Assembly (NCBI GenBank): GCA_028818705.1
Contig: JAPPNJ010000029.1
Span: 1-64,000 of the forward strand
Length of the DNA stretch: 64,000 bases
From: Candidatus Poribacteria bacterium
Lineage (GTDB): Bacteria > Poribacteria > WGA-4E > WGA-3G
Direction: 5' to 3'
In this document: one piece after another, positions 1 to 64,000 of the stretch
Layout of the letters: each line of letters starts with the position of its first letter
Position numbering within the stretch: position 1 is the first letter of the stretch
Notes under the pieces: model-generated
Databases searched by the model: none
The model's input: only the letters and a program-made list of their open reading frames with translations
Told to the model about the DNA's origin: nothing
Program-made: the position numbers and the translations under genes

Positions 1-107
1 CCGCCTACATCCCGCAAGCTAAAGCATGGGGTCTTGGCGGGAAGATTGATAAAAATATTGGCTTGCAAGCAGCCCTTAAAACGCCGAATAACAATTGGAG
101 GCAGTTA

Positions 108-683
108 ATGGCTCAACTTACACAAAATGAAATAGTTAAAAGATGCCAAGCCGGTGAATCTCTTTCTGGCGAAAGTCTCGCGAATTTAGATTTAGCGAAT
201 CAATCGCTTGCGGGTATTGATTTATCGGACGCGGATTTGAGCGGGACCGATCTACGGAACACGGATTTATCGGACGCGAATCTGAACGATGCAAATCTGA
301 CGGGTGCGAACCTTTCAGGTGCAACTTTACAGCGGACGTATCTTGTTGGTGCTGATTTAACAGATGCCAATCTTGAAGAAGCCAATCTACGTGGTGCATT
401 CCTCAGCGGAAGCCTATTCTGTGGTACAAACTTCCGACGCGCTGACTTACGCCGCGCTACCCTTGGCTGTCCACAATGCGAGATGCCCGGACCGTTCGGT
501 TCACTCACCAGTTTTGAGAACGCGAACCTCGGAGAGGTGATCTTCGGTGAAATCAAATTGAAAGGCATCGTTTTACTGGGTGCCAATTTTAAAGATGCCT
601 ACCTATACGAAGTGGATCTCTCCGAAGCTGTCTATCGCGAGGCTGATCTCGAGGGTGCTATCACTAAAAAAGGCAGAAATTGA
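108..683 (+). CDS. Pentapeptide-repeat protein
   Basis: Repeated A(D/N)LxxAxL units (LSDADLSGTDLRNTDLSDANLNDANLTGANL). ATG at 108 is preceded by GGAGG; the tracked start at 63 is probably too far upstream. Confidence 0.9.
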   Translation: MAQLTQNEIVKRCQAGESLSGESLANLDLANQSLAGIDLSDADLSGTDLRNTDLSDANLNDANLTGANLSGATLQRTYLVGADLTDANLEEANLRGAFLSGSLFCGTNFRRADLRRATLGCPQCEMPGPFGSLTSFENANLGEVIFGEIKLKGIVLLGANFKDAYLYEVDLSEAVYREADLEGAITKKGRN

Positions 684-701
684 TAGTGGTTGCCGGTTCG
701 C

Positions 702-765
702 AAATCAGAATCAACGGTATTCATGCCTTATGGCATTCCCCGGCTGCGCAGGCTTTCAGTTGTCA
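702..765. repeat. Intergenic hairpin repeat, family 1 (AATCAACGGTAT-arm-loop-arm-CCCCGG) joined to a family 3 unit (GGCTGCGCAGGCTTTCAGTTGTCAG)
   Basis: aatcaacggtattcatgccttatggcattccccgg; same flanks recur at 7.7, 23.9, 40.2, 41.8, 56.4 and 61.3 kb. Confidence 0.75.
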
Positions 766-940
766 GTTATCGGTTACAATGGAAACGCGTAGATTGTGTG
801 AGTTTCAATTGTCTGTCTCCGTTACCGACAACTGGAAGTGAGTGTAGCGAACGCATTGATAACTATTTTCTAATATATGTGACGTTGGTAAAGGCAATTG
901 GTTTACCTAAATTTTATTTTTTTTCGAGTTTGTGACAAAT

Positions 941-2848
941 CTACTGAAACTGCATGCCACAGAGTTTTTGATACAATCCACCCTTTGCTAACAGTGTCTC
1001 ATGTGTTCCCGCTTCCAGAATTTCACCCTCCTTTATAACGAGGATTTTGTTGGATCGGACGACGGTTGAGAGCCGGTGTGCGATGATGAAACTCGTTCTC
1101 CCCTCCATTAGGTTCGCTAAAGATTCCTGAATAAGTGCCTCGGACTGTGTATCAAGTGAGGAAGTCGCTTCGTCTAAGACGAGAATCGGCGCATTCTTCA
1201 GGATTGCCCGTGCGATGGATAAACGCTGTTGTTCGCCGCCGGAGAGTTTCATACCTGCCTCTCCTGTTTGGGTTGCGTAGCCTTGCGAAGTTTTCACGAT
1301 GAAATCGTGTGCGTTTGCTCGTTTCGCTGCTGCGATAATCGCTTCTTCAGTGGCACCGGGACATCCATAGCCGATATTTTCCAGAATGGTGCCGTCAAAT
1401 AGGAATGTATCCTGTGGAACGAGTGCTATATTTTGTCGCAACGATGCCAAATTTACTTCGGAAATTGGGACATCATCAATCAAAATCCTTCCAGAACTCA
1501 CCTCATAGAAACGCAGGAGCAGATTGAGCAGCGTAGTTTTTCCACTGCCACTCGGTCCGACAAGTGCTACAACTTCTCCGGGTTTCGCCTCGAAAGTTAC
1601 ATTTTTAATGACAGATTTTGATGTTGTTTGTCGATTTTCCCTGTTTGCTGTTGAAGACTGGGTATAGGAAAAGGAGACATTCTGAAATGTGACAGTGCCG
1701 CTGACATTTTGTAGAACGATACCGTTCTCTACTTTTTTTCTAACCGGGACGTGGATTCGATTATTCTCCCTCGTCTCCCGTCCGAAATCAAGGAGATAAA
1801 AAATTCGTTCCGCAGAGGCGAGGCACTGCTGTAAAGCGCTATTGACGTTGCCAATCGTTTTAATTGGTTTGAACATCCAACTGACCATCATGATGTAACT
1901 GATAAACCAGCCGTGGGAGAGTTGCCCCGTAATAACTTGCCAGCATCCGAGTCCGAAAACAGTTGCGACGCCGAGTGCTCCTAACCATTCAATTGTTGGT
2001 GGGAGGAGTGCTGCGAAGCGAGCGCGCTCCATGGCTGAGCGATATTGGCTCTGGGTGATGGATCGAAAACGCTCGACTTCTGTGTGTTCCGCAGTGAAGC
2101 TTTTAATGATCTTGATGCCGAAAAGTGTCTCTTTGAGTTGCGAATAGATTCCTGCACTCTGTTGTTGGATCTCTGTGCTGGCACTGCGGATTCGTGAACC
2201 GATGAATGTGATGAGGTAAGCGAGAACTGGAAGGACGACCAAAACAAACAGGGTGAGTTTGAAGCTTGTGATTAGCATCACAGAGACAAAGACGCTAACA
2301 AGGACGATTGCACGTATGATATTTGCCATCGCCGCGACGAGGTTCTGCCACACGCGGACATCGTCTGTAATACGTGCCATAAGGTCGCCGGAGCGTTCTT
2401 CGCGTAAAACACCTAAAGGCGCGGATACGATTCGCTGATAGAGTGCGTTCCGTAACCGAAAAGTCAGTTTGTGTCCAACGCGTGCCATCACGTAATCATT
2501 ACCATAAACGAAAAAACCTTTAATGAAGATAAGCGTAATCACACCACCAAGCAAATAGAGGAAAACCTTGAGGGCATCACCGGCATTTGCCAACGATATT
2601 TCAAAACCATCAAAGGCGAACAGACCTTCGCGCTGAAAATAGCGAATAGATACAGCCTCGTTAAATGAGTTTCCACCGACCGCTGCGAGCCCATTAAGCG
2701 TATCAGCGAAGATTTGGATAGCCCCTAAGTCGCATACTGCGACTACCAAGGCACAAGCCATTGCTAAAAGAATAGCACCGGTGTAGGGAGTGTGATACCG
2801 TATAAATCGGGCAAATGTCCGATTTTTCGCGAAAGATTTTTTGTTCAT
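941..2848 (-). CDS. ABC transporter, fused permease and ATP-binding protein (MsbA/lipid exporter type)
   Basis: N-terminal TM domain; Walker A GPSGSGKTT, signature LSGGEQQRLSIARA, Walker B ILVLDEATSSLD. Confidence 0.95.
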   Translation of the reverse strand: MNKKSFAKNRTFARFIRYHTPYTGAILLAMACALVVAVCDLGAIQIFADTLNGLAAVGGNSFNEAVSIRYFQREGLFAFDGFEISLANAGDALKVFLYLLGGVITLIFIKGFFVYGNDYVMARVGHKLTFRLRNALYQRIVSAPLGVLREERSGDLMARITDDVRVWQNLVAAMANIIRAIVLVSVFVSVMLITSFKLTLFVLVVLPVLAYLITFIGSRIRSASTEIQQQSAGIYSQLKETLFGIKIIKSFTAEHTEVERFRSITQSQYRSAMERARFAALLPPTIEWLGALGVATVFGLGCWQVITGQLSHGWFISYIMMVSWMFKPIKTIGNVNSALQQCLASAERIFYLLDFGRETRENNRIHVPVRKKVENGIVLQNVSGTVTFQNVSFSYTQSSTANRENRQTTSKSVIKNVTFEAKPGEVVALVGPSGSGKTTLLNLLLRFYEVSSGRILIDDVPISEVNLASLRQNIALVPQDTFLFDGTILENIGYGCPGATEEAIIAAAKRANAHDFIVKTSQGYATQTGEAGMKLSGGEQQRLSIARAILKNAPILVLDEATSSLDTQSEALIQESLANLMEGRTSFIIAHRLSTVVRSNKILVIKEGEILEAGTHETLLAKGGLYQKLCGMQFQ

Positions 2849-2989
2849 GTAGGAGGAATTTCCTAATCCCGACTCCTAACCTTTGACCCCGACTGCTATC
2901 TATCTGTCCATCCTAATGCCGGCAACCTGTTGCCAAAAATGGACGCACCCCCGAACAAGTTCGGGCATCCGGGCCCTTCGGCATGCTCG

Positions 2990-4045
2990 TCATTTCAGTT
3001 GGTAATTACCAAATTGGATGGCACAGGCGTGCTTCGCAGCATCGCCCTCCTTTGAAAACGGGCAACGGATACTGAATTCTCGCTTTTGGAAGTCAACGGC
3101 TTCGATTACTCCGATAGTATCGGTATTGCCGGTTGTCTTACTGATGAGTCCAACCAGACGGTGTTCAAAGTAAGCACGGACTTCTGCTGTAACCCTCGTC
3201 AAACTTAAATAGTCTTTGATATGGGTGATGGTAGTTTTGGAAAGGGATCTTGATGCAATAAGACATAAGGTGCGGCGTCCCCACTCGGCATGGTAAACCT
3301 GTGTTTCAGCGAGTCGCGAGAGGATTTCGAGTTCTTTCTCATTTGCAATACGTCCGATGAAAAATGGGGTTCGTCCACCGCGAATCTGTTCAAAAGGTAT
3401 CTGTTGCACGCTACTCTCAGAGAAGTAGGCATCGAATTGGGTTTTTCGGTACCGGCTACGGGCGTTACTGCTTTTGGATCGGACGCTGCGGTGGGAAAGG
3501 AGATAATGAATATTAATCCACTCTTGTTGATTATAGTATGCGGTTATTTGTTCCAATTCGGTAGAACGCCCAATGCCGATTAAGTGATTTGGTCTAATGA
3601 GTTCAATCTTGTGTTGCTTGAGAGAGACGGCCTGGGGATCGTGAATGTAGCCGGTCGTATCAACCACGATGAAACCGGCGTCGGTTTCACGGGCACTGTC
3701 TACCATCAAACGGATACCTGTTAGTGTCTCAAGATAGCGTGGACGTGGTGACAAATCACCGACAAAGTAGAGTCGATCAGCGGTGCCATTGAATTGGACG
3801 GGTGCCATTTCTGGTGTAAATGATTTCATTCCCATTGTTGTCGGGGGGCCAATTTGGGATTGCCCGACATCTGCATCTACGAAAGCAGTCTTTAAACCTT
3901 GAGCGAGGGCGGAGTCCACCAAAAAACGGCAAAAAGTTGATTTTCCAGCATCGGTTGCGCCTATGACAAGTACAATCTGTTGAGGCTTGACAATGCGGCT
4001 CGCAAGTTTCCGCCAATCCTGATTGGCTTGATACGTGCTGTTCAT
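2990..4045 (-). CDS. Clp1/GRC3/NOL9-like P-loop protein (putative polynucleotide 5'-kinase family)
   Basis: VLVIGATDAGKSTFCRFLVDSAL...KTAFVDADVGQSQIGPPTTMG, a typical Clp1_P motif set. Confidence 0.75.
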   Translation of the reverse strand: MNSTYQANQDWRKLASRIVKPQQIVLVIGATDAGKSTFCRFLVDSALAQGLKTAFVDADVGQSQIGPPTTMGMKSFTPEMAPVQFNGTADRLYFVGDLSPRPRYLETLTGIRLMVDSARETDAGFIVVDTTGYIHDPQAVSLKQHKIELIRPNHLIGIGRSTELEQITAYYNQQEWINIHYLLSHRSVRSKSSNARSRYRKTQFDAYFSESSVQQIPFEQIRGGRTPFFIGRIANEKELEILSRLAETQVYHAEWGRRTLCLIASRSLSKTTITHIKDYLSLTRVTAEVRAYFEHRLVGLISKTTGNTDTIGVIEAVDFQKREFSIRCPFSKEGDAAKHACAIQFGNYQLK

Positions 4046-4053
4046 CTTTTTCC

Positions 4054-4935
4054 TCAGTTGCTCAGACTTAATTCATAGCGAAATGTGACTCCGGGAAGGC
4101 TGAACATCTCATCTAAAGAAGGGGGCTGTTTGATTCCGGTGAGTTGTTCAAGCAGAGATTTCTTTTTTTCCTTACGCACGACTTTCGGTTTGCCATCGAT
4201 ATTTGCCAATTTTCCGGCAACTTCAATTGCTTCAGGGAGGTTCCCGAGCTGATCCAAGAGTTTTGAATCGAGGGCCTGCTGTCCGGAAAAGATGCGTCCG
4301 TCTGCGAGTTCAAGAATTTCAGAGCGGCTCAGAAGGCTTTTTCGTGCTTCAAAGATTGTATCCACAAATTGATTGTAGACGTCGTCGACAGTCGCTTGGA
4401 GAACTGCCTGTTCTTTCTCCGTTAGCTCACGGAAGGGCGAACCCGTGTCTTTAAATTCGCCACTTTTAATGACTTGATGTTCCAATCCAATTTTGTCGTA
4501 TAAACCTTTCAATCGTGTGAACTGCATTATAACGCCGATGCTGCCCGTCAACGTGCCCGGATTAGCCATAATTGTGTCGGCGGCACATGCGACATAGTAG
4601 CCACCGGATGCTGCTGTGCCTCCCATTGAAGCGACTATCGGTTTATCTATCTTCTGTAATTCACTGTAGATTTCTTGAACTGGAGCGACACTGCCACCGG
4701 GTGAATTGATGCGCAGGACAATTGCTTTAATACTTGAATCATCGCGATAGGCATGAATTAGTTTGATCGTCTCATCTGATTTTGTAATAATTCCTGTGAT
4801 GTCTACCACTGCGACCTTCTGTCCAATTGGTGTGCCACTATCCATTGAGCGTAAGACCAGCATTAAGAAAAACAGTGCAACAATAATTCCGAGGATGATA
4901 AAAACACGTCTTTTTTTCATTTTTTCAAAATCCAA
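4054..4935 (-). CDS. sppA: Signal peptide peptidase SppA, short (36K) type
   Basis: N-terminal TM; RINSPGGSV, GGTAASGGYYVACAAD, NPGTLTGSIGVI motifs. Confidence 0.93.
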   Translation of the reverse strand: MDFEKMKKRRVFIILGIIVALFFLMLVLRSMDSGTPIGQKVAVVDITGIITKSDETIKLIHAYRDDSSIKAIVLRINSPGGSVAPVQEIYSELQKIDKPIVASMGGTAASGGYYVACAADTIMANPGTLTGSIGVIMQFTRLKGLYDKIGLEHQVIKSGEFKDTGSPFRELTEKEQAVLQATVDDVYNQFVDTIFEARKSLLSRSEILELADGRIFSGQQALDSKLLDQLGNLPEAIEVAGKLANIDGKPKVVRKEKKKSLLEQLTGIKQPPSLDEMFSLPGVTFRYELSLSN

Positions 4936-4995
4936 CCGATAATCAGATTACCGTTTTCTTATCGGTTTTGTCCTTTTTCGTGAAGGGATGCGAAT

Positions 4996-5649
4996 TCATT
5001 GTCTGGTTATGAGGACCCAAAAGGTTTTTAGTAACCACCCTATATCGGAGCTGATGCTCTGCGTCGCAACATAATGGAGATCTAAGTCGAGTTTTTTCGG
5101 CATTAGTTCTGTTATGTAATAGTGCTCAGCATCCGGGTGTCCTTTGAGTTTTTCTTCTTCATCGCGGTTAGCGAGTTGCGAGGGTCCGGTCATTCCGGGT
5201 TTTACGTGTAAGACCTGCCGCTGTGTTTCCGTGTAGTGTTTGACATAAACAGGTGCTTCTGGTCGCGGTCCGATGAGGCTCATTTCGCCTTTGATAACAT
5301 TGATTAGATTGGGGAGTTCATCCAGTTTTGTCCATCTGAGAAACCTACCAATAGGCGTAACGCGTGTATCCCTGTAGGTTGTCAAACTGCCGCCAATGCT
5401 ATCAGCATTGACAACCATCGTCCTGAATTTGTACATCTCAAAAATGATTCCACCTTTGCCAACCCGCTTTGCTCGGTAGAACATGGGGCCTTTCGATTGT
5501 GCCTTTGCGAGGATACCCGCAAGGAGGAAAAATGGAGACAACAGCAGGAGTCCAATGAGTGAAAAGAGGACATCAAAGGCGCGTTTCATCCAGATGTGCT
5601 TAGATTTTACATCTTGGGACCCTACGGTTAAGCTATTGGTATGCGGCAT
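4996..5649 (-). CDS. Undecaprenyl-phosphate sugar transferase (bacterial sugar transferase family)
   Basis: KRAFDVLFSLIGLLLLSPFFLL, YKFRTM, LPNLINVIKGEMSLIGPRPE, KPGMTGPSQ. Confidence 0.94.
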   Translation of the reverse strand: MPHTNSLTVGSQDVKSKHIWMKRAFDVLFSLIGLLLLSPFFLLAGILAKAQSKGPMFYRAKRVGKGGIIFEMYKFRTMVVNADSIGGSLTTYRDTRVTPIGRFLRWTKLDELPNLINVIKGEMSLIGPRPEAPVYVKHYTETQRQVLHVKPGMTGPSQLANRDEEEKLKGHPDAEHYYITELMPKKLDLDLHYVATQSISSDIGWLLKTFWVLITRQ

Positions 5650-5670
5650 TGCAGTTATCCTGTAATAGGG

Positions 5671-7689
5671 CTAACGGCGATTTGCGATGGCGGTTTTCGT
5701 TTCCGCTGGGAACTGGATAATCTCAGACGCGCTATCCGTATCGCTTTCTGTAAGGAACGCGCGGTTCGGCTGATATGTTGGAACCAATTCTTGGAATGTG
5801 GAGATGATACTCTCTGTATCTAACCCATCTGCGAGTCGCGAGAGTTCCTCAATCTGAGAGAGGAGTTGTCTTTCCTCAATCTCTTCGAGTTGTGCAACGA
5901 AAATGCGTTGGTGCTTTGTTGCTGTAACGCCTTCTTGGGGTGTGAGTAACTCTTCGTACAATTTTTCACCGGGTTCTAAACCTGTGAATGCGATTTTGAT
6001 GTCTCTATCGACTTCAAGTCCGGAGAGTCGAATGAGGTCTTCGGCGAGGTCGAGAATCTTAATAGGTTCGCCCATATCTAACATCAGGATCTCGCCGTCG
6101 TTTCCCATGGCACCTGCTTGGATTAGGAGCTGCACGGCTTCCGGGATTGTCATGAAATAGCGTGTCGCCTCACGATGTGTGACAGTGACGGGACCGCCTT
6201 TGGCAATCTGGCGTTTGAAATTAGGGAGGACACTGGCGCGGCTTCCGATAACATTTCCAAAGCGAACTGCGATGAACCGGGTGCTGTTCTGTTTCGCCTT
6301 ACACTGGATCAGTTTTTCCGTCACGCGTTTGGAGGCACCGTAGACGCTTGTCGGGTTCACGGCTTTATCGGATGAGACGAGGATGAACGCCTCAACCTCG
6401 TGTTTGATTGCGGCGTCAATTAGATTTTGGGTGCCAAGGATATTGTTTTTCACGGCTTCGTCAGGGTGATTCTCCATGAACTTGACGTGCTTATGGGCAG
6501 CGGCGTGAAAGATGATGTGAGGACGGTATTTGCGCGTGATTTGTGAAACTTTTGCGTTGTCGCGAATATCCCCGATAATGACAGCACGGTTAAGTTCTGG
6601 TTCGGATTCCCGCAGTTCGATGTCCGTGTGGTAGAGGCTATTTTCGCCGCGTCCAAAGAGGATGAGGAGTTCAGGGTTCAGTTTCGCCACTTGGCGGCAG
6701 AGTTCAGACCCGATTGACCCGCCTGCTCCTGTTACCATCACCCGTTTACCGGAAAGGTATTTGGACACTTCGGCGATGTCCATTTGCGAAGTGGAGCGGT
6801 TCAGAAGGTCTTCGTATCGTACTTCGCGAATTTGGTTGACACTTGCGCGTCCTTCAAGGATAGCATGGATATTAGGAACGATTTTGAACTGACACCCTCG
6901 GTATTCGCATTGTCGAATAATATCTCGAATTTTTCCACCGGGTGCGGATGGGATGGCGATGACGACTTCCCCGATTTCGCGCTTGCGGGCGATATAGGTG
7001 AGGTCTCGGGTCGTTCCGAGTACTTCAAGCCCTGCCACGCTTCTACCGACCTTGTGTGGTGCGTCATCGATGAATCCTACTGGCACGTAGCCTTTCTGCG
7101 GGTGGTTTCTGAGGGCACGTAGCACACCGATACCAGTCTCACCTGCCCCGACAATAAGCACCTTTGTTGGCGGTCTTCGAGGGGGCAGTTGTGCTGCCAT
7201 ACCCGTTTTGTTTGTCGCGGGGGCGTGCGATTGGAAACTTGTGTCTGTTGTTGTGTTGTCTTCCTGAAGGATCCTGGCAGAGAATTTGGTGAATCCGATA
7301 AGGGCGAAGTTATAGAGTCCATCAATTAAAAATAGGACCCAAGCGATTTTCATTAATATGGAAAGCCCGATGAGCCCTACAGTCGCGAGCGTGATTGCAG
7401 TGGCTAATGTGCGGAATTCCCTCACAGAGGCGTGTTGCCACATCGGTTTATAAAGGTTAAAGCCTAACAACATACCTATACGGATTGTAGTAACGACGGT
7501 AGCGATACCGAGAAAATACTGGTAGGGCGATATGTCTACGTTCTGCAATAGAGAGGAAAACGGTGTAGGCTGTTTTAAGAGGTCAAAACCGAATTGCCTG
7601 CTGGTTAGGTAAGCAGAGAGAAGTGCGAGATTTACGAGAACTGCATCAATGAGAATTGTAGAACTCCACTTTATTTTGGGTTTATCCAT
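5671..7689 (-). CDS. FlaA1/CapD-type nucleotide-sugar epimerase/dehydratase with N-terminal TM region
   Basis: Two Rossmann motifs (VLIVGAGETGIGVLRAL; VMVTGAGGSIGSELCRQ) and SSDKAVNPTSVYGASKR. Confidence 0.94.
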   Translation of the reverse strand: MDKPKIKWSSTILIDAVLVNLALLSAYLTSRQFGFDLLKQPTPFSSLLQNVDISPYQYFLGIATVVTTIRIGMLLGFNLYKPMWQHASVREFRTLATAITLATVGLIGLSILMKIAWVLFLIDGLYNFALIGFTKFSARILQEDNTTTDTSFQSHAPATNKTGMAAQLPPRRPPTKVLIVGAGETGIGVLRALRNHPQKGYVPVGFIDDAPHKVGRSVAGLEVLGTTRDLTYIARKREIGEVVIAIPSAPGGKIRDIIRQCEYRGCQFKIVPNIHAILEGRASVNQIREVRYEDLLNRSTSQMDIAEVSKYLSGKRVMVTGAGGSIGSELCRQVAKLNPELLILFGRGENSLYHTDIELRESEPELNRAVIIGDIRDNAKVSQITRKYRPHIIFHAAAHKHVKFMENHPDEAVKNNILGTQNLIDAAIKHEVEAFILVSSDKAVNPTSVYGASKRVTEKLIQCKAKQNSTRFIAVRFGNVIGSRASVLPNFKRQIAKGGPVTVTHREATRYFMTIPEAVQLLIQAGAMGNDGEILMLDMGEPIKILDLAEDLIRLSGLEVDRDIKIAFTGLEPGEKLYEELLTPQEGVTATKHQRIFVAQLEEIEERQLLSQIEELSRLADGLDTESIISTFQELVPTYQPNRAFLTESDTDSASEIIQFPAETKTAIANRR

Positions 7690-7727
7690 AACCCCTCCTT
7701 AATCGGTTGTCGGTTATCAGTCCGGTG

Positions 7728-7843
7728 AATCAGAATCAAAATCAGAATCAGAATCAACGGTATGAATGCCTTATGGCATTCCCTGGGTATGAAGTCCGTA
7801 TGGACTTCACCGGGGGTATGAATGCCTGTTAGCATTCCCCGCC
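7728..7843. repeat. Cluster of three family 1 hairpins with differing arms
   Basis: gaatgcc/ggcattc, gaagtcc/ggacttc and gaatgcc/agcattc arms with shared ggtat...ccgg flanks. Confidence 0.8.
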
Positions 7844-7934
7844 TTTCAGTTATCAGTTAAGGAACAAAGGAAACTTATCTACTTCTTGTGTTTCCATGTC
7901 CCTACTGATTGCTGAAGGCAAAGCGACCTGATTA

Positions 7935-9155
7935 CTAATTGCTATTTTTCTGGATTTGGGTGTAGACATGCTTTAGTCGCTCCCCGATAGCCTCCCAACT
8001 GTAGTCGGTTTCAACACGAGTCCTGGCAGTTTGGGCAATTTTTTCCCGCAAGTGTTTATTATCCAGCAAGTGCATGACCTGTTCGGCGAAGGCGAGCGGT
8101 GTATCTGCGACGAGCAATTCCGTACCGATGTCCGCTTCTAAACCCATTGCGCCGACGGAAGTAGTGACGACAGGCACTCCCATCGCCATTGCTTCCAGGT
8201 TCTTGGTTTGTATCCCCGATCCGGCGCGTAAAGGGGCAACAAAGACGGACGCTTCTTCAAAATAAGGACGGACATCCGGGACGTAACCCGTAACCACTAC
8301 ACCGTCCTGGGTCTCAAGCCGCCGCACCTGATCCGATGGATGATTGCCTACAATATAAAAGCGCGCTTTAGGATACTGTTCTCGAACGCGCGGAAAAATC
8401 TCGTTGCAGAAGTAGACTGCAGCATCGGCGTTCGGGAAATAGTTCATTGTTCCAGTAAAGAGCAGTGTCGGCGCGAACGCTGCCCTCAGCGAGTCTGAAG
8501 ATTGCGCGTGGTCTTTTGAAGACGGTCGGAAATACCCGAGATCTACACCCATTGGCACAATCGACAAATTGAGGCTATTGTCCTGTTTCAGCAGATAATC
8601 TCGGTCAAAATGTGCGACAACGGTGCCGCAGTCAAAAGCCTTCATAATATCGGTTTCATAACGACGTACGCGCTTTTCCTCCAATTTTACCAGAAAACGT
8701 TTTGGAATACTATCTAAATTTGCGCGTCGGTTGAGATTAAGTGCCAAGGAATCACACAAATCCAGTACTTTCGCGGGTCCGTGTGCGTTTGTCACATATT
8801 GTCCCATCCGAAACAGTTGCGCGTGAATAAGTTCAAAGTGTTCTTCCGCAAGGAGTTGGTTAACCTTCCGTTGCATCTGTGGTGCATACCAGTAATGCAG
8901 TTGAAGTGGTCGCCTTGATAAACAGTGAAGTCCTGTATTCATGAATGCGAAAGAACGATGGAAACGCACCCACTCTACACGCTCACAAAAAGGTTCCAAA
9001 TATTTTGCTGATTCGATGTCGCTTTCGGACTCTGCAAAGTAAACGAGGGTTATAGCATGTTGTTTTGAAAGTTGTTTGATAAAGTGGTACGACCGAATCC
9101 GGTCACCTCGGTGTGGTGGATATGGACACCGGAGGCTTAAAAATAGAGTTTTCAT
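7935..9155 (-). CDS. Family 1/4-type glycosyltransferase, resembling the exosortase-associated TIGR03087 group
   Basis: MKTLFLSLRCPYPPHRGDRIRSYHF...; GxMNYFPNADA, GSGIQTKNLEAMAMGVPVVTT. Internal ATG at 9155 preferred; tracked start overlaps the Trm112-like gene. Confidence 0.85.
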   Translation of the reverse strand: MKTLFLSLRCPYPPHRGDRIRSYHFIKQLSKQHAITLVYFAESESDIESAKYLEPFCERVEWVRFHRSFAFMNTGLHCLSRRPLQLHYWYAPQMQRKVNQLLAEEHFELIHAQLFRMGQYVTNAHGPAKVLDLCDSLALNLNRRANLDSIPKRFLVKLEEKRVRRYETDIMKAFDCGTVVAHFDRDYLLKQDNSLNLSIVPMGVDLGYFRPSSKDHAQSSDSLRAAFAPTLLFTGTMNYFPNADAAVYFCNEIFPRVREQYPKARFYIVGNHPSDQVRRLETQDGVVVTGYVPDVRPYFEEASVFVAPLRAGSGIQTKNLEAMAMGVPVVTTSVGAMGLEADIGTELLVADTPLAFAEQVMHLLDNKHLREKIAQTARTRVETDYSWEAIGERLKHVYTQIQKNSN

Positions 9156-9222
9156 GTCGTGCGTACAACTTTCTTCTACCGCCTCATCCCTCGTCTGAAA
9201 AATTGTTGGATGCCAATTGCTG

Positions 9223-9417
9223 CTATTCGTCTGACAGCTCAGCTTCATCAATCAGCATAACCGGAATACCGTCCCGAATCGGGTAGCGACGCTTACACTC
9301 ACCGATGCATACCAGTTTTTGCTGTTCCTCAATATATTGTATTTCACCTTTACATGCTGGGCACGCCAGAATGTCGAGTAGCGTTTTAGAGAGCGTATGT
9401 GGATTTTCAGAATTCAA
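9223..9417 (-). CDS. Trm112-like zinc-binding protein
   Basis: LLDILACPACKGEIQYIEEQQKLVCIGECKRRYPIRDGIPVMLIDEA. Confidence 0.9.
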   Translation of the reverse strand: MNSENPHTLSKTLLDILACPACKGEIQYIEEQQKLVCIGECKRRYPIRDGIPVMLIDEAELSDE

Positions 9418-9465
9418 GGCTTTCTCCTTATTTGAGGTGCAAGCGGGGAGTGGTGCAAGATGTTG

Positions 9466-12258
9466 TTAGGTGCCGTGACACCGCTTATATTTCTTTCCAC
9501 TTCCGCAGGGACAAGGGGCATTTCTACCGACCTTTGGCATGTTCCCCATCGCCCGTCGTGAGGCGAATTCGGCATCATCACTGGCTGCAGCTGCAGGGCT
9601 GCCTTGTGCCCGCCGTCTCGGTTGCGGTTTACGCGGGCGGCTTGATCGCCGACTTGGTGCCCGGCGCGGTGCTTCGGTATTGACGCGGGATTTGAAGATG
9701 AATTCGCTAACCTCTTCTTCGATGTGCTGATACATACTCTCGAAAACAGCGAGTGCCTCATTTTTAAAGACAACAATCGGATCCTTTCCGCCGTAGCCAG
9801 CACCGAATCGGATGCCCTCCTCAATGTAGTCGATGTTATAGAGGTGATCTTTCCAGTGATCGTCGATTCTATCGAGAAGGAGTAGGCGTTCGAGGACACG
9901 CATCATCTCCGGTCCCATTTCGGCTTCGCGTTCTTCATACGCGGCACGTAACGCTTCCAATGCCTGCTCTTGTACTTCTTCGAGACTTGCTTGCGCTAAA
10001 GGCGTTTTCCATGAGGGTATAATTGGGAAAGTATTCGTTAGCCATTGCTCAAATCTGTCAGGGTTTTCCAAGGCGCTTCCGTTCTCCGATACGTTGTCGT
10101 CGATTGCATCTGCTACGACTCTCTCAATCATTCCCCAGATTGTAGTCTTGAGATTTCCACGTGTATTGGGATCTATTTCGGCAAGTGCTGCGAGACCTCC
10201 GTCTTCCAATGACCTCTCGTCTTCTGGTAGTTCTACCGAATCCGTGCCGGCAGCCAGCACGGTGTCGCGTAAGGTGTAGATGGTATCGCGTTGTGAATCC
10301 ATGACATCGTCAAACTTGAGGAGGTTTTTACGGATTTCAAAGTGCATCTGCTCCACGCGAGTTTGTGCTTTCTCAATGGACTTGGTGACCCAGGGGTGCT
10401 CCAGTGGGACATCTTCGTCCATTCCGACGCGTGTCATTAACCCTTGCAAACGCTCGGATCCGAATTTCCGCATCAATTCGTCTTCAAGGGAGAGATAAAA
10501 TCGCGATGAGCCGTGGTCGCCCTGTCTGCCAGCGCGACCACGGAGCTGGTTGTCGATACGGCGCGACTCATGGCGTTCCGTGCCGACAATGTGTAACCCA
10601 CCTGCGGCTAACACTTTTTCTCGGTTTTCGTTACAAATCGCTTCTGCTTGCGCGAGTGCCGTCTGGTATTCTTCGGATTCTGGGGAGAGTGCGTCTACCT
10701 TGGCTTTCTGTTTACGGAGCGTTTCGGTCGCTAAGCCTTCAGGATTACCGCCGAGGAGAATGTCCACACCCCTACCTGCCATATTGGTGGCGATTGTCAC
10801 GGAGCCCGGGATACCTGCTTGTGCGATGATGTCTGCTTCGTGGGCGTGCTCTTTGGCGTTCAGAACCTGATGTCGGATGTTTCGGTGTTTGGATTTGAGC
10901 ATTTTGCTCAACTTCTCGGAATTTTCAATCGAGACTGTGCCGACGAGTACTGGACGCCCTTTTTCATGCTGTTCAACGATATCTTGCAGGACAGCTTTGT
11001 ATTTTGCTTCTTCGGTCTTGTAGATTTGGTCGGAATTGTCGGCACGAATCATCGGTTCGTTTGTCGGGATGACAGAGACCTCTAATCCATAGATATGTGC
11101 AAACTCGTTTGCCTCTGTGGCGGCGGTACCCGTCATACCTGCGAGTTTGTCGTACATGCGGAAGTAGTTTTGGTAGGTAATCTTAGCACCGGTTTGGTTT
11201 TCCTGCAGGATTCTGACGCGTTCTTTCGCCTCAATTGCTTGATGAAGTCCTTCACTTAGGCGCCTGCCGACCTGTTTCCGTCCGGTGAATTCATCGACGA
11301 GGAGGACTTCCCCATTTTCGACGAGGTAATCGACATCGCTTTTGTAGAGATGGTGTGCGGTGAGTGCCTGATTGACGTGATGCACCATGGCGATGTTGGT
11401 GTGTTCATAGAGGTTGCCGACACCAAGGCGACGTTCCACTTCTTCGACGCCTTCGTCGGTGAGGGTTACACTACCACGCGATTTCCCCTGCTGATCGATT
11501 TGGAAGTGTTCATCTTTACGGAGTTGGAGGACGACGTTGTTGATTTGTTTGTAAAGATCGGCAGGTTTGCCGGAGGGTTCTGAGATAATAAGTGGTGTAC
11601 GTGCTTCGTCGATGAGGATGCTGTCAACTTCATCAAGGATAGCGTAGACGTGCCGGCGTTGCACCTTCGCCTCGAATGAGAGTGCCTTGTTATCCCATAG
11701 GTAATCGAATCCGAATTCGCTGTGAACGCCGTAAGTAATGTCTGCTTTGTATCCGAGTCTTTTCTGCTCGTGTGGCATCTGGCTGAGCGTCAATCCGACG
11801 GAGAGCCCCAAGAAGTTGTAGATCTTCCCCATCCATTCTGCATCACGTCGAGCGAGATAATCGTTGACGGTTGCGAGATGTACGCCTTTTCCGGTCAGGG
11901 CGTTCAAATAGACGGCGAGGGTTGAGGTGAGTGTTTTCCCTTCCCCTGTCCGCATCTCGGCGATATTTCCTTGGTGGAGTGCGATGCCGCCCATAATTTG
12001 GACATCGTAGTGCCGCTGTTTCAGTGTCCGGACTGCGGCTTCTCGGACGATAGCGAATGCTTCTGGTAGAAGGTCATCAAGCGATTCACCGGCATCTAAC
12101 CGTTGGCGGAACTCTGATGTTTTGGATTGCAGTTGTGCGTCGGTCAGTTTTTTGATTTCGGGTTCGCGCTGGTTGACGGCGGCAACGATGTCGCGAAACT
12201 TTTTGACATCCCGGTCTTCTTTGCTACCAAAGACTTTGGTTATCATTTTTTGGAACAT
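9466..12258 (-). CDS. secA: Preprotein translocase ATPase SecA
   Basis: [36 protein letters not shown]-terminal [18 protein letters not shown] motif. Confidence 0.98.
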
Positions 12259-12286
12259 AATCGCTATCCTTTAGTCCCCCAGGACA

Positions 12287-13396
12287 TTAATTCGATGTTT
12301 CTGTCGGTTCTACGTCGAGTGGTACTAACAAATTCTGTCCGTCTATTTTCTCACGTAGGACGGTATAAATTACTGTGTTTCCAGCAGAGGCGATTGAAAA
12401 CAGATGGGCAACGACCAGTCCTGCGCCCATGAGTATTGTGATTGTCAGAAAAATAGCCGTCACTGTTGTAGTGAAAGCACCTGTGCCTTGTGCGGTGCTG
12501 CTGATGTTGAAGACACCGAAAGTGTTGGTGTAGGGAAGTGCTGCTAACTTTTCGATAGCACCAGCAAGCCATCCGTTCACATGGTTCATGAGAGACTTCA
12601 TCTCTTCGGCGTGCAAAAGACGTATCGGGAACAGCACAATCGAAAAACCGTAGAGACAAAAAAACGCCCAGATAGGGACGAAGATGAGTTTGATAAGAAA
12701 CAACAGTGCTTCATAACACACCATGTGCCACGGTTTGTTCCAAACGATGGCAAATTGCTGATAAATTGTTTCAAACGCATCGGCACCCGTTGCAGCAACA
12801 ACAGCTGGTACAAAGAGTAGGCTTACACCGAAGACCACCGTTATTAGCGCTATCAGCATGCCGAGGAAGAAGCCGATCGGCATGAACAAGGAAGTGAGCA
12901 TGAGAAACGGTTTACCGACTATCGGCAGCTTTCCAAGCCCAGCGATGCTGAGAGGTATTAGCGCGAGAAATATCTGGATGAGAAGTAAGCCGATGAACGC
13001 TCCTAAAACGGATTTCCAGTGCGCTTTGAGGAAAGTTAGGGCGTCTCCGACCGAAAAGAAGAAGTCTCCACGTAATTGTTCAACGGTTATTTTAGAAGCT
13101 ACAGTGCTTGCCAAAAAAAAGATACAGGTGAAGCTTATTATTCCTACCCAGATTGCGATTTCGGTTATCTGTGCAAGTGCTGGGTCACCAAAGGGAGTTA
13201 CGGGTAGGAGTGCGTGCTTGTTCCAAAAATCTTGTGCGGCGGTACCTCCAACGATGAAAAGACTGAGATATACCAAGATTTCATAAATTAGATAGGCGAG
13301 GACGAGTCCAATAAAATGGACAGAGATTTTTCGTCCACTGAATCCGTAGCGGATAACTTGGAAGATATCCCTGAAATCGAAATAGCGTTTTTCCAT
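12287..13396 (-). CDS. Multi-pass membrane protein, unknown function
   Basis: Uninterrupted 369 aa ORF with several hydrophobic helices; good spacing to neighbours. Confidence 0.7.
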   Translation of the reverse strand: MEKRYFDFRDIFQVIRYGFSGRKISVHFIGLVLAYLIYEILVYLSLFIVGGTAAQDFWNKHALLPVTPFGDPALAQITEIAIWVGIISFTCIFFLASTVASKITVEQLRGDFFFSVGDALTFLKAHWKSVLGAFIGLLLIQIFLALIPLSIAGLGKLPIVGKPFLMLTSLFMPIGFFLGMLIALITVVFGVSLLFVPAVVAATGADAFETIYQQFAIVWNKPWHMVCYEALLFLIKLIFVPIWAFFCLYGFSIVLFPIRLLHAEEMKSLMNHVNGWLAGAIEKLAALPYTNTFGVFNISSTAQGTGAFTTTVTAIFLTITILMGAGLVVAHLFSIASAGNTVIYTVLREKIDGQNLLVPLDVEPTETSN

Positions 13397-13585
13397 GAAG
13401 GCGTGCTTCTGCTTTTCTGCTCATTCTTGTATATAATGATACTATAATTTGTGAGGTTCTGTCAAATGTTTATTTTTTGGTTTTCAGCGGTCAGCGGTCA
13501 GTAGTTAGCAAGAGTTGTTGGTAGAGTTTGCGCCCATAGGAAGGGTAGAAAGATGAAAAACAGGGTCGCGATCAGAAGATCGCTA

Positions 13586-14584
13586 CTACTTGTTTTGGAT
13601 GAATCCGTAGACTGGGATGTGGATAGGGAGGGGATCTGCTGTGGTTAGCACTTGGATTTCTTCTCGCAAGGGATCGGGTGTGCTTGGGACGTTCCAGACA
13701 ACTTTTAGTCTTTTCCGAGGCGATGTGTCGGTGTTGTCTACATCGACGACGCTCAAAGCGGCGGGGGCTGTGATCTTTAGCACTTTGAAAGGTGTTGCAC
13801 CAGAAAGTGTGAATTCGAGTGAAGGCTGTGTCCCTGGTGCTGCTATTTCATAGATGAGACGTTCTGGTTGCGCTATCACTGGCGCGATGACTTTGGCAGT
13901 GACGGGGAGTGTCAGCGTCCGTTCGTTGGGGAATGCCACAGTGAGTAGCGATGAGAAGTGTCCTCTGTCTTTCAGCGGACCGAGTTGGACGGTAATGAGA
14001 GAGCGGTCTGATGTCATTTCCCACGTCAACCTCGGATGGCTTGATGGCAAAAGACGGATATCGGATGTATTGAGTGGTGCGTTCACAGTGAGTGTGAGTG
14101 TTTTTTGGTGTTTCGTTTCGGGCAGGATATTCCCGAATTCGCAGACGTCAGAGATAAGGGTCGCAAAGCGTTTGGCGGTGGCGATAATTCTCAAGGAAAC
14201 GGTCGGAGTTTTGGGGCTATCTGTGAAGATGATAGCAGTTGCTGAGGTTTCGTCAGCGGGTAAGGTTTCTGGGTTGATGGTTATGTGGAGCGTCCCTTCT
14301 GCGTCTGCAAGAATTGCATCCGGTGCTGTGATTTCGGCGTAGCTGCATCCGGTGTGTACGCTTTGAATGTGGAGGGTATTGCTTCCGACGTTTTGTGCTG
14401 TTAGGGATCGTGTTACGGGTCCTTTCCACTCTGGGAGGGTTCCGAAATGGATCTGTTGGTGTGTAAGGATGAGTTCGGCAGAGGGTGCTTGCGGATTGTT
14501 GATGAGAACGATAATAAGTCCAGAGATCAGCAAGACCGGGATGATGATGGTTGTGATGATTGTGCGTTTGGACATGGTTTGCAT
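13586..14584 (-). CDS. Secreted/anchored DUF1573-like protein
   Basis: N-terminal hydrophobic helix; IHFGTLPEWKGPVTRSLTAQNVGSNTLHIQSVHTGCSYAEI beta-sandwich-like repeats. Confidence 0.7.
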   Translation of the reverse strand: MQTMSKRTIITTIIIPVLLISGLIIVLINNPQAPSAELILTHQQIHFGTLPEWKGPVTRSLTAQNVGSNTLHIQSVHTGCSYAEITAPDAILADAEGTLHITINPETLPADETSATAIIFTDSPKTPTVSLRIIATAKRFATLISDVCEFGNILPETKHQKTLTLTVNAPLNTSDIRLLPSSHPRLTWEMTSDRSLITVQLGPLKDRGHFSSLLTVAFPNERTLTLPVTAKVIAPVIAQPERLIYEIAAPGTQPSLEFTLSGATPFKVLKITAPAALSVVDVDNTDTSPRKRLKVVWNVPSTPDPLREEIQVLTTADPLPIHIPVYGFIQNK

Positions 14585-15013
14585 CTATGATAATGGGTGT
14601 GGTTTCTTTAAATCATCAGAAATATGCTTATCTATCTTGCCCAGGGCACTGGTGTTAGGCTGTCTTCCTTGGGCTTCTGCTTCCCAGGGCTCTACGAAGA
14701 TAAAGCGTCTACCTCTAATGTACTCTGGTTCTTTGCCTTTATGGTTTCCACCGTCGGGTACAACAAATAGGATATTTTGGTCTTTACATCTCAGGTATTC
14801 AATGAAGTTGCGGATTTTTTCAAATGGGGCTTCTGCCTGGAGCAGTTCTTTGAGTTTCAGTTCATCTTCCTCGTCGAGTGGATCGGGTGTTGCCATCACA
14901 GAATCAAATTCGCCCACTATTTGAACTTTTTTGAATTCATCTTCCTCGTTTTCGAGTTCGTCGAATGGAATGGACTCGATGGTGTTTCGGACGGCTTGGA
15001 TAATTTTGATCAT
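14585..15013 (-). CDS. Hypothetical protein
   Basis: 142 aa ORF directly adjacent to the preceding gene in the same orientation. Confidence 0.5.
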   Translation of the reverse strand: MIKIIQAVRNTIESIPFDELENEEDEFKKVQIVGEFDSVMATPDPLDEEDELKLKELLQAEAPFEKIRNFIEYLRCKDQNILFVVPDGGNHKGKEPEYIRGRRFIFVEPWEAEAQGRQPNTSALGKIDKHISDDLKKPHPLS

Positions 15014-15176
15014 TGTTGGGATGAGTTGACGAGCCTTGTCGGGGTCGGCGTTTTCGAGTTGTTCGGTACATCTCTCGTAGAGATTATCGAATTCCCTAAC
15101 GACGTTTCGTGGGTGACGGAGATAACTACTTTTCCATTCATTACGTGCCGCCTCCTACCCTATCGCGGCTCATCTA

Positions 15177-15878
15177 TCATTTCGTCTTGAGTTGACCCCA
15201 CGTTGACGTTAATCGGGCTTCTGGGGTGATGTTTAGTCCAGAGATTGTGAAGGAATCTGCCCATGCGGTGCCGACCCACTCGTTTGCGATGTTGATGCCC
15301 TCCATGACGAAGCCGAGGATCTCTATTTTATCGAAGTTGGCGTCCTGAAATGCTGTGCGGAATTCGCCATCTGCGAATAGAACGAAATGTCCGGAATTAA
15401 AGTAGAGTTTCATTTCCGTAAGGACGTCTGTTTCCCAACGGATGCGAGGTTCTCTGGAGAGCCGAGTGTGGAAGGGGTGGCTGCGCCCTTTGCCGTTGAA
15501 ACGCCTCGCTCTGATTTCGTCGGAGAAGAATACGTAGAAGAACGGATCTTCTTCGGGTGTATCGGGAAATTGCCTTCCGACACAAAAGCCGAAACGCGTC
15601 TTGTCGCCGCCGAAGTCGTTTATTGTAATCACGAAGTTGCGATAGGGGGCAGGTAAGGCGGTGAATTGGTAGAGTTCGTATGCTACCTCCCATTCACGTT
15701 TGACTTCTACGCGTAGGAATCCATCTTCAACTTTCCAGATGGCGTCGTTTCCGATGCTGCGCCACGCTTCGGGGTTTTTGGTATCAAAGTTGTCGTGCCA
15801 AGTCTCGGCGGATGCCGAAAATGCACAGGTAGTGAGGATGTAAATGAGAACGAGGATGTTTGTGTTTTTGTTTGACAT
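15177..15878 (-). CDS. Secreted concanavalin-like protein, family A copy 1, with TTW tail
   Basis: Signal peptide; WHDNFDTKNPEAWRSIGNDAIWKVEDGFLRVEV; paralogous to 16697..17392; ends GLNITPEARLTSTWGQLKTK. Confidence 0.75.
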   Translation of the reverse strand: MSNKNTNILVLIYILTTCAFSASAETWHDNFDTKNPEAWRSIGNDAIWKVEDGFLRVEVKREWEVAYELYQFTALPAPYRNFVITINDFGGDKTRFGFCVGRQFPDTPEEDPFFYVFFSDEIRARRFNGKGRSHPFHTRLSREPRIRWETDVLTEMKLYFNSGHFVLFADGEFRTAFQDANFDKIEILGFVMEGINIANEWVGTAWADSFTISGLNITPEARLTSTWGQLKTK

Positions 15879-15929
15879 GGATGATTTGTTGGTGTCGCGA
15901 CCAGAGATCGCTCCTACAGGGAACTGTTT

Positions 15930-16673
15930 CTACTTAATTCTTATGCAGTCGTACCACAGTTGTGTTTTCTTACTTCTTCGGCTCAGGACGCCGGGTTCGC
16001 GCTCGGTTGGCGGATCGAAGTCTCCGTCTTTCTGTTTCAGAACATTCCAGTCGGGTGGAAACCATGTTCTGAGGGTTTTACAGTTGACCTCAAGGGGTTC
16101 ACCTTCCCATCCACCGATTTTGTAATACATCGGGCAGATCCATTGTTCCGCCCCGCGGGCATATCGCCGCCAACCGACTACGGAGGCTTGGGCGCGAATG
16201 ATGTTTCCGTCGCGCCAGTGCCGTTCAATACCGCTCCATGGGTATCCGGTTGTTCCACTGCCAGCACTAATCTCACTCCATCCTAAATCGTCGTAGAGTG
16301 TGATATAGGAGTAGTTTGTGCCCCACGGTGTATTGTCTGTGCTGAAATGCCATCGCTGTCCACGATACCAACGCACTGCACCCGGAATTCTTGAAGCGGA
16401 AACTGTTGCGTTTTCAATGGTTTCTACAATGTCAAACTGCCCTCTGTTGTTGTAAGGGTTATGGACGTCTTCGCAGAGGGTGAGGGAGTTAAGTTCGGGT
16501 CCGAACCACATCCCGTTTACACCCGGGGTTCTGTAGTAAGAACCTGAGTTTGTGGGATGGGCGCGCTCTCCTGGATTCACGCGCGCTCTGGCATGGCTGT
16601 TCCAAAAGGCGATGCCGAGGACGAGGACGAGCAAAAATGCATCGAGGATTAGGTCTAAATTTTTTCGCAACAT
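15930..16673 (-). CDS. Secreted/anchored protein of unknown function, family B copy 1
   Basis: MLRKNLDLILDAFLLVLVLGIAFW leader; WFGPE, WYRGQRW, TPWGT, GYPWSGIERHWR, YYK and WYDCI blocks shared with 17572..18327. Start at 16673 avoids overlap with the next gene. Confidence 0.7.
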   Translation of the reverse strand: MLRKNLDLILDAFLLVLVLGIAFWNSHARARVNPGERAHPTNSGSYYRTPGVNGMWFGPELNSLTLCEDVHNPYNNRGQFDIVETIENATVSASRIPGAVRWYRGQRWHFSTDNTPWGTNYSYITLYDDLGWSEISAGSGTTGYPWSGIERHWRDGNIIRAQASVVGWRRYARGAEQWICPMYYKIGGWEGEPLEVNCKTLRTWFPPDWNVLKQKDGDFDPPTEREPGVLSRRSKKTQLWYDCIRIK

Positions 16674-16696
16674 CGGGTTTAATAGTTGTCGATTTT

Positions 16697-17392
16697 TCAG
16701 GGTTTTTCTTGTTTTAGGCTTGCCCATGTGGTTGTTAGTTTCCGTTTGGGGGAGACGGCGAGTCCGTCGATTGTGAACGTGTCCACCCATGCGCTGCCGA
16801 TATTAACATCTTCTGTGACGAATCCGGCGAGTGCGAAGGCGATGATATCAATCTGATTAAAGTTTGCGTCTCGAAAGTCCATGCGTGATTCTCCGTCGGC
16901 TTTCAGTTGGAATCTGCCACTCTCAAAGTGCAGTGTCATCTGTTGAAGTTCGTCCGTGTTCCACCGTTTACCGGGCCCGACGAATATGCTGCCATTTCTT
17001 AAGGCTTGCATGTCATTCGTGAAGAAGAGGTAGTAGCCGTATTCCTCTATTTTGGTGACGGGGTTTAGGAAGTATTTTGCGAGTGCGATACCGAACTGGG
17101 CGTGGTTCGCCCCCACTGTTTCGAGGGTAATTGTAAAGTCGTTATGGGGACCGGGATAGGCGATGAATTGGTAAAGTTCAAATACGGTGCTCCACTGCGT
17201 TTGTGCGTGGATTTCTGCCTTTAAGAAGCCGTCTTCCATTTTCCAGATGGAGTCGTTTCCCTTGTGTTGCCAGTCGTCTTTTGCCTCTTTTTCAAAGGTG
17301 TCTTCCCAAATAACAGCACCTGCTATTGTCTGCCAGACGAGAAGTGTATAGATGATTAGGATTGCTTTGAATATGTATGCGATGTTTTTCAT
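16697..17392 (-). CDS. Secreted concanavalin-like protein, family A copy 2, with TTW tail
   Basis: Signal peptide; VIWEDTFEKEAKDDWQHKGNDSIWKMEDGFLKAEI; ends GLAVSPKRKLTTTWASLKQEKP. Confidence 0.75.
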   Translation of the reverse strand: MKNIAYIFKAILIIYTLLVWQTIAGAVIWEDTFEKEAKDDWQHKGNDSIWKMEDGFLKAEIHAQTQWSTVFELYQFIAYPGPHNDFTITLETVGANHAQFGIALAKYFLNPVTKIEEYGYYLFFTNDMQALRNGSIFVGPGKRWNTDELQQMTLHFESGRFQLKADGESRMDFRDANFNQIDIIAFALAGFVTEDVNIGSAWVDTFTIDGLAVSPKRKLTTTWASLKQEKP

Positions 17393-17430
17393 GTGACGGG
17401 GCCCGTCTCTTTTTTTGAAGTTTTCGAGAA

Positions 17431-17504
17431 TACACCTATCGCCCCGCTGGGGCTATAGTGTGGGGTGTGAGCATCCTCTATACACCTATCGCCCCGCTGG
17501 GGCT
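17431..17504. repeat. Two direct copies of TACACCTATCGCCCCGCTGGGGCT
   Basis: 24 nt identical copies at 17431-17454 and 17481-17504, each with a GCCCC/GGGGC hairpin. Confidence 0.85.
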
Positions 17505-17571
17505 TTGTTCTAACGGTTATAGAACATTCTTGTGTTAGATATAGCACTTCATTGGTGTGTGAAGCATTCTA

Positions 17572-18327
17572 TCACTTTAATGGTATACAGTTGTACCAGT
17601 CGGTTGTGCTTTCGGATGCTCCTTTTTCACGAATGCTGAGTTTGTTATGTTCGGGTCGAAATTCCGGGTCCGTAAAGTGTCCTTCAGTGTGTGCCAAGAC
17701 TGTCAAGTTATACCGTCCCGTCCCGGTTGCACAGGTATAACTTAGGGTGCCGTGTTTGTAATACTTCGGTGCGAGGTATTTCTTCCCGGCGTGTTCGTGT
17801 CGATGGTAACCGGTTACGTCCGCCTTGGATTCTATGACCTCTCCTTTACGCCAGTGTTCCTCGAATCCGCTCCATGGAAATCCGGTAACGGTGTTGGATG
17901 CGTCAATATCTGTCCAGCCGATTTCGGCTACAAGGATGAGGTGGACGGTGTCTGTGCCCCAGGGTGTATCAGCGGTTGCAAATCGCCACTCCTGCTGCCG
18001 ATACCACCAGACCTTTCCGGGTCTTGAGGAGGGCCAGATCTCGGCGTCTTCTCTGGTATAGATGATGTCGAAAAAACCTGCTTCGTTGAATTGATGTGTG
18101 GTATTTGGACAGAGCACTCGACTGTCGATTTCCGGTCCGAACCAACGGATGTCGCCTTCCGATTCTACAAATTTACCGGGCCTCCGATAGTAGTCTCCCG
18201 CTACTTGGGGAACAGCAACCTCCTTAAGGATAATTCTTTCTCCGTCTGTGTATCTTCCGCGCAAGCCGGCAGTCGCGGAGAGAACGAGCAATTGGAGGAT
18301 TAAGATTAGGATGATTAGTCTTGTCAT
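17572..18327 (-). CDS. Secreted protein of unknown function, family B copy 2
   Basis: Signal peptide; WFGPEIDSRVLC, WYRQQEWRFATADTPWGT, GFPWSGFEEHWRKGE, YYKHG, WYNCIPLK. Confidence 0.75.
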   Translation of the reverse strand: MTRLIILILILQLLVLSATAGLRGRYTDGERIILKEVAVPQVAGDYYRRPGKFVESEGDIRWFGPEIDSRVLCPNTTHQFNEAGFFDIIYTREDAEIWPSSRPGKVWWYRQQEWRFATADTPWGTDTVHLILVAEIGWTDIDASNTVTGFPWSGFEEHWRKGEVIESKADVTGYHRHEHAGKKYLAPKYYKHGTLSYTCATGTGRYNLTVLAHTEGHFTDPEFRPEHNKLSIREKGASESTTDWYNCIPLK

Positions 18328-18391
18328 TTTATGTTAGAGTTTGACGGCACACGGGAAGAGAAAAGCGCGTATGGCTTTTCTAAAGACCCTA

Positions 18392-19993
18392 CTACCTTGC
18401 ATCTTGTTTTCCTAAATAGATACGATATGCGGTGCCGGGGACAGGGATTTCGATCCGCTTATGAATGAGATTTCGTTGGTAACTTTTTGTAGCATTGTCA
18501 AATACCGCGTGGACGGCACGAATATGCAGTTGGTAGCGATTTTCAGTCAGGTTGTCGAATTTAAAGTTGCCGTTTATGTCGGTTTCCGCCTCAAATCGAT
18601 CGAGTGTCATTGACATGTCGGACGGATTCAGTTCCCACGGGTACCATGAACGCGAGACGACGGCATTACGCACGGGTTCGCTTGTAGCTGCCCAGAGGAC
18701 TTGCCCTTGTAGTGTGCTTTCGGGGCGATCTGCTATGATAAAAACGGTTTTGCTATTCGTCGAGGCTTCCGCGTTAATAGCGGTTGCCGATATACCCTCT
18801 TTCTTCTGTAGGAGGGAACTCCGATTCCCGACTTCTACATTGACAGCGGTTGCTGATATGCCCTCTCCAACGATATAGAGCATGTATGTCCCTGAAAAGA
18901 GTCCATCCACGATGAAGTTAGGTTGTGTTGCAGGAAAGTGTCTCGACAGGAGTGGTTTATGCAACACTAACGGGTTGAGACTTGGTTCCATTTGGGCATC
19001 TGCGGGAAAGACCTTCACAGTGTAGTGTGCATCCGAGGACATGTCCCGTGGCAGAATAACGTGTCCTTTAATAGCTAGCCCCTTTTCAAGCGGAACAATT
19101 AGTGGTTCCTTTCTGATCTCCACATTCTCGTAGACTCTGGAAAAATAGCCTTTTTTACTTACCTCAAGAGAGAGGTATTGAGACTCGGTTTCTAACACCT
19201 GCATCTGAAAATTACCTGTATTGTTCGTTTGGGTCGATGTGAGGAGCGTGGTGTGTCCGTGTGGTGTTTCTCTGTGTCGCGTTGCATAAATTCGTGCTTC
19301 TGCTATCGGCAGTTCCTGCGTATCGACTACCGTGCCGTATAGGGTTTTTAACTTCGGCAGATGGATAGAAGTTCGAGTTTGTACTTGTGGATTGATAGCG
19401 TCCACGTACGCTATAATAGCACCGTTTTGGGAAATTGTCAAGGTGTATTCAATTGGGTAGAGGTCAGAGAAGTTGAAATTGCCTGTGGTGTTGGTCTTCG
19501 CTGCGTGTTCGATCGGTGCGGCGGCGCGAAAGAAGTCTGCGGGTTTATTGTGCATCTTTAAGTTCACGAGGAGTCCTTGGACCTCTTTGCTGCCAGAGAT
19601 GTTGCCTTGTAAAAATAGGGTGCGTTTCAGCGAGACCTCACCTAAATCGTAGTGATTCTTGGCGGGGGACATCTTCTGTCGTAAGCGTTTCGCTTGATAT
19701 TGTGGGTGAAGGACCATGAGTGAGAAAGCGTAGTAGGTTTGCGGTTCGTTGGGGATTGCGAGTGAGAAAGTACCTTCAGTGTCTGTTACCGTTGCGTGTG
19801 CGAAATCTTGATCGGGGTAGACGCTTTCGATTTTTTCTGGGGCAGCACGTACAAGCACATCGGGAATGGGTTGCCCGTCTTCGGCATCAATGAGCCTGCC
19901 GTGGAGAAAGGCACTGTTTGGCGTTTGGCAGATGCCAGAGATGGTGAAAAAAAGAAGAAGTAAAATTGTGTAGATGCTGATAGTGTTGTTCAT
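18392..19993 (-). CDS. Secreted carboxypeptidase-regulatory-like domain protein
   Basis: MNNTISIYTILLLLFFTISGICQ signal peptide at 19993; AFLHGRLIDAEDGQPIPDVLVRA, DTEGTFSLAIPNEP. The tracked start at 20191 runs through a terminator hairpin and repeats, so it is rejected. Confidence 0.8.
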   Translation of the reverse strand: MNNTISIYTILLLLFFTISGICQTPNSAFLHGRLIDAEDGQPIPDVLVRAAPEKIESVYPDQDFAHATVTDTEGTFSLAIPNEPQTYYAFSLMVLHPQYQAKRLRQKMSPAKNHYDLGEVSLKRTLFLQGNISGSKEVQGLLVNLKMHNKPADFFRAAAPIEHAAKTNTTGNFNFSDLYPIEYTLTISQNGAIIAYVDAINPQVQTRTSIHLPKLKTLYGTVVDTQELPIAEARIYATRHRETPHGHTTLLTSTQTNNTGNFQMQVLETESQYLSLEVSKKGYFSRVYENVEIRKEPLIVPLEKGLAIKGHVILPRDMSSDAHYTVKVFPADAQMEPSLNPLVLHKPLLSRHFPATQPNFIVDGLFSGTYMLYIVGEGISATAVNVEVGNRSSLLQKKEGISATAINAEASTNSKTVFIIADRPESTLQGQVLWAATSEPVRNAVVSRSWYPWELNPSDMSMTLDRFEAETDINGNFKFDNLTENRYQLHIRAVHAVFDNATKSYQRNLIHKRIEIPVPGTAYRIYLGKQDAR

Positions 19994-20012
19994 GGTGATA
20001 GACAGGGCGAGG

Positions 20013-20144
20013 GATGTAAAGCAAAGACATATTTTGCCTATAAAGGCAAAATTCGGAAACCTCGCCAGCGATATGTATTTTACGGGAAAGTCGCGAGATG
20101 TAAAGGAAAGACAAATTGTGTTTTTATAACACAATTTGGAAATG
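20013..20144. repeat. Two copies of family 4 hairpin repeat (GATGTAAAGsAAAGACA-arm-loop-arm-GGAAA)
   Basis: attttgcc/ggcaaaat in copy 1 and aattgtgtt/aacacaatt in copy 2 with conserved flanks. Confidence 0.75.
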
Positions 20145-20152
20145 CTCCTACA

Positions 20153-20188
20153 AAAAAACAAGCCCCTTGAAGATGGGGCTTGTTTTTT
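20153..20188. terminator. Bidirectional rho-independent-type terminator
   Basis: AAAAAACAAGCCCC-TTGAAGAT-GGGGCTTGTTTTTT, perfect 14 bp arms. Confidence 0.88.
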
Positions 20189-20250
20189 CAAAAGAATTTA
20201 TTATTCAAATGCCTATAGCGGTAAAATTTGTTTTTATGCTTTTGGCGGAA

Positions 20251-20325
20251 TACCCCGGACGAGATTTGAACTCGTGTCGCCGCCGTGAAAGGGCGGTGTC
20301 CTTGGCCAGGCTAGACGACCGGGGC
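20251..20325 (-). tRNA. tRNA-Glu (anticodon TTC)
   Basis: Reverse complement GCCCCGGTCGTCTAGCCTGGCCAAGGACACCGCCCTTTCACGGCGGCGACACGAGTTCAAATCTCGTCCGGGGTA folds as cloverleaf; loop CTTTCAC. Confidence 0.93.
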
Positions 20326-20337
20326 TCGAAAAAGTGG

Positions 20338-20410
20338 TGAGCCGTACAGGAATCGAACCTGTGACCCACTGATTAAAAGTCAGTTGCTCTACCTGCTGAG
20401 CTAACGGCTC
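20338..20410 (-). tRNA. tRNA-Lys (anticodon TTT)
   Basis: GAGCCGTTAGCTCAGCAGGTAGAGCAACTGACTTTTAATCAGTGGGTCACAGGTTCGATTCCTGTACGGCTCA; loop CTTTTAA. Confidence 0.95.
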
Positions 20411-20554
20411 AAATTACCAACATTTAATGATACCATACTTTTGGGTGGATGTCAAATTAAAATGCAAGAACAGCGGGAACATAGAGTTTTCGGGTAAGCA
20501 GACCGCCAATGAAGGGCATCGGAGTTACAAACCCTTCCTACAGGCTGGCATTCC

Positions 20555-21874
<1,320 letters not shown>

Positions 21875-21880
21875 TTAATT

Positions 21881-22285
21881 CTAACGCTTGGAGAATTGGA
21901 AACGTGCGCGTGCGCCTTTTTGTCCGTATTTCTTCCGCTCGACCATTCTTGGATCGCGTGTCAAGAATCCTCCTTTTTTCAAGGAAGGCTTTAAGGATTC
22001 GTCGGCTTTGACGAGTGCGCGTGCGAGTCCGTGGGAGATTGCGCCTGCTTGTCCGGTGTTCCCGCCACCTTTTACGTTAACATGGATAGCGTATTCACCG
22101 ATCTTCTCGACATGCTCAATCGGACGTTTTGCCTCTTGCACGTGGTCAGAACGATCAAAGTAGTCTTCAATGGATTTCTTATTGACGATAATATTGCCTT
22201 CACTGCCTGGGATGATTCGGACGCGTGCGACGGATGTTTTACGTCTGCCGGTTCCCCAGAATTGTTCAATAGCCATATTGTTCAT
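21881..22285 (-). CDS. rpsI: 30S ribosomal protein S9
   Basis: [14 protein letters not shown]..., C-terminal [17 protein letters not shown]. Start may be the second ATG (22276). Confidence 0.97.
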
Positions 22286-22432
22286 ACTCCATAATTATCA
22301 GTTATCGGTTCGCTTCGCTTTCGGTTTTCAGTTAAAGAGGATCTCTGGAACGATTTACCACTTCCTGGAGTGCTTCAAGTTGGGAAAATTGTTACAAACC
22401 GCTCTTAACTGACAACTGAAAACCGACAACCA

Positions 22433-22870
22433 TTAAAACGTTAAGGCTTCCGGTTCCTGTGCTTGGTGTGGGTGAGACGGTCCGGCGTAAACCTTGAGTC
22501 CCTTCATCAATTGTCTACCGAGGGAACTCTTGGGCAGCATCCCCTTGACGGCGTTGGTGATGATTGTCTCAGGCTTTAGATCCATCTGTTCATTAAAGGT
22601 TCGGTATTTATCGCCACCCGGGTAGCCACTATGCCTAAAATAAGTTTTCTGTTCCCTCTTATTACCTGTGACGACTACCTTCTCCGCATTCACAACAGCA
22701 ACGCGAAAACCTAAATCGGCATGCGGTGTGAACCGAGGATCGTGTTTTCCGCGAAGTACCAGTGCGATCTGCGAAGCCAAGCGTCCGAGCACCTGTCCAT
22801 CGGCGTCCACTACATACCATTTAATGTCTTTATCTGCTTTGGGAAAATAGGTTTTCGTTTTCAGTACCAT
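22433..22870 (-). CDS. rplM: 50S ribosomal protein L13
   Basis: WYVVDADGQVLGRLAS, VVNAEKVVVTGNK, GMLPKSSLGRQLMKGLKVYAG; ATG at 22870. Confidence 0.97.
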   Translation of the reverse strand: MVLKTKTYFPKADKDIKWYVVDADGQVLGRLASQIALVLRGKHDPRFTPHADLGFRVAVVNAEKVVVTGNKREQKTYFRHSGYPGGDKYRTFNEQMDLKPETIITNAVKGMLPKSSLGRQLMKGLKVYAGPSHPHQAQEPEALTF

Positions 22871-22887
22871 GACTTCCTGTCCCTTCA

Positions 22888-22930
22888 ACCAAATTGTGCT
22901 ATTACAGCGCAATTTATCTTTTTCTTTGCA
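22888..22930. repeat. Family 4 hairpin repeat, inverted copy
   Basis: Reverse complement GCAAAGAAAAAGATAAATTGCGCT-gtaat-AGCACAATTTGG matches the 20.1 kb copies. Confidence 0.6.
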
Positions 22931-23149
22931 AACCTGTTTAGGGTTTGTCGTTCGCGTGTACGCCCTTCAATAGGGGGTGTTTGTACAATTGTGGACACAA
23001 CCAAACAATATTATATCATGGAGGAGAGGGTTTGTCAAATTTTTTACTACAAGTCTGGGAGGGTTTGGTTGTTGGCGAGTCAAGGTAGATGAGATGGACG
23101 TGTTAGCCGTCCATCTCATTCGGATTTCAGGGTGTTGCTGGGTTTAGAC

Positions 23150-23485
23150 TTAGGTATGCTTCAAATTTATCAGATTACTCAGATTTAAGAATTCTTTCAT
23201 CTGTTCTAAGGCATCTTCATCGGTTTTATCTGGATCTGTGTAATCTTCCGTGGAATTGCTCTGGATACATCTGACCCGCTTTAAAGCCAGTTTGCTTTCT
23301 CTGTAAACTTCTATATTTGTGGCAACTCCAATTAGATCGGGGGCGCCTGGAAGGGACATCAGATGTTCGAAAATTATTCCTACTTGTAAGGGTGTTCCAG
23401 TTAATTTAGTGCCGCTGAGCATAACGGATTTCCCTGTTTCAGGATCGGTTAATCGTCCTGACAGTATTAGCGTGACTTCTTTCAC
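23150..23485 (-). CDS. Hypothetical protein
   Basis: 111 aa ORF with acidic C-terminal half; no family recognised. Confidence 0.5.
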   Translation of the reverse strand: MKEVTLILSGRLTDPETGKSVMLSGTKLTGTPLQVGIIFEHLMSLPGAPDLIGVATNIEVYRESKLALKRVRCIQSNSTEDYTDPDKTDEDALEQMKEFLNLSNLINLKHT

Positions 23486-23775
23486 GATTCACCTCTGCTG
23501 ATGATAAATTAGGTATTGCTCATTACACGCAGCGCAGACGGGGCTGCGAATCTCGCGAAATTGTACTTGGATGTATGACCGTGGAGCACGGCGGTATTGC
23601 GCTGTACTCAACAAATAATATTAGGATATTGACGTAAATTAGCATTTACGAACATGAATAAGAGAGAATGTTAATTACGTCTAAAACATGGTGGCGCGTG
23701 GATAGAATATGCTACTTTCATATAATCGTATCTATGCCAGAAAATTGTTACATGCCAAATGCTATCGATATAATA

Positions 23776-24055
23776 TATGGTAGATTTTGGAATTACTTTT
23801 ACATCATGGATCGGAAATAGAAGAAGTCGGGATTTGGAAGAATCATAATCAACGGTATGAATGCTCTATAGCATTCAAAATCATAATCAACGGTATGAAG
23901 CCCCTATGGGCTTCACCGGGTATCTATGCCTAATCAACGGTATGAAGCCCGTGTGGGCTTCACCGGGCATAGACCGGGGTATGAATGCCTTAGGGCATTC
24001 CCCGCCTCCTACAGAAGGACTACTGGAATGTAAATGTATTTTCACAATTCACCAT
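23776..24055. repeat. MITE-like repeat with imperfect terminal inverted repeats, carrying nested family 1 hairpins
   Basis: Left TATGGTAGATTTTGGAATTACTTTTACAT; right AAATGTATTTTCACAATTCACCATA. Confidence 0.65.
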
Positions 24056-24298
24056 AATAACATAATTATGATAAACTTTTTAAATAAAAAAAGCAATTTT
24101 TTCTGTTTTTTTATTTAAAAAGTATATATGTTATAGGCAAAAAACGCGGTTTTTTATCAAATTATGTGGTTTTGTCTGATTAAGAGTTGTCAGTTATCGA
24201 TAGTCAGCGCAATTTTTTCGTATTTTTTGCGATGTCGATTGCTTTTGTGTTATACTATAAAGGGTTTATGCAGACTATAATAGACATGGATTCACATA

Positions 24299-25492
24299 AT
24301 GCGAATTATTCTTTATACAGGTAAAGGTGGTGTTGGTAAAACAACTATTGCCGCTGCGACGGGTATCAAACTCGCTGCACTCGGCTACAAAACTATTGTC
24401 ATCTCACTCGACGTGGCGCATTCCCTCCGTGATGCCTTTGATAATCACGAAAAGTTAGTCCACCAGCACGAAGAGAAGCAAATTCAGATTAAAGAGAATC
24501 TCTGGATACAGGAGATTAACGTTCAAGAAGCGATAGTCGAATACTGGGACGATGTGTACAATTACATCCGTTCGTTGCTCAATCGTTCGGGGCTTGATAA
24601 TCTCGTTGCGGAAGAGATAGCGGTGTTTCCGGGGATGGAAGAGATTTGCGCGCTTCTCTATGTCAACCAATATGTCCGCGAGAAACGTTACGATGTGATT
24701 ATCTTGGACTGTGCGCCGACAGGGGAGTCGCTCCGATTTGTCAGTATTCCGACAACGCTGGAGTGGTACATGAACCACATTTTCAAATTAGAGCGTAATC
24801 TGGCGAAAGTTGCGGGGCCAGTGATTGAACGGGTGAGTTCGGTCCCAATTCCGAAGGACAACTATTTCCAGAACATCCAAGATCTTTTCGATAAATTGGA
24901 GGGGATCGACGATGTGCTAACGGATCCGAAAATCACGACTGTCCGTTTGGTGACGAATCCAGAGAAGATTGTTATCAAAGAGACGCAACGGGCATTTATG
25001 TATTTTTGCCTTTATGGGCTCTGTATTGACGCTATCATTATTAATCGCGTCTTTCCCGATGGAGTTGATGCGACATACTTTGAAGCTTGGAAACAGACAC
25101 AACAGCATTACATTAAAGAGGCAGTGAACTATTTTTCAGACGTACCGATCTGGAAGGTTAATCTTTTTGCTGAAGAAATTGTGGGTGAACACGGACTACA
25201 CCAGTTAGCAGATGTCCTCTATGCAGAGATTGATCCAGCAGATCGATTTTCTAACGATAGCCCGTATCAATTCCGAAAAACAGCCGATGCCTATCAATTA
25301 TCCATGCGTCTCCCGTTTTTAAGCAAAGAGGAAATTGGACTCACGAAACATGGCGATGAATTGATTGTCACGGTGGGTAATTTCAAGCAGCACGTTGCAT
25401 TGCCGCGGAGTCTCTCAAATAAAAGAACAACTGGGGCGAAATTGACTGGTGATCGGCTCGTGATTAAGTTTCAGGGAGAGCGCAGCGGATAA
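24299..25492 (+). CDS. ArsA/GET3-family ATPase with C-terminal HSP20-like domain
   Basis: YTGKGGVGKTTIAAATG, SLDVAHSLRDAF, LDCAPTGESLR; C-terminal YQLSMRLPFLSKEEIGLTKHGDELIVTVG. Confidence 0.88.
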   Translation: MRIILYTGKGGVGKTTIAAATGIKLAALGYKTIVISLDVAHSLRDAFDNHEKLVHQHEEKQIQIKENLWIQEINVQEAIVEYWDDVYNYIRSLLNRSGLDNLVAEEIAVFPGMEEICALLYVNQYVREKRYDVIILDCAPTGESLRFVSIPTTLEWYMNHIFKLERNLAKVAGPVIERVSSVPIPKDNYFQNIQDLFDKLEGIDDVLTDPKITTVRLVTNPEKIVIKETQRAFMYFCLYGLCIDAIIINRVFPDGVDATYFEAWKQTQQHYIKEAVNYFSDVPIWKVNLFAEEIVGEHGLHQLADVLYAEIDPADRFSNDSPYQFRKTADAYQLSMRLPFLSKEEIGLTKHGDELIVTVGNFKQHVALPRSLSNKRTTGAKLTGDRLVIKFQGERSG

Positions 25493-25510
25493 AAATATAT
25501 TGAGATACGT

Positions 25511-26260
25511 ATGGGAAGCAAGACGGACAAAGCGGTTTTTACTGTAACAGGAACAACACTTTTAACGTTTTTAATAGTAAGCCGCGTTGGCAGTATCTGG
25601 ATTCTTTATCCAAATGTGTTGATTGCGGTTGTTTTGTTTATCTATTGTATCCGGCAAATTGACATAGATGGGTCCCTGCTCTCAAACAGTTCCGTTTTTG
25701 GTATTGCGGTGACCCTAACGTACGTGCCGATGGACTGGCTGTTCTCTCGGAAAGCGCATCTGATCTTTTATCTGCGTCCAGATTTTCTGGCGAATGTGAC
25801 GACACCCATTGGGATAATCCTCAGTTGGTTGGTGTTCGCAACACTGGCAGCTTACTGTTATCAGCGGCTCGTGATGGTTTTCCGAGTCCGTTTTACTGAT
25901 GAATCTCAGGGTTCACGGATAGGTTTCGTGAGCATAGGTGTGCTGGCGGGGGGTGTCACGGGTATCGGTGCAGCACTTGGAAGTATCATTATTTACGGGC
26001 TTGGCGCAGTGCATTTGTGGGAATGGAATGCAGTCCAGGTGGATCGGATGCCGCAGATTGCGACGGTCCCGGCTTTTGTGCCTTTGAGTTTTCTATTGAC
26101 CTTCCTGTTGTGTCCGTACTTTTTTGGCGTGACTGGCAAGGCAAAAGGGACTACAGGAATTCGTGGAAGTCAACATGCCGGTGTAGCTGGCATAAGATGT
26201 GGCATCTTTATGGGAGCGTTTCAATTTTTCAGCTTTCTTCTGTTTTATGTCTGGAAGTAG
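25511..26260 (+). CDS. Multi-pass membrane protein, unknown function
   Basis: 249 aa ORF with several hydrophobic segments, 19 nt downstream of the ArsA-like gene. Confidence 0.7.
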   Translation: MGSKTDKAVFTVTGTTLLTFLIVSRVGSIWILYPNVLIAVVLFIYCIRQIDIDGSLLSNSSVFGIAVTLTYVPMDWLFSRKAHLIFYLRPDFLANVTTPIGIILSWLVFATLAAYCYQRLVMVFRVRFTDESQGSRIGFVSIGVLAGGVTGIGAALGSIIIYGLGAVHLWEWNAVQVDRMPQIATVPAFVPLSFLLTFLLCPYFFGVTGKAKGTTGIRGSQHAGVAGIRCGIFMGAFQFFSFLLFYVWK

Positions 26261-26349
26261 ATGCGTGATTTCATGTGTTGAAAACCGTGAAGAATTTGTC
26301 CCAATTAATCTTTAATAAAAATTAAATCGTCTATCCTAATAGGAGCGTT

Positions 26350-26467
26350 TATGGTAAATTTTTAGAATTACCTTTACATTACACATTGGCAGGCATCAGT
26401 CGGGATTAGGAAATCCCTCCTACAAAAGAGTTACAGAAGGGTCAATGTATTTTCATAATTCACCATA
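26350..26467. repeat. MITE-like repeat, uninterrupted copy
   Basis: TATGGTAAATTTTTAGAATTACCTTTACATT ... AATGTATTTTCATAATTCACCATA. Confidence 0.7.
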
Positions 26468-26498
26468 ATAATTATTACAGAAAAGGAAAGTAACAAGG

Positions 26499-27035
26499 AT
26501 GCGAATTCGCTCGACAACGATTTTAGCCGTTCGCCGCGACGCGGAGATAGCTATAGGCGGTGATGGCCAAGTGACTTTAGGCGATACAGCGATTAAACAC
26601 GGTGCACGAAAGATTCGTAAAATTCACGACGATAGGGTATTAATTGGTTTCGCGGGTTCCGCATCGGACGCAATCACCTTGTATGAAAATTTGGAGAAGA
26701 AGTTGCAACAGTATCGTGGGAATCTTCAGAAATCAGCAGTGGAACTCGCACGCGAGTGGCGGAGCGATAGGATACTGAGACAAGTAGATGCACTGATGAT
26801 TGCTATAGATGCCAACGATGGCTATCTGATTTCAGGGAATGGCGATGTGATTGCTCCGGACGACGATGTTCTTGCCATCGGTTCGGGTGCACCTATTGCC
26901 CTTGCAGCAGCGAAGGTTCTGATCAAACATTCGGACCTGACAGCCAAAGAGGTGATTTCAGAAGCACTTCAACTGACCAGCGAGATTTGCATTTATACGA
27001 ACGATCAAATTGAAATTGACACTATAGAGAAATAG
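26499..27035 (+). CDS. hslV: ATP-dependent protease peptidase subunit HslV
   Basis: STTILAVRRDAEIAIGGDGQVTLGDTAIKHGARKIRKI; adjacent hslU. Confidence 0.96.
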   Translation: MRIRSTTILAVRRDAEIAIGGDGQVTLGDTAIKHGARKIRKIHDDRVLIGFAGSASDAITLYENLEKKLQQYRGNLQKSAVELAREWRSDRILRQVDALMIAIDANDGYLISGNGDVIAPDDDVLAIGSGAPIALAAAKVLIKHSDLTAKEVISEALQLTSEICIYTNDQIEIDTIEK

Positions 27036-27216
27036 CAAATCGCTTATCGCAAATAGCAGATAGCAAATCGCTTATCGTGTGTCGTCCATCGCGAAGAGTG
27101 AGTAGCGAATAGCTAATTGCGAATTGCGAAAAGTGAGCGGAGCGAACGATCTAATTGCTAACAGCGAACAGGGTTATAAGATAACTGATAGGCTTGATAA
27201 TTTTTGGAGGTTACCC

Positions 27217-28704
27217 TTGGAGAAATCGCATATAAAGAATGAAAAGAGTACTTTAGCGGATGCGCTTACACCACAGCAGATCGTTGCGGAGTTGGATAAG
27301 TATATTATTGGTCAGTTTGAGGCGAAACGTTCTGTTGCTATTGCCCTGCGGAACCGCGCCCGTCGGCAGATGTTAGCGGAGGACATGCAGGATGAGGTCG
27401 CACCGAAGAACATTATTATGATAGGTTCGACGGGTGTTGGCAAGACCGAGATTGCCAGAAGACTTGCGCGTCTGGTTGAGGCTCCTTTCATCAAGGTAGA
27501 AGCGTCGAAGTATACGGAGATCGGTTACGTTGGTCGTGATGTTGAATCGATGATTCGGGATCTAACAGAAACGGCTATTGGTCGTGTGAAGACTGAACAG
27601 ACGGATGCGGTAGAAGAGAAGGCACGAGAAGCGACGGAGGAACGTCTGCTCGATTACATTTTCCCGGTGCCACGTTCGTTGCAGCAGCGGCCGCGTTTAC
27701 AAGACGATACTCTTGACGAACCAGAGGAGGAGGAGGATGATGATCTTCTTCAACTTCCATTCGACCTTGGACCCGATCCCGAAGTAGAGGCAGAAGAGAC
27801 ACGAGAGAAAGAGCGTGACCGTTATCTGAAGACGCGGGAAAGATTTAGAGATTGGCTTCGTGAGGGGAGGCTTGAGGATAAACCTGTTGAAATTAATGTC
27901 AAGCATCAGAACATGCCGTTTGTGGAGATCTTCTCGCCAAGTGGTATTGAGGAGATGGACATCAATTTTAAGGACATGTTCAACAACATTCTACCGAGTC
28001 AGACGAAGAAACGTCGGGTGCCGGTGTCCGAGGCGCGCACAATCCTGATGCAAGAGGAAGCAGAAAAACTGATTGATATGGATGCGGTCATCGGTGAAGC
28101 GATTCTACGCGTTGAAAATTCGGGTATCGTGTTTTTGGATGAGATTGACAAGATTGCGGGTAGAGAGTCTCGGCACGGACCGGATGTCTCTCGCGAGGGT
28201 GTGCAGCGTGATATTCTTCCAATCGTCGAAGGTAGCACAGTGATGACGAAATATGGTGCGGTTCGGACTCACCATATTCTTTTCATCGCAGCAGGTGCGT
28301 TTCATGTGTCGAGTCCGTCAGACCTTATCCCAGAATTACAAGGACGTTTTCCGATTCGCGTGGAGTTGAAAAGCCTAAACAAAAATGATTTCAAATCTAT
28401 TTTGACGGAGCCGAAGAATGCGTTGGTGAAACAGTATGCGGCGCTGCTTCAGACGGAAGGGATAGAAGCCGAGATCACAGATGATGCGATAGACGAGATT
28501 GCTGCGCTTGCGTTTCAGGTGAATGAATCGGTTGAGGATATCGGTGCACGTCGACTCCATACGATTATGGAAAAACTTTTCGAGAACCTGTTTTTCGATG
28601 CGCCTGATCTTGATAAAAAAAGTATCACGATAGATGCAGCGTACGTCAGGTCAGAGTTATCAGAGATTGTGAAAGATCAGGATTTAAGTCGATATATCCT
28701 TTAA
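27217..28704 (+). CDS. hslU: ATP-dependent protease ATPase subunit HslU
   Basis: [62 protein letters not shown] at 27217 has GGAGG 6 nt upstream; tracked TTG start at 27124 lies in repeat DNA. Confidence 0.95.
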
Positions 28705-28936
28705 TAGTTGTCAGTCGTTAGTACGGATTACTGCGTAATCCTTTCAGTTATCAGTATAGAGACTTTGCGGAATTCAAGTATATCGTCCTGCTTCAAGGCT
28801 TAACTGATAACCGATAACTGGTAATAGTTGTCAGTCGTTAGTACGGATTACTGCGTAATCCTTTCGGTTATCAGTACAGAAACTTTGCGAAATTCAAGTA
28901 TATCGTCCTGCTTCAAGGCTTAACTGATAACTCATA
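28705..28936. repeat. Tandem duplication, 120 bp period
   Basis: tagttgtcagtcgttagtacggattactgcgtaatccttt...cgtcctgcttcaaggcttaactgataac starts at 28705 and 28825 with a few substitutions. Confidence 0.95.
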
Positions 28937-30202
28937 ATGGCACGCACATTTCACCTTTTTACCCTTCTATTTATTTATAGCTTGTTCCTATCCAAGGGCT
29001 TCGCACAAAATACAGTGCAGTGGCACCTGCCTGATAGTGACAAAGCACCCCTCGGTTCAACAGCAATAAACGCTCTAACTTTTTCTGCTGATGGCTCACA
29101 ACTCGCTGTCGCAAGCGGAAATGGTATTGCGTTATACGATACCTACACTGGAGAGGTACTAACGCTGCTTCCTCTGCTGATGGCTGATGTAACAGCATTG
29201 GCACTCTCACCTGCCAGAGAGGAAGATGGTGAGCAAACAATCGCGAGTGCGGGTGAAGATGCGACCGTCCGTCTTTGGGATGCCCGCACCGGTGAACACG
29301 GGGCGGATTTCATAGGACACACCGACCCGGTTGTATCTTTAAAATTCTCATCAGATGGTAACACCCTTGCTAGCGGTAGTTTCAAAGAGATTCGTTTGTG
29401 GAACTTAACCTTGGGTGAGGTGTCCCGTACCACAGTTCTTCAGGGGCACCGGGATATGGTTACCACGTTGGCATTCTCACCGGACAGCAAGACCCTTGCC
29501 AGCACCAGTTTTTATGGCACAATTTTGTTGTGGGATGTAGAAACGGGTCGGCTCCGCTATAGTCTCCCTGCACATACAGGTTCGATCCAAACGCTCGCCT
29601 TTTCTCCTGATAATGAAATTTTAGCAAGCGGTGGCTATTGGAACCCGGATGCTGAGAGTACAATCTCCCTATGGAGTCCACACACCGGTCAACTGCTTGC
29701 AACCTTTGAAGATCATACTGCGCCCGTTTTTGCTTTAGCATTCTCACCGGATATTCAAGGTGTTTATGGTAGGACACTCGCCAGTGCGGGTTGGGCTAAC
29801 GCAATTCATATCTGGAATCCATACACTGGAGCATTACGGACAATTTTTGAGGGTGATGCCGCCCCGGTTATTGCGTTGGCGTTCCTATCGGATACGCACG
29901 GTAATTATAGCGAAGCGTTTGCGAGTGTGAGTCTCGACGGCACAATCGAAGTGCGGTCTCTGGAGCCTGTGGAAACCTCAAACCAACAGCGGAATGCGCG
30001 TGTGGCAAATGTAATACAAGGAATGAATTTAGTCTATTCCCAGACTAAATCCCGTGGAGATGTTAACAGTGATGGTGTTGTGAACATCTTGGATCTGACT
30101 TTTGTTGCCTCACGTTTTGGAGAGAATTCGCCGGATCTTAATGGTGATGGTATTGTCAACATTTTGGATTTGATTCTCGTTGCACAGGATATTGGAAAAT
30201 AA
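28937..30202 (+). CDS. Secreted WD40-repeat protein with C-terminal type I dockerin-like module
   Basis: Signal peptide; repeated LAFSPDxxxLAS...LWD; DVNSDGVVNILDLTFVASRFGENSPDLNGDGIVNILDLILVAQDIG. Confidence 0.93.
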   Translation: MARTFHLFTLLFIYSLFLSKGFAQNTVQWHLPDSDKAPLGSTAINALTFSADGSQLAVASGNGIALYDTYTGEVLTLLPLLMADVTALALSPAREEDGEQTIASAGEDATVRLWDARTGEHGADFIGHTDPVVSLKFSSDGNTLASGSFKEIRLWNLTLGEVSRTTVLQGHRDMVTTLAFSPDSKTLASTSFYGTILLWDVETGRLRYSLPAHTGSIQTLAFSPDNEILASGGYWNPDAESTISLWSPHTGQLLATFEDHTAPVFALAFSPDIQGVYGRTLASAGWANAIHIWNPYTGALRTIFEGDAAPVIALAFLSDTHGNYSEAFASVSLDGTIEVRSLEPVETSNQQRNARVANVIQGMNLVYSQTKSRGDVNSDGVVNILDLTFVASRFGENSPDLNGDGIVNILDLILVAQDIGK

Positions 30203-30259
30203 AAGCTGCATCTCCCACGACCAGTAGACTCACCATGTTTTCTAAGGAGGTAACGAGCC

Positions 30260-32353
30260 ATGCGGAACCTTATCCTCGCCCTTCTGTTGGTACCGATCCT
30301 GTTTCTGTCAAGTGGCTACACCCAAGATTATGCTCAGATAGGCTTGCCGGGAGGCGCGAAGCACCGCATTGGGAAAGGGTATATAACCGATATTAAGTTT
30401 TCACCTAATGGAGACTTAATTGCTGTTGCGAGCTCTATCGGTGTGTGGCTCTATAATAGGCACACCGGCGCAGAGGTTGCCCTACTTACGGGGCATACGG
30501 CGTCAGTCTTGAGTGTGGCATTTTCACCAGATGGTCGGACCCTCGCCAGTGGCAGTTCGGATACTACAATCCGTCTGTGGGATGTAAAAACTGGACAACA
30601 TAAAATTTCCCTCACACAGCATACATACAGCATCTGGGCTGTGGCATTCTCGCCGGATGGGCGAACCCTTGCCAGTAGCAGCCGTGGCTCCATTCGTTTA
30701 TGGGACATGGAAACCGGTCAGCACATGGCACGTCTAAAAGCACATACGGGTCGGGCTAAGGCTATAGCGTTCTCTCCAGATGGCAGCATCCTTGCCAATG
30801 GCGGGCAGGAGTTACCACTTACAAGCAACAATCATTTCATACAGCTGTGGGATGTCGCCACCAGCCAACACCTCGCGACGCTTGAAGGGCATACGTCTGA
30901 GATTGAAGCCGTAGCGTTTTCTCCTGATGGCAAAACGCTTGTCAGTGCGAGTTGGGACAGTACAATTCGCTTGTGGGATGCAAATACTGGGAGTCAGTTA
31001 TCAACTTTCATGGAGGGTTCGGAGTGGCTCACAGCAGTGGCGTTTTCCTCAAATGGCAAAAACCTCATCAGTGGCAGACGACGCGGCGCAATCCAATTGT
31101 GGGACGCGGACACTGGACAACATATCAGGACCCTAAGTACCCATACGCAAGAAGTCACTGATGTTACGTTTTCCGCCGATGGTACATCTTTTATCAGTGC
31201 CAGTCTTGATGGAACGATTGGCTTTTGGAACACAGGTGCTGAAGAAGTCGAAAAAATCACACTAAAAGGGCATGCGGCTGGGATTACTGCCATGGCACTC
31301 TCCCCGAACGGCGGTGTTCTTGTGAGTGGGAGTTGGGATCCCCCGATTCTCTTGTGGCGTACAGATACCGCACAACTACAGGGAACGCTAAAAGGACATA
31401 CAAACGGAGTTAATGCGTTAGCATTCTCCCCGGATGGGAAGATTCTCGCCAGTGTGAGTGATGATAAGACAATCCGGTTGTGGGATATGTATACCGAGCA
31501 ATTGCCACTCATTGTTGATTCGCAACCGCGAGCAATTCTCGCAGAGCAGGCGAACGGATTTGGTGCAGTTGCGTTTTCTCCCGATGGGACAATCCTTGCC
31601 AATAGTGGGAAGGACAGGATTCAATTGTGGAATGTCCGTACTGGGCAACAACAGGCAATACTTGAGACACACACAGAAACTGCCGGTTCTCTTGCATTCT
31701 CCCCAGATGGTAAAACCCTCGCCGGTGGTGGTCGGGACGGGGCGATTCGATTGTGGGATCCAGAAACCGGAGAACTGAAGACCACGCTTGGGGATATCCG
31801 TCGTTTTTGGCGAACGGGGACAGTTGTAACGTTCTCTCCGGATGGAAACGTTCTCGCCAGTGCTGGGTATCAGGGAATTCGGTTATGGGATCCAAATACC
31901 GGTGCTCATCTTTTCACCCTCGATGGTGGACATACGGATGATGTCTATTCCCTGGCGTTTTCGCCGGACGGTAAAACGCTTGCCAGTGGTGGTAATGACA
32001 ATACAGTTATCCTGTGGGGTGTCGCCACCGGTCGCTACCAGAGCGCCCTTGAAGGACATACGCGCGGCATCAGTGCTTTGGCGTTCTCTCCAGATGGCGG
32101 GACACTTATAAGCGGGAGCTGGGATGGCACGATTCTCCTCTGGGAGGTCACGTCTTCCGAGAGCGATTCGTCGTTGATACAGGTCTCGCAGACCCTATGG
32201 GATGTTAATAGCGATGGGGTCGTTAATGTCCAAGACTTGACACTCGTTGCCTCTGGTTTTGGACAGGATTCACCTGACATCAACGGTGATGGTGTCGTCA
32301 ACATCCTTGATCTGACGCTTGTGGCGGGTCATCTTTCTGAGGAGGTAGAGTAG
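30260..32353 (+). CDS. Secreted WD40-repeat protein with C-terminal dockerin-like module
   Basis: Signal peptide, many WD40 blades; DVNSDGVVNVQDLTLVASGFGQDSPDINGDGVVNILDLTLVAGHL. Confidence 0.95.
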   Translation: MRNLILALLLVPILFLSSGYTQDYAQIGLPGGAKHRIGKGYITDIKFSPNGDLIAVASSIGVWLYNRHTGAEVALLTGHTASVLSVAFSPDGRTLASGSSDTTIRLWDVKTGQHKISLTQHTYSIWAVAFSPDGRTLASSSRGSIRLWDMETGQHMARLKAHTGRAKAIAFSPDGSILANGGQELPLTSNNHFIQLWDVATSQHLATLEGHTSEIEAVAFSPDGKTLVSASWDSTIRLWDANTGSQLSTFMEGSEWLTAVAFSSNGKNLISGRRRGAIQLWDADTGQHIRTLSTHTQEVTDVTFSADGTSFISASLDGTIGFWNTGAEEVEKITLKGHAAGITAMALSPNGGVLVSGSWDPPILLWRTDTAQLQGTLKGHTNGVNALAFSPDGKILASVSDDKTIRLWDMYTEQLPLIVDSQPRAILAEQANGFGAVAFSPDGTILANSGKDRIQLWNVRTGQQQAILETHTETAGSLAFSPDGKTLAGGGRDGAIRLWDPETGELKTTLGDIRRFWRTGTVVTFSPDGNVLASAGYQGIRLWDPNTGAHLFTLDGGHTDDVYSLAFSPDGKTLASGGNDNTVILWGVATGRYQSALEGHTRGISALAFSPDGGTLISGSWDGTILLWEVTSSESDSSLIQVSQTLWDVNSDGVVNVQDLTLVASGFGQDSPDINGDGVVNILDLTLVAGHLSEEVE

Positions 32354-32354
32354 A

Positions 32355-34439
32355 ATGCAAAAGATACGAGTTCTCTTTTTTAGCATTTTTCTGGTGTTTG
32401 CTTTTGTTCTGTTTTTACATGAAGGTTTCACCGAAGATTCCAGACGGTGGCATTTACCTGAAGGTGCCAGGGCACGCCTCGGTAAAGGTAGCCCGACTGA
32501 TGTCCAGTTTTCACCAGATGGCACCCAGATAGCAGTAGCGAGTACCATAGGTATCTGGCTCTATGATGCACAAACGGACCAAGAAACGAATTTACTCACG
32601 GATCATAGGCGTGGCATCCGGTCGTGTGCGTATTCACCCGATGGGACGGTACTTGCTGGTGGTGGAACGGACGGGACTGTTCTTTTATGGGATGTGAACA
32701 CCGGGCAGTTGGTCACTACGCTTAAAGGACATGAACGCTGGGTCATAACGCTGGCGTTTTCTCCGGACGGTAAAACACTTGCGAGTGGCGCGGATTATGA
32801 GGACATCGTTCAGTTGTGGGATGTCGCTACTGCCCAACATCGTGCGACCTTTACGGGACATACGGAAGGTATCAGGACTGTGGTGTTTTCACCCGATGGT
32901 AGGACGCTTGCGAGTGGGAGTCGAGATGGCACGATTCGATTATGGGATGTCGTTACTGGTGAACACAATGTTATTCTCGTGGGATCTCAAGTCTTGACTG
33001 TGGCGTTTTCGCCGGATGGGAAAACGCTCGTTAACGGAGATAGGGGCAATAGAATTCAGTTGTGGGATATGGACACGCGCCAGCCGCGCTGGAGTTTCAT
33101 TGAACCTACACAGATTGTTTCTGCTGTTGCGTTCTCACCGGATGGGACGCTTCTTGCCAGCGAGAGTGAAAATGACGCAATTCGCTTGTCGGATGCAGAC
33201 ACCGGTCAGCAAAGAGCAATCCTCACTGCACATACTCGACCGATCCGTTCCCTCGTGTTTTCACCGGATAGCAGAACATTGGTCAGTGTGAGTGAGGACG
33301 ACACGGTTCGATTGTGGGACGTTGGCATCCAACGAGGACCTATCACCGTTGATTCCCAACTGAAGGCTACTTTCCATGCCTATCCAACGTTCGTCACTGC
33401 CCTCGCCTTCTCTTCAGATGGTAGGACGCTTGTGAGTGGGAGCGAGGACGGTGTACTGCGTCTATGGAATACAGACACAGCAGAACAGCAAGGATCTGTC
33501 TTCGTAGATGATAAGCGTTGGGTTAGGGCAGCAGCATTTTTACCGGATGGCGGGACTTTTATTAGTGCGGGTTATGATGGAACCGTTCGCTTCTGGAATA
33601 CAACAGGCGAAAAACGACCTCCGCTTGCGCTGCAGGATTTGTTCACTGTGGGCACGGCATTTTCACCGGATGGTAGAATCCTCGCGAGTGAAAACGAACA
33701 TAGTACAATTTCTCTGTGGGATCTAACAACCGGAGAACACCGCGCAGCCCTTGAAGGTCATATACACTGGGTAAAGGTGTTGGCGTTCTCGCCAGATGGC
33801 AAGACACTCGCAAGTGGGGGCGGAGACAGTGCTATTCTCCTGTGGGATGTCAGTACAGGGCAGCACCGTGCGACGCTTGGCAAGCAAGATTCAACCCAAG
33901 GGCGTAGGGATGATGTTTATGCGTTGGCGTTCTCGTCGGATAATAAAACCTTGGCACGTGGTGGTGCTTATGGACCGATTCAACTGTGGGATGCGAACAC
34001 CCAACAACGACTTTCAACTCTCAGAGGACATACAGGCGAGGTTGATGCCTTAGCATTTTCGCCGGATGGCGGCACGCTTGCGAGTGGTAGTTGGGACGGC
34101 ACGATTCTATTGTGGGATGCAACCGCTTTCCTGACAGACGAGCCTCAGGATTCGCCTACGGCTATCCTCAAAGGGCATGCAGGAGATGTTATACACTTGG
34201 TTTTCTCACCGGATGGCGGCACGCTTGCGAGTGGTAGTTCAGATGGCACTATTCTACTGTGGGAGATTACATCCGTTTTGACACAAACCGCTTCGGATGT
34301 TAACGGGGACGGTATTGTAAATATCCTTGATCTGACCTTTGTTGCTTCAAGTTTTGGGGAGAATTCGCCGGATCTTAATGGTGATGGTGTTGTAAACATT
34401 TTGGATTTGGTACTCGTTGCGCAGTACATCACGGAATAG
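32355..34439 (+). CDS. Secreted WD40-repeat protein with C-terminal dockerin-like module
   Basis: Signal peptide, many WD40 blades; DVNGDGIVNILDLTFVASSFGENSPDLNGDGVVNILDLVLVAQYI. Confidence 0.95.
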   Translation: MQKIRVLFFSIFLVFAFVLFLHEGFTEDSRRWHLPEGARARLGKGSPTDVQFSPDGTQIAVASTIGIWLYDAQTDQETNLLTDHRRGIRSCAYSPDGTVLAGGGTDGTVLLWDVNTGQLVTTLKGHERWVITLAFSPDGKTLASGADYEDIVQLWDVATAQHRATFTGHTEGIRTVVFSPDGRTLASGSRDGTIRLWDVVTGEHNVILVGSQVLTVAFSPDGKTLVNGDRGNRIQLWDMDTRQPRWSFIEPTQIVSAVAFSPDGTLLASESENDAIRLSDADTGQQRAILTAHTRPIRSLVFSPDSRTLVSVSEDDTVRLWDVGIQRGPITVDSQLKATFHAYPTFVTALAFSSDGRTLVSGSEDGVLRLWNTDTAEQQGSVFVDDKRWVRAAAFLPDGGTFISAGYDGTVRFWNTTGEKRPPLALQDLFTVGTAFSPDGRILASENEHSTISLWDLTTGEHRAALEGHIHWVKVLAFSPDGKTLASGGGDSAILLWDVSTGQHRATLGKQDSTQGRRDDVYALAFSSDNKTLARGGAYGPIQLWDANTQQRLSTLRGHTGEVDALAFSPDGGTLASGSWDGTILLWDATAFLTDEPQDSPTAILKGHAGDVIHLVFSPDGGTLASGSSDGTILLWEITSVLTQTASDVNGDGIVNILDLTFVASSFGENSPDLNGDGVVNILDLVLVAQYITE

Positions 34440-34606
34440 AGTGATAGACTATCAGCGGTCAGCCACAAATCGCTCTGGCTGATGGCTGAAGGTGGAGCGT
34501 AGCGGAACGTCCTGATGACTGAAAGCCATTTTGCAACTTGACATGACCCCTATTTTGTGATAGAATAGCAGTGTTAAATTAAACGCGAAAAGAGAAGGAG
34601 AAATTG

Positions 34607-36475
34607 ATGAAATTGTCGAAGTCCGGCTTACAAATATGGACGTTTCTGCTCACATTGCTTATCCTCGTTTCGCCTGTGTTTGCCGAGGAACACGCAGCAG
34701 AAGAGATAACTTCCCCTGAAAAAAAATATGTGGAAGACGAGATTCTTCCAGCAAAGAAATACGTTGAATTCACGCTGAACGGTACATACGCTGATACCAA
34801 AGTCGCCAGTGCCTTTGGCACGTCCTCAACGAAGACACTGCGGGGACTCTTTAAGAAATTAGATGCACTCAAAACAGATGATAAGATCGCAGGGCTTATC
34901 TTCAAAATAGATAATGTTAGTATCGGGTGGGCAACACTCCAAGAAATTCGCAACAAACTTCGCGAGTTCCGGGAAGCAGGCAAAGAGACGGTCGGTTATC
35001 TGGAAGGCGGTGGGAATGACGAGTATTTGCTTGCCGCTGCGATGGACCGCGTCGTTTTAATGCCTGCTGGTGGTCTTAGTTTAACCGGGTTACGCGCCGA
35101 GGTCATGTTCTTTAAGGGGTTGTTGGATAAGTTAGATATCCAAGCGGATATGCTGGCGATGGGAAAATATAAATCGGGAGTCGAACCCTACATGCGCGAG
35201 GGCATGTCGGATGCTTTCCGTGAGTCGATGACGGCGGTACTTGATGATTTGTATACGCAGTTGCTGAGCCATGTCGCTGAAAGCCGAGAGGGTATGACTG
35301 TAACAGATGCGTCGGGTTTGATAGATCGCGGTCCATTCACAGCGGAGGAGGCGTTGCAGGCGGGATTGGTCGACGCCTTGCAGTATTACGACGAACTCGT
35401 AGCGGCACTGAAGGCAGCCTCCGAAGACGAAAATGTTAAAGTAGTCGAGCCGGACTTTGCGCGTAAACGCAAAGTGCCGAATATGAATAGTTTTGCTGGA
35501 CTCATGCAGCTGTTCAGCATGCTCAATCCACCTCAGCGCACACAGAGTGGTACAGTAAAGGATCGGATTGCGCTTATCTATGCCAATGGTCCCATCCTTC
35601 CTGATGTTGATGATTCGCTTTTTAGTGCAATGCAAGTAGTTACGCCGGATGCGTTAGCGAAAGCGTTCGGGAAAGTGCGTACCGACGATACCATTAAGGC
35701 AGTCGTGCTCCGCATAGATAGTCCAGGTGGCTCTGCGCTCGCTTCTGACCTGATTTGGCGGGAAGTAATGCTCACGCAACGCGAGAAACCGGTTGTTGTG
35801 TCGATGGGCGATGTCGCTGCATCGGGCGGTTACTATATCGCGATGGCGGCGGGGACGATCGTGGCGCACCCCAGCACACTGACAGGCTCAATTGGTGTTT
35901 TTGGTGGAAAACTGAACATGAAGGGGCTTTATAATAAGCTGGGTCTGACGAAGGAGATCATCACGCACGGGCAGAACGCTACCCTCTATTCGGATTATGG
36001 GAGCTTTACACCTACGGAGCGGGAACGCGTCGAGAAGATGATGAAAACGATCTATGGTGATTTTGTCCGTAAGGCGGCAGCAGGTAGAGGCAAATCCTTC
36101 GATGAAATTGATGAGATCGCACAGGGACGGGTCTGGACGGGTAAACAGGCGAAAGCACTCGGACTCGTTGATGAGCTCGGTGGGCTGGAGACTGCGCTAT
36201 CTATTGCCAAAGCGCAGGCGGGTTTTGCGGAGACGGACGAGGTTAAGCTTATCATATTGCCGAAACAGAAACCTTTTTTTGAGCAGCTTTTGGAGCGGAT
36301 GATCGAAGACGCGGAGGGTTCAGTCCAGCTTCCGCTACAATTGGCTGCCAATCATCCTGTGTTGTCGGTATTAGGGGCGCGGTGGGAGCACACTATCGTT
36401 TGGCTAAGCCTATTTGGTTTTGAAGATGGCATACGCGTTGTTACAATTTTACCTTACACTATTTTGATTCGATGA
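34607..36475 (+). CDS. sppA: Signal peptide peptidase SppA, long (67K) type
   Basis: Duplicated SppA domains; RIDSPGGSALASDLIWREV, GDVAASGGYYIAMAAGTIVAHPSTLTGSIGVF. Confidence 0.93.
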   Translation: MKLSKSGLQIWTFLLTLLILVSPVFAEEHAAEEITSPEKKYVEDEILPAKKYVEFTLNGTYADTKVASAFGTSSTKTLRGLFKKLDALKTDDKIAGLIFKIDNVSIGWATLQEIRNKLREFREAGKETVGYLEGGGNDEYLLAAAMDRVVLMPAGGLSLTGLRAEVMFFKGLLDKLDIQADMLAMGKYKSGVEPYMREGMSDAFRESMTAVLDDLYTQLLSHVAESREGMTVTDASGLIDRGPFTAEEALQAGLVDALQYYDELVAALKAASEDENVKVVEPDFARKRKVPNMNSFAGLMQLFSMLNPPQRTQSGTVKDRIALIYANGPILPDVDDSLFSAMQVVTPDALAKAFGKVRTDDTIKAVVLRIDSPGGSALASDLIWREVMLTQREKPVVVSMGDVAASGGYYIAMAAGTIVAHPSTLTGSIGVFGGKLNMKGLYNKLGLTKEIITHGQNATLYSDYGSFTPTERERVEKMMKTIYGDFVRKAAAGRGKSFDEIDEIAQGRVWTGKQAKALGLVDELGGLETALSIAKAQAGFAETDEVKLIILPKQKPFFEQLLERMIEDAEGSVQLPLQLAANHPVLSVLGARWEHTIVWLSLFGFEDGIRVVTILPYTILIR

Positions 36476-36478
36476 ACT

Positions 36479-37285
36479 ATGAATTCCAAGAATGATTTTC
36501 ACGTTGATTTGACAGAGGGGCAGATCGCCTTTTTCCGAGAAAACGGATACTTGAGCATCCCGCGCATCACGACAGATGAAGAGGTTGAGTGGCTCAAAGG
36601 CATTTACGACGAACTTTTCACAGCGCGGACTGGGGAAGCAGAAGGACGCTACTTTGATTTGGCGGGTCGGCGTGCACACAATGGACGTGAGACGTTGCCG
36701 CAGGTATTGGGTCCAGAGGCGCAATTTCCAGAGCTCCGTGAAACTGTTTATTTTCGAAACGCACACCGGCTTGCTGCGAATTTGCTCGGTGTGGAATCCG
36801 AAAAGGTCAGTGGTGGTGGGCACATGATTTTGAAGCCTGCCCATTACGGGAATGCAACGCCGTGGCATCAAGATGAGGCGTACTGGAATCCTGAGATTCT
36901 GCCGCATAGTTTGAGTGTTTGGCTTCCGCTGGATAGAGCGACAGTTGAGAGTGGGTGTCTCCAATTTATTCCGAAATCGCACAAAGGGAAGGTGCGTTGG
37001 CATCGCCATATCGACGACGACCCGCTCGTGCACGGATTGGTAACGGATGATGTTGACACATCAGAGGCGGTTGCGTGTCCGATACCCGCGGGTGGTGCGA
37101 CGTTCCATCATTGTCGGACTTTACACTATTCAGCGCCGAACACGACGGCAGCGGTGCGACGAGCATATATTCTCGTGCTCGGTGGCCCACCACGGAAGCC
37201 GGATAAACCTGCACATCGTCCGTGGCAAACTGAGGAGCAAGCGGCACTCGCGCAACTCAAATCATTAGCGGTGGACGGAACGTAG
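36479..37285 (+). CDS. Phytanoyl-CoA dioxygenase family protein
   Basis: FRENGYLSIPRI; ATPWHQDEAYW (HxD); HHCRTLHYSAPNTTAAVRRAYILV. Confidence 0.9.
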   Translation: MNSKNDFHVDLTEGQIAFFRENGYLSIPRITTDEEVEWLKGIYDELFTARTGEAEGRYFDLAGRRAHNGRETLPQVLGPEAQFPELRETVYFRNAHRLAANLLGVESEKVSGGGHMILKPAHYGNATPWHQDEAYWNPEILPHSLSVWLPLDRATVESGCLQFIPKSHKGKVRWHRHIDDDPLVHGLVTDDVDTSEAVACPIPAGGATFHHCRTLHYSAPNTTAAVRRAYILVLGGPPRKPDKPAHRPWQTEEQAALAQLKSLAVDGT

Positions 37286-37389
37286 TACATTGGTCAAAGA
37301 TGGTAGCCCAAGCAACGCGCCGGGCGGATATACGGAGAGGGTCGTTCTGGTAAAACCTGTCTGACCGAACCGCAAGGAAAGTTAAAAAT

Positions 37390-38427
37390 ATGAAAATCAT
37401 CTGTACCGGCATTAGTTGTTCGGGACGCAAAGAGTTAATGGCAGATTTCGCGGCGTTCTGTGCGCAAAAAGGAGTGAACATTGGTTTTTTCAATGTTGGT
37501 GATTATATGCGCCAAATTGGGGCGGAATCGAATGTTGATTTTACAGAAAAGGTGCTTGATTCAGATCCAGCGGTTTTATCGTTGGCGCGACGTACTGCTT
37601 TCTATGAAATCGCACAACTCGCTGCGGATTATAAACATGCCGTTATAGGATTACATGCCTGTTTTCGGTGGCGTGGTAGTCTTCTCGAAGGGTTTTCTTT
37701 CAAAGATATTGAAATTATCCAGCCCGACATTCTGATTAATGTCGTTGATAATATTGCCGATATATCGGAGCGAATGGAAGAGAATATGCAGTGGACAGGT
37801 ATGGGAAAAGCGACCCTCAATGTCTGGTTGGACGAAGAAGAGTTCTTGACGCGACAACTTGCGCAACTCATAGAGAAGCCGTACTACGCCGTAGCGAAAC
37901 AACATGATCTCGAAAATTTTTATGAACTGCTCTTTTCGCCGAGGAAACCGATATTTTATCTCAGTTATCCAATTACGCTCTTAAGAGACACCCCAGAAGA
38001 GATTGAGAAAATCCGTGAGATGGGTGAGAAGTTGAGCCGTTCGTTTATTGTTTTTGACCCGCTTTCTATTAAGGATATGGCACTCGTTACCCGCTCGAAG
38101 GTTGACGGTGCTGACCCGCTGAATCTGCCCCCAACTATGGGTGAGATGGATGTTGACGTGATCGAACAGATTAAAACGCGGACTATTTCGCGGGATTATC
38201 AGTTTATTCACCAGAGCGATTTTGTGGTTGTTATTTATCCTACGGATAAATTATCGCCGGGCGTGCTGAGTGAAATGAACTACGCTTCCCGTCATAATAA
38301 GCCGGTGTATGCGGTTTACGATGAGACGCGAAGTATCTTTTTTGAGAACTTGTGTGAACGGATCTTTGATACTTTTGAGGAACTTGAGGACTTTCTGTGT
38401 GAGACGTATAAGATAGATGAAGATTGA
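37390..38427 (+). CDS. P-loop kinase-like domain fused to a nucleoside 2-deoxyribosyltransferase-like domain
   Basis: KIICTGISCSGRKELMADFAAFCAQKG at N-terminus; IFYLSYPIT and FVVVIYPTDKLSPGVLSEMNYASRHNKPVYAVYDE at C-terminus. Confidence 0.6.
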   Translation: MKIICTGISCSGRKELMADFAAFCAQKGVNIGFFNVGDYMRQIGAESNVDFTEKVLDSDPAVLSLARRTAFYEIAQLAADYKHAVIGLHACFRWRGSLLEGFSFKDIEIIQPDILINVVDNIADISERMEENMQWTGMGKATLNVWLDEEEFLTRQLAQLIEKPYYAVAKQHDLENFYELLFSPRKPIFYLSYPITLLRDTPEEIEKIREMGEKLSRSFIVFDPLSIKDMALVTRSKVDGADPLNLPPTMGEMDVDVIEQIKTRTISRDYQFIHQSDFVVVIYPTDKLSPGVLSEMNYASRHNKPVYAVYDETRSIFFENLCERIFDTFEELEDFLCETYKIDED

Positions 38428-38451
38428 ATACTTCTGTTGGATTTACCCGCA

Positions 38452-38925
38452 ATGACAATCTATAAAATCTATCTTGATAGTTGTTGTGTAAGTCGTCCTT
38501 ATGACAATCAGACGCAAAATAGAATTAAGTCTGAAACTACAGCTATCATGCAGATTATCTCTCGTTTTTGGAACGGGGAATGGCAGTCGGTTACCAGCAC
38601 AGTTTTACAGTTTGAGATTAACCAAATTTCTGATTTAGCAAAACGTTCTTTCGTAAAGGGACTTTTCACTTCCATACCTCAAATTATTTTCGTTTCTGTT
38701 GGGGCGTCGGAGACCTTCAGAGGTAAGCAGCTTGAAGCATTGGGGTTTAAAGAGTACGATGCTTTGCATATCGCTTGTGCTGAAACCGGTAAAGCAGATG
38801 TGTTTCTCACTACAGACGATGCCGTAATTAGGAGGGCAAAACGTTTGGGATCTCAACTTCGCATCCGAGTCGAAAATCCAGATACATGGTTACAAGAGCA
38901 GACGAATAGTAAAGGAGGCAATTGA
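38452..38925 (+). CDS. PIN-domain protein (putative toxin)
   Basis: YLDSCCVSRPYD, TSTVLQFEI, EYDALHIACAETGKADVFLTTDD. ATG at 38452. Confidence 0.82.
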   Translation: MTIYKIYLDSCCVSRPYDNQTQNRIKSETTAIMQIISRFWNGEWQSVTSTVLQFEINQISDLAKRSFVKGLFTSIPQIIFVSVGASETFRGKQLEALGFKEYDALHIACAETGKADVFLTTDDAVIRRAKRLGSQLRIRVENPDTWLQEQTNSKGGN

Positions 38926-38926
38926 A

Positions 38927-39172
38927 ATGGATGCACTTACTATGACCGATGAGCAAATTTTAAAGCTCGGTTTTAAGGCGTTAGTTGACAAACTTGGGCC
39001 TGATGGAATGGTGCGTTTTATCCATCAGTTTCGGGCTGGTACAGGAGATTACACCGAAGAACGGCAGCAATGGGTAGGAAAGTCCGATGTTGAAACCCTT
39101 GCTAAACAGATACAACAGGCTGAAAACGATCCTGAGTCTATTGCCAAAGCTCTGAAAACTATAATACAATAG
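38927..39172 (+). CDS. Small protein, candidate antitoxin partner of the PIN gene
   Basis: 81 aa, starts 1 nt after the PIN stop region; no family assigned. Confidence 0.6.
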   Translation: MDALTMTDEQILKLGFKALVDKLGPDGMVRFIHQFRAGTGDYTEERQQWVGKSDVETLAKQIQQAENDPESIAKALKTIIQ

Positions 39173-39178
39173 CGCGAT

Positions 39179-40063
39179 ATGAAAATTGGTATCCTCTCTC
39201 GGGGACCTCAAAACCACTCCACACGAAGCCTCAGTGAGGCTGCTTTCAAGGCAGGACACACCGCCGAAGTTTTAGATCCTTTCGGTTTCTATCTCCATAT
39301 CGGTAATGATAACAGTCGCATTACATATCAGGGCAAACCGGCAGAGGATTTTGATGTTCTGATACCACGCCTCAGCCGGACAACGGTGCGATACGGCGAA
39401 GAGGTCGTGGCGCATTTTGAGTGGATCGGTACACCTGTCGTGAACCGGGCAAGATCAATCGTGGCGGCACGACACAAATTCCACTCTCTACGCATCCTCG
39501 CACAGCAGGGTTTGCCTATCCCACCGAGTCTCACCGTGGGTTCTGCCGCATTTTTAGAGGACACCGTAGCCGAAATGGGAGACTATCCGTTTATTTTAAA
39601 ACCGTTTCATGGGACCCACGGCACGGGCGTTATGTTATTAGATACGCCGACATCGCTGACTTCAGCGGTGGATGCGCTGTGTGATCTCCATGAAGATTAC
39701 GTGATTCAGCCTTTTATGGCAGAAGCAGGCGGTGTTGACATCCGTGTTCTCGTCGTAGGTGGTAAAGCGATTGCGGCGATGAAAAGAAGTGCTCCCGTTG
39801 GCGAATTCCGAGCAAATGTTCATAGGGGTGCTTCCGGGGAAGCGGTCTCGCTACCGGATGCATACACCGATGTTGCCATCAGAGCGGCAGCAGCACTTGA
39901 GTTGGAGATAGCAGGGGTTGATCTGCTTCAGACGAATGCGGGACCTGTTGTGTTGGAAGTCAATCCGTCACCAGGGTTCGAGGAATTGGAATCTGTTACA
40001 GGTATCAATATTGCGGGTGCGATTGTTGAATTTGTAACGGCTTTTGCGAGAGACCGCGCTTAG
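39179..40063 (+). CDS. RimK-like ATP-grasp ligase
   Basis: KIGILSRGPQNHSTRSLSEAA, PFILKPFHGTHGTGVMLLD, VVLEVNPSPGFEELE. Confidence 0.92.
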   Translation: MKIGILSRGPQNHSTRSLSEAAFKAGHTAEVLDPFGFYLHIGNDNSRITYQGKPAEDFDVLIPRLSRTTVRYGEEVVAHFEWIGTPVVNRARSIVAARHKFHSLRILAQQGLPIPPSLTVGSAAFLEDTVAEMGDYPFILKPFHGTHGTGVMLLDTPTSLTSAVDALCDLHEDYVIQPFMAEAGGVDIRVLVVGGKAIAAMKRSAPVGEFRANVHRGASGEAVSLPDAYTDVAIRAAAALELEIAGVDLLQTNAGPVVLEVNPSPGFEELESVTGINIAGAIVEFVTAFARDRA

Positions 40064-40177
40064 TGCTGTTCCATGTGACCAAGTTATCGGGTTCTGGCAA
40101 GCGTATTGTAGCACAACTGTATGAAGATTAATTTTTTAATTTGGTGATTTTCAAACGTGCGATAATGCACGTCGCAT

Positions 40178-40282
40178 GAATCAGAATCAACGGTATGAAT
40201 GCCGTGTGGCATTCACCGGGTATTCATGCCGTAAATCAACGGTATGAATGCCTTAATGGCATTCACCGGGCATGAACCGGGG
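40178..40282. repeat. Family 1 hairpins, one nested in the loop of another
   Basis: Outer arms ggtattcatgcc (40219-40230) and gggcatgaaccgg (40268-40280) enclose a complete aatcaacggtatgaatgcc...ggcattcaccggg unit. Confidence 0.8.
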
Positions 40283-40379
40283 CAAGTACGCCGCAAAATC
40301 GCACTACTACGAACCCGCCCGTTTGTAGTAGGGCAATTCATTGCCCGTCAATTACCAGTTTATTTTCTGAAACTTCATT

Positions 40380-40506
40380 TATAGTAGATTTTAGAATTAC
40401 GTAGACAGTTTCCGAGAGGGCGAAGCACCAAAGCCGAAATTATCCTTGCCTAACAGAGGCGATTAGGATTCCGTAATATGTCCACATATTTTTATAATTC
40501 ACCATA
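40380..40506. repeat. MITE-like repeat, third copy
   Basis: TATAGTAGATTTTAGAATTAC ... CATATTTTTATAATTCACCATA. Confidence 0.6.
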
Positions 40507-40662
40507 GTTTGTGGCGTGCGAAGTGTGCCTTAAAAGTATCGCAAACTAACAGTTTGCGGTACAAAGTCTCTTTATCAAACTCACGTTACTTTTTTCATTC
40601 TATGCAGCAAAAAGAAATCACTCTAACCTATACTGACCGTTACGAGACACGTGGCATAAACA

Positions 40663-41829
40663 ATGGATGAGACTCCGAAAAAGATTTTGATGTTCAATCA
40701 CGAGTTTCCACCGATTGGTGGGGGTGGCGGTTGGGTCAGTTATTTCTTAGGTAAACACTTTGCGGCGGCGGGACACGATGTTCATCTGATTACTTCGAGT
40801 TATGGTGATTGTCCGGCGGATGAGGAGGTAGAGGGTTTTCACGTGCATCGGGTGCGAGCGCTTCGAAAGAATCCGGATGTGTGTGCGGTCCACGAGATGC
40901 TGACTTACGCTATCAGTTCGAGCCTTTACGGACTGCGGTTCGCCAAGCAGTTTGAACCGGATATTGTGCAGGTCTTTTTTGGTATCCCTGCTGGCGGCGG
41001 TGCGTATCTTCTGCGGAAGTTTCGCGATGTGCCGTATGTTGTATTTTTAGGCGGTCGCGATGTGCCGCGCCGTAATCCGGATCCGCCGTATTATCGATGG
41101 TTGTATCTGCTGCTAAAGCCGGTTATTCGGTCGATTTGGGGTGGTGCTTCGGTGGTTGTTGCCTGTAGTGACGGTTTGCGTGAACTTGCACGAGAAACCG
41201 CTTCCGACGTGAGGATGGATGTGATTCCTGACGGCTTAGACCTGAGTCGTTTCGAGCCGACGCTACGTGACCCTTGTCCAAAGCGAGTCCGAATCCTCAC
41301 AATTGGGAGGCTGATTCCACGCAAAGGTTTCCAATTTCTCATCCGCGCGCTTCCACAGATCGTTGAGGATACAGCACACGACTTTGAGATTGAAATTGTT
41401 GGTGATGGACCGTATCAGAAAGAGCTCCTGAAGTTGGCAGCAGACCTCAATGTAGCCGAGCATATCCGTTTTGCGGGTTCGGTGCCGTATTCGGAATTAC
41501 CGCAGAAGTATCGCGATGCTGATATTTTTATCTTGCCCTCGTTGGCGGAGGGTATGCCCCTCGTTGTTTTAGAGGCGATGGGGACGGGACTCCCGATTGC
41601 TGCCAGCCGCGTTCAGGGCATTGAGGAACTCGTGGCGGAAGACGTTAACGGTGCGCTTTTTGATCCGGGGGATGCTGATGGTCTGGCGCGTAGCCTTGTC
41701 AAGCTCATTAACGCAGGGAAAGGACGCGTTGAGATGGGTAAAGCCAGCGTTGAACGCGTTGAGCCTTACGATTGGAAACACATCGCTGACGCGTATTTAG
41801 CGCTTTATGTTGATATTTTGGGGGAGTAG
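40663..41829 (+). CDS. Glycosyltransferase family 4 protein
   Basis: PIGGGGGWVSYFLGKHFAAAGHDVHLIT, TIGRLIPRKGFQFLIRALP, LPSLAEGMPLVVLEAMGTGLPIAAS. Confidence 0.95.
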   Translation: MDETPKKILMFNHEFPPIGGGGGWVSYFLGKHFAAAGHDVHLITSSYGDCPADEEVEGFHVHRVRALRKNPDVCAVHEMLTYAISSSLYGLRFAKQFEPDIVQVFFGIPAGGGAYLLRKFRDVPYVVFLGGRDVPRRNPDPPYYRWLYLLLKPVIRSIWGGASVVVACSDGLRELARETASDVRMDVIPDGLDLSRFEPTLRDPCPKRVRILTIGRLIPRKGFQFLIRALPQIVEDTAHDFEIEIVGDGPYQKELLKLAADLNVAEHIRFAGSVPYSELPQKYRDADIFILPSLAEGMPLVVLEAMGTGLPIAASRVQGIEELVAEDVNGALFDPGDADGLARSLVKLINAGKGRVEMGKASVERVEPYDWKHIADAYLALYVDILGE

Positions 41830-41934
41830 TTGTCAGTAATCAACAGTATGAATGCCTTATGGCATTCTCCGGGTTTGCTACGCAAACCTTTCAGTTGTCA
41901 ATTTTCAGTAGCAATTGCCAAAGGAGAGTGAGAG

Positions 41935-43368
41935 ATGATTCCGATCAAAATTCTTGCCATCGGTGCGGGCGGTCTGCAACGCGCCTTAACCCATGAATTC
42001 GTTCATATTCTCAACCAGCGGAATCTCTATAATGGTGGTATCTTCGTCGGACAGCCGCGTGGTACCGAGAAAGCCGATGCGTTTAATCGACAAGATGGCG
42101 TGTACCATGTTGTCACATTTGACATGGGCGGTATCCACGGTATCCAACGGATTGAGAGCGTTGTTGGTGCGACGACACTCTCCACAAAAACCGGTCGTGA
42201 ATGGTTCTATTCCCAAACTGAGAATCCACTTGACCTCGTGCTGATTGGTGTAACCGAAGCGGGGATCGCTAAGGGTGAATTGGCGATGGATGTGCTGGAC
42301 GAGACCCTCTATCATTATTTTTCCCATCACGGTGCTGATTCGACGCTCTGTGTTATCAATACTGATAATCTCCGAAATAACGGGGACATTATTCGGGATA
42401 TTCTTTGCAATGAGTATCCGAAACGTAGTGCTGATTATACGACGTGGTTGGAAACAAATGTCGGTTTTCTCAACGAAATGGGAGACCGGCTTGTGCCGCA
42501 AGTTTATGCTGTGCCTAACGAAATTAAAGCGGCTGCGCGGGAACAGATTGAAGGTCGAGATGAACTGATAACTTACGCTGAGAACTCGCCTGCGACGCCG
42601 CTTATTTTGGAAGACTTAGAGAACATGTTACGCGTGCCGTTCGGAGAACTTCAGGACCAAGGTGTGGTTGTGAGTCAGGAGAGCATTGAACCGTATCACG
42701 ATTGGAAGCTGCTTTTAGTGAATTCTGTGCATGTGCCGGGTATTACACATAAGGGTGCACTCTCTGGTATCGAATATGTGAATGAAGCGGCGTCGCATCC
42801 GACCTTCGCGCCGCATCTCGAACGCCTCATGGAAGGGTATGCCGAGATTGTGGAGGCCGACATTCCGATAGCGGGGAAGAGTGCACAGGCATACTCGCTG
42901 GAATTTGTTAATCGTATCCGCAGTGTCAAAGATGACAATGCCCGGATTAACATCATCGAAACTGTGAAATTGCGTGAGCGCGCTGCGGATATTGTCCGAT
43001 CGCCGAATTACAATGCCAGCACGGAACTTTTCAAGTGTGATTTTGCTTATTCTTTCGCAACCGTACTCCGGTTTCTGACGCCGCACACTGATGATTATAA
43101 AGGTATCACTGATACTGGCACGGAATACGAGATCAGCGATCCCGACCGGACGATACAGAACGTGCTAAAGGGCGCGTTTGGCGCGAGTCGAGAAGATGTA
43201 AAGGGACGTATCTCTGCTATTCTCTCAAATACGGTACTGTGGTCGCCTGCTGACACCGCATTGAGCGGTTTGCATGAGAATCAGGACTTTACGGAACGTG
43301 TTGTGGGATATTATCATCGGTTGGTTAGCGGGGAGACGTGTCTTGAGGTTTTGGAAAGTTATCAATGA
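41935..43368 (+). CDS. Mannitol dehydrogenase/uronate reductase superfamily protein
   Basis: KILAIGAGGLQRALTHEF, VGVTEAGIAKGE-like region, NTDNLRNNGDIIRDILC. Confidence 0.75.
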   Translation: MIPIKILAIGAGGLQRALTHEFVHILNQRNLYNGGIFVGQPRGTEKADAFNRQDGVYHVVTFDMGGIHGIQRIESVVGATTLSTKTGREWFYSQTENPLDLVLIGVTEAGIAKGELAMDVLDETLYHYFSHHGADSTLCVINTDNLRNNGDIIRDILCNEYPKRSADYTTWLETNVGFLNEMGDRLVPQVYAVPNEIKAAAREQIEGRDELITYAENSPATPLILEDLENMLRVPFGELQDQGVVVSQESIEPYHDWKLLLVNSVHVPGITHKGALSGIEYVNEAASHPTFAPHLERLMEGYAEIVEADIPIAGKSAQAYSLEFVNRIRSVKDDNARINIIETVKLRERAADIVRSPNYNASTELFKCDFAYSFATVLRFLTPHTDDYKGITDTGTEYEISDPDRTIQNVLKGAFGASREDVKGRISAILSNTVLWSPADTALSGLHENQDFTERVVGYYHRLVSGETCLEVLESYQ

Positions 43369-43573
43369 TTCAGTACGGATTACTGCGTAATCCTTTCAGT
43401 CCTCAGTTAACAGTTCACAGTACGCTCCGCTTACAGTCCTCAGTTAAGGGGTTGTTCGTGTCAGAATAACGGACACTAACCGACACGGGCATCTCTTAAC
43501 TGAAAACTGATAGCTGAAGGTGGAGTGCGCAGCACGGAACGTACTGAAAGCGTAGCGTACTGATAACTAATTG

Positions 43574-44521
43574 CTAAAGCGAGATCACACCTTTTTTACG
43601 TTGAAGGACGGCATCGTAGAACCGCATGGTGCCGACGCAGTCTTGGATACTTGAGATGGGTTCTCGGTCTTCACGAATTGCGTTGACGAACTCAGTGAGG
43701 CTGATCCCATCACCTGTTAGCTCGCCGTTGCGCTGATCAGAAAAGTTTGAGGTGAATGTGTTCCCGTTTTCGGTAAAGTGCTGTGCCCCCCACAACCCGT
43801 CTAAAACGATGTATTCGTGTTGTCCGGTAATTTCGATGTAGTCATAGTTGCGCTGCCATAGGCGTTGACTGGTCAGCTGCAAACTTCCCACCGCGCCGTT
43901 TGTATATTCTACGGCAACAGCGAAAGCACCTTGTCCATCAACCTCGTTGTGAAAAACGCTGAGTTCCTTCACATCGGCACCGGCGATGTGTCTTGCCAAA
44001 TCGAAATGGTGGATAGCGAAGTCGAGCAGATAGCTTTTCACCGTAGGGTATTTTCCACTACAAAACGAGCAGAAGAGTTGTGTAAGCGTGCCGAAGGATT
44101 CGGTCTGCATAATCTGTCGTGCCTCTCGCACACCGAGGCTGAACCGCCGCTGGAAGTTCACCATTAGCGTTTTGCCGTGTTTTTCTGCGGTTTCTGCCAG
44201 AGCGATGGTTTCTGCGAGAGATGGTGCCGGGGGTTTTGGTGTGAAGACGTGATATCCGGCAGCGAGCGTTTCAAGCACGAGCGGTTGCCTTGGGTCGGGT
44301 CCCATGGAGATGATAACGGCTTCAAGGTCTTCCTTTTCAAACATTTCATGCCGATCGGTGTAATATCTGCCGGTGCCGAATTTGCCGGCAGCGTCTTTTG
44401 CACGATTTTCGTCAGCGTCGCAAACGGCTTGCAATGCGACAGGGGCGAGATGGAGTGCGGGATAAATGGTGTGCCTTGCGAAGCCGCCGGCACCGAGAAA
44501 TCCGATTCGAAGAGGTTCCAT
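43574..44521 (-). CDS. Gfo/Idh/MocA family oxidoreductase
   Basis: MEPLRIGFLGAGGFARHTIYPAL, HVFTPKPPAPSLAETIAL; ATG at 44521 immediately before the Rossmann motif. Confidence 0.93.
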   Translation of the reverse strand: MEPLRIGFLGAGGFARHTIYPALHLAPVALQAVCDADENRAKDAAGKFGTGRYYTDRHEMFEKEDLEAVIISMGPDPRQPLVLETLAAGYHVFTPKPPAPSLAETIALAETAEKHGKTLMVNFQRRFSLGVREARQIMQTESFGTLTQLFCSFCSGKYPTVKSYLLDFAIHHFDLARHIAGADVKELSVFHNEVDGQGAFAVAVEYTNGAVGSLQLTSQRLWQRNYDYIEITGQHEYIVLDGLWGAQHFTENGNTFTSNFSDQRNGELTGDGISLTEFVNAIREDREPISSIQDCVGTMRFYDAVLQRKKGVISL

Positions 44522-44835
44522 GTCTGTTTCCTTACTGTTAGGGCACAATGGCGTGTGCCTACTACTATTAGAGTTTGTAGGCAATTTAGCACAATTTTGG
44601 ACGCCTGTAAAGCAATTTTTTGCTTTTGTTCCAGCGGTGGGTTGCAAATTTTATTCAACCTAATTTGGAAAATCGTGTCAAAAGATAAGGCGCAGAATTT
44701 CTTATTTTCTACGGTGAATGCCTCGATTTTCGCTGTGACCTCAAAAGACCTTCCCAGTATTCAGGCAGCCGGTGAAATGACTTCTTGCATGCCCTCTATA
44801 TATACCAAAGAATTTAGATAGGAACAGAAGAGAGA

Positions 44836-46206
44836 ATGCTTAAAAAAGCAGGTGTCCAACGGCGAAACTTTCGATTTGCGCTGCTTCAAGGCACTTTCAT
44901 GCGTATCAACTTGGCGTTTGCGGATTCATCGACTGTGCTTCCTGCTTTTATCTATAGGTTAAGTAATTCAGATGTTCTGGTGGGTTTAACGGGTTCGATG
45001 ATGACAGTTGGCTGGATGTGGCCTCAGCTGCTGATATCGAACCTGCTTGAACATCGCCCGCGTAAAATGCCGTTCTATATACTCGGCATGACCATTCGGG
45101 TTTTGGCATGGTTTGCCATCTTCTTGTGTACCATCACGATTGGTGAGCGCAGCCCGATGTTGCTTGCTGGTTGTTTTTTGGGGTTCTATTTTGTGTCCTC
45201 CTCTGCCATGGGGATTTCAACGCTTCCCTATATGGACATCGTTTCTAAGGCGATAGCCCCACAGCAGCGCGCCCGTTTCTTTAGTCTACGGCAGCTGTAC
45301 GGCGGTTTTTTCGCTATCTGGGTTGGATTCTTGGTGCGTGCGGTGCTCGGAAATGAGTCTGAATTTACGGGTATATTGGGGAATATTACCCGCGCCTTCA
45401 AAACATTCACGATGTATTTTATCGGCACCATCTGTCGAGTGGAGACAGATCTTGGATTTCCGTATAACTACGCGCTTCTCTTTATCTGTTCGGTGCTGGC
45501 GGCGTTTTTCTCTTTCATTAGTTTTTTAGGCGTACGCGAACCTATTCATCCCGTCCAACCGTCACGGCAACCTATCTCGCAACACTTGAAACAGGGACTG
45601 TACTTTCTGCGGACAGATGACAATTACCGGCGGTTCATCCTCTTCCGTGTCTTTTCGCATTTCTCGTGGATGTCGTCCCCATTCTATATACCATACGCCC
45701 TGAATGATCTCAAGTTTTCAGAGGCAACAATAGGCTTTTTTATTGTGTGTTCTGCCTTAAGCGGTGTAATTTCAAACACACTATGGGGGTACATTGGCGA
45801 AAGAAAAGGCGTTCGCTCGCTACTGATTATCACGGCTGGGTTGATGGGTATTTCTCCTATACTCGCGTTCTTTTCGAGTGTATTCCCTTCTGCCTTACAG
45901 ATGCCTGCCTTTATTCTGATTTTCATAGTCGGTGGAATTTCGTCAAACGGTATGATGGTGAGTTTTATGGCGTACATGCTGAATATTGCGCCCCCGCGAA
46001 ACCGTCCGAGTTACATCGGTTTTATGAACACGCTGCTCATGCCTGTGAGTTTTGCGCCGTTGCTTGGTGGGTTTCTCGTTCCGTATATCGGTTATCGGTG
46101 GTTGTTCGCTATTTCAGTGGGTATCTGCTTTGTTGCTTTTCGCGTTGGACTAAAGTTAGAAGAAATTATGCATGAGAATGAGGTGGCAGAGGAAACCGAC
46201 GACTAA
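44836..46206 (+). CDS. MFS transporter
   Basis: About 12 hydrophobic segments; VGLTGSMMTVGWMWPQLL, GYIGERKGVRSLLI. Confidence 0.9.
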   Translation: MLKKAGVQRRNFRFALLQGTFMRINLAFADSSTVLPAFIYRLSNSDVLVGLTGSMMTVGWMWPQLLISNLLEHRPRKMPFYILGMTIRVLAWFAIFLCTITIGERSPMLLAGCFLGFYFVSSSAMGISTLPYMDIVSKAIAPQQRARFFSLRQLYGGFFAIWVGFLVRAVLGNESEFTGILGNITRAFKTFTMYFIGTICRVETDLGFPYNYALLFICSVLAAFFSFISFLGVREPIHPVQPSRQPISQHLKQGLYFLRTDDNYRRFILFRVFSHFSWMSSPFYIPYALNDLKFSEATIGFFIVCSALSGVISNTLWGYIGERKGVRSLLIITAGLMGISPILAFFSSVFPSALQMPAFILIFIVGGISSNGMMVSFMAYMLNIAPPRNRPSYIGFMNTLLMPVSFAPLLGGFLVPYIGYRWLFAISVGICFVAFRVGLKLEEIMHENEVAEETDD

Positions 46207-46533
46207 GCCTGTGAATAATTGTTGGTTAATTCTTGTGCCTGCTACCAACTGCTGACAATCCTGTTATGTCGCAAACTAACAGTTTGCGGTACAGAAGACT
46301 TCTCTTACCTTTCAACCCAACTTACGCGTCTTCTCCAAAAATTCTTCCACGATTCCAATTTTCCTTGAAAATCCAGAGCGTTTGCGTCTTCCGATCGTCT
46401 TTCCCAAAGATTGTTTTACCCCATTTTATTCTATATGTTATAATAGGCATCAGTTCTCGGAGAGTGACCTCTTGCGTACCGTCACGAATTCTCAATTCAC
46501 GACCCTCTTCACAATAAAAGGAGATTATGACGG

Positions 46534-47298
46534 ATGAAAATCGTAATGGCGAATTTAATGCTTGCATGTGTCAGTTTGATTGTCCTGAGTTTGATATTTA
46601 CCGGTATCAGCAAAGCCGAATTTGATCTGAAAGATGTTGCTGGGATGTGGCTTTTTGATGATGGCAAGGGTGATGTGGCGGCGGATTCCTCTGAAAATGG
46701 CAAGGATGGGGAGCTTGTGAACGGTCCGAAATGGATAAAGAATGGTCAGTTCGGATCTGCGCTGGAATTTGATGGGAATGAAAGTAAGGGGCATGTCGTT
46801 GTTGGAGATTTAGGCTTATCTGGAGCAGTTACATTGGTGTTGTGGGCAAATCCGAGTGATGCCGCCGATGATGATCGGCTGATATCGAATATTAGTGGAC
46901 CGACAAATCCGGCTTTTACAACTCGGTTCCAAGGTGGAACGGTTGAAGTCTGGAGCAGCGCATGGAAGCCTGTTATTCCAGACTTTGATGATAATAAATG
47001 GGGGCACTATGCATTTGTATTTGATGGCGAGGGAAATGTAACGGGCTATTACAACGGTAAAGAAGGGGACACGGTTGCTGATTCCTATACTTTTACGGAG
47101 ATCGGTATCGGTGCGAATTTTTTAGATACATGGGGACAATATTTTTCCGGTCAGTTTGATGAGGTCGCGTTTTTCAGCATCGCGCTGACTGAAGATGATA
47201 TTGAGGTCCTTGTGACAAAAGGGCTTAAGTCGGCACTGGCGGTTTACCCGGCAGATAAATTAGCCACGACATGGGGAAATATAAAAACCGGCCCGTAA
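46534..47298 (+). CDS. Secreted LamG-domain protein with TTW tail
   Basis: Signal peptide; DVAGMWLFDDGKGDVAADSSENGKDGELVNGPKW; ends ALAVYPADKLATTWGNIKTGP. Confidence 0.92.
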   Translation: MKIVMANLMLACVSLIVLSLIFTGISKAEFDLKDVAGMWLFDDGKGDVAADSSENGKDGELVNGPKWIKNGQFGSALEFDGNESKGHVVVGDLGLSGAVTLVLWANPSDAADDDRLISNISGPTNPAFTTRFQGGTVEVWSSAWKPVIPDFDDNKWGHYAFVFDGEGNVTGYYNGKEGDTVADSYTFTEIGIGANFLDTWGQYFSGQFDEVAFFSIALTEDDIEVLVTKGLKSALAVYPADKLATTWGNIKTGP

Positions 47299-47572
47299 AG
47301 ATCAAGTTAAGTGCCAGATGTCGCTGTGCATCGCCTGCTGGGACACAATCACCTGTTCCAACGGGCGAAAATAGGTTTAGTTAACGAGTATGCTGCCATT
47401 AAGGAGACGATCTCGCCGGAGGTATTGGATTTGATTCGAGACTGGGTGCTGTCGGTGACATGGTTGAATAGGCATAGGTGTCAATTTGGGCAAAAATCAA
47501 TCGCCAACGAATCGGACTTACAAAATCTCCCACAAGAGAGTTTCGCGAGAATTGAATATATGGAGTAGATGC

Positions 47573-50500
47573 ATGGAATATCAAGGAGTCTTTACTGTTT
47601 TTGTAATAGTTGTCCTGATGTTGGTAAGTAAATTCAGTGGTGTGATGGCGGCTGAACCTGAAGGGTTGGTTGGTCGTTGGGATTTTGATGATGGAACGGG
47701 GGGCGATCTCTCTGGTAACGGCAATCACGCCGTGCTTGGCGGAACGCAGATTTATTCACTCGGTGAGGGACGTGCCTGTATTGAAACGTTACGAGACGCT
47801 GAGCCGCTGCGGATTCCTGTGTCTGAGAACTCTCCGCTGGCTATGTCGCGTGGCACGATTTGCTTTTGGCTGAATACGGTGTCGGATAGGTCTAACATCC
47901 TGACATATAACAATGATGCCGTTGAACTTAACAGTTATCGCGGCTGTTTTCAGGTGCGCTTCCGAGGTGAGAAGGATTTTCTCTATTGGGAGGGGATTCT
48001 CGACTATAACTGGCCAAAATACGATATGCGCGAGTGGGCATTTTATCCACATGTGAAAGCCACCGTTGGCGATTCTGAATGGCACCTGTTCGCGGTTGCC
48101 TACGACGATGCAACGAAGCAGATTATCGGATGGCGCGATGGAGAACAGATCGCGACGGTTGATTTATCGGGCGTGGACACAGAACCGCTACGCCGAGAGG
48201 GATTGACAGAGATTTACACCGGCGAGGGTTTTATCGGTTTTCTTGATGATCTGCGTATCTATAACAGACCGCTAACCGATGCTGAAATCGGCCAGATTTA
48301 TGATGCTACGAAGGACATCTATGCGGGAAGACAAGATACGAATCCAACCGAGAACAGGCACCACACTTACAAATATCAAGAAGTAGACGAAACGCTCTAC
48401 AAAGCGTGGCTGCAGTTCAATCCATTCGATACTAAACAAAGCACCCGAAATCTGTTCGAGAACATCGTTGTTGAAGGTGTGAATTCGACTGTCCAAACAG
48501 CCGGTTCTGAGTTGGCACAGGCAGTGGAATCCATGTTCGGCTTCGAGCCTTCCATTTCGGAAACTGCTGCCGTTCGCGGACCAAAGATTGTTCTTGGCAC
48601 GGCTGAGACCTCCAGTTGGATTCGCGATCGCGCTGAGGAACTTGGGTTAAATCAGATAGAAGGCGATGGCTTCGTCATCAAGGCAGTGAAAGAGATAGAC
48701 GACCATGTCACTGTCGTCGCTGGGAGAATACCGGCAGGGGTTGTCTTTGGTGTATTTGATTTGATGCGTCGAATTCAGATTGGACAGGATCCACTTGAAA
48801 TTGATGCGTTGGAAAATCCACAGGTGCCTATTCGTATGGTATCGCACTGGTCATATTTCCGCGGACTTTTCGGGGATAGATGGCGAGGCGGTGGCAGAGA
48901 CAATTCGATTTTCAGTTGGGAAGAGTTGCGCACTGGCAATACCAAACTCATCCGAGATTGGGTGCGTATGTTGGCGTCATGCGGTTGGAATGCGCTCTGT
49001 CCGAGTGAGATTAACTGGCACTATCATAACAACTTCTTAGAGCATCTTGATAAGGTTGAGAAACTCGCTGACATCTGCCGAAATTACGGGGTCAAACTCT
49101 ACTGGAGTCCGAGTTATCTCCTTGCCCTTGACCAAGAAACCGCCGACGCACTCTACGCACGAGTGCCTGACTTCGGCGGATACCTGATGAAACTCGGTTC
49201 GGAAAAACAAAATGGTGACCCGCGTCCGCCGATGGTGAACCGGATTGCCGACACACTGAAACCGCATGGTGGAACCGTCCTCGTGCGTGGTTTTGTCTAC
49301 GGTAACCTTCGATATACACCTGAACCCTATCGGAACCTAATTCCTTACGATCTATTTGCACATGAAGATGGCAATTTCCGGGAAAATGTCGTTATAGTTC
49401 CGAAAGGCAGTCCTATGGACTGGGACTTCTCAGCACCGATTCCCGCGCTTGATGGTGCGATTCAGAAAAACCTATCTGGCAGTGAATTGGTCATCGACAA
49501 GAGTTGGCCCGTCTCTTGGGTCAAGAAGTGGAAGTGGTGGTTTGAGCAGGATACATATCGCAACGGACCGGGAAGTCTGAATAAGTTTAATGTGGATTGC
49601 ATCATGGGCGTTGCTATGATTGAACCCGCACCTGCGTGGACTGAATGCCCCTTGAACGCTGTGAACTATTACGGGTTGGGGCGGCTCAATTGGAATCCAG
49701 ACCTGACAGTAGATGAAATCTACACTGAGTGGATTCGACAGACGTTCGGGGACGATCGAGATGTGCTTGAGACAGTTAAAACTATTTTGTTGGTGCTTGA
49801 AGAGGTAACGCGTAAGTACTATTACTATCGTGGGTATCGTGGTGTATGGATTGATACAGGGGACGATGGTATGACGGAAAACAAGACTCCCTATATTGTC
49901 AACCGTGATGGAATTGGCGTCGCAACGCCTGCGTTACGTGAGCGCGTGTTGGCGCAGTATGCGCCTGGACTCCGCAAGATATACGAAGATCCTTTGCGTG
50001 CCGAGGCGTTTCTCTCCACTTTTCACTTCGCTAAACATGACCAACGGCTTTCAATCGGCAGAACCGTCATTCAGGATGTTTACGGCAATATGGAGGAAGC
50101 CGTTGAGATGGCTGCACAAGCGGCGGAACTGTGGAAAACGCTGGAGGGCAAAGTAGATCAGCATAGATACGAATACACACTAAAAACGCTGGTCGATTAC
50201 GTAGAAGAAGTACGTCGTCAAACCCTTGATAATATGGCTGCAAGTTTTGAAGCGCATACCGGCAGGATGCGCGAGGATGCACTCTCAGGATTGACTGCAG
50301 AGGCACTTGCGAAGGTCGGGACATACAATGTGCGGCATTTCGGTGCGATTGCCAATGGAAAATCGAACGATGCGGACGCGATTAACAGAGCGATCACTGT
50401 CTGCAATATTGCTGGCGGTGGCACGGTCTTCGTGCCGTCTGGTATCTACGCAACGGGTTCTATTCACCTAAAAAGTAATGTTACGCTTGCACTTGATGCT

Positions 50501-50950
50501 GGGGCTGTACTCAAGTTTTCCGCCTCCGATATAGATGCCTCTCTGATTGTCGGAATAGACTTAGAAAACGTGAAAATCTACGGTCCTGGAACCCTCAATG
50601 GGGTGGATAATGTGTGTCTTACCCTGAAACGGTGCGAAAACATGGAAATCCGCAATTTGACTGTCTATAACGGTGGTGATTCAGCAATTCTTGCTGAGGA
50701 CTGTAACGGGCTGCGCATTGATAACATTGACATCCGAACCGACGGGGATGGGCTTAATTTCTCCGAGTGTTCTGACATGAAGGTTACTGACTGTCGTATT
50801 GACGCAGTGCATCGCGAGTATGGGCGACCTGTGGGTGGTGGTGCAGCGATCAAAGTGAATGGCGAATCATTTTCATCGGAAGGTGTCACTGTTCAAGATT
50901 GCTTTCTCCTCAGTGGTAGTGAGCAGGTTAGGAGTGACGGTTTGCGCTAA
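47573..50950 (+). CDS. Secreted multidomain protein: LamG, GH67 alpha-glucuronidase-like, C-terminal right-handed beta-helix/GH28-like
   Basis: GRWDFDDGTGGDLSGNGNHAVL (LamG); DGFVIKAVKE...RIPAGVVFGVFDLMR, CGWNALCPSEIN, PDFGGYLMKLGSE, NYYGLGRLNWNPDLTVDEIYTEWIRQTFG (GH67); YNVRHFGAIANGKSNDADAINRAITVCNIAGGGTVFVPSGIYATGSIHLKSNVTLALDAGA (beta-helix). ATG at 47573. Confidence 0.88.
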   Translation: MEYQGVFTVFVIVVLMLVSKFSGVMAAEPEGLVGRWDFDDGTGGDLSGNGNHAVLGGTQIYSLGEGRACIETLRDAEPLRIPVSENSPLAMSRGTICFWLNTVSDRSNILTYNNDAVELNSYRGCFQVRFRGEKDFLYWEGILDYNWPKYDMREWAFYPHVKATVGDSEWHLFAVAYDDATKQIIGWRDGEQIATVDLSGVDTEPLRREGLTEIYTGEGFIGFLDDLRIYNRPLTDAEIGQIYDATKDIYAGRQDTNPTENRHHTYKYQEVDETLYKAWLQFNPFDTKQSTRNLFENIVVEGVNSTVQTAGSELAQAVESMFGFEPSISETAAVRGPKIVLGTAETSSWIRDRAEELGLNQIEGDGFVIKAVKEIDDHVTVVAGRIPAGVVFGVFDLMRRIQIGQDPLEIDALENPQVPIRMVSHWSYFRGLFGDRWRGGGRDNSIFSWEELRTGNTKLIRDWVRMLASCGWNALCPSEINWHYHNNFLEHLDKVEKLADICRNYGVKLYWSPSYLLALDQETADALYARVPDFGGYLMKLGSEKQNGDPRPPMVNRIADTLKPHGGTVLVRGFVYGNLRYTPEPYRNLIPYDLFAHEDGNFRENVVIVPKGSPMDWDFSAPIPALDGAIQKNLSGSELVIDKSWPVSWVKKWKWWFEQDTYRNGPGSLNKFNVDCIMGVAMIEPAPAWTECPLNAVNYYGLGRLNWNPDLTVDEIYTEWIRQTFGDDRDVLETVKTILLVLEEVTRKYYYYRGYRGVWIDTGDDGMTENKTPYIVNRDGIGVATPALRERVLAQYAPGLRKIYEDPLRAEAFLSTFHFAKHDQRLSIGRTVIQDVYGNMEEAVEMAAQAAELWKTLEGKVDQHRYEYTLKTLVDYVEEVRRQTLDNMAASFEAHTGRMREDALSGLTAEALAKVGTYNVRHFGAIANGKSNDADAINRAITVCNIAGGGTVFVPSGIYATGSIHLKSNVTLALDAGAVLKFSASDIDASLIVGIDLENVKIYGPGTLNGVDNVCLTLKRCENMEIRNLTVYNGGDSAILAEDCNGLRIDNIDIRTDGDGLNFSECSDMKVTDCRIDAVHREYGRPVGGGAAIKVNGESFSSEGVTVQDCFLLSGSEQVRSDGLR

Positions 50951-51020
50951 GCGTCTATGGTGTTGGGTTTCGCGAGACGCTCAACCCAACCTACGAAACT
51001 GATGGATATCATATTTAGAT

Positions 51021-52256
51021 ATGAAGATTACAGAGATTGAAGTTCACGAGATCACGCTTGAATATAAGGATTTTCTCGCCTATCAGCTCAATCATTTCTA
51101 CGGTCCGATCCAACGTACCGTGTATATCGTCCACACGGATACTGGTTTGGAAGGGTTGGGTGAGAGTGGGAGACGCGAGCCTCAAGATGTTATTGATCAG
51201 TACATCGGGACAAATCCGTTTGACTGGGTGGGGGATGAAACCTCGCTTGGGCTTGGCACGGCGATGTATGATCTGATGGGGAAGGCAGCAGGTGTGCCTG
51301 TCTATAAGCTGTTCGGACAAAAGTATCGCTCGTGGGTACCTGTGGGCTGTTGGACTGTCTCAACGGATCCGTCGCGTATGGCGGACACCGTTGCTACATA
51401 CGCAGCGCAAGGGTACACATGGATGAAGTACCATCTCTCGCCTTTCGAGAATGTGCTTGACCAGACCGAAGCGATGGAAGCCGTTGCACCAGAGGGATTC
51501 AAAATCCACTACGACTTTACGATGGGTGGAACGGATGACCACATTCCTGAATTGGTTGATGCGCTGTCTGAATACCGAATTGCGGGTTGTTTTGAAGATC
51601 CGTTGCCTGGAGAGGATATACAGGGCTATATTGAACTCCGTCAACGTTCACGACTGCCGATTGTGCTGCACCATTTTCCGATGGGTGCGACGTACGAGGT
51701 GTTCATGCGACCGGCGGATATTTATATGCTCGGTCATGCGAAGATTGGTGATGCGATCCGACGTGCTGGACTGTTTGCTGCGAATGGGAGTCCATTCATG
51801 CTTCAGAATGTGGGTGGAAATATCACGCGTGCGATGACAACCCACATGATGGCAACGTTTCCGACAGCGACCTTTCATTTCCATTCGGATACTGAAACGT
51901 GGAAGACGGATGTAGTCAACGAAAACTTAACGCCAATTAATGGGTTTGTACGCGTTCCTGAATCCTCTGGACTTGGCGTGACGCTGAATCGCGAGGAATT
52001 AGAACGTCTGAAGTCTTTAGAACTGCCGGATCAGAAACGGTGGATTATCAAGTCTGAGTTCAAGAACGGTACGAGTATGTATAACATCGCGGATCCAGAG
52101 AATTCGCTTTTCATGGTGCGTCCGGATTGGAGTCGCCTAATTCCTATGCGTTATACTGCGCCTATTTCCACAACATATTGGGATGACGATGGCACATCGG
52201 AATACCGAGAGATGTTTGAACGTATTGAGAGGGAAGGTGTGGTTTTGGCGAGGTGA
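51021..52256 (+). CDS. Enolase superfamily (mandelate racemase/muconate lactonizing type) protein
   Basis: KITEIEVHEITLEYKDF, MYDLMGKAAGVPVYKLFGQKYRSWVPV, CFEDPLPGEDIQGYIELRQRSRLPIVLHH. Confidence 0.92.
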   Translation: MKITEIEVHEITLEYKDFLAYQLNHFYGPIQRTVYIVHTDTGLEGLGESGRREPQDVIDQYIGTNPFDWVGDETSLGLGTAMYDLMGKAAGVPVYKLFGQKYRSWVPVGCWTVSTDPSRMADTVATYAAQGYTWMKYHLSPFENVLDQTEAMEAVAPEGFKIHYDFTMGGTDDHIPELVDALSEYRIAGCFEDPLPGEDIQGYIELRQRSRLPIVLHHFPMGATYEVFMRPADIYMLGHAKIGDAIRRAGLFAANGSPFMLQNVGGNITRAMTTHMMATFPTATFHFHSDTETWKTDVVNENLTPINGFVRVPESSGLGVTLNREELERLKSLELPDQKRWIIKSEFKNGTSMYNIADPENSLFMVRPDWSRLIPMRYTAPISTTYWDDDGTSEYREMFERIEREGVVLAR

Positions 52257-52318
52257 GAAACCTCGCCTATCCGTGAGTGTCGTGATAGGAACTTATAAAC
52301 CGTTTAGATTGCCTCGGT

Positions 52319-53794
52319 TTATCCATAGGTGACAGTTGAATCAAGTGGATAGATCGGTCGCCTTACGTTTTGGTAGTCATAACTGAAAAGGTTCGGGCTG
52401 TGGACGCCGGGGGTATCTACATCCAGAATCTCGTGTGCGATGGGTGTATAGTCTGCCCGGAAATGGACAGCAGATTTAAGGGCGATGAGTTTACGCGTCT
52501 GTGGCTCAATTCCGACGCTCCGAAGCACTTCGGCATCGTAAGGTTGGATCCGCCTTTCCGTCAAAACGATCTCAACGCCGCCGACTTGAATGACGGCTGT
52601 TCTGCCCATGTTCCCGGCGGTGCCGCGTCCCATTGGACCTTTGAGGATGAATCTACCATCAGAGAGTGTCTTGACATATCCTGTGAGTGCAATGGGTGCT
52701 CCGTGTTGTGTATCTGTTTTCCCACCGACCTCCAGTTGGACCTGGTTTCCAACGCCTGCCTCAACTGCCCGAGCAACCGATTCGGGATCAGCAATCACGG
52801 CGACCACGGCATCTTGAACGTCTGCTTCTATGAATTTCTGTATGATTGTTGTACCGTCACAGGGACCGCCACCGCCGGGGTTATCGGCACCATCGGCGAG
52901 GATAATCGGTCTGCCATCTGTTTGATTGGTGATTTCGATTGCGGATTCGACGGTGTGTAAATTAAATGTGAACTGTTCGCGCATCTCCCAGATGTTAGAG
53001 GCGAACTGGTCGGCGTAGGTATCGGCGAGTTCTACGTCCCCGTTGGTGGTAACGAGTATTGAAACGCCAGCATCCGTTATATCAGCGAATGGAAATCCCA
53101 TAGAAAGAGTTGCTGTCACAACACCGGATTCAGTTTCAAGGGCATGCAATGCCTTGATGACGTCTATCATTGGCGGTTTCATTGTACACTGTGCAGGGGG
53201 TGCGGTCAGTAGAGGGAGTTGGCGGTATGCCATCGTTGGCTGAATTTTGCCCTCGTTCATGCTGAAGAGTAATTGTCCGGCTTCGAACCCGCGTTCGTAG
53301 CAGTCTACATGTGGATAGGTATCGAACCCGATGATAATGTCGGAGTAGTGTGCCATCTGGGCAGTAATATTGGCGTGTAGGTCGAGGGTTGTAACGATCG
53401 GCGTTTCGCCTACGATTTCGCGTACCGCCTGAATCAGGTCGCCTTCTGCGTCTTCCAGTTCATCTGTTACCATTGCGCCGTGTAAGTCGAGGAGCACTCC
53501 ATCAAGTTCTCCAGCGTTCTGCAAAAGTGTTAAAAACTCTGTCTTAAGCGTCTGGTAAGCGGCGTGCTTTACCATGCCAGATGGCGTTGCAAATGCCCAC
53601 AGGAGCAGGACAGGTTGTAAATTGAGTTGTTCTGAGACGTCGAGGAAACCACCGGTAATTGTTCGGGTGCCTCGGAACGCGGTGATAATTTCGTCACCGC
53701 GGTGGTAGCTTCCTTGTTTGAAGTTATCAATAGTTGTAGCGACGGGTGAAAATGTATTGGTTTCGTGTCCGATACAACCGACTGCAATTCGCAT
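52319..53794 (-). CDS. M81 family metallopeptidase (MlrC-like)
   Basis: MRIAVGCIGHETNTFSPVATTIDNF, LLDLHGAMVTDELEDAEGDL, TTLDLHANITAQM, ADGADNPGGGGPCDGT. ATG at 53794. Confidence 0.95.
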   Translation of the reverse strand: MRIAVGCIGHETNTFSPVATTIDNFKQGSYHRGDEIITAFRGTRTITGGFLDVSEQLNLQPVLLLWAFATPSGMVKHAAYQTLKTEFLTLLQNAGELDGVLLDLHGAMVTDELEDAEGDLIQAVREIVGETPIVTTLDLHANITAQMAHYSDIIIGFDTYPHVDCYERGFEAGQLLFSMNEGKIQPTMAYRQLPLLTAPPAQCTMKPPMIDVIKALHALETESGVVTATLSMGFPFADITDAGVSILVTTNGDVELADTYADQFASNIWEMREQFTFNLHTVESAIEITNQTDGRPIILADGADNPGGGGPCDGTTIIQKFIEADVQDAVVAVIADPESVARAVEAGVGNQVQLEVGGKTDTQHGAPIALTGYVKTLSDGRFILKGPMGRGTAGNMGRTAVIQVGGVEIVLTERRIQPYDAEVLRSVGIEPQTRKLIALKSAVHFRADYTPIAHEILDVDTPGVHSPNLFSYDYQNVRRPIYPLDSTVTYG

Positions 53795-54126
53795 GGGCTG
53801 CCTCCTCACGCTTGAATGTTTTGTAAGTTGTAGCGCAAATATATCATATTTTTTTTGGCGTGACAAGGTAAAAGTTCTGATTGGTTGCCCGGTTATCGGT
53901 TATTGGTGAATGTCGGGATTTGAAGGTCCTTTCTATAGGAAGGAAGAAGTAGGCGAATGCGTTAGAGAGGATTCGGCGAGGTTTCTAACCTCGCCTACCA
54001 AGGTGGAGATAATAAGATTTTTGTTAATGAAAAAGCAGGGATTTGATAGAATGATTGATTGGTAGAAGTGCTTAGCTGCCAAATTTCAGAATTAACATAA
54101 CACATGCAGATACAGGAGTAGTCGCT

Positions 54127-55086
54127 ATGGAATATACCTATCTCGGTCGGATTGGGCTGCGGGTGAGCCGTCTCTGTCTCGGCACCGTTAATTTCGGGAG
54201 ACATGCGTCCGAAGAAGATTCGTCGCGAGTGATGAGTCGAGCATTGGAAGCCGGGATTACTTTTTTTGATACCGCTAACATCTATAACGAAGGTTTAACG
54301 GAGACGATTGTTGGAAACTGGTTGGCAGCGGATAAGAGTCGACGCGATCAGATTGTTCTGGCGACCAAGTTGTATGGTTCGACGGGTGAAGGTCCGAATG
54401 ACGGTCGTCTGTCGGCGTATCATATCCGTCGAGCGTGTGAGGATAGCCTACGCCGTCTGCAAACCGATCACATAGATTTGTATCAGATGCACCACATTGA
54501 TCGCCGTACGCCGTGGGCTGAGATTTGGCAGGGGATGGAGCAATTGGTGCGTGAAGGAAAGATTTCATACGTTGGGAGTAGCAATTTTGCTGCGTGGCAC
54601 ATTGCTCGCGCACAAGGCATCGCTGCCCAACGCAATTTCCTTGGGCTTGTCTCAGAGCAGAGCGTATATAATCTCCGCAGCCGAAAGATTGAACTTGAAG
54701 TCCTTCCGTGTTGTCGCCAACTCGGTTTGGGCGTAATTCCGTATAGTCCGATGGGCGGTGGATTGCTCTGTGGTGTATTGGACAATCCCATGACTGGACG
54801 ACGTGGCAGGGAATCGAACAGAGAAGTGATCGAAACGCATCGATCACAATTTGAGGCATACGAAGTACTCTGTGCATCGATAGGACAACAGCCGGCTAAC
54901 GTTGCTTTGGCGTGGGTACTCAACAACCCGGACGTTACGTCACCGATTATTGGACCGCGGACGATTGAACAGCTTGAGGAGAACTTATCGGTCTTGGAAT
55001 TGCAATTGGATGATGAAATACTCGCGAAACTGGATGAGATTTGGGCGGGACCTGGTGGCGAAGCACCGGAGGCGTATGCGTGGTAA
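54127..55086 (+). CDS. Aldo/keto reductase
   Basis: YTYLGRIGLRVSRLCLGTVNFG, FFDTANIYNEGLTE, YQMHHIDRRTPWAEIWQGMEQLVREGKISYVGSSNF. Confidence 0.96.
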   Translation: MEYTYLGRIGLRVSRLCLGTVNFGRHASEEDSSRVMSRALEAGITFFDTANIYNEGLTETIVGNWLAADKSRRDQIVLATKLYGSTGEGPNDGRLSAYHIRRACEDSLRRLQTDHIDLYQMHHIDRRTPWAEIWQGMEQLVREGKISYVGSSNFAAWHIARAQGIAAQRNFLGLVSEQSVYNLRSRKIELEVLPCCRQLGLGVIPYSPMGGGLLCGVLDNPMTGRRGRESNREVIETHRSQFEAYEVLCASIGQQPANVALAWVLNNPDVTSPIIGPRTIEQLEENLSVLELQLDDEILAKLDEIWAGPGGEAPEAYAW

Positions 55087-55157
55087 TGGACGGTGGAATG
55101 TTGAGTTTGTGTTACGATGATCTTGTAACGCGATTTAGACGGTAAGGAGTTGAAAGT

Positions 55158-56369
55158 ATGGCATACGAGAATGAACTTTTTCAGGAACGCGTCGTTCGTG
55201 TGGAACGACCGTCTAAACACTTTACATTGCTGCGCGCTCCGAATGGCGAGTTCCTTGGTGCGTCCGACGATAATGAACTTGCGATCTGTGACTATGTGGA
55301 CGATAAGACGATATGGGACTCTGTTGAAGGTCGGACTGCCTATCGCCATGTGGTTACGAATCTTGTACTTGAAGCAGAGGCTGCGGATTCCACGGAGGGC
55401 TGTTATCTTCGTCATAAAAGTGTCCGACTTGCGGGCAACGGTGCGGCGGCAGCAGATGAAGGTGCGATCTTTTCCCCCGGACATGGACCTGCACATCTTC
55501 CATCGGAGTATCTAAAATTCCTAAAGGAGAACGGTTGGGTTTGTCTTCCAGCTATTCTGTCACCTGATACCGTTGAGGCGTTGGAGCGGATTAGTTGCAC
55601 AGGTCGGTGGGATAGCGAAACCTACGATCGGAGTACAGGAACGTTGGTTAAGGGTGTGGCTGTTGCACAAGCTGCGACGGAGCCGGTGTCCTTGTGGTTA
55701 ATGCGTCAATATATGCGGACGAGTGAAATTCGATTTGGGCATCCACCGGGCTTCGCGATACTCACGCCGGACGATGGCGAGCGGGATGTACAAGGTTGGC
55801 ATTCCGATTTCCCTTATCATTGGGGTATTTTTGCTACGCGTGGCACGGGTCCAGAAATACCGCCCCACAATTTCCCGGAACTCGTTATGGGCGTTCAGCG
55901 GAATCTCTGCGTCTCGGAATTCCGTAAAGAGAATGGGGCGACCTGTTTCAAACTCGGATCGCACGTACTCGGTGAGGGTCCGCCGGATGAATGGGGGCCT
56001 GGACACATCTATCGACAGCAGGGCTACCGAGCTGCACATGGGTTGCCCTACAACGGCCCCGATGCGGATGTTGTGGAGGCACCGGGCGGAAGTTATATTC
56101 TCTACGATTCGAGGATTTGGCATCGTGCAGGGGTGAATCGTACAGAGCGGAAACGCGCTGCGATGTTGCAAGCCGTTATTCCGGTGTACATAGTGCCGAA
56201 AACCGATACCAGCCGCGCTTATCGGAATTTTATCAATAGTCCGCTCGTTGATGCGTTGACACCGTTAGAACTGCAAGAGCTTAAAGCCTTGATGATAACT
56301 AAAATCGAGAGTGCCGGTCAGAAGCATGTCGTCACGATTGACGAGACGTTAAGCGAAATGGTGGGATAA
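55158..56369 (+). CDS. Phytanoyl-CoA dioxygenase family protein
   Basis: FLKENGWVCLPAILSPDTVEALE, VQGWHSDFPYHW, SYILYDSRIWHRAGVNRTERKRAAM. Confidence 0.88.
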   Translation: MAYENELFQERVVRVERPSKHFTLLRAPNGEFLGASDDNELAICDYVDDKTIWDSVEGRTAYRHVVTNLVLEAEAADSTEGCYLRHKSVRLAGNGAAAADEGAIFSPGHGPAHLPSEYLKFLKENGWVCLPAILSPDTVEALERISCTGRWDSETYDRSTGTLVKGVAVAQAATEPVSLWLMRQYMRTSEIRFGHPPGFAILTPDDGERDVQGWHSDFPYHWGIFATRGTGPEIPPHNFPELVMGVQRNLCVSEFRKENGATCFKLGSHVLGEGPPDEWGPGHIYRQQGYRAAHGLPYNGPDADVVEAPGGSYILYDSRIWHRAGVNRTERKRAAMLQAVIPVYIVPKTDTSRAYRNFINSPLVDALTPLELQELKALMITKIESAGQKHVVTIDETLSEMVG

Positions 56370-56402
56370 TTAGCAGTCAGCAGTCAGGACGTTCCGCTAC
56401 GC

Positions 56403-56439
56403 AAATCAACGGTATAAAGCCCGTGTGGGCTTCCCCGCA
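56403..56439. repeat. Family 1 hairpin
   Basis: aaatcaacggtataaagcccgtgtgggcttccccgc. Confidence 0.75.
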
Positions 56440-56553
56440 CTCTCAGCGGTCAGTAACCCGTTTATGGCGTGTAAAAACGTTGCAGCTGCCAGAGGTTCTA
56501 CTGATTGCTGAAAGCGCAGCGACCTGATGGCTGATAGCCATAAGAAAGGAGTA

Positions 56554-58017
56554 ATGATGGAAAAACGTCCGAATATTTTATGGTATTGTACGGATCAACA
56601 ACGTTTCGACACAATCGGAGCGTTAGGTAACCCGCATATTAACACGCCGAGACTCGACGAATTTATGGGTCAGTCGGTCACGTTCACGCACGCCTATTGC
56701 CAGTCTCCGATCTGCACGCCTTCTCGTGCGAGTTTTCTGACGGGCATGTATCCCTCAGCTGTGAGCGTTACTGGCAACGGCAACCCTGTTTTCCCTGAGC
56801 ATTATGAGGATCGGTTGATTACGCACGCCCTCGCGCAGGACGGATACGACTGCGGATTGATTGGTAAGCTCCACCTTGCGAGTGCCTTTGAAACCCAAGA
56901 GGCACGTGTGAATGACGGGTATCGCTATTTCCAATATAGTCATGACCATGGCAAGCCGAATGCGCTCGGACACGAATACGCAGATTGGCAACGCGCAGAG
57001 GGCGTTGATCCTGAGGCGTTGATAGCGGGAAAGGCGATTTCCCAAAAGTATCCGAACAGGAGTGGACGTGTGCAAGAGCCAACCCCTGCGCTTGACAATA
57101 TTCCCCCGCATCTCCACCAGACCTACTGGTGTACCGAAAAAACGATTGAATTTATCCAGAAGAATCGTCGGGAAAATCAACCGTGGCTGTTGAGTCTCAA
57201 TCCGTTTGATCCGCATCCGCCGTTTGATGCGCCTTGGGAATATTACCGGCGGTATGATCCGGAAACATTACCGGGTCCACATTTTCAGGAGAGCGACATT
57301 GCCTTTCAGTCAAAATTGACGGAAGCGGGTATCGACTTTCAATCTCAGGCGAAACCGCCTGCGGAGTGGGACGACAAACGCATGCAAGCGTCTTATTACG
57401 CTATGATTGAGCAGCTTGACCATGAGTTTGGACGTATACTCGACTATCTTGATGCCGAGGGACTCCGCGAGGACACTATTGTTGTTTTCACTTCCGATCA
57501 CGGGGAGGCACTTGGGGATCACGGGTTGGCATTCAAAGGGTGTCGTTTTTACGAGGGATCGGTGCGGGTGCCGCTCATGATTTCGTGGCCCACACATTTC
57601 TTGCAGGACGTTCAAAGTGATGCACTCGTTGAGCTGCTCGACATTGTTCCGACGTTGTATGATGCGTTGGGTATGGACATTCCCTACTATGTGCAGGGCA
57701 AATCGCTTGCACCACTGTTGCACGGTGATGTTCCTGCTGGCGAACATCGTGAGGGGGTTCGTTGTGAGTTTTTCGATGCGATCTCAATGCCGGATCGTAC
57801 CCATGCCACAATGTATCGGGACCGACGCTGGAAGCTTGTTGTGTATCATCAGAAGGGAATTTGCGAGTTGTATGATCTCGATAACGACCCATGGGAACAC
57901 AACGATCTCTCGGAGCATGCCGATTATCAGGCTGTCAAGTGGGAGTTGATGCAAAAGAGTTTCGATGCGGCGATCTATGCGCATCCGCAGATGATACCGC
58001 GGACGGCTTCGCACTAA
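56554..58017 (+). CDS. Sulfatase (formylglycine type I)
   Basis: RPNILWYCTDQQRFDTIGALGN, SPICTPSRASFLTGMYPS (C-x-P-S-R), TIVVFTSDHGEALGDHGL. ATG at 56554 or 56557. Confidence 0.96.
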   Translation: MMEKRPNILWYCTDQQRFDTIGALGNPHINTPRLDEFMGQSVTFTHAYCQSPICTPSRASFLTGMYPSAVSVTGNGNPVFPEHYEDRLITHALAQDGYDCGLIGKLHLASAFETQEARVNDGYRYFQYSHDHGKPNALGHEYADWQRAEGVDPEALIAGKAISQKYPNRSGRVQEPTPALDNIPPHLHQTYWCTEKTIEFIQKNRRENQPWLLSLNPFDPHPPFDAPWEYYRRYDPETLPGPHFQESDIAFQSKLTEAGIDFQSQAKPPAEWDDKRMQASYYAMIEQLDHEFGRILDYLDAEGLREDTIVVFTSDHGEALGDHGLAFKGCRFYEGSVRVPLMISWPTHFLQDVQSDALVELLDIVPTLYDALGMDIPYYVQGKSLAPLLHGDVPAGEHREGVRCEFFDAISMPDRTHATMYRDRRWKLVVYHQKGICELYDLDNDPWEHNDLSEHADYQAVKWELMQKSFDAAIYAHPQMIPRTASH

Positions 58018-58361
58018 CAGGGGTTTCATGGTGATTTTTGTGTTGGTACGTACATACCTCTTCAGAAATCAATTGGATAGATGAGATTGGATAAGGGGTG
58101 ATGAATCGCCCTACTACAAGCTGCTGGTTGTAGACCGGAACTATCCGATTGAATACTTAATTTTCATCAAAGCGCGCCAATTCATCTGTTAATTCGGCGC
58201 GCTTCTTTGTAAATGTAATTGGTGTGGGTGTAGTCTAAGCGTTTGAGAAAAATCATAGTGGGAATACTTAAATTGGAGCCCGGATTTCTTTCGTTGATTT
58301 GCCTGAGTTTATGGAACTTTTACACTACAGATGTGTGTCATTAGTAGTTGGATGGAGCCAT

Positions 58362-58390
58362 GTCATAGTACCCACATGCTAAAGCATGGC
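58362..58390 (-). repeat. Solo element resembling the right end of the nearby TnpB element
   Basis: gtcatagtacccaca matches gtcatagcacccaca (59980-59994) at 14/15, followed by hairpin CATGCT-AA-AGCATG. Confidence 0.5.
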
Positions 58391-58461
58391 ATTTTGAAAA
58401 TGAAGAGGATGATAAGCAATTTATGATTTTTAAACCAGTTCCTGTCGCGAGGTTGTAGACG

Positions 58462-59865
58462 ATGCGCCGTTCTAAGAAAAATATATTCCTACTTCTCAAC
58501 AGTGTCATGTTATTCATGACCACGGGCTGTTTTGCTAATGCTTTCTACACTGCAAGCCAGAATGAGGTGTTCACATCGAATTTGCCAATTGTGATTATTG
58601 ATACACTTGGGATGTGGATTCCTGATGAACCCAAAATTCCTGCACGGATGTGGATTATTTATGATGAATCTGGTGGTAGAAACGCTTTGTATAGTCCGCA
58701 TATCAATTTTGAGGCGGAAATAGGTATAGAGGTCAGAGGCAAGACTTCGCAGTCGTTTCCAAAATCGCAATACGGGTTTGAAATTCGGGACAGTGCGGGC
58801 AACGACAGAGATGTATCGTTATTACAATTGCCAGCGGAATCGGACTGGGTTTTGAACGGTCCGTTTTCGGATAAAACCCTTATGCGCAACTACTTGGCGT
58901 ATGAGTTCAGTAATCGAATCGGTAGGTACGCGAGTCGAACAAAATTTGTTGAAGTATTTCTCAATGAGAGGGGGGATACGCACATAGGCGGGGAACATTA
59001 CGTTGGTGTTTATCTATTGATAGAAAAGATTAAGCGTGGAAAAGAACGGGTCAATATACAATCTTTGAAACCTACGCAGAATGCGCCGTCGGAAATCACT
59101 GGCGGATATATCCTGAAAATCGACAAACGGGACCCGTATGATGGCTATTTCTATACCCGATATGGCACCCGGTTGATTCATGTGTATCCGAAGGGACGCG
59201 AGATCTCTCTTGCTCAAAAAGCGTGGATTCAGGACTATATGAATGCCTTTGAGTTGGCGTTAGCGGGAGAAGACTTTAAGGACCCAAAGCGCGGATATGC
59301 CAAGTACATTGATACAGATGCTTTTATTGATCATTTCATCCTCAATGAACTTTTCAAAAACACAGACGGATTCCGGAACAGTACATACATGTACAAAGAC
59401 AGAAACGCCAAACTGAAAATGGGACCGGTTTGGGATTTCAACTTATCGATGGGCAATACAGTTTTCTATAGAGGCTGGGAGACAGATAATTGGCTTATCG
59501 ATACAAACCCTGTTCCTTTCTGGTGGAGCCGACTGTTAGCGGACGAAAACTTCAAACGACGACTCGTTGAGAGGTGGAAGACGCTTCGGAAGAATGAGCT
59601 TTCCACTTCGAAACTCCTTGACGAGATTGATCGGACTACTGTGTATCTGTCCGAGGCACAAAAGCGAAACTTCCAAAGATGGCGCGTGCTGGGTCGTCGT
59701 ATATTGGGTAATCCGTATCCTGGTCCACCGAGTTATGAACAAGAAGTTCTCCAATTAAAAACATGGTTGCAGGCTCGGCTGAAATGGATGGATGCGAATA
59801 TTGACGCGCCTCTACGACCGGAAGATAACCTTCGTCGGTCGGTGATTAGGCGTGTATTTGACTAA
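58462..59865 (+). CDS. CotH-family protein
   Basis: IEVRGKTSQSFPKSQYGFEIRD, DWVLNGPFSDKTLMRNYLAYEFSNRIGRYASRTKFVEVFLNE, GVYLLIEKIKRGKERVNI, LKMGPVWDFNLSMGN. Confidence 0.92.
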   Translation: MRRSKKNIFLLLNSVMLFMTTGCFANAFYTASQNEVFTSNLPIVIIDTLGMWIPDEPKIPARMWIIYDESGGRNALYSPHINFEAEIGIEVRGKTSQSFPKSQYGFEIRDSAGNDRDVSLLQLPAESDWVLNGPFSDKTLMRNYLAYEFSNRIGRYASRTKFVEVFLNERGDTHIGGEHYVGVYLLIEKIKRGKERVNIQSLKPTQNAPSEITGGYILKIDKRDPYDGYFYTRYGTRLIHVYPKGREISLAQKAWIQDYMNAFELALAGEDFKDPKRGYAKYIDTDAFIDHFILNELFKNTDGFRNSTYMYKDRNAKLKMGPVWDFNLSMGNTVFYRGWETDNWLIDTNPVPFWWSRLLADENFKRRLVERWKTLRKNELSTSKLLDEIDRTTVYLSEAQKRNFQRWRVLGRRILGNPYPGPPSYEQEVLQLKTWLQARLKWMDANIDAPLRPEDNLRRSVIRRVFD

Positions 59866-59979
59866 TGGCTGTTGGCTGTTGGCAAGAGGTTATTCGTAAC
59901 TCGTAAATCCTCCTTGCTAATCGCTAATCGCTATTTAATAATCCAAGCACCTCTTTTCTTTCTTGCCAATTGCTATAGG

Positions 59980-60110
59980 GTCATAGCACCCACACCCTAT
60001 GAGGGTGGGGCTTGTGCTTCGTAGCAGTCTGCCTTCATTTGAAGGTCTTACGTCTGCTCCACATAGGGTTCTAAGCAGCCCCGTAAGATGTTGATAGCAG
60101 CGTTGATGTC
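59980..60110 (-). ncRNA. Candidate omegaRNA/right end of the TnpB element, overlapping the tnpB 3' end
   Basis: Downstream of tnpB, reverse strand GCACAAGCCCCACCCTCATAGGGTGTGGGTGCTATGAC forms a GC-rich hairpin; position matches known IS200/IS605 omegaRNAs. 5' limit is arbitrary. Confidence 0.45.
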
Positions 60111-61193
60111 TCTATCGTGGTCTGAACCACATTCAGAGCATATCCACTGCCTATCTGAAAGCGAAAGATTGTTATTCTGGTGTCCACAGTCCGAACACAG
60201 CTTACTCGTAGCAGTCCACCGCCCGACTTGACGGAACTCACGATTATGTTTCAAACACTTGTATTTCAGAATCTCAACAAACTGGGAGAAAGCCAAATCA
60301 GAGACTTTACGACCCCAAAGCCGTTTCATGCCTTCAAGGTTGAGCGTCTCGGTAGCGATAAGGTCAAACCGCCTACACAAATCAGTCGCAAGTTTCCAAT
60401 GCCAATCTTTGCGTTGGTTGGAAACTTTGCGATAGAGGGATGCGAGTTCACGGACACCACGATAGTAGTTGTTAGAACCTTTGATCTTTCGGCTGACGGC
60501 TTTATTGAGTTGGCGGAGTTGTTTCAAAGTCGTTCTCAAGGGTTGTGGGTGTTGTATCTTCTCACCTGTGTTCAGTGTCAGGTAGGTATCCATACCGAAG
60601 TCTACCCCTACGCTTTTATCTGTAGCGGGTAGCACTTCTTTGGACGTGTTATCTGTCACGACATAAAGCCAATACGTTCCAACAGAATCCCGAAGGATTT
60701 GGATATAACGGACATTGCCATGCCACTCACGATGTTGATGGAAAGAGAAATAGATACGCTCAAATTTCAAGGCATGCGCATTGTTATCCCACACCTTGAA
60801 CGAAATACGGATACGCCCTTGTTCAAGTTTATAGGCGGTTTGGAACTTCGCAGAACGAAACTTATGGCGTGCTTTAGGTTTAGGGGTGCCGACGCGTCTG
60901 CCGTTCTTGCCGTTCTTAAGCCAATCAAAGAAACGTTGCCAAGCGATGTGCAGGCGGATAATCACAGCGTCAAGTGTGTCACGAGGTATCCACGCCCAGT
61001 GTTGCTTGGTACGTTGGAGCAACTTCGTCAAGTGCGGTTGCAAGCGAAAGCGTCCAGCATATTTCCCATAGATGCGGTAGTAGCGTTTTTCCAAGCGGAG
61101 AAAGTGGTTATAAACATCGGCAAGGTCATCAAGCATGTTGCCCAAACGTTTATTTTTCGGATGGTTGCGTATCTGATATTTGTAGGTTCGCAT
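60048..61193 (-). mobile_element. tnpB: IS200/IS605-family TnpB nuclease, intact ORF, no tnpA seen
   Basis: RuvC motifs VGVDFGMDTYL, IATETLNLEGM, DHDRDINAAINI; zinc ribbon CSDCG...CSECG; left-end hairpin TGGCTgaacaacaAGCCA at 61215-61232. Confidence 0.9.
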
Positions 61194-61257
61194 TCAATTA
61201 TTATAGCATATTATTGGCTGAACAACAAGCCATAAACCCAATGGAGACGGGCTTTCC

Positions 61258-61331
61258 TCCCCCGGTGAATGCCATACGGCATTCATACCCGGTAAAGCCT
61301 ATAAAGGCTTTATACCGTTGATTCTGATTCT
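61258..61331. repeat. Two family 1 hairpins, inverted orientation, beside the TnpB left end
   Basis: Reverse complement aatcagaatcaacggtataaagcctttataggctttaccgggtatgaatgccgtatggcattcaccggg. Confidence 0.8.
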
Positions 61332-61427
61332 AAAGACAGAGGTTTCCAGCCCGAAGATTTGATGAATTTTGAAGGCTGTTTCGCTGATAACTACTAATAT
61401 AGAAAAGTAATAGAAAAGGAAAGTGTT

Positions 61428-62447
61428 ATGACATCGACGCAAAACACCGCTGCGATGCATGCTGACGACGTTGCTGCAATCGACGAACTCCGCGAGGTCT
61501 ACGACCAATTGAAGGTATCGCTTGCCAAAATCATCATCGGTCAAGAGCAGGTCATTGAACACTTGGCGATTTGTCTATTTGCGCAAGGTCACGCGTTGTT
61601 GATGGGTGTTCCGGGTTTGGCGAAGACACTGTTGGTGAGTCGATTCGCCGAGGTAATGGCACTGCGATTCAGTCGAATCCAATTTACGCCTGATCTGATG
61701 CCGATGGATATTACTGGGACGGACATCCTGCAGGAGGTCCCTGGCGGCAGACGGGAATTCGAGTTCGTAAAGGGACCGCTTTTTGCCAATCTGATTTTAG
61801 CCGACGAGATTAACCGTGCCCCTTCGAAGACCCAGGCTGCTATGCTTGAAGCGATGCAGGAACACAAAATCACTGTAATCGGCAGAACATATACGCTGGA
61901 TCCACCCTTCTTCGTGTTAGCAACCCAAAACCCAATTGAACAAGAGGGGACCTATCCCTTGCCTGAGGCACAACTTGACCGGTTCATGTTTAGGATTGAC
62001 GTAGACTATCCCGAACGGTTTGAGGAAATAGAGATTGCTCGTACAACGACTGGGGTGGCTCTACCGACCTTGGAACACGTGCTGACGGGTGAGCGGGTAC
62101 GAGCGTTTCAAGACCTCGTTCGTCGCGTGCCGGTCGCCGAACATATCTACGAATTCGCTGTAGACTTGGCACGGAGCACGCGCCCGAAGGGTGACGCAGC
62201 ACCTGACTGGTTGAGACCTCTGGTCGCTTGGGGTGCGGGTCCGCGGGCGGTTCAGTACTTGATTCTGGGTGCGAAAGCACGTGCGGCACTCGGCGGTAGT
62301 TACATGGCACGGCTTGAAGATATTGTTGCGGTGGCGAATCCTGTGCTGGCGCATCGCGTTATTACGTCTTTTGCTGCTGAGTCTGAGAATATCACCAGTC
62401 AAGACATTGTCAACCGACTCATCGAGGAGTTGTCTGAAGGGAGTTAG
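61428..62447 (+). CDS. MoxR-type AAA ATPase
   Basis: LMGVPGLAKTLLVSRFAEVM, FTPDLMPMDITGTDIL, ILADEINRAPSKTQAAMLEAMQE, ATQNPIEQEGTYPLPEAQLDRFMF. Confidence 0.97.
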   Translation: MTSTQNTAAMHADDVAAIDELREVYDQLKVSLAKIIIGQEQVIEHLAICLFAQGHALLMGVPGLAKTLLVSRFAEVMALRFSRIQFTPDLMPMDITGTDILQEVPGGRREFEFVKGPLFANLILADEINRAPSKTQAAMLEAMQEHKITVIGRTYTLDPPFFVLATQNPIEQEGTYPLPEAQLDRFMFRIDVDYPERFEEIEIARTTTGVALPTLEHVLTGERVRAFQDLVRRVPVAEHIYEFAVDLARSTRPKGDAAPDWLRPLVAWGAGPRAVQYLILGAKARAALGGSYMARLEDIVAVANPVLAHRVITSFAAESENITSQDIVNRLIEELSEGS

Positions 62448-62450
62448 CGT

Positions 62451-63353
62451 ATGCTGCAACTCAAACGGGATTACCTTGATCAGAAAGTCTTGGAGCGTCT
62501 TTCGACGCTTCAACTGCACGCTCGATTGCCTATGATTGGGAGTGTGTCAGGTAAGCATCGGAGCCCGATTCGCGGCTCCAGTCTTGAGTTTGCGGAGTAT
62601 CGGAAGTACGTTCCCGGCGATGATCCTCGGAGGCTTGATTGGCGGGCTTACGCACGGAATGATCGCTATTACATCAAAGAGTTTGAGGCGGATACCAACT
62701 TGCGGATGTGTTTGGTCGTTGATACCAGTGGTTCGATGGATTTCGCGTACAATGGTATGAGCAAACTCGACTATGCCCGTCGTATTGCCGGGACCTTAGC
62801 CTATATCGCGGCGCAACAAGGCGATGCTGTCGGACTTTACTGTGCGGGTACAGGGTTCCACAAAGAAATCTCGCCCAAACGAAGCGCAACACATCTCAGC
62901 GTAGTGCTTGATGAATTAGGTGTGATGGAAGCGTCCGGTGAGACTGGATTAGCAGACGTTCTCCACGAAACCGCTGAACGCGTGCCGCAAAGAGCACTCA
63001 TCATTATCATTTCCGATCTGTTCATCGAACCGGAAATCGTTCGGAACTGCCTTGAGCATCTGCGATTCCGTAAACACGATGTGGCAGTGTTTCACTTGTT
63101 GGAACAGAGTGAGTTGGAGTTGGAATTCGATCGTCCGATGCGTTTTGTTGACATGGAGGGTGGTGAACCTGTGTTGGCGGATCCGACTATTATCGGTCCG
63201 CAGTACCAGCGCGCACTCGAAATGTACCTTGAAAGTATGAACACAGTCATTCATGATACCGAAGTCGATTACCACCGTGTCCGCATTAATGAAAGCTACG
63301 ATGATGTGTTGGCACGGTTTCTGTTGGGACGGACGCCGAAGAGACGGAGATAA
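62451..63353 (+). CDS. DUF58 domain protein
   Basis: GKHRSPIRGSSLEFAEYRKYVPGDDPRRLDWRAYARNDRYYIKEFEADTNLRMCLVVDTSGSMDF. Confidence 0.96.
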   Translation: MLQLKRDYLDQKVLERLSTLQLHARLPMIGSVSGKHRSPIRGSSLEFAEYRKYVPGDDPRRLDWRAYARNDRYYIKEFEADTNLRMCLVVDTSGSMDFAYNGMSKLDYARRIAGTLAYIAAQQGDAVGLYCAGTGFHKEISPKRSATHLSVVLDELGVMEASGETGLADVLHETAERVPQRALIIIISDLFIEPEIVRNCLEHLRFRKHDVAVFHLLEQSELELEFDRPMRFVDMEGGEPVLADPTIIGPQYQRALEMYLESMNTVIHDTEVDYHRVRINESYDDVLARFLLGRTPKRRR

Positions 63354-63533
63354 ATTAGTTAACAGTTTTCAGTTCGTTCCGCTGCGCTCACTTTGAGTTA
63401 TGGGTTATGAGCTATGAGTTAACTCCGTACCCAGTACCCAGTACCTAAGCCAAGTGAAGAAGATGCTGACTTCTTTATTGATTGAGGATCAAAACTGATA
63501 ACTGACAACTAATAACTGACAACTGTTTAAAGA

Positions 63534-64000
63534 ATGAGTTTTCTGCAACCGTTAGCACTAATTGGGCTCCCTTTGATAGCGCTGCCGATTATTATCCATC
63601 TCATCAATCAACATCGGCATCGCACGATCCCTTGGGCGGCGATGATGTTTCTGATGCATGCGAAGCGCATGAGCAAAGGTATGGCGCGTCTTCGGCATTT
63701 CCTCATTCTGTTGATGCGCGTCTTGGCAGTAGCGACGCTGATTTTTGTGGTCAGTCGTCCACTCTCTGGTGGATGGTTGGGTAGCATCGGAATGGGTAGA
63801 CCTGATGCTACCTTGATTCTTCTGGATTGCTCTCCGAGCATGGGGATGCAAGATTTACAGACGGGTCAGTCAAAGCGGTCAGCTGCACTTCAAAAGCTCT
63901 CGCAATTGCTTGCGCGAGGCGGTTACGGAACACACTTGGCTCTGATTGATAGTGCGAGCGGTCAGCTGCAGGAAGTAGATTCACCAAAAGCGCTATTGAA
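63534..64000 (+). CDS. BatA-like N-terminal membrane/VWA protein, truncated by the window end
   Basis: Own translation from ATG 63534: MSFLQPLALIGLPLIALPIIIHLINQHRHRTIPWAAMMFLMHAKRMSKGMARLRHFLILLMRVLAVATLIFVVSRPL...DATLILLDCSPSMGMQ. Missing from the ORF track because no stop lies inside the window. Confidence 0.92.
   Translation, partial: MSFLQPLALIGLPLIALPIIIHLINQHRHRTIPWAAMMFLMHAKRMSKGMARLRHFLILLMRVLAVATLIFVVSRPLSGGWLGSIGMGRPDATLILLDCSPSMGMQDLQTGQSKRSAALQKLSQLLARGGYGTHLALIDSASGQLQEVDSPKALL

Follow-up and report, generated by a model that had tools for sequence, protein, structure and literature searches.

Mobile hairpin units that nest inside one another in genomes of Candidatus Poribacteria

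Introduction

The way in which small palindromic repeats spread is a question of long standing, both for the REPs of bacteria and for the double-hairpin elements and GC clusters of organelles. Bacterial REPs, which include the GTAG and CGTC super-families, are extragenic, high-copy, imperfect palindromes of 20–40 nt with a short loop; a few families are reported to be inserted within palindromes, and dimers are arranged head-to-head or tail-to-tail (PMC3733652). The GC clusters of yeast mitochondria are palindromes that move, turn over rapidly, merge and are shuffled, with a putative target-site duplication of AG (PMC4478555). The hairpin elements of Allomyces are reported to lack flanking duplications, and spread by reverse transcription has been suggested for fungal mitochondrial elements (PMC2800124). 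In the mitochondria and plastids of Volvox carteri, short palindromic repeats are described as often being inserted within one another so that larger elements result (PMC2670323).

Here, we describe a family of hairpin units found in a window of 64,000 nucleotides from Candidatus Poribacteria. Nested palindromes are already known from the organelles of Volvox, and the Poribacteria family is a variant of this known kind of element. Both consist of small intergenic hairpins with loops of 3–5 nt and of palindromes nested in one another, but the Volvox repeats reside in organelle DNA, and the accessible part of their description mentions neither a tag nor a fixed polarity, a rule of three entry sites or a parity of tags and hairpins such as we find below (PMC2670323). 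The elements of sponge mtDNA and Allomyces are likewise invading hairpin repeats, but are mitochondrial and different in sequence and structure (PMC2800124). In contrast to the putative AG duplication of GC clusters, the Poribacteria units show no clear duplication and small losses of target (PMC4478555). They resemble REPs in size, short loop, copy number and extragenic location, but their 5′ part reads AATCAAC...GGTAT with no terminal GTAG or CGTC tag, and unlike REP dimers they are co-oriented and nest in themselves (PMC3733652). A search of the open-access literature returned no account of fixed polarity, stem exclusion, three entry points and tag/hairpin parity.

Results and Discussion

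The source organism is a sponge-associated bacterium of the Poribacteria. The genome behind the window comprises 6.04 Mb in 232 contigs and contains 257 exact copies of a 15-base 5′ word, AATCAACGGTATGAA, compared to none of the reversed control. In the window, this head occurs exactly at 23847, 23885, 23932, 40185 and 40234; allowing up to three mismatches gives 11 matches against 2.2 expected, a number reached by 0 of 100 shuffles. Among 60 genomes, most of them metagenome assemblies, the head was present in 35, namely the source genome, 33 of 35 congeners with up to 131 copies each, and one genome from another genus of the same order, where it matches once. The pattern AATCAACGGTATGAA-N8-16-TTCACCGG, searched across species genomes, occurs in at least 78 stretches, and all matches listed are from Candidatus Poribacteria. 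The head is almost confined to one Poribacteria genus.

The head begins a hairpin unit of about 34 nt with the composition [R]AATCAAC-GG-TA-stem-loop-stem-CCG. The tag AATCAAC is followed by GG and by two unpaired bases, TA; then come a stem of 7–8 bp, whose loop mostly measures 4 nt, and CCG at the end. Both ends are constant even across unrelated targets. The stems vary: in a set of 106 distinct units, all with loops of 4 nt, compensatory covariation is strong (the sixth pair is G-C, C-G or T-A), and the family falls into about ten stem classes. Most units are extragenic, with 8 of 78 hairpin clusters located within ORFs as defined by crude calls. An Rfam scan of the window found two tRNAs (20251–20410, minus strand) and nothing else.

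Array 1 (23841–24006, plus strand) is the locus where the original prediction placed a unit within the loop of a sister hairpin. It opens with a stacked tag AATCAT (23841–23846), the first of five tags in the array as judged from the sequence and tag/hairpin parity. Unit 1 (23847–23877; head AATCAACGGTAT, stem GAATGCT/AGCATTC) has no CCG end; at its 3′ foot stands the next tag instead, a second stacked AATCAT (23879–23884). Unit 2 (23885–23918) is a complete 34-nt unit with stem GAAGCCC/GGGCTTC. The predicted nesting follows at 23919–23977, one base away from its first coordinates. An outer hairpin with left arm GGTATCTATGCC (23919–23930) and right arm GGCATAGACCGG (23966–23977) encloses an inner unit with an exact head and the stem GAAGCCC/GGGCTTC (23932–23965), and the last hairpin, GGTATGAATGCC/GGCATTCCCCG, occupies 23978–24004. 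Single-strand folding yields exactly the nested hairpins (z = −7.9). The gene at 24299–25492 near this array codes for an ordinary ArsA/Get3-type ATPase.

A second, independent nesting predicted at 40178–40282 was found at 40219–40280, also on the plus strand. This array 2 consists of a stacked tag AATCAG (40179–40184), unit 1 with stem GAATGCC/GGCATTC (40185–40218), the outer left arm GGTATTCATGCC (40219–40230) followed by the loop remnant GTA, an inner unit with an exact head (40234–40268), and the outer right arm GGCATGAACCGG (40269–40280). Single-strand folding again returns exactly the nested hairpins (z = −6.1). The two arrays have different classes of outer and of inner stem, different remnants of the loop and different flanks, and are therefore independent rather than one duplicated block. 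An ordinary RimK-type glutamate ligase gene is located near array 2 (39179–40063). A further array at 7728–7841 (plus strand) runs from four stacked tags to a head and three chained hairpins.

Relatives were compared for empty-site versions of such loci, as had been proposed along with the original prediction, and this comparison revealed unit-sized gains. In G035, flanks of about 95% identity lack the two isolated plus-strand units at 41838–41871 and 56404–56437; the empty sites read TCAGTAC GGTTTGC and CTACGC TCTACTCTC. A single unit with one stacked tag (703–742, plus strand) is missing at its ortholog in G022, which also has an empty site in place of a two-hairpin array with one stacked tag (61263–61329, minus strand) and lacks a larger stretch, 40121–40504, that contains array 2. 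One host hairpin, CAAATTTTACCC-GTGT-GGGTAAAATTTG in its empty form, reads GTA-unit-GGG when filled, and the same comparison identified further host hairpins with an entered loop, for example GCATAACCT-ATT-AGGTTGTGC. A locus with a long nested array in the source genome corresponds to a single unit in G035, which may alternatively reflect loss in G035 via recombination between repeats. Orthologous or paralogous sites exist with and without a copy, and the gains are unit-sized, which shows that the units are mobile. A TnpB family gene (NCBIfam NF040570; 60048–61193, minus strand) lies within 59976–61360, a stretch that also includes a hairpin array and is absent from the orthologous place in G035.

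The known empty sites show no clear or consistent target duplication; instead, 1–5 nt of the target are missing. The pairing of terminal inverted repeats with a target-site duplication that characterizes MITEs and other derivatives of classical DNA transposons was thus not found. IS200/IS605-type elements insert next to a fixed short target without duplication; at the unit sites no duplication is clear, but left flanks varied and no fixed tetranucleotide was seen.

We then asked where units enter a host unit. Nested pairs were analyzed in a 1.18-Mb sample of the source genome, mainly contigs already known to carry copies. The two arms of the outer hairpin share one class in 9 of 10 pairs, compared to 3.4 after shuffling (p = 0.0003), and the arms of the tenth are a near-match. 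Nesting recurs in further Poribacteria, among them one whose chromosome is a single contig, OX638316.1 (L308). When insertion offsets in the source genome were counted from the GTAT of the host unit, 18 insertions mapped to the loop (offset 7–10 nt) and 25 to the 3′ foot (offset 18–22 nt), 24 of the latter being family units and one following a non-family match; no insertion fell inside a family stem in this sample.

The stacked tags imply a third entry point, the tag/stem junction on the 5′ side. The prediction was that a unit entering between tag and stem leaves the host tag stacked in front, and that the host hairpin then follows the inserted unit as a chained hairpin. After removal of duplicates, stacked tags indeed associate with chains of at least two hairpins, both in the source genome and in relatives (p = 0.0002 each). 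Tags and hairpins are equally numerous in 55 of 72 arrays of the source genome (slope 1.05, r 0.93) and in 72 of 93 arrays of relatives (slope 0.99), counts that are partly non-independent because composite arrays are copied as blocks. Among arrays of at least two hairpins, equality holds for 22 of 34 in the source genome, where permutation gives a mean of 6.4, and for 25 of 35 in relatives, where it gives 11.2. In equal arrays a hairpin never stands ahead of its tag, a weak test of order since shuffling, too, often yields well-formed orders.

These observations uphold the original prediction insofar as units have entered loops repeatedly and independently. As the loop is but one of three points of entry, the rule is better described as entry at unpaired positions of the hairpin than as targeting of the loop alone. 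Each entry leaves the host stem intact, and properly nested trees arise in which each hairpin carries a tag of its own. The sequence of insertions can therefore be read from the tag counts and the order of nesting, and the arrays preserve their own history. At external sites, 4 of 81 distinct hosts have stems of at least 7 bp, where 0.8 are expected, and most of the sites lie outside any obvious perfect hairpin. With so slight an enrichment of host hairpins from other families, hairpin targeting is shown chiefly inside the family, and general targeting of hairpins beyond it was rejected.

Neighboring units have a fixed polarity. In the source genome, 111 neighbors no more than 120 nt apart have the same orientation and none the opposite; in relatives the ratio is 33:0 for neighbors within 150 nt. 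Distant neighbors are of mixed orientation. In the source genome, 52 of 78 clusters are oriented in accordance with the local GC skew at third positions, a modest bias (permutation p 0.001); relatives show the same direction in 23 of 32, where it is not significant (p 0.18). The G-rich strand is normally the lagging-strand template, which suggests that units tend toward exposed single strands. No bias relative to gene strand was seen, using crude ORFs, and a transcription-related orientation was rejected on these grounds.

We consider it moderately likely that the units are a non-autonomous mobile DNA hairpin that moves as a single strand into a folded, single-stranded target. That stems are never entered points to such a target. 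The unit would leave as single-stranded DNA, and the target would be a folded hairpin in single-stranded DNA, most likely of the lagging-strand template. A nuclease/ligase acting in trans would cut 5′ of [R]AATCA and 3′ of CCG, and the unit would be joined to the loop, the 3′ foot or the tag/stem junction in the orientation of the host. More tentatively, the units may represent a previously undescribed bacterial system of single-strand DNA mobility, in which unpaired hairpin parts are the target, polarity is fixed and nested trees accumulate. With the insertion history kept in the arrays and the exclusion from stems, the mechanism lends itself to direct tests with oligonucleotides.

Several other explanations were weighed against this single-strand transfer. 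The units might spread at replication with no transposase, if a stalled nascent strand jumped at a loop or foot, copied one unit and returned. Hairpin loops and feet are classic points of pausing and slippage, and they coincide with the observed entry sites; small target losses, uniform orientation and strand bias also fit such template switching. However, random microhomology jumps predict neither constant unit ends in unrelated targets nor absolute adherence to the host orientation. The constancy of both ends favors an enzyme with defined ends, and we regard template switching as somewhat unlikely. Tandem duplication and unequal recombination could also have built the arrays, with nesting as chance matching among few stem classes. 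There are indeed only about ten such classes, composite arrays recur, and at L042 the difference from the ortholog lies between repeated 15-mers. Against this stand the matching arms of nested pairs (9 of 10 where 3.4 are expected), the tags stacked in front in numbers equal to the hairpins, and the occurrence of single-unit empty sites, which together make this origin improbable. Reverse transcription of a hairpin RNA would account for the polarity, the hairpin form and the lack of target duplication. Yet, orientation is unbiased to genes, RVT_1 was undetected in the copy-rich genomes G035 (131 copies), G016 (83) and G012 (74), and there is no correlation with copy number (rho −0.15). Reverse transcriptase was therefore rejected as the mover, and RNA-mediated spread appears very improbable.

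If the single-strand transfer is enzymatic, the mover would most plausibly belong to the Y1 (HUH) enzymes of the genus. Y1 genes are present in the genome, and two are classed by NCBIfam as REP-associated tyrosine transposases. It is thus conceivable that the units are REP elements that RAYT genes in these genomes mobilize. This reading is consistent with small hairpins carrying GGTA 5′ of the stem, with units on both strands upstream of the C179 RAYT of the source genome, with an AATCAAC array near one RAYT of G022, and with a weak correlation between copy number and number of RAYT hits (rho 0.34, p 0.045). In contrast to REPs, the AATCAAC unit does not as a rule flank a cognate RAYT: such an element lies nearby at 2 of 30 loci in the RAYT search, and these mostly negative flanks led us to reject RAYT as the obvious mover. 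One RAYT subgroup is flanked instead by arrays of a GTAG-tagged hairpin, for example GGTAG-GTTCGG...CCGAACC, and such arrays flank the RAYT genes at L188, L190, L191, L192 and L195; this hairpin is probably the REP family that belongs to these RAYTs. In the other subgroup, most genes are flanked by neither repeat. Copy number does not track the best RAYT match (rho 0.17), and G012, with 74 copies, has no close RAYT, while G006, with 18, has no RAYT match. Mobilization by RAYT is therefore unlikely.

The possibility that AATCAAC heads many separate hairpin families was rejected, as nearly all matches belong to one GGTAT family, except for 12 that are f2-like. The related f2-like hairpin, AATCAACACGGAATGCGCGTGTGGCATTCCG, has the AATCAAC tag in common with the units. 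Its repeats are found beside or around units at L117, L146 and L151, where units occupy its loop. A separate repeat, GTCGGGATTTGGAAATCCCTCCTACAG, also often hosts units, and in the cases seen (window 23825–23840; L023, L030 and L145) it does so in the same relative orientation.
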